From: a virus
Length of the DNA: 20,259 bases
IMG/VR virus record: IMGVR_UViG_3300005613_000504
Span: 1-20,259 of that record
Reading direction: 5' to 3' (one strand)
Shown here piece by piece: positions 1-20,259 of this stretch. The stretch's first letter is position 1. Each line of letters begins with the position of its first letter. The notes beneath the pieces are model-generated. The model ran no database searches and had not been told where the DNA came from. It saw only the letters and a list, made by a program, of their open reading frames with translations. A program made the position numbers and the translations under genes.

Positions 1-99
1 TCCGATAAGGTCTGTTTCCAAATCAAGGATTGATTGTTTGATTTTATATCCTGAGTATTTCCTTCCGTCAATCTCATAATTTCCTTTAACTTCCAACAT
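1..99 (-). CDS. Start of an unknown gene, cut by the left edge (partial)
   Basis: From the ATG at 99 an open frame of 33 codons runs off the window: MLEVKGNYEIDGRKYSGYKI, then KQSILDLETDLIG. It overlaps the preceding gene by 14 bases, in keeping with the compact layout. Product unknown. Confidence 0.5.
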   Translation of the reverse strand, partial: MLEVKGNYEIDGRKYSGYKIKQSILDLETDLIG

Positions 100-376
100 A
101 ATTCTCTGTTGTGCCAGATGGTGTTGGGATTGGAATATCTCGTTTTAACCATTCGTTGCCAACATAATAATATCCTTTGGATACAAAATCCTCTGGTACA
201 TTATCAACATTTGGAACAATATCCCAATATTGTCTGTCGGGTGTTCCAATATAATATACATATCCCTCAGGCTGAACCACCTTTATCAAATCAGTTTCAC
301 CCTGCTCATCTACCCTTGTGATTGTTCCATAATCAATCACAATATCATTCGTATCTTTTACAATATCCCAAACCAT
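86..376 (-). CDS. Small protein of unknown function with Pro-Thr C-terminal segment
   Basis: 96 residues starting MVWDIVKDTNDIVIDYGTIT. I do not recognise the family. It looks like a small beta-rich domain (LIKVVQPEGYVYYIGTPDRQ, GYYYVGNEWLKRD) with a C-terminal 'IPIPTPSGTTENYVGS' that resembles the start of the Pro-Thr linkers in the larger tail genes. Its start is 3 bases from the glycosyltransferase stop. The leader ATTATAAATAGATAAAAT resembles that of the scaffold gene. It may be a small tip or decoration protein, by position only. Confidence 0.6.
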   Translation of the reverse strand: MVWDIVKDTNDIVIDYGTITRVDEQGETDLIKVVQPEGYVYYIGTPDRQYWDIVPNVDNVPEDFVSKGYYYVGNEWLKRDIPIPTPSGTTENYVGS

Positions 377-379
377 ATT

Positions 380-1021
380 TTATCTATTTATAATATCCAA
401 TTTCTTACCATCTCCAATTTGTGTTATTGTTGCCACATTTAACTTAACAAACTTGGTTTTTGGTATAATTTTATTTAAGGCATCAACATATCTAAAATCA
501 GCACATTTTAACGCGTCCCACTTAACAGAGTTTTTCCATTTGCTATGAACCATAAAACAAGGAGAACCGATGTTGTATAACTCAATCCTCTTGGTATTCA
601 TCGCAATCTCATTTGGAACCATTCTATCACCCATATTCATCTGAAATACCAACATAGTATCCTCACCCTCCAAATGGGATATAAGTTCCTCTATGACCCT
701 TGAATGGGTTAAATAGTCATCATCATCAAGGAACATATAATACCCTTCCTCAACATGCTCCAATCCCGTATTGTTATATAGATTATGGGCAGCCCACTTG
801 AAATGTAATGTAATACCTGGCCCATCATAAAAGTTGATAAGTTTTTGTCTATCAACCAATATGGGGGTTATATCATCATATTCTTTTAGATATGACATAT
901 TGACAATATCATCATATAATACAATATGATTGATATTCTTATACGTCTGCGATTTAATGGAGTTATGATTTCTCTTAAACGCTTGTGGTCTTCCAGATGT
1001 TCTTGTAATAATGTTTATCAT
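380..1021 (-). CDS. GT-A fold (family 2-like) glycosyltransferase
   Basis: 213 residues. It opens with MINIITRTSGRPQAFKRNHN and SIKSQTYKNINHIVLYDD, the nucleotide-sugar-binding beginning of GT2-type enzymes. The metal-binding DXD-type motif is at 97-103 (FLDDDDYL). A later 'GSPCFMVHSKW' and 'CADFRYVDALNKI' match the acceptor-side end of short phage GT2-like proteins. It transfers a sugar from a nucleotide donor to an unknown acceptor. It lies 9 bases downstream of the Pro-Thr propeller gene and 3 bases upstream of a small unknown gene. The acceptor may be virion protein (Pro/Thr/Ser linkers), phage DNA or host surface; the sequence does not tell. No membrane segment is visible, so it should be cytoplasmic. 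Confidence 0.8.
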   Translation of the reverse strand: MINIITRTSGRPQAFKRNHNSIKSQTYKNINHIVLYDDIVNMSYLKEYDDITPILVDRQKLINFYDGPGITLHFKWAAHNLYNNTGLEHVEEGYYMFLDDDDYLTHSRVIEELISHLEGEDTMLVFQMNMGDRMVPNEIAMNTKRIELYNIGSPCFMVHSKWKNSVKWDALKCADFRYVDALNKIIPKTKFVKLNVATITQIGDGKKLDIINR

Positions 1022-1030
1022 AATGTTTTT

Positions 1031-2263
1031 TTAAGAAATATAACCATAAATTATTGTAAAGACATCATCTGTTGCCACTTTTGTTCTTGCCGTCCAAGTT
1101 GAAGCATCTGGTGAAGTCCATATATCACCATTTCTATTTATTAAAACAAATAATCCAATATCGGGAACATATTCAACTACCAAGTAATAACTTACACCAC
1201 TTATTGGTGTTGTTGTTGCCGACCAATTTATACCATCAGTTGATGTCATCGCATTATTTGATGTATATGATACTGCCAACATTAAACCATCACTTGGTCT
1301 ATGAGTAATACTATTTGTACTCCATACATTATTTGTTCCACCACTTAATGGATTACCCGTTCCACTCCAATTTATACCATCATAAGAATATCCTGCTGTG
1401 GCACAATCACCTTGAATTGCCACAGTTAAACCTAATGTGTCGTTGTGATATGGTATAACTCTGCTGCTAAATAATATATTATCTCTTAATGTAAATGTTC
1501 CACCAGAATATGTGGTATAAATCTCACCATCTTCTCTACCTGCGATAATTTGATTATTTGTTGTATCCTCTGTTATTAAGAATAAATCCGAAGAACCTGC
1601 TATTGGGTAATTAAAACCAGTCCAATTTATACCATCATCACTATAATATGCTCCCGAACTTTCATTTGGTGCCGTAATAAATCTATTCAAATAACTAATC
1701 CATTTAAGGTCATTTATTCTATCGGCAGTAGATGGACCAGTTGTAGTCCAAGAAGAACCAGAATAAGAATATGATAATTTTTGACCCGTAAATCTTCTAC
1801 CATCACTCGATACAAACATACCTAATGTATCACTATATGCAATATTAGAGCTATTTGTTAAACTATAAGTCACACCAGACCAATTTATTCCATCATAAGA
1901 TTTACCACCTCTACTATTACCACCTGTTCCATACAACACCAATAATTGTTGTGGTGGTGCTGGTGTCGCAGATGGGGTAGGTGTTGGAGTTAAAGTAGCC
2001 GATGGTGTTGGAGTTGGACTTGTCGTAATTGACGGAGTTGGGGTTACCGTAGTAGTTGGCGTAGGAGTAACCGTTGAACTCGGCGTAGGAGTTGGTGAAA
2101 TACCACCAGATGGAGTTGGTGTTGGGGTTACTGGCGTTGGAGATGGACCAGTGGTTTTAACACCACCTCGCCAAGGGTAATAAACCAATAAATTACGACC
2201 TGAATTATTATAGGCTAAATCCCCATAGGGTTTTGGTTTAAAATCATCATCAATATAAGGCAT
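1031..2263 (-). CDS. Probable seven-bladed beta-propeller tail tip / receptor-binding protein with Pro-Thr stalk
   Basis: 410 residues in three parts. Residues 1-38 are a short N-terminal module ([20 protein letters not shown]), perhaps for attachment to the virion. Residues 39-104 are almost only Pro, Thr and Ser (PTPTPTPS-type repeats), an extended stalk. Residues 105-410 contain seven Asp-box-like motifs (SxDGxxW type) starting near 122, 165, 207, 249, 292, 340 and 383, about 43 residues apart: [28 protein letters not shown], a degenerate [39 protein letters not shown]. Even spacing of seven such motifs is what a BNR/Asp-box propeller shows. No sialidase active-site set is evident, so binding rather than hydrolysis is likely. 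A receptor-binding role is inferred from the stalk and gene position. Confidence 0.7.
1952..2149 (-). repeat. Pro-Thr-rich coding repeat (stalk of propeller protein)
   Basis: About 200 bases of imperfect short repeats encoding PTPTP(S/T) units, seen on the plus strand as alternating GTTGG, GTGTTGG and GTAGGAG words. The same codon pattern recurs at 9997-10031, 13022-13069 and 13265-13330 in two other tail genes. Such tracts can slip during replication and can serve as recombination points between genes. Confidence 0.8.
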
Positions 2264-2283
2264 AATATTTTTTAATTTGGCTT

Positions 2284-2313
2284 AAAAAAATGGGGGGTAT
2301 TTACTCCCCCCAT
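2284..2313 (-). terminator. Rho-independent terminator after the tail-tube-like gene
   Basis: On the minus strand, ATGGGGGG (2313-2306) pairs perfectly with CCCCCCAT (2297-2290) across an 8-base loop, giving an 8-bp GC-rich stem. It is followed by a run of T (2290-2284). The hairpin begins 15 bases after the tail-tube-like stop. It is the only clear intrinsic terminator in the window and separates the head and tube genes from the downstream tip and glycosyltransferase genes. Confidence 0.85.
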
Positions 2314-2328
2314 TATTATAAAGGATTA

Positions 2329-2898
2329 TTATTCTCTATCAACAGTTAAGTTTGAACCACTTAAAAATGTTGATAATGTGGTTGCCACATCCATTTCAGG
2401 AATTGAACGAAGTTCGTCTCCCGTTAATGTAAGGGTATAAAGTTGTGAATCTCCTGGTACTGAACCTGATGCGATTGTCGCAGCAGATGCATATAGACCA
2501 CTTGGAGAACACAAGAACCACTTACCAGATTTCAACTTCACAACGAAGATTGAACCTGTTGATTTAACCAATTCTTGATAAAGATTGGTATATTCTTGAT
2601 TCCATCCAGGTATAGTAAAAGTTAATGTTGGAACGAATGTGAAAGATAAACTTTCAGTATTCACATTAACCTCTTCACTCATAGCTGCTGTACTATTTCT
2701 TACCAAATCAATTTTCTTAAACACACCAATACTTGTACCACTAATAGCGGTTACTTCGTCAGTTGATGCATCATAAGTTACGCTTGCAAGAGAAATAGAT
2801 GAGCCAGTAGTGGTTAATACCCATAAAGAATCAATACCAGGAATGTTGTTAATACAATCATTCAAAGTTAATCCTGAGGTAATTACACAATTTGCCAT
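2329..2898 (-). CDS. Tail tube-like structural protein
   Basis: 189 residues. The opening MANCVITSGLTLNDCINNIPG, with two Cys, followed by 'IDSLWVLTTTG' and alternating strands, resembles a structural protein class (often annotated tail tube or unknown virion protein) in Bacteroidota phages. The pattern continues with 'EEVNVNTESLSFTFVPTLTF', 'YTNLYQELVKSTGSIFVVKL', 'SGKWFLCSPSGLYASAAT' and 'DSQLYTLTLTGDELRSIPEM', close to the tube-protein order of strand, helix, 'GkyfllG...Gld...', 'G...gYtltftG.e'. It lies after the capsid gene and before a strong terminator, the usual place for an abundant virion protein. A different head or neck role remains possible. Confidence 0.55.
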   Translation of the reverse strand: MANCVITSGLTLNDCINNIPGIDSLWVLTTTGSSISLASVTYDASTDEVTAISGTSIGVFKKIDLVRNSTAAMSEEVNVNTESLSFTFVPTLTFTIPGWNQEYTNLYQELVKSTGSIFVVKLKSGKWFLCSPSGLYASAATIASGSVPGDSQLYTLTLTGDELRSIPEMDVATTLSTFLSGSNLTVDRE

Positions 2899-2930
2899 TT
2901 TCTATTTGTTTTAATTTTAATTTATCTTGC

Positions 2931-3854
2931 TTACGCAATTCTTACTACTAATTCAGGGAAGAATACAGTACCACCAATTCTCCACTGCATAGATATTCTA
3001 TACTGCTTATTATCTTGTGAGTACCATGCCTCAGCGTTTGCTGAATCTTCTAACAAGTCAGTACCTAATGCCAAGTTTTGACCGTAGGTTAATAATGCTC
3101 TACCTGTTCCAATCTCACTTGATACAGCCATTACATTAGTTGCAGGAATCATAACCGCTCCTGGCATCTGTGTTTGACCTTCAACTGTATAAGAGAAGAA
3201 GTTTGCATTTCTTAACGCTAAGATTAGTGATTGATAATCTCCTCTGTTTAAGAACAATACAGTAGGGGTGAATTTCAATGCATCAGGTAAGTTTTGGATA
3301 TAAGTGTCAGCAACAGTCAATGCATTTGCTGGTGTCATCGCTGTATAAGTTACATTCACAGTTGAAGCAGATGATGCGTCAACCTGAGCGATAATACCAT
3401 TAGTACAGTCACCAGATGCTGTTTCACTACCCCAAAATTGTCTTTCTGAATAAACAGCTGCTTTTGCAACCATATCTTCAATAAATCTTTCTTCAGCACC
3501 TGTTGTTTGGTTGTAAGAACCAGGTTGAAGACGAAGACCCATAATTGTTGAAGCCAACTTCTCAGGGCAATATCCCTTGTTGATGTGATAATCACAAACT
3601 CTTAATTCTTTTTCAGCCATTGTAATATCACCAAAAGTGGTAGAACAGTGACCCGTACCAGCGATTGAGTCAATTGCGCCAGTATCAAATGTTGGAACAT
3701 ATTCGGCATTTTTGATGTTAGGGAAAATACTAACAACCTCAGCCAAGTTTGAACCAATTACGATTTTTGAAAGTAATTCAGTTGTGTTCGCATTTACAAA
3801 ATCAGACATTGCTGAAATGTCAAAACTGAAATTTTCTTTTCTTAAATTTGCCAT
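2931..3854 (-). CDS. Major capsid protein
   Basis: 307 residues, the size of a small HK97-fold capsid protein. Features include an N-terminal helix (SFDISAMSDFVNANTTELL), IVIGSNLAEVVSIFPNIKNA, the Cys-containing middle 'TGHCSTTFGDITM' and 'CDYHINKGYCPEKL', and a long helix with 'ERFIEDMVAKAAVYSERQFW'. A later region (LPDALKFTPTVLFLNRGDYQ, NFFSYTVEGQ, PGAVMIPATNVMAVS) resembles P- and A-domain strands. It ends with 'QYRISMQWRIGGTVFFPELV'. The assignment rests mainly on position after protease and scaffold, length and general composition, plus resemblance to capsid proteins of Bacteroidota phages. It is not based on one diagnostic motif. The tail-tube-like gene follows after 32 bases. Confidence 0.75.
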   Translation of the reverse strand: MANLRKENFSFDISAMSDFVNANTTELLSKIVIGSNLAEVVSIFPNIKNAEYVPTFDTGAIDSIAGTGHCSTTFGDITMAEKELRVCDYHINKGYCPEKLASTIMGLRLQPGSYNQTTGAEERFIEDMVAKAAVYSERQFWGSETASGDCTNGIIAQVDASSASTVNVTYTAMTPANALTVADTYIQNLPDALKFTPTVLFLNRGDYQSLILALRNANFFSYTVEGQTQMPGAVMIPATNVMAVSSEIGTGRALLTYGQNLALGTDLLEDSANAEAWYSQDNKQYRISMQWRIGGTVFFPELVVRIA

Positions 3855-3863
3855 TTTATTTAA

Positions 3864-4424
3864 TTATTTATTTTTCATTTGTTTAATGAGTTCCAACCTC
3901 ATATCTGCGAATGATTGCTTCAATTTGGTTTCCTCTTTGAGTGGTTTATACTCCGCTGATTGTTTGAACTCTTTGTAATCAGCTTCAAGAACTGAAAATC
4001 TATTTTCAATTTCTTTTGAGTGACTTTCAAAAGCCACCAATAAGTCGTGAATTGCCGTTTTTAATTCGTCAATCTTTGAACTTTCCTCAGATGTTTCAAC
4101 TACAACCTCTTCCTCAGGGGTTTCAACAACTACTTCTTCCTCACCTTCTTCACGGATTTCAACCAATACTGATTCTTCATCAAGTACAATTTCTCTTCCG
4201 TCTTCTAATCTGTGGGAACCAGCAGGTGCCAATTCAAAACCTTCCTCAGTTTCAACATAAATTGTATCACCGATTGTAAGTTCAGTTTCAACCTGATTTG
4301 TGATGAATACTTCACCACCTTCAAGGGCGATTCTTTCAAACTTTACATCATCGGTTTTAACATCTTCGTTAAATTCATAACCAACCAATCCTGCAATTTT
4401 TTGTAATACTTCTCTGTATTGCAT
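3864..4424 (-). CDS. Capsid scaffold-like protein
   Basis: 186 residues. The N-terminal part (1-90) is a small beta-rich domain with 'TIGDTIYVETEEGFELAPAG' and 'HRLEDGREIVLDEESVLVEI', a repeated-strand pattern I associate with scaffold-type proteins upstream of capsid genes in related phages. Residues about 93-115 are strongly acidic with two near copies of 'EEEVVVET(P/S)EE'. The C-terminal half (about 116-186) is a charged coiled-coil (IDELKTAIHDLLVAFESH, RFSVLEADYKEFKQS) ending in a basic tail (ELIKQMKNK), as expected for a protein that organises capsid subunits and is later removed by the protease. The start follows a 77-base gap; the leader ATTATAAATAACAAAAA has no Shine-Dalgarno motif. 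The capsid gene begins 9 bases after its stop. Confidence 0.6.
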   Translation of the reverse strand: MQYREVLQKIAGLVGYEFNEDVKTDDVKFERIALEGGEVFITNQVETELTIGDTIYVETEEGFELAPAGSHRLEDGREIVLDEESVLVEIREEGEEEVVVETPEEEVVVETSEESSKIDELKTAIHDLLVAFESHSKEIENRFSVLEADYKEFKQSAEYKPLKEETKLKQSFADMRLELIKQMKNK

Positions 4425-4450
4425 TTTTTGTTATTTATAATTGTGTTTAT

Positions 4451-4500
4451 GATATGCCTTATCTTATTCAATAAATATGTTAATATGATAAGTGAATATC
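4451..4500. promoter_or_regulatory. Imperfect 50-base palindrome in the gap before the scaffold gene
   Basis: GATATGCCTTATC (4451-4463) and GATAAGTGAATATC (4487-4500) are inverted copies with 11 pairable bases: GATAT/ATATC and CTTATC/GATAAG, with 2 and 3 unpaired bases between and a 23-base AT-rich loop. It occupies most of the 77-base gap between the protease and scaffold genes, the longest gap in the window. There is no T-tract, so it is not a normal terminator. It may be an operator, an RNA processing site or chance in AT-rich DNA. I could not define a -7/-33 promoter here. Confidence 0.3.
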
Positions 4501-4501
4501 T

Positions 4502-6550
4502 TTATTTGGTCTTACCAAACTCTTCTTCCAATATTTTATATATTTGTTTTACATAAAACTCGGCTTGCGCTTCGTTTAATTGTTTCAATCCAATCGGTCT
4601 TGATAAAAATGCCCCTTCCAAACTAATACCCATAGTTTTTCCGTTTAATACATATTCCTCAAATTGTTTCTTGTCGTCCCATTTTAAAGTAACCATCCAA
4701 GTCCCCTTATTGACCTTAAAGCCCATCTTATTTGCTTTATCATTCTCAGGGTCTTCTACTAACCAACTTTCAACAACATAACCACCTTCTAATCTTAAAC
4801 CAGAATGCTCGTAATTAAACGACTTGTGTCGGTCTTGCTTGAAAAACTTTTGGGACATGTTTCTAATGCTTTCCTCTGAAAAGAATACATAATAAATTTC
4901 ACCCATCCCATCTCGTCTTGCGATATAATGGTTGGGTTGCATTACAACCGTTGTTATTTCGTATTTCATCTCATCTGCAAAGGTCATCTGACCCAATAGT
5001 CCAACCCTTGTTAGAAAGTCGTTTAAATCAAACTTAACACCTTCTTCCGTGAAGTTTCTAATTGCTTCCTCAACAACCTTCTTTCTTTCTTCCATATCCT
5101 GAACTTGAAGAATTAGATTTATAACCCCTTCAATCATTTCACGGTCGTTGTCATCATAATCTTCACTTAGTGGTAATACATTATCGGGGTAGTTCCTTCT
5201 GCCAGGGTAATATCTTTCATAACACTTCATTCTTGCTTCTTCTTCACCATAACCCTTATCAATTAAGATTTGAACGCAAGAGAATTGTTCCTTCATTTCA
5301 TTTCTAATCTGTTCCAACTTTCTTGATGCCCATTCAATACCTTCATCACCACCCCATGCGTCCCACATAAGACCACCACAACCTTCGTCATACTTAACAT
5401 CTTTGTTTTGTCTATGTCTTGCAAATGATGCCATGCGAGCGATTGTTTCCTCACTGATATTATCATTATTACATAATTGATGGGCTCTTCGCTTTCCAAC
5501 ATCAGTACCACAATCACCCCATCCATATTCTTCAGCATATGCAACAGCTCTACATGCATTTAATGATGCTGCCTTGGGGTAATCATTATAACTCTCCATT
5601 ATTTCCCTTTTAACACTATTAAGAACCTTCACATCACCTTCAAAGTAGTCATCTGATGGTACAACACCAATATACCCTTTAAGTCCTTCCAGTTCAATTT
5701 GTGAGATTGCCATACATTCAGGTTCTCCCTCAAATAATGCTTCAATGGTGTTATAAACAACCAATCCTTGAAGTAATCCAATGGGACCAGAATAATCATC
5801 AGAGAACGAACTATTCTTAATCGGTCCATAATACTTCCATTCACTAATACCACCACGACCATCTTGATTAACCACTTGGGGTCTTGTTCCCCCTTCACCA
5901 ATTCTTGAATTAAGGGCTTGTCTTGACCTTGTTGGTATTTTTGATACAAACTCATCAGGGTCAGCACCCTCAGGTATAGTCCATATTACTTTACGAAATA
6001 TATGACGACAATACTTTCCTGTTTTATATGTTAATAAATCAACAGGTAATCCCCTTCTTCTAAATACCAATTTTGCATCAGGGTCTTCTGCGGTTAATTG
6101 TGTTGATAATAACTCCAAATCTTTAACTGTATAAACCAAATCCCTTCTTATAAATTGACGACATAATGTTCTTGATTCAGGTACAAGGGTAGGACCAGCA
6201 CCCGTATCAACCGCATAGTAATATCTTGTTACGGTATTTCCCACTCGGTCTAATGCGGTGGGTTGATTTGCTGTTGAACGAATGGTATAAAACCCTTCTT
6301 TGGTTAATTCAATTTCATCATCTCTAAGGTCTTCAACTTTAAATCCTGATGTGTTTGACATAAAATAATTTATCTCATCACCAGCGTCCTTAAAATGGTC
6401 TGTGGTTAAAGATTTTAATTGGCATTGTCCGTCACATTCGTCAGAGAATACCAACCATTCTTGATGGGTTGCAGGGTTCTTAACAAATGATAATGCTTCA
6501 ACACCTGATTCTTCATCATTTGGGTCTATATAAAGTTCTATAACTTTCAT
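4502..6550 (-). CDS. XkdF-like prohead maturation protease with a large internal insert
   Basis: 682 residues, about three times the usual size. The first 37 residues (MKVIELYIDPNDEESGVEAL, SFVKNPATHQEW) and the last 150 (YYVFFSEESIRNMSQKFFKQ, NYEHSG, VVESWLVEDPENDKANKMGF, GTWMVTLKWDD, GISLEGAF) match the XkdF-like prohead protease pattern in Bacteroidota phages. H582 (NYEHSG) and S595 (VESW) are candidate catalytic residues. Between them lie a Cys/His region (C130, C181, H183; 'RTLCRQFIRRDLVYT', 'KYCRHIF') like those in Mu-gpF-type morphogenesis proteins. A domain at 322-420 follows (YPKAASLNACRAVAYAEE, CGTDVG, ISEETIARMASFARHR, CGGLMWDAWGG) that recurs in phage head proteins with no assigned function. 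The protein probably cleaves the scaffold and capsid during head maturation. The scaffold and capsid genes follow at once. Confidence 0.72.
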   Translation of the reverse strand: MKVIELYIDPNDEESGVEALSFVKNPATHQEWLVFSDECDGQCQLKSLTTDHFKDAGDEINYFMSNTSGFKVEDLRDDEIELTKEGFYTIRSTANQPTALDRVGNTVTRYYYAVDTGAGPTLVPESRTLCRQFIRRDLVYTVKDLELLSTQLTAEDPDAKLVFRRRGLPVDLLTYKTGKYCRHIFRKVIWTIPEGADPDEFVSKIPTRSRQALNSRIGEGGTRPQVVNQDGRGGISEWKYYGPIKNSSFSDDYSGPIGLLQGLVVYNTIEALFEGEPECMAISQIELEGLKGYIGVVPSDDYFEGDVKVLNSVKREIMESYNDYPKAASLNACRAVAYAEEYGWGDCGTDVGKRRAHQLCNNDNISEETIARMASFARHRQNKDVKYDEGCGGLMWDAWGGDEGIEWASRKLEQIRNEMKEQFSCVQILIDKGYGEEEARMKCYERYYPGRRNYPDNVLPLSEDYDDNDREMIEGVINLILQVQDMEERKKVVEEAIRNFTEEGVKFDLNDFLTRVGLLGQMTFADEMKYEITTVVMQPNHYIARRDGMGEIYYVFFSEESIRNMSQKFFKQDRHKSFNYEHSGLRLEGGYVVESWLVEDPENDKANKMGFKVNKGTWMVTLKWDDKKQFEEYVLNGKTMGISLEGAFLSRPIGLKQLNEAQAEFYVKQIYKILEEEFGKTK

Positions 6551-9500
6551 AATCTACTTATTTGTTCTAATTTGGAGTTTATCTTATTTGTATCCTTGAT
6601 GTCCTCATATAATACATATGTCTTAATTGGTCTTTGGTTCTGTTGTCTTATCTCTTGAACTATTCTTGAATCATCAACCGTCAATGCTCTACCACCCGTT
6701 GCAACGGATATGTTTGATAATAAATCTCCAAATTGGGAGACCGCATTTTGGTTTAATATTGCCTCACCACCTTCCAATACCAATCCACCTGTTGCCATCA
6801 CACCACCTGATTCGTGGTCTGGTCCAACAACCAATCCACCTCGTCTTGCGGGGACATATTGTGTTGATTTAACAAATTGTAATTGTGAGTTGATGGTTGC
6901 AAGTTCAACAGCTGTAAGACCCGCATATAGTCCTGCGATGATTTGAGGACCAGGAGGGGGTATAGGTAATGACAATGCGTTAATTACAGCCTGAGCACCA
7001 CCTGCAATACCTGTGGCAACGGCAAATTGTAATTCTTGAATTCTTGCCCTTTTTTCAAGTTCAAAACGCTGCTTATTTATTTCCTCTTGGAATTCCCTTT
7101 GTTTCTCCCTTTGTGCTTCGGTTTCATCACCGATTACTGCCAAGGTTTGTTCTTCATATGCTGCCAATCTTTCAATTTCAAGGGATATTTGAGCTTGGGC
7201 TATTTGTTGGAATCTACCAACAAGATTGCTCACCTCTTGTGCGATGATTGATATTTTATTTTTAATACCTTCCCACTCATCGGCATCTTGCACCCCTTTA
7301 ATGAGGTTTTTAATCGCTTGTAATTGTTCTTCTGTTAAGTTGGAGGTCTCAGCTGATAATTCATCAAAGAACTTTCCAATCTCTTCTATTGAATCTCTAT
7401 TTGACAATATAAACTTTTGAAGATTGTCAAATTGTAGGTCATTTAACTTTTCTTGTTGTTTATCAACATTAGTAGCAATTTGACCTGTTAATTTTTCAAG
7501 TTCCTTATTAACACTTAATACATCATTATAAAATTTAGTTTGGTCTTGAACGGTTTTACTTATACCATCCAATATAGTTTTTTGTTCGTCTGTTAATTTG
7601 GTAATGTCAGTTTGTGAGAATAATGCTTTTGATAATTCAATTTGCAATCTTTCATATGCGTTTTCTTGGAGGGCAATGGAATCCCCTGCCTCATCTAAGA
7701 GTTGTTTATAAAATAATATCTGTTGATTTATATTAAGGTTCTCAGCAACAATACCCTTTGTTAATCGGTCTTGTACTGTTAATTCGTTATTATAATCTTC
7801 AATTAAATCAAATATGTCTTGTTGTGCATCGAAAAACTGCAAAAGGGTTTGGTAGTTTTCTTCACCAATCTTATTTCTAAATTCTTCTTCCCCTAATTGT
7901 TCTCTAATACTTTTTAAGACCATTTCTTGAACTAATTGGGTTGCCTTACCTGCATTTAATAATTGCTCATTTACCTTAATTAACTCATCTCCAATTTGTA
8001 CCACGAAGTCCGTACCTGTTGCTTGGGCTTGAATAAAACCAGTTACAATATCACCATAAACATCTCTAAATTCTTGTGCTGACTTAATTTCGTCCTCAGG
8101 TATAACAATACCACCAATAAGATTTCTTAATTGATTTCCAATGGTGTCAGCTTCTTTTGCGGTTGTTCCCAATATACCAAATCTTTCCTCCAATAATTGG
8201 TTTTGTTCTTCAATCAATTTATTTGCCTCATCCAATACCTTTGCTTCAACTTCCTCCTCAAATGTCAATTTACCAAATGCATTTGCGGTAGCTTGAATCC
8301 TTCTTGCGTATTCGGCAAGGGCTTTATTCAACTCGTCTTGTTTTTCTTTGTTTTTGTCTTTTAAGTCAGTATTTTCCCCAGTCCTTTTATTTATGCGGGC
8401 AAGTATTTCATTTTGCTCATCTAAGGTCTTTTGATATAATGACTGAGTGGTATTACTTTCTTTTGTAGATTGACTATTATCATCATTTGCTCTGGTATTT
8501 AATTCAAGTTCTCCAGTTTGTTCGTTTGTAACAAGTATAAGATTTTTTCTTGCCTGTTCTTGTTTTTCATACTCTTCAAGTGTTCCTGTAAATCCCCCTG
8601 CTACCGCTTGATTATATAGTTTTATTAATTCATAATTTGCCTGTAATTGTTGTGCCGCTCTTTCAGCTGCCTCTTGTGCTAATTGTTCTTGAATTTTTAT
8701 CTTTTCTTGCTCAACCAATATTTCTTCCAACGCCTTCAATCTGGCATTTAATAATACCAATCTTGATTGGTCTGCTATTGCTTGATTTAACCTTTCCGTA
8801 TTAACGGCTTCATCAAGGGTATAACCCGCAAGTTCAGGGACTAACTTTTGTAATTCTTTATATGCTTCAATCCTCTCACCATATGGTTTCTTACCATCCT
8901 TAATAATCTTGGTTAATGCGTTTGTTTTAACTGTAAATGATACCGTTGAGGTTTCAGCATCTTTTAAGTTTTGATTTAATTTATCAAAGGTGTCATTTGT
9001 TTCTTCTGTTTCTTTGTTGAATATATTTAACCTTGATATTAACTCAGTCAATGCAATAACGGCAAGTCCAATACCCGTTGCAGCAAGGGCTAATCTAAAT
9101 GCTCTTAATAAACCTGTTGATGTCCCCACAACCGCATTATATGCCGTCTGTGCAACGGTTAATATTTTGGTTTGGGCAATGGCTATTTTTTCACTTGAAT
9201 TTCTTAATAAGATTCTTGCTTGTAGTGCCCCTTCCAATAATTGTCTTACACCCAAGGCAATATTAACTGCCTCCAATGCCTGTCGTTCCAACCTTTCAAT
9301 TTCCTCGATTGACTTGGCATCAGCACCAAAGGTACGGGCTGCTGAACCAGCGATTAAGAATGCCCCTGATACGGCTTCAACAGCTCCTGCAAGGGCAGAT
9401 AATTTCTGTTCCGTATCAATACCTTCAAATTCTTTTTCAACATCTTTAAACTCACTTTTAAGGGTGTTTAACGCCCTTGCGGTTTCCTTATACTCTTTCG

Positions 9501-9630
9501 TTCCAAAATCAAGTCCTTTGAGTTCTTCTGATAATTTTTCAATTTCAGATTCCAACTCATTTATATTCTTGATTACCTTCTCCCCACCTTGTGAGTTGAT
9601 TTTAATGTTAAGTGCGATTGTTTTTGCCAT
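6547..9630 (-). CDS. Tail tape measure protein
   Basis: 1027 residues and the longest gene in the window. An N-terminal coiled-coil (about 15-75, 'INELESEIEKLSEELKGL') is followed by Ala-rich helices and a hydrophobic segment (about 174-199, LLRAFRLALAATGIGLAVIA). Several hundred residues of Glu/Gln/Lys-rich coiled-coil follow. The C-terminal part has a Gly/Ala-rich hydrophobic stretch (VATGIAGGAQAVINAL, GPQIIAGLYAGLTAVELA), then the Gly-rich 'RRGGLVVGPDHESGGV' and 'GGEAILNQNAVS' motif common near the ends of tape measures. Such proteins set tail length and thread through the tube; the hydrophobic parts may help at the host membrane. The start at 9630 follows an AT-rich leader without a Shine-Dalgarno motif. 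The stop overlaps the protease start as ATGA. Length suggests a tail on the order of 150 nm by the usual rule of about 1.5 angstrom per residue. Confidence 0.9.
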   Translation of the reverse strand: MAKTIALNIKINSQGGEKVIKNINELESEIEKLSEELKGLDFGTKEYKETARALNTLKSEFKDVEKEFEGIDTEQKLSALAGAVEAVSGAFLIAGSAARTFGADAKSIEEIERLERQALEAVNIALGVRQLLEGALQARILLRNSSEKIAIAQTKILTVAQTAYNAVVGTSTGLLRAFRLALAATGIGLAVIALTELISRLNIFNKETEETNDTFDKLNQNLKDAETSTVSFTVKTNALTKIIKDGKKPYGERIEAYKELQKLVPELAGYTLDEAVNTERLNQAIADQSRLVLLNARLKALEEILVEQEKIKIQEQLAQEAAERAAQQLQANYELIKLYNQAVAGGFTGTLEEYEKQEQARKNLILVTNEQTGELELNTRANDDNSQSTKESNTTQSLYQKTLDEQNEILARINKRTGENTDLKDKNKEKQDELNKALAEYARRIQATANAFGKLTFEEEVEAKVLDEANKLIEEQNQLLEERFGILGTTAKEADTIGNQLRNLIGGIVIPEDEIKSAQEFRDVYGDIVTGFIQAQATGTDFVVQIGDELIKVNEQLLNAGKATQLVQEMVLKSIREQLGEEEFRNKIGEENYQTLLQFFDAQQDIFDLIEDYNNELTVQDRLTKGIVAENLNINQQILFYKQLLDEAGDSIALQENAYERLQIELSKALFSQTDITKLTDEQKTILDGISKTVQDQTKFYNDVLSVNKELEKLTGQIATNVDKQQEKLNDLQFDNLQKFILSNRDSIEEIGKFFDELSAETSNLTEEQLQAIKNLIKGVQDADEWEGIKNKISIIAQEVSNLVGRFQQIAQAQISLEIERLAAYEEQTLAVIGDETEAQREKQREFQEEINKQRFELEKRARIQELQFAVATGIAGGAQAVINALSLPIPPPGPQIIAGLYAGLTAVELATINSQLQFVKSTQYVPARRGGLVVGPDHESGGVMATGGLVLEGGEAILNQNAVSQFGDLLSNISVATGGRALTVDDSRIVQEIRQQNQRPIKTYVLYEDIKDTNKINSKLEQISRL

Positions 9631-9641
9631 ATCTATAAATA

Positions 9642-12302
9642 TTAGTAAGTGGTTATGGTTGCATATATATTACCTGATGCGGGGAAATAGTTGTATGCTT
9701 GAACTAAATAACCCACACCTGATGATGGTTGAGCAATGTCTGTTTGACCCAGTGAGCAATCACCAGGTGATGTTCCAAGACATAATCTAAGATTATTAAA
9801 TGAACCACCCACAACATTAACCCATGTAATAGTGAATGTGTATATATTAAAACCTGATGGTACTTGAACCGTTCCTGAACCTACTGAGGTTTGATATAAG
9901 TATTGTGTTGTACCTTGATATACCGTTAATGATAATGAGTTGATATTCGTATCATATGGTGATGCTAAGTTATTGTTTATATACCAAGACAGAGTATTTG
10001 TCGGTGTTGGTGTTGGTGTAGGTCTTGGAGTGTTCTGTGATACATAATCAGGTGCCACGGGGTCTGATATTTCTTGTGTCTTATATGGTTCTTTTAAAAA
10101 CTCACATTCAACCAATGACTTATCGGTTATATCCCCATCATTTATTGAATATAATCTCCATCTTGAATTTAAGAAATAAACAGAATCATTAAAATCAATC
10201 TTTGATACATCCTCAGGGGTTAATATGAAATTCCCCTTGAATATTCTTGCTTCATCTGAATATAAAAGGTCAAGGTAGGGTTTATACCAGTATCGGTATA
10301 GATTGTTTGGTGTATAACCCTTAAAATCGGTATTATCCATAAAGAAGTCATAGGTGGGGTCAAAGTTTAAATCAGAGAAAGGAACATCATCTTCTTCTGT
10401 TAATTGAGATAAATGACTTATAACAGGATATGTGTCGTGTCCCACCGATGTTGTACCAGATAAGATAAAATATTCGGCATTATCATTATTTGTTGTACCA
10501 GTATAGAAATATTGTTTTCCACAATAGAATCCCAACCTTAATCCTAAGGACATCGGTGTTTGTCGTGGGTCTGTATTTGGTTCTCCCAATCTATATAACT
10601 CAGGGATAATCATTGTTGAACCTGATGCTATTGAATCTGTTGGTAGGGGTTCAAACTTGAATTTAAGTTGTTGTGTCCCCGATAATAGGTCTGATTGTTT
10701 TTCAAAGAATTTCTCACCAAATATCTCGTTAAACTGATTGATGAAATAATCATTCAATATATCATCTGCTTCTGAATAAGTTAAATGTAATATTCTTTGC
10801 AAGTCAAAATCTAATGGGGTGATTTCATATGGGGAATTGTAATCCAACTTATCACTCCAATCATAAGTTGTACCACTGGCTGAACTTAAATAATTCGTCC
10901 ATGGCTCAATTAAAAATGAGTTCTCACCATTTGGTATTACCACAAGGTTAAAAACCCCAATAACATCCTTAAAAAAGTCCAAGGCACTAATATTACAAGG
11001 TAGGTTGTCCTCCCAATATACATCACCAAGATTTGGAACAACATTTGGTGAATTATATAACTCCCAAAATGCTCCATCTGTACCAGTTCTAAATCCTAAT
11101 TTATTGTAAGGGTCACCACCTGTTGTTTGTCTTCTAAACATAACTGCCACCCTTTGTCCTTTGGTAAGGGATGCGTTTAAAAAGAATATCTTTCTTGTGG
11201 CTGAACCAACGGGTATTGGAACTCCCGATTGGATTGATTCAATACTACCTGTGTCAATATCTCTAATGGCAACATCAATATATGTGGGAGCATATGCTGT
11301 TCCTGCAATAAAGATTTCTTGCTCAATATGAAATTGATAATTTCCTGTAATCGGTACGGTGAACCAGTTATTACCCGTACCTGGTCCTGTTGCGGGGTAT
11401 CCACTCTCGTTAAATTGGTCTAAATAATCATATTCAATGGTGTTATACACAAAGTAATTCCATGCATCCACTGGATTTGGTGCATCATAAAAATAATTTG
11501 TTCCCTCATATGTTGCCAAAAATACATTTTGATTTTCAGGTCGGTCTCCAATAACCGCTGTACCCATACCTGAATTATTTCCTGCTAATACAAATATGGA
11601 TTGAAAATAGTCGGTATTGAAAAATTGACTATCATATCTAAACCCTGCTTCTTCAAAGATTAAATCAATCATATATCTTAGATTTAACCACGGCTTAAAT
11701 TGGTCTATGGTGATTGGTTCGCTTTGGTTGGTAAAGTTTGTACCACCCACTCCAAATGTACCATAAGATAAATCAGGGTCATAACCTGTATTTGCAATGG
11801 GGTATAATACATTTCCTGTTATACCAGAATAGTTTGAATATGTCCCACCAGTAAATTCCCATGTGGTGACAATATTGTCATAAGTTAATTCATGTTGCAC
11901 ATCTTCATAATTCAACTGACAAATATTAAAGTTTTGTAATACTGACGAAAAGGGTGCTACCTCTTGAACTATATAAACCTCATATTGTGTCCCCTGTGGT
12001 TCAACAATAATCTTATTCAATCTCATCTTTCCTCTAAACACATCATTACCTCCCGATTGAATTACACAGTTGGTTTGAAGTTTGTTATTGAAGTCAGTTG
12101 CATTTACATTAAATGCTGAACGGAAGAACCTCTCATTATTGTCCGTTGAGGGGATTAGAAAGGTTTTGGTGAATGATGTCTTCCTTTGGGTAATATCCTC
12201 CACCTCTTCAATAGATTTATTCACAGAGATTGTTAAATCACTTGGAACATCAAGATTTCTCCATTGTCCCGCATCAATATCATATGCCAATAATTGAACC
12301 AT
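9642..12302 (-). CDS. Large tail / baseplate-type structural protein with C-terminal Ig-like domain
   Basis: 886 residues. The N-terminus (LTISVNKSIEEVEDITQRKT, SFTKTFLIPSTDNNERFF, then an FNVNATDFN strand and 'FRGKMRLNKIIVEP') is a pattern I know from a tail structural protein found upstream of the tape measure in phages of Bacteroidota; its biochemical role is not established. The long middle is rich in Tyr, Asn and Gly, as in beta-structured virion proteins. Residues 758-769 form a PRPTPTPTPT linker. The last 117 residues (770-886) make a beta-sandwich-like domain with two Cys (LRLCLGTSPGDCS) and alternating strands, likely surface exposed. It is translationally coupled to the upstream tail gene (TAATG) and ends 11 bases before the tape measure start. 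Confidence 0.6.
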   Translation of the reverse strand: MVQLLAYDIDAGQWRNLDVPSDLTISVNKSIEEVEDITQRKTSFTKTFLIPSTDNNERFFRSAFNVNATDFNNKLQTNCVIQSGGNDVFRGKMRLNKIIVEPQGTQYEVYIVQEVAPFSSVLQNFNICQLNYEDVQHELTYDNIVTTWEFTGGTYSNYSGITGNVLYPIANTGYDPDLSYGTFGVGGTNFTNQSEPITIDQFKPWLNLRYMIDLIFEEAGFRYDSQFFNTDYFQSIFVLAGNNSGMGTAVIGDRPENQNVFLATYEGTNYFYDAPNPVDAWNYFVYNTIEYDYLDQFNESGYPATGPGTGNNWFTVPITGNYQFHIEQEIFIAGTAYAPTYIDVAIRDIDTGSIESIQSGVPIPVGSATRKIFFLNASLTKGQRVAVMFRRQTTGGDPYNKLGFRTGTDGAFWELYNSPNVVPNLGDVYWEDNLPCNISALDFFKDVIGVFNLVVIPNGENSFLIEPWTNYLSSASGTTYDWSDKLDYNSPYEITPLDFDLQRILHLTYSEADDILNDYFINQFNEIFGEKFFEKQSDLLSGTQQLKFKFEPLPTDSIASGSTMIIPELYRLGEPNTDPRQTPMSLGLRLGFYCGKQYFYTGTTNNDNAEYFILSGTTSVGHDTYPVISHLSQLTEEDDVPFSDLNFDPTYDFFMDNTDFKGYTPNNLYRYWYKPYLDLLYSDEARIFKGNFILTPEDVSKIDFNDSVYFLNSRWRLYSINDGDITDKSLVECEFLKEPYKTQEISDPVAPDYVSQNTPRPTPTPTPTNTLSWYINNNLASPYDTNINSLSLTVYQGTTQYLYQTSVGSGTVQVPSGFNIYTFTITWVNVVGGSFNNLRLCLGTSPGDCSLGQTDIAQPSSGVGYLVQAYNYFPASGNIYATITTY
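9997..10031 (-). repeat. Pro-Thr-rich coding repeat, linker of the 886-residue tail protein
   Basis: Encodes residues 758-769 (TPRPTPTPTPTN), joining the main body to a C-terminal beta-sandwich-like domain. Confidence 0.75.
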
Positions 12303-14239
12303 TAGTTATGTTGTCTTAATTCTTTATATCCTCCGTTATATTTAAGGATTAACTCAATTTGTCCTGGTCTCTTTGGATTTGGTATTACCACCTCAGTATT
12401 GGTTGGAATGATTGGTTCAATATCACCATCAGGGTAAATAATATACACTCTTGGTGACCTTGATAATTCTTCACTTAACCAAATTGCATCTGCTTTTGAA
12501 ATATAACCACTTCTTAATATACCTGATTTTGATTGAGGGTTATTCCATACCTTATTGGTGTAGTTCCAACCGTAGTAAGTGTTTTCGTGCCATCCATCAA
12601 CATAAAGTTCAGGTGCTTCTGTATAAGTTTGTCTATTGACATTATAACCCAAGTCCTCAGCCCCTTTGAATGTGAAATAATCATATGTTCCCAACTTATT
12701 CTCAAACATCAATCTAATATTGGTTGTGCTACATTCCTCAGGGAAATAATAATAGAACCATTCTGATATTTGTTCTGCATCAAGACAATCCCCTTCACTT
12801 GGTATTTCACCACCACAAGGACATACCGCAAATGCTGATGCATAATCTGCGTAGAATGTGGTTATATTTGATGAAATAAATCCACCACCACCTAAGGTTA
12901 CAATTTCATATACCTCATTATTATAACAGAAGAATTGACCGATGGTTGCTCCTGTTGTGTTGTTAAAGTGAGCATATGTTGTATCATCACATCTGTTTAA
13001 TGCAATGAAATTACTACCCACAGCTGGTGGGGTTGATGATGGTGTTGGTGTAGGAGTTGGAGTAGGTGCATCACATTCACATCTTCCAACTATCACAAAC
13101 ACCACATCTATAAAATTAGAATATGGAAAAGTACAACTTTCAATCTGTGCATAACTTGTTGATGGTATAGAAATGACTGTCGTTGAACCACCAGGACAAG
13201 GTTCATAAAATACATCAACCGAAAACTCATATGGGTTATAAATGTCATAAACAGTACAATCACAAAAAGGAACTGTTGGTGATGGTGTAGGGGTTGGTTG
13301 AGGTGTTGATGATGGAGTTGGTAATGGTGGTTCTGTTGCCTTCTCCAAACATACTCTATAATACTTTGTTGAACTTGGATATAATATTCCATGCTCATCT
13401 AAGTTGGCTGGTCCCGTTCCAACATATGAAATATATTTCTTTTGGTAATCAACAAAGACTGGTAGAATTGATGTACCACCAGAACAATTTAATCTCCAAC
13501 CACAATTATCTATGGTGTTGTAAGTCCTTGCTGAACTAACCAAATTATCATTAACATCATAAAATTCAAATCTTGCTGAAAATATTGCTTCTGATACTTG
13601 ACCTAACCCTCCCTCTGATATTAACTGGTCGTCAATTAAGGTGGGATTTAATCCCGCCAGTGTTGCATATTCTCCATCTTGAATATATTGTACTCTTGGT
13701 GAATTGGTTAAGTATCTGTGAGTATCCCACGGCTCAGGGGTTGTTGGTAATGAGGTATTAAGATAAAATACACTTGAATTGAAATACTTTCCATCAAACC
13801 ATTCCTTAACACCATTGAATATGTATTTCTCATCTCTACCCCAACTTACAGCAGGGTCTCCAACATTTCCATTACCATCATAAATTAAAGTATCCCCATT
13901 TTCTGTTGTTGCATATTCTTCACCCACATATACTCTAAAATTGGTAATGTCTTCATTTAACCAACCCCATTTACAAGTGTTAATCGGGGTATTACCCGTA
14001 CAACCCATATTGATTGGATTTGAGTTGGTGTAGTTTCTAATTATTTCACTTATATCACATTGACCCCAACTGTTGTTCTGTGGGGTTATTTTTAATCTTG
14101 ATATAAAAGCATTGTCGGCATAAATATCAACAACATATCTGTATTTGTAATATGCGGTCTGTGCAGTACTGCTGAACTGTATAACACTATTCCCATATGC
14201 GGGTTGGTATTTTCTTGGGGTTGATAATAATGTAATCAT
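12302..14239 (-). CDS. Large tail protein with two Cys-rich domains on Pro-Thr linkers inserted in the middle
   Basis: 645 residues in four parts. Residues 1-303 are a beta-rich N-terminal region (MITLLSTPRKYQPAYGN..., YKYRYVVDIYADN). Residues 304-325 are a Pro-Thr linker. Residues 326-389 form a small domain with several Cys (CDC, EPCPGG, ESC, GRCEC). Residues 390-406 are a second PTPTPTPTP linker, followed by another small Cys-containing domain (about 409-480; ALNRCDD, QFFCYNN, CPCGG). Residues 500-645 resume a tail-protein fold (NIRLMFENKLGTYDYFTF, LSEELSRSPRVYII, IELILKYNGGY) that I recognise from structural proteins next to the tape measure in Bacteroidota phages. The inserted domains probably protrude from the virion. 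The exact tail role is unknown. The stop overlaps the next ATG by one base. Confidence 0.6.
   Translation of the reverse strand: MITLLSTPRKYQPAYGNSVIQFSSTAQTAYYKYRYVVDIYADNAFISRLKITPQNNSWGQCDISEIIRNYTNSNPINMGCTGNTPINTCKWGWLNEDITNFRVYVGEEYATTENGDTLIYDGNGNVGDPAVSWGRDEKYIFNGVKEWFDGKYFNSSVFYLNTSLPTTPEPWDTHRYLTNSPRVQYIQDGEYATLAGLNPTLIDDQLISEGGLGQVSEAIFSARFEFYDVNDNLVSSARTYNTIDNCGWRLNCSGGTSILPVFVDYQKKYISYVGTGPANLDEHGILYPSSTKYYRVCLEKATEPPLPTPSSTPQPTPTPSPTVPFCDCTVYDIYNPYEFSVDVFYEPCPGGSTTVISIPSTSYAQIESCTFPYSNFIDVVFVIVGRCECDAPTPTPTPTPSSTPPAVGSNFIALNRCDDTTYAHFNNTTGATIGQFFCYNNEVYEIVTLGGGGFISSNITTFYADYASAFAVCPCGGEIPSEGDCLDAEQISEWFYYYFPEECSTTNIRLMFENKLGTYDYFTFKGAEDLGYNVNRQTYTEAPELYVDGWHENTYYGWNYTNKVWNNPQSKSGILRSGYISKADAIWLSEELSRSPRVYIIYPDGDIEPIIPTNTEVVIPNPKRPGQIELILKYNGGYKELRQHN
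13022..13069 (-). repeat. Pro-Thr-rich coding repeat, second linker of the 645-residue tail protein
   Basis: Encodes residues 391-406 ([16 protein letters not shown]), between the two small Cys-rich domains. Confidence 0.75.
13265..13330 (-). repeat. Pro-Thr-rich coding repeat, first linker of the 645-residue tail protein
   Basis: Encodes residues 304-325 (PPLPTPSSTP, QPTPTPSPTVP). The plus strand shows GGTGTAGGGGTTGG-type words like the other tracts. It joins the N-terminal tail domain to the first small Cys-rich domain. Confidence 0.75.
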
Positions 14240-14811
14240 AGTATTTCTAAATTCTCGTTGTTTAAGAATATAATTCTGTTTAATATATCCTGTATATCTT
14301 CAAGACCAGGAACTCTTTCAATCTCACCCGATGCAACAAGTTCATCATAATAGTCCTCAAATATCTTTTCAACATCAGGGGTTGCAAGTCCCAATATATC
14401 TACTGGTCCAATACCCCTTCTCTGTATTGACCTTGATATTACAAAGGTTAATCCCTTCTGTTCTGTTTCACTTAATGCTGAAAAACCTGGTATTTTTATC
14501 CTTGCCCAATCTCTTATGTTTTTTGGATTTACTGATGGGTACTTACCAGGCCATTTGCCAGGTCTTCTCCCTTCTGCAAAAAGAATATCAACACCATAAT
14601 CCTCCATTGTGATTACAACTTCATATTCCCCAAAATCGGGGTTTAATTCAACTCTGTAATCTATGGAGTTTTTTAATCTACCTGAGGCATTAACTTTATA
14701 ATTACCCAATGATTGACCTCTATAATCATATCGGGGTCTTGGCTTGTCTATTTCTTGTTTTAAGAAATTGACTGTGAATTCACCCATTCTTTTTAATAAT
14801 TCCTCTTCCAT
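14236..14811 (-). CDS. HK97 gp10-like head-tail connector / minor tail protein
   Basis: 191 residues from the ATG at 14811, which shares its A with the previous TAA. A TTG at 14820 would add three residues but overlaps the neighbour needlessly. Features are an N-terminal helix (MEEELLKRMGEFTVNFLKQE), KVNASGRLKNSIDYRVE, a two-strand region with 'YEVVITMEDYGVDILFAEGR', and RRPGKWPGKYPSVNPKNIRDW. The pattern 'sGrLrnSi ... Ya..vEfGr' plus the Pro-rich turn is typical of HK97-gp10-like proteins that act at the neck or in tail completion. The C-terminal part (LGLATPDVEKIFEDYYDELV and onward) is acidic and helical. The stop overlaps the next gene by ATGA. Confidence 0.55.
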   Translation of the reverse strand: MEEELLKRMGEFTVNFLKQEIDKPRPRYDYRGQSLGNYKVNASGRLKNSIDYRVELNPDFGEYEVVITMEDYGVDILFAEGRRPGKWPGKYPSVNPKNIRDWARIKIPGFSALSETEQKGLTFVISRSIQRRGIGPVDILGLATPDVEKIFEDYYDELVASGEIERVPGLEDIQDILNRIIFLNNENLEIL

Positions 14812-15233
14812 TATAGACAATAACTACCTTCTACTCTAAATGTTATTTGTGCTTCAACACCTGCCATCACCTTTGTAAATCGGTCAAGGAACGGGGTGAA
14901 TTGAACTGGTGTTTGAATAAAGAACGAATAATCCTGTAATTGATTAATATAGTATTGAATAAAGTCCTGCAATAAAAGATGGGATTCTTCCAATACGCTC
15001 AACTGATTTATCTCCTCATCGTCCAACTGGTCGGCAATGATTATGTTAAATTGAAAATCGGTATAGGTGTCATTGATGGTTGATGGTAAGGGTATAACAT
15101 GCAATATGGGGAAATTCAACGGTTCGTTGTTTCTTCCCACATCTGATAATCTACCCCAAGTGAAAGTTTTGATGATGGGGTGTTGTTGAACGAATGCCTC
15201 AAAGGAATCTATTATTTGTTTGAAATTATTCAT
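14811..15233 (-). CDS. Tail completion / tail terminator-like protein
   Basis: 140 residues, starting MNNFKQIIDSFEAFVQQHP. The N-terminal helix, the 'TWGRLSDV' turn, the 'FPILHVIPLPSTI' strand, the long 'YTDFQFNIIIADQLDDEE' strand with an acidic end, and a helix LLLQDFIQYYINQL followed by strands (FTPFLDRFTKVMAGVEAQITF) fit a pattern I associate with tail completion or terminator proteins in Bacteroidota phages. Such proteins cap the tail tube at the head-proximal end. It begins 40 bases after the frameshifted chaperone stop, and this short gap shows nothing clear. The stop overlaps the next start by one base (TAATG). Confidence 0.55.
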   Translation of the reverse strand: MNNFKQIIDSFEAFVQQHPIIKTFTWGRLSDVGRNNEPLNFPILHVIPLPSTINDTYTDFQFNIIIADQLDDEEINQLSVLEESHLLLQDFIQYYINQLQDYSFFIQTPVQFTPFLDRFTKVMAGVEAQITFRVEGSYCL

Positions 15234-15273
15234 ATCTCGTTGTATTATGTATAAATATTTTTTATTTAACTAA

Positions 15274-15557
15274 TCATCTCTTTCTCATCTTCTCAATCTC
15301 TCTCTTTTCTTTTCTTGCCTTATCAACTCTGTAAGAAAGATATTGTAATGCCTCGTCTTTATCTAACTTTAATACCTCCTTCATCTTCAAGGGGTCTTCA
15401 TTTGTAAGTACCATAAAGGTCTGATAATAAAAGTTCATCATATCGGACAACTTTTCCTCATATGTCCTTTCATCAGGTTCTACGGGGTCTCCCTCCTCTA
15501 TTGGTTCTCCATAGATGTTAGTGTATCTTCTACGAGTAGATGATTGTACTTGGTTAA
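15274..15557 (-). CDS. -1 frame extension of the tail assembly chaperone (long form, about 259 residues in all)
   Basis: After a -1 slip at 15555-15561 the frame stays open for 93 codons to TGA at 15274-15276. It reads NQVQSSTRRRYTNIYGE, then an acidic stretch, then KLSDMMNFYYQTFMVLTNED, then PLKMKEVLKLDKDEALQYLS, and ends in a Lys/Glu/Arg-rich helix. There is no start codon near the 5' end, and without the frameshift about 224 bases (15274-15497) would be non-coding in a very compact operon. In lambda-like phages the equivalent extension (gpT part of gpGT) contacts the tail tube protein, while the common part contacts the tape measure. Here I infer the same split of labour. The fusion product would begin at 16052. 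Confidence 0.7.
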
Positions 15558-16052
15558 AAAAAAAACGCCAGCAAGAACATCCTTCAATAGTATATCACCC
15601 ATTTCCTTACTTCTTTCAACACACTCATCATAATCATATTCAACCAATGTTCTTTCATTTGTCATCTTATCATATTTGGTTGTGGGTCTGTATAATATTG
15701 CTGCGATGTGCTTGAAATTAAGGGGTCTCATTGACAATAAACTTTCCAAATCAACCCATTCACCATATGACATCTTTGAGGGATTTACAAGTCCTAATAT
15801 CTCCTTTCCTGTAAAGATTAAGGGTCTTAACTCCCCCTTCTGTGTTTCATTTGATACATAGGTGTTTAAGACCTTTGCAACGAAGTTTATCTGTTGCATG
15901 GTTGCTTGTCTTATCTTCTGTTGAGGTATTCCCGTAATAAGGGAAATGAACTCATCATTCTCAGGGTTCTTATTGTTCTTTAATGTCTCATACATATCAA
16001 GGGTAATCCCCTTTAATTCATAATCTTTGTTTGCTAGTTGTACCTTCATCAT
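15498..16052 (-). CDS. Tail assembly chaperone, short (zero-frame) product
   Basis: 184 residues. Blocks such as FISLITGIPQQKIRQATMQQ (about 35-54), MSYGEWVDLESLL, FKHIAAILYRP and YDYDECVERSKEM match the pattern of tail assembly chaperones in related phages, which bind the tape measure protein while the tail tube is built. Near the end, at residues 163-166, a run of ten T produces a canonical slippery heptamer in the correct phase, so a fraction of ribosomes should shift to -1 and make a longer form. The zero frame runs only 18 more codons after the slip site before TAG at 15498. The ATGA overlap couples it to terL. A second in-frame ATG follows immediately at 16049. Confidence 0.78.
   Translation of the reverse strand: MMKVQLANKDYELKGITLDMYETLKNNKNPENDEFISLITGIPQQKIRQATMQQINFVAKVLNTYVSNETQKGELRPLIFTGKEILGLVNPSKMSYGEWVDLESLLSMRPLNFKHIAAILYRPTTKYDKMTNERTLVEYDYDECVERSKEMGDILLKDVLAGVFFLTKYNHLLVEDTLTSMENQ
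15555..15561 (-). other. Programmed -1 ribosomal frameshift site (U UUU UUA)
   Basis: On the minus strand the codons GTT TTT TTT TTA ACC are in the zero frame of the tail chaperone. The last seven bases before ACC read T TTT TTA, the classic X XXY YYZ heptamer with the right phase. A -1 slip opens a 93-codon frame that ends at 15274. A short inverted repeat TCTAC-TC-GTAGA lies 18-29 bases downstream and could be a weak stimulator. A homopolymer error in the ten-T run is possible, but the phase and the gene family argue for a real site. Confidence 0.75.
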
Positions 16053-17194
16053 AAAAAGTGATATTGTGGTTTTGGTTTATTAGACATCTCCATCGCATAT
16101 CTAATCGCATCTATTCCGTGATTGTATTTGTCCTCAGGGGTGTCTAATATATTTCCGTCTTTATTTTTCTTCCATTTATAGTTTTTAAACTCATCTAAAA
16201 TATTAGTTGATTTCTTATCTATATAAACCTTATGTCTTTTGATAAGGTCTATACCATGTAATATGGTATTTTTCTTTACTGGCTTTGCATTTATCCCCGA
16301 CCTCTTTAAATCTTCAATAATCTCAGGTCTTGCTGAATCACACCATATTTCATCAGTGGGGTCAATATCCATCTGTTGTATCTTATAAATAATATCATTT
16401 GCAGTTAATCCCCTTTGGTATAATAATTCTTTTACATAGATATTATCATCAATCTTTCTTATTTCAACAAATGCTGTTGGGTCGTTGTATCCCCAGTCAA
16501 GTCCCCTGAATATGTTTTTGGTTTGGGGTATTTCATCTGTTTCATAATATTTGGTAAATACACTATTGGTTGCAATACCCCTCTCACCTAATCCAAAGAC
16601 CCTCCACAGGTTTTCATCTTTATCTTGGAGTGATTCTATTTCCTTAATAATTTCCTTCGTTAGAAAGGGATTTTCCTTGTAGGTTGATTTATGAAAAAAT
16701 ACATCTTCTTCTGTTTCAATCAGGTCGTAGATATAAGAATATAAATCTGAGGGGTTGTAATCCATTATGATTGTATGTGTTGTTCTTATGGCTAATTGCA
16801 CATATTCATCTCTTGTTATTTCATTTGCTTCGTTGATAAATAAAATATTTCTCTTCCTCCCCCTTAACTTCTGTTCTTCATCTGTACTAAACCATTCTAT
16901 AACTGAACCATTATCTAATGTGTAATATCCTTCTTGTTTTTTCCAGTTGGAGGGATTGTATAGTGCCAGCGTTTCTAAAATTTCTTTAAGGTCTTGTAGG
17001 ACTGAACCCTTTAACGCTGGTAGGGTTTTTCTGACGATTGAGAGGGTTATATTTGGTGTTTGGAGTAGATGTATCACCAACCATAAGATAATGTTGTAGG
17101 TCTTACCAGAACGAGCCGAACCCTGAAATAAAAGTAATCTCTTATCTTTGTTTTCTTCTAATTTCTCAAATATCTCTGTGGTTTGTATTTTCAT
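16049..17194 (-). CDS. terL: Terminase large subunit
   Basis: 381 residues, the ATP-driven motor and nuclease that packages phage DNA into proheads. The N-terminal ATPase has Walker A as GSARSGKT (25-32), Walker B as NILFINEANE (116-125) with the catalytic Glu, and a coupling-like MDYNPSD (144-150). The C-terminal RNase H-like nuclease has its acidic residues in GLDWGYNDPTAF (231-242, D233), WCDSARPEII (284-293, D286) and YNHGIDAIRYAM (358-369, D362). Length and motif order are usual for the Terminase_3/6-type large subunit. The start overlaps the previous stop as ATGA, and its own stop overlaps the tail chaperone start in the same way. Confidence 0.95.
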   Translation of the reverse strand: MKIQTTEIFEKLEENKDKRLLLFQGSARSGKTYNIILWLVIHLLQTPNITLSIVRKTLPALKGSVLQDLKEILETLALYNPSNWKKQEGYYTLDNGSVIEWFSTDEEQKLRGRKRNILFINEANEITRDEYVQLAIRTTHTIIMDYNPSDLYSYIYDLIETEEDVFFHKSTYKENPFLTKEIIKEIESLQDKDENLWRVFGLGERGIATNSVFTKYYETDEIPQTKNIFRGLDWGYNDPTAFVEIRKIDDNIYVKELLYQRGLTANDIIYKIQQMDIDPTDEIWCDSARPEIIEDLKRSGINAKPVKKNTILHGIDLIKRHKVYIDKKSTNILDEFKNYKWKKNKDGNILDTPEDKYNHGIDAIRYAMEMSNKPKPQYHFL

Positions 17195-17559
17195 AACTTT
17201 TCCAACATTTTATCAAACCATAAGTCAAGTGAATAGTAGCGACTATTAGTTCCTTTATCCCCATAGTCAATACCATTATCATTTGTTAAACCACCGCCGA
17301 AGTTTCCACCCCTATATTGTTTATGTTTAGCGTTGGGGTTAAAACCACTTTTACTAACACTACCATCATTTAACATATCATCACAGACAAGTAGGTTGGG
17401 GGTAAATCTACCACCAGTATCATTAGTAGTAAAACCATCGTGTTCGTATCCAGCATCACCACCAAAAATAGATGTTGCCTTTTTACCCCCACCAACCTTT
17501 TCATCAACAAAAGGTATTCTACAATCTCCAATCCAACTAACACCTTTGGAATATCTCAT
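17191..17559 (-). CDS. Free-standing target-recognition-like segment of a DNA methyltransferase
   Basis: 122 residues with no catalytic motif of its own. RYSKGVSWIGDCRIPF (2-17), GGRFTPNLLVCDD (49-61), NDGSVSKSG (64-72) and NSRYYSLDLWFDKML (105-119) correspond, in order, to the internal variable region of the N4/N6 methylase family ('GTGGINID.CRI', 'GRFPANLIHDGS', 'GSASRFFY'). That region normally lies inside the protein and helps choose the DNA target. It is precisely what the neighbouring C-terminal fragment lacks. The middle is Gly/Asn-rich. The gene overlaps the upstream fragment by ATGA and its stop overlaps the large terminase start by ATGA, so it is kept in the coupled operon. It may supply specificity in trans to the split enzyme, or be a decaying remnant; the sequence alone cannot decide. 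Confidence 0.72.
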   Translation of the reverse strand: MRYSKGVSWIGDCRIPFVDEKVGGGKKATSIFGGDAGYEHDGFTTNDTGGRFTPNLLVCDDMLNDGSVSKSGFNPNAKHKQYRGGNFGGGLTNDNGIDYGDKGTNSRYYSLDLWFDKMLEKL

Positions 17560-18212
17560 AAGTCCAACTTTGTCTGTGTGTCCTTTATTTCCATCTTAAA
17601 AAACTTGATAAGGTCTTCCCTTGATACACTCAACCTCTCCTCAATAATATCCATATACTCTTTTTCCCTTTCAATACCAATAAAGTTTCTGTTGATAAGT
17701 TTGGAAGCCACACCAGTTGTCCCACTACCCAAGAACGGGTCTAATACCCAATCCCCTTCCCTTGTAAATAAGGTGATGATATAAGACATCAGTTTAACTG
17801 GTTTCGTGGTGGGGTGGGTGTTTTTACCCATTTCTTTTCTTGGGTTTCCATTACCCGTTAGTTTCATACCTTTATCATCTCTCCAAACTCTCGTGCTCTT
17901 TTCCTCACCAGTTAGTCCAAAATCCTTCTCCTTCTTTGCTGGTTTGGGGACTTGAATAAATGGTGTTGTTTCAGTTTCCTTATTTAATCTAAACTCATAA
18001 TCCAAGATATTATCAATATAAGATTTTGAGTTATGAGGCTTCATACCAATAATGATATGTTCTACGGCTGGCTTAAATTGTGCTCCGCTTTTTGACCCTT
18101 CGTATTTCTTTAACCACTCTGGTTTTATGAACTTTCCGTCCTCTATTCTATTTAATTCTATTTCGTGTCCCTTGTAGGTTATTTTTATTACTTCCATTTT
18201 CAATTCCTTCAT
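17556..18212 (-). CDS. DNA methyltransferase, C-terminal fragment (motif X/I half), lacking its central recognition segment
   Basis: 218 residues from the ATG at 18212; an in-frame ATG at 18197 gives 213. It contains KPAVEHIIIGMKP (47-59), SYIDNILDY (64-72), PFIQVPKPAKKEKDFGL (84-100), the family hallmark HPTTKPVKLMSYI (133-145) and motif I DPFLGSGTTG (158-167) with FIGIEREKEY. This is the second half of the same methylase family as 18687-19085, in the same frame, so one ancestral gene was probably split by the HNH gene. In the family, a segment with a 'GI..ID.CRI ... GRFPANL ... SRFF' pattern lies between the 'NIL' and the 'PFI.V.KA' blocks. Here the two are only about ten residues apart, and the missing segment appears as the separate gene at 17191-17559. 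The stop overlaps that gene as ATGA. Confidence 0.83.
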   Translation of the reverse strand: MKELKMEVIKITYKGHEIELNRIEDGKFIKPEWLKKYEGSKSGAQFKPAVEHIIIGMKPHNSKSYIDNILDYEFRLNKETETTPFIQVPKPAKKEKDFGLTGEEKSTRVWRDDKGMKLTGNGNPRKEMGKNTHPTTKPVKLMSYIITLFTREGDWVLDPFLGSGTTGVASKLINRNFIGIEREKEYMDIIEERLSVSREDLIKFFKMEIKDTQTKLDL

Positions 18213-18669
18213 ATTTTTTATGACTACTATTACAAGGAAACAATAGTAGGTTATTTTTATTATTGTTTGTTGGGTCGTGGTCTATGTGATGGACTACCTC
18301 CACTCTATCTAAACATCTACCAACCCATTTAGCCATCACTAATCTATGTTCCATAATATACCCATCTTTCCTTGCCATTTGGATATATTCTTGGGGACAC
18401 CTCACATATTTAACATTTTTGTAATTACCCTTTTTCTTAAACATAGTTATACCACCTTTCCATGCGGGGTTCTGTTCCCCAAACATAACTGGTAATTCAG
18501 TATTACGCATATAGTGTTGTGATAATTCTTTATTACTATGAACCCATTTTAACTGGCAACTATGACTACAAAACTTGTTTTTGTTTCTTCTTAAATCATT
18601 AGGTCTTCTGTAAATGTCTTTTTTACAATAATCACAACTAGTATTAGGTCTTCTATTAGGTTTATTCAT
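18148..18669 (-). CDS. HNH endonuclease (homing-type) inserted in a methyltransferase gene
   Basis: 173 residues from the ATG at 18669; a GTG at 18696 would add nine residues but lies inside the upstream fragment. An N-terminal zinc-binding-like segment has C12, C15, C34 and C38 (CDYC ... CSHSC). The 'NPAWKGG' motif at 67-73 is common in phage HNH proteins. The nuclease core is MEHRLVMAKWVGRCL (106-120), EVVHHIDHDPTNN (124-136) and NLLLFPC (140-146), with H127 and H128 as likely catalytic and metal residues. The last 20 or so residues read in an alternative frame through the start of the next gene, so the natural domain probably ends near KKYEG (151-155). It cuts DNA, and the context suggests a mobile, free-standing homing endonuclease. 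There is no room on either side for a group I intron, and no intein frame. Confidence 0.85.
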   Translation of the reverse strand: MNKPNRRPNTSCDYCKKDIYRRPNDLRRNKNKFCSHSCQLKWVHSNKELSQHYMRNTELPVMFGEQNPAWKGGITMFKKKGNYKNVKYVRCPQEYIQMARKDGYIMEHRLVMAKWVGRCLDRVEVVHHIDHDPTNNNKNNLLLFPCNSSHKKYEGIENGSNKNNLQGTRNRIK

Positions 18670-18686
18670 ATCACAAATATACAACT

Positions 18687-19085
18687 TTATTCCCACTCTA
18701 TATTATCGTATCCAAGTTTTTCTAACTCTTTTTCTAAACCTTTTGTTATTTGTTTAACGGGGTCTGCCGCTTTCGGGAAGCCCGTGTGCGTAGTCCAATA
18801 CAAGGGTGAAAATCTCATATCAAACCCCGCCTCCTCTAATTTCTGTATCATACGATATAATAAATCACTACGGGGACTACTCATCACCGCAATAAATGAA
18901 CCAGGTTTTAATACCCTATAACACTCACGGAATATTTCAGTATCTGGTAATGCTTTATCCCAATCCTTACCCATAAAGTGTAATCCGTATGCGGGGTCAG
19001 TCGCCAGTAAATCTACTGAATTGTCTTTAATCTCTTTCAATCTTTCGGCACTATCACCGAGTAATAAATGTTGTTCTATATTCAT
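18687..19085 (-). CDS. DNA methyltransferase, N-terminal fragment (motif IV half) of a split gene
   Basis: This 132-residue frame starts at the ATG at 19085, one base after the previous stop. A longer frame from 19136 exists but lies inside the upstream gene, so I prefer 19085. It contains LLLGDSAERLKEI, then motif IV as TDPAYG (29-34) followed by FMGKDWD, then a 'YRVLKPGSF' strand and 'HTGFPKAADPVKQI'. These are the first third of a well-known phage and bacterial DNA methylase family (N4/N6) of roughly 400-500 residues. The frame stops right after YDNIEWE, and motif I is absent. The remainder of the family sequence is found at 17556-18212, in the same reading frame (start codons 924 bases apart), beyond an HNH gene. 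It may be half of a functional two-piece enzyme or an inactivated remnant. Confidence 0.82.
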   Translation of the reverse strand: MNIEQHLLLGDSAERLKEIKDNSVDLLATDPAYGLHFMGKDWDKALPDTEIFRECYRVLKPGSFIAVMSSPRSDLLYRMIQKLEEAGFDMRFSPLYWTTHTGFPKAADPVKQITKGLEKELEKLGYDNIEWE

Positions 19086-19086
19086 A

Positions 19087-20085
19087 TTATTTTTGTTTTT
19101 TTTCAAGTTTCCATTTATATCCACCCCTACTTTCAAACTTGGTTCTGTTGTAGGTTCTCATAATATCTCCTGATTCAACACCTGTGGCTCTTGATGCTTC
19201 GTCCCTATTTTTGTAACAGGCAATTAAGTTATCATCCAAATCATACTGACATACCAACCATTGCTCCAACTCCTCACCATTTATTCTTTTGTTTCCAAAC
19301 TCCGCATATTTGGGGTTTAACTCATAACCAATAAATTCTCTATTCATATCCTTACAAGGTAATCCTGTTGTTCCAATACCACTAAAGGGGTCTAAAACTA
19401 AATCACCCTCATCTGTTAAAAACTTAATAAAGTATTCGGGTAATTGTCTGTGATATGGAGCAGGATGTCTAATAGTATTATCTCTTGCTGCCCCCGCTGT
19501 TGGAAATCTAAAGACATTGTCGGGTCTGACTTTATCTTTCACAACCAGGTCTCTTTCAACATCATAATTTCTAAACCCATCTATAATATTACCCTGAGGC
19601 TTAAATAAACCATTTCTCTCAAATCGTTTTTTTGTTTCAATATTAGTGTCCTCTAATACCCTATCCATATACCACTTTAATTCCTTCTGGTTTTTAACAA
19701 AATGAAATATAAATTCTGTAGTGTTTCTAAACCTTTTTTTACTACCATTTGGAATACCATTCATTTTATGCCAGATGTAAGTGTCGTAGAACCTTAACTT
19801 GGTTTCCTTCTGACTACGATATATTAATTCGTAAATGAATGGGTTTCTTAACCCATTTTTACAATTATCGTTAATGTTTAATATAAAACTACCACTTGGT
19901 TTTAAAACCCTCTGTATCTCGTTGAAAAGGGGTAATAACCAATCACAATATTCATTTGGTTTTTTAATTGATATATTTTTACCATAGTTGATTATATCCG
20001 CATACGGAGGACTTGTAATAACCAAATCAACAGAGTTGTCTGGTTGTTCTTTAATTAAGTCAAAACAATCACCCTTTATTATCAT
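19087..20085 (-). CDS. DNA methyltransferase (beta-class, N4-cytosine or N6-adenine) with C-terminal NUMOD1-like domain
   Basis: A 332-residue S-adenosylmethionine-dependent DNA methyltransferase. Catalytic motif IV is TSPPY at residues 24-28. The AdoMet-binding motif I is DPFSGIGTTG at 232-241, followed by FIGYELNPKY. Motif IV at the N-terminus and motif I near the C-terminus is the beta-class order, with the target-recognition region between (about 90-210). SPPY is more typical of N4-cytosine enzymes, but N6-adenine cannot be excluded. Residues 277-326 form an extra domain: QYDLDDNLIACYKN, then DEASRATGV, then GGYKWKL. This matches the pattern of NUMOD1, a helix-turn-helix DNA-binding module usually seen in homing endonucleases. 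The frame overlaps the preceding gene by 17 bases and ends one base before the next ATG. Likely role: modification of phage DNA against host restriction. Confidence 0.88.
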   Translation of the reverse strand: MIIKGDCFDLIKEQPDNSVDLVITSPPYADIINYGKNISIKKPNEYCDWLLPLFNEIQRVLKPSGSFILNINDNCKNGLRNPFIYELIYRSQKETKLRFYDTYIWHKMNGIPNGSKKRFRNTTEFIFHFVKNQKELKWYMDRVLEDTNIETKKRFERNGLFKPQGNIIDGFRNYDVERDLVVKDKVRPDNVFRFPTAGAARDNTIRHPAPYHRQLPEYFIKFLTDEGDLVLDPFSGIGTTGLPCKDMNREFIGYELNPKYAEFGNKRINGEELEQWLVCQYDLDDNLIACYKNRDEASRATGVESGDIMRTYNRTKFESRGGYKWKLEKKQK

Positions 20086-20259
20086 CCTTCTCTTCGTCCT
20101 TTGGTTTTATTATTTCTATTTTTATTTCATTATCCGTGTTAATGGCTTCTCCATTGGTTGTGATATCTGTTCTGTCTACCCACCCTGAATCTCTGAACTG
20201 ATTTTGAACCATATAAACCCATAGTTTTGTATTTAACCTTTGGGAGTTCTCATTTTGAA
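20069..20259 (-). CDS. Probable small terminase subunit, C-terminal end only (partial)
   Basis: This open frame enters at the right edge of the window (first full codon at 20257) and runs 62 residues to a TGA at 20069-20071; its start lies outside. The visible part reads WVYMVQNQFRDSGWVDRT followed by DITTNGEAIN and a charged Lys/Glu/Asp tail. A hydrophobic-aromatic stretch and then an 'ITTNGE'-like segment before a polar tail is what I know from the C-termini of small terminase subunits in related phages, which recognise DNA and hand it to the large subunit. The position upstream of the large terminase fits, although methyltransferase genes lie between them. The stop overlaps the next start by 17 bases. 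The identification rests on a short C-terminal segment and could be wrong. Confidence 0.55.
   Translation of the reverse strand, partial: QNENSQRLNTKLWVYMVQNQFRDSGWVDRTDITTNGEAINTDNEIKIEIIKPKDEEKDDNKG

What the first reader, a model, noticed from the sequence alone, without database searches (positions are those of the whole stretch)
19087..19260. Methyltransferase fused to a NUMOD1-like homing-endonuclease DNA-binding domain
The last ~55 residues of the first methyltransferase (QYDLDDNLIACYKN ... DEASRATGV ... GGYKWK) fit NUMOD1, which is normally attached to HNH or GIY-YIG homing endonucleases. A methyltransferase with this add-on, next to an HNH gene inside a second methyltransferase, suggests exchange of parts between homing endonucleases and modification genes. 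The domain may add sequence specificity or protect the HNH target site.
Basis: partly seen in the sequence, partly recalled or inferred. Interest (0 to 1): 0.6.

Follow-up and report, generated by a model that had tools for sequence, protein, structure and literature searches.

The report
Phage DNA methyltransferase with swappable NUMOD1 tail
A phage enzyme that chemically marks DNA carries, at its end, a small DNA-binding block otherwise found on gene-homing nucleases, and related phages have none, one, two or four of these blocks in different combinations, as if swapping recognition parts.

Summary
The last ~55 residues of the first methyltransferase (MT1, window 20085-19087, minus strand) are one NUMOD1 module. 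The window's own copy is too diverged to pass Pfam alone (E 0.12, 13 bits). Relatives' tails hit NUMOD1 at up to 2.5e-18. The tail alone finds endonucleases, and no methyltransferase, among 50,697 phage records. Its predicted fold (pLDDT 90) has one convincing match among 350,542 PDB chains, the HNH homing endonuclease I-HmuI (1U3E, TM 0.72).

Among 75 complete relatives, 13 have no unit, 39 one, 20 two and 3 four, of at least four sequence types in different orders. The architecture changes about 38 times on the core tree. One pair is 97-98% identical in DNA before and after the tail and differs by its presence. Units are under purifying selection.

The neighbouring HNH gene, which splits a second methyltransferase, has no NUMOD1; its only close relative sits beside a tailless MT1. 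It is therefore not the visible donor.

Most likely this is an anti-restriction phage methyltransferase whose tail adds DNA contacts beside the target base. Methylation specificity was not tested.

The parts
19087..20085 (-). MT1: beta-class (motif IV TSPPY before motif I DPFSGIGTTG) DNA amino-methyltransferase, 332 aa, m4C predicted
   Evidence: Pfam N6_N4_Mtase 6.4e-47; closest solved structures are m4C MTases 8s9m/8s9n and M.PvuII 1boo; catalytic residues invariant in 46 aligned proteins
19102..19254 (-). C-terminal NUMOD1 module, type A (strand-strand-helix-helix-strand)
   Evidence: unit HMM 7e-24 in the window; family hits in relatives; fold matches I-HmuI
19255..19281 (-). linker GEELEQWL between core and module, the point where tailless relatives end
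   Evidence: C-termini compared
18687..19085 (-). N-terminal part of second methyltransferase MT2 (DPAY motif, m6A-type predicted); ATG just after the MT1 stop
18148..18669 (-). free-standing HNH gene that splits MT2; no NUMOD1
   Evidence: HNH_3 3.2e-06; close homologue only in L061 at the same site
17556..18212 (-). C-terminal part of MT2; contiguous with the N part in intact relatives such as L044
   Evidence: N6_N4_Mtase 4.5e-29

Best explanation
MT1 is an orphan, probably anti-restriction, m4C-type beta-class DNA methyltransferase of a Bacteroidota-type tailed phage. It has a C-terminal NUMOD1 module homologous to the DNA-binding modules of HNH and GIY-YIG homing endonucleases (shown by sequence, profile and fold). 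In this MTase family the module is one unit of a recombining array: 0 to 4 units of several types, gained, lost and reordered at conserved boundaries (shown). The most likely mechanism is that the core recognises and flips its target base with its own TRD, while each NUMOD1 unit lies along the flanking DNA as in I-HmuI. This adds affinity and some sequence preference, and so biases which sites are methylated (inferred). Phages exchange units by recombination, probably under changing host restriction pressure (inferred).
For: NUMOD1 identity. Architecture: 75 complete genes, 13 with no unit, 39 with one, 20 with two, 3 with four. Turnover: 38 architecture changes on the core tree, and 11 tail/no-tail changes against 12.2 when labels are shuffled. 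Clean presence/absence: L063 (none) and L034 (A) are 98.3% identical over 298 nt before and 96.9% over 894 nt after the tail. L054 and L026 differ by 177 nt (59 codons, in frame) with an ATTA at both ends. L046 (C) and L043 (B-C) differ by one unit bounded by 26-nt near-repeats (23/26 identical). Selection: over 1,035 pairs unit A has pS 0.64 and pN 0.14, core 0.67 and 0.16; window versus L001 tail pS 0.75, pN 0.05. Unit types differ strongly in the second helix (GDIMRTYN / NHIEDCI / NNIKNIL / HHILTCY), which is nearly constant within types A-C. Homing endonucleases carry the same kind of arrays, up to five units. Review PMC3943268 describes NUMODs as tethered DNA-binding regions contacting long sites. 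Phage orphan MTases protecting against restriction have precedent in 936-type phages (PMC4190342).
Against: No DNA-binding or methylation data exist. DNA binding by the tail is inferred from I-HmuI at about 15% sequence identity, and Foldseek's E-value was weak (0.99) despite TM 0.72. Tailless close relatives show that the module is not needed for the core to persist. Turnover fits neutral recombination as well as selection for new specificity. m4C rather than m6A rests on the SPPY motif and nearest structures.
Confidence: 0.6

Rival explanations
1. The tail gives only non-specific DNA affinity or processivity; unit type and number drift neutrally.
For: Units appear and disappear between near-identical cores, so no specific pairing with the core is evident.
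Against: Distinct unit types keep distinct second-helix sequences, and non-synonymous change is low at saturated synonymous distance. NUMODs in homing endonucleases contact long target sites (PMC3943268).
Confidence: 0.25
2. The tail is a remnant of a homing endonuclease that invaded the 3' end of the MTase gene and lost its nuclease, and is now a passenger.
For: NUMOD1 elsewhere sits mainly on nucleases. GIY-YIG-type proteins with such C-terminal units occur on contigs of two relatives (L053, L179).
Against: Purifying selection and multi-unit arrays speak against a passenger. No intermediate with a nuclease domain was found. As an origin story it is compatible with the main explanation.
Confidence: 0.1
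3. The tail directs methylation to homing-endonuclease target sites and so protects the phage from its own or rival homing endonucleases.
For: Module shared with homing endonucleases; HNH or GIY-YIG genes lie nearby in the window, L061 and L053.
Against: The local HNH has no NUMOD1; the relative with the same HNH is tailless. No co-occurring endonuclease was found with the same unit type.
Confidence: 0.05

Closest known systems
NUMOD1 (PF07453) / I-HmuI NUMOD-like (PF22083) modules of HNH and GIY-YIG homing endonucleases (I-HmuI, T4 MobB, Lactococcus phage i0139 HNH)
   Same: Sequence profile, strand-strand-helix-helix-strand fold, C-terminal position, tandem arrays
   Different: Here fused to a methyltransferase, with no nuclease domain
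Beta-class DNA amino-methyltransferases (M.PvuII, rotifer N4CMT, phage orphan MTases of phrog_67)
   Same: Catalytic domain, motif order and catalytic residues; phage location near terminase
   Different: Phage records listed for the whole protein mostly align only to about residue 270, and no MTase was listed by the tail search
TRD shuffling / domain movement (DOMO) in Type I S subunits (PMC3077401)
   Same: Recognition units between repeats, gained, lost and moved by recombination
   Different: Here the units are NUMOD1 add-ons to a complete MTase core; effect on specificity not shown
Odn, chimeric nuclease of phage ICP1 (PMC8263062)
   Same: Shuffling of a DNA-binding domain within phages to retarget an enzyme
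   Different: There the enzyme is a nuclease and the domain resembles replication origin-binding proteins of a satellite

Membership tests
NUMOD1 domain | Profile match above curated cut-off | tested here: inconclusive
   Window unit 13.1 bits against cut-off 22.8; homologous tails pass (66.2, 43.5, 42.7, 35.1, 25.7 bits)
NUMOD1 domain | Homology to the DNA-binding C-terminal region of homing endonucleases | tested here: met
NUMOD1 domain | Binds DNA | not testable with these tools
   Inferred from fold and family only
Beta-class N4C/N6A DNA methyltransferase | N6_N4_Mtase domain, catalytic S/D-PP-Y and FxGxG motifs, motif IV before motif I | tested here: met
Beta-class N4C/N6A DNA methyltransferase | Methylates DNA at a defined motif; m4C product | not testable with these tools
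   SPPY motif and m4C structures as nearest hits only
Homing endonuclease | Nuclease domain (HNH, GIY-YIG, etc.) in the same protein | tested here: not met
   No nuclease domain found in MT1 or the relatives scanned
Restriction-modification system | Cognate restriction endonuclease beside the MTase | tested here: inconclusive
   No restriction enzyme recognised among the Pfam-scanned proteins at window 16052-20085; the contig ends 174 nt upstream of MT1

The most novel reading that the evidence does not exclude
NUMOD1 units form an exchangeable recognition array on phage methyltransferases. Number and type of units set which sites are methylated, so that phages change their anti-restriction pattern by swapping ~50-codon cassettes, a single-chain analogue of S-subunit shuffling built from homing-endonuclease parts.
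Probability: 0.3. Interest if true: 0.75.

Novelty: new variant of a known kind. Interest (0 to 1): 0.56.

Why it matters
NUMOD1 was found here, outside this family, mainly on nucleases and in a few carriers without a recognised nuclease domain. A methyltransferase family that carries it as a variable array suggests that the module also works outside nucleases. It also gives a natural series (0, A, B, C, D, A-B, B-C, A-C, A-x-A-C on related cores) with which the DNA contribution of single NUMOD1 units can be measured through methylation footprints, which is hard with homing endonucleases.

Tried and rejected
Direct search of PDB sequences with the tail, single or as a profile, gave no convincing hit; the apparent 3.5e-05 hit to P22 comes from many very weak repeat matches. 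PHROGs and NCBIfam give nothing for the tail. No Rfam family in the window, so the HNH in MT2 is not in a recognisable intron. Two scans of 84,980 bacterial and archaeal genomes found no relative with this fusion; the one partial hit (L199) covers 26 residues of the core. The tail against plasmids gave one weak NUMOD4 protein. In 296 genomes of the phylum of L199, 12 carry NUMOD1; the seven carriers examined are GIY-YIG, NUMOD4 or treble-clef proteins or NUMOD1 arrays without a recognised catalytic domain, none an MTase. A multi-unit alignment was too diverse for a degenerate scan. Counting L040 and L048 (frameshifted tails) and L056 (contig end) as tailless was rejected; numbers are given without them. 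Literature searches found six open-access papers naming NUMOD1; the two opened for that term do not describe an MTase fusion, the other four were seen by title and abstract only, and IENR1 with 'methyl' found none. The original NUMOD paper was not looked for in the library.

Full report
What is there. The window is a 20.3-kb IMG/VR virus fragment. Its terminase is about 36% identical to those of Parabacteroides and Phocaeicola phages, so a Bacteroidota-type tailed phage is likely. At the right end, on the minus strand, lie MT1 (19087-20085), then MT2, whose ATG follows the MT1 stop almost directly and which is split by an HNH gene, then the terminase and structural genes.

MT1 core. Residues 19-263 are an N6_N4_Mtase domain (6.4e-47) with TSPPY before DPFSGIGTTG, i.e. 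class beta. Catalytic residues are invariant in the 46 aligned proteins. The nearest solved structures are m4C enzymes, M.PvuII among them. m4C is therefore likely but not shown.

The tail. Four lines settle it. (1) Homologous tails hit NUMOD1 up to 2.5e-18. (2) An HMM made only from MTase tails retrieves the C-terminal units of a GIY-YIG endonuclease on a related phage contig, T4 MobB and a Lactococcus HNH endonuclease. (3) tblastn of the tail against 50,697 phage genomes returns 95 records; the 40 listed are annotated as endonucleases, NUMOD4 proteins or hypothetical, none as an MTase. A two-unit tail returns T4 MobB and staphylococcal HNH enzymes. (4) The predicted tail structure (pLDDT 90.4) has one convincing match in the PDB, I-HmuI (prob 0.95, TM 0.72).

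A variable array. 71 relatives of MT1 came from the first viral scan, and more from scans with unit sequences. The unit is about 50 residues, mostly begins (V/I)xQYDLxxN and ends G(Y/F)xWKLE. Of 75 complete, distinct genes, 13 have none, 39 one, 20 two and 3 four. At least four recurrent types (A-D) plus singletons occur, as A, B, C, D, A-B, A-C, A-D, B-C, C-B and A-x-A-C. Apart from the endonucleases named above and fragments cut by frameshifts or contig ends, every protein carrying the units in these viral loci has the MT1 core.

Turnover. On the tree of the cores the architecture changes 38 times, and presence/absence 11 times against 12.2 for shuffled labels, i.e. almost no phylogenetic signal (tree, a quick search with many weakly supported forks). 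L063 and L034 are 98.3% and 96.9% identical before and after the tail, which only L034 has. L054 and L026 differ by an in-frame 177-nt segment with ATTA at both ends. L046 and L043 differ by one unit with 26-nt near-repeats at the two unit starts. In L016 the linker plus unit A is duplicated at 91% DNA identity. Deletion and insertion by recombination at unit boundaries is the simplest reading; direction cannot be told for each pair.

Constraint. Synonymous sites are near saturation while amino acids are conserved: unit A pS 0.64, pN 0.14; core pS 0.67, pN 0.16 over 1,035 pairs; window versus L001 tail pS 0.75, pN 0.05. The tail is therefore selected as protein. The second helix differs between types and is nearly fixed within types A-C, as expected if it contacts DNA bases.

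Relation to homing endonucleases. In a sample of 296 genomes from the phylum of L199, 12 carry NUMOD1; the seven carriers examined include GIY-YIG proteins with up to five units and NUMOD1 arrays without a recognised catalytic domain, and no MTase. Two phage contigs that carry the MTase also carry a GIY-YIG-type protein with a C-terminal unit (L053; L179 on the contig of L034). The HNH beside MT1 in the window has no NUMOD1, and its one close relative (L061) is beside a tailless MT1, so the tail and the neighbouring HNH look independent.

Most likely function. Inferred: an anti-restriction methyltransferase whose NUMOD1 units contact flanking DNA, changing affinity and site choice; phages swap units. 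Precedents for the separate steps are NUMODs as tethered DNA-binding regions (PMC3943268), orphan phage MTases protecting against restriction (PMC4190342), recognition-domain movement in S subunits (PMC3077401) and DNA-binding-domain shuffling in a phage nuclease (PMC8263062). Not shown: DNA binding, base and motif methylated, any effect of the tail.

Limits. All relatives are virus contigs from metagenomes; some tail differences could be assembly artefacts, but the commoner architectures recur in contigs of different samples and reading frames are intact. The phage is incomplete, so a cognate restriction enzyme elsewhere cannot be excluded.

Noticed in passing
window 17556-19085 (-): MT2 is split by a free-standing HNH gene; the same HNH (65% identical) splits MT2 in L061, while other relatives such as L044 have MT2 intact. 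No Rfam intron family detected.
   Followed up: partly
L053:10-657 and L179:1111-1662: Phages of this family carry GIY-YIG type proteins with a C-terminal NUMOD1-like unit, possible donors of MTase tail units.
   Followed up: partly
L040 and L048/L070: MT1 genes with frameshifted tails (unit continues in another frame): decaying tails or sequencing errors.
   Followed up: no
window 1031-2263 and 12302-14239 (-): Structural-region ORFs with TPTPTPS-rich linkers.
   Followed up: no
L202, L200, L201, L203: Genomes from the phylum of L199 encode proteins with up to five NUMOD1 / I-HmuI-like units, one (L203) with no recognised nuclease domain.
   Followed up: no
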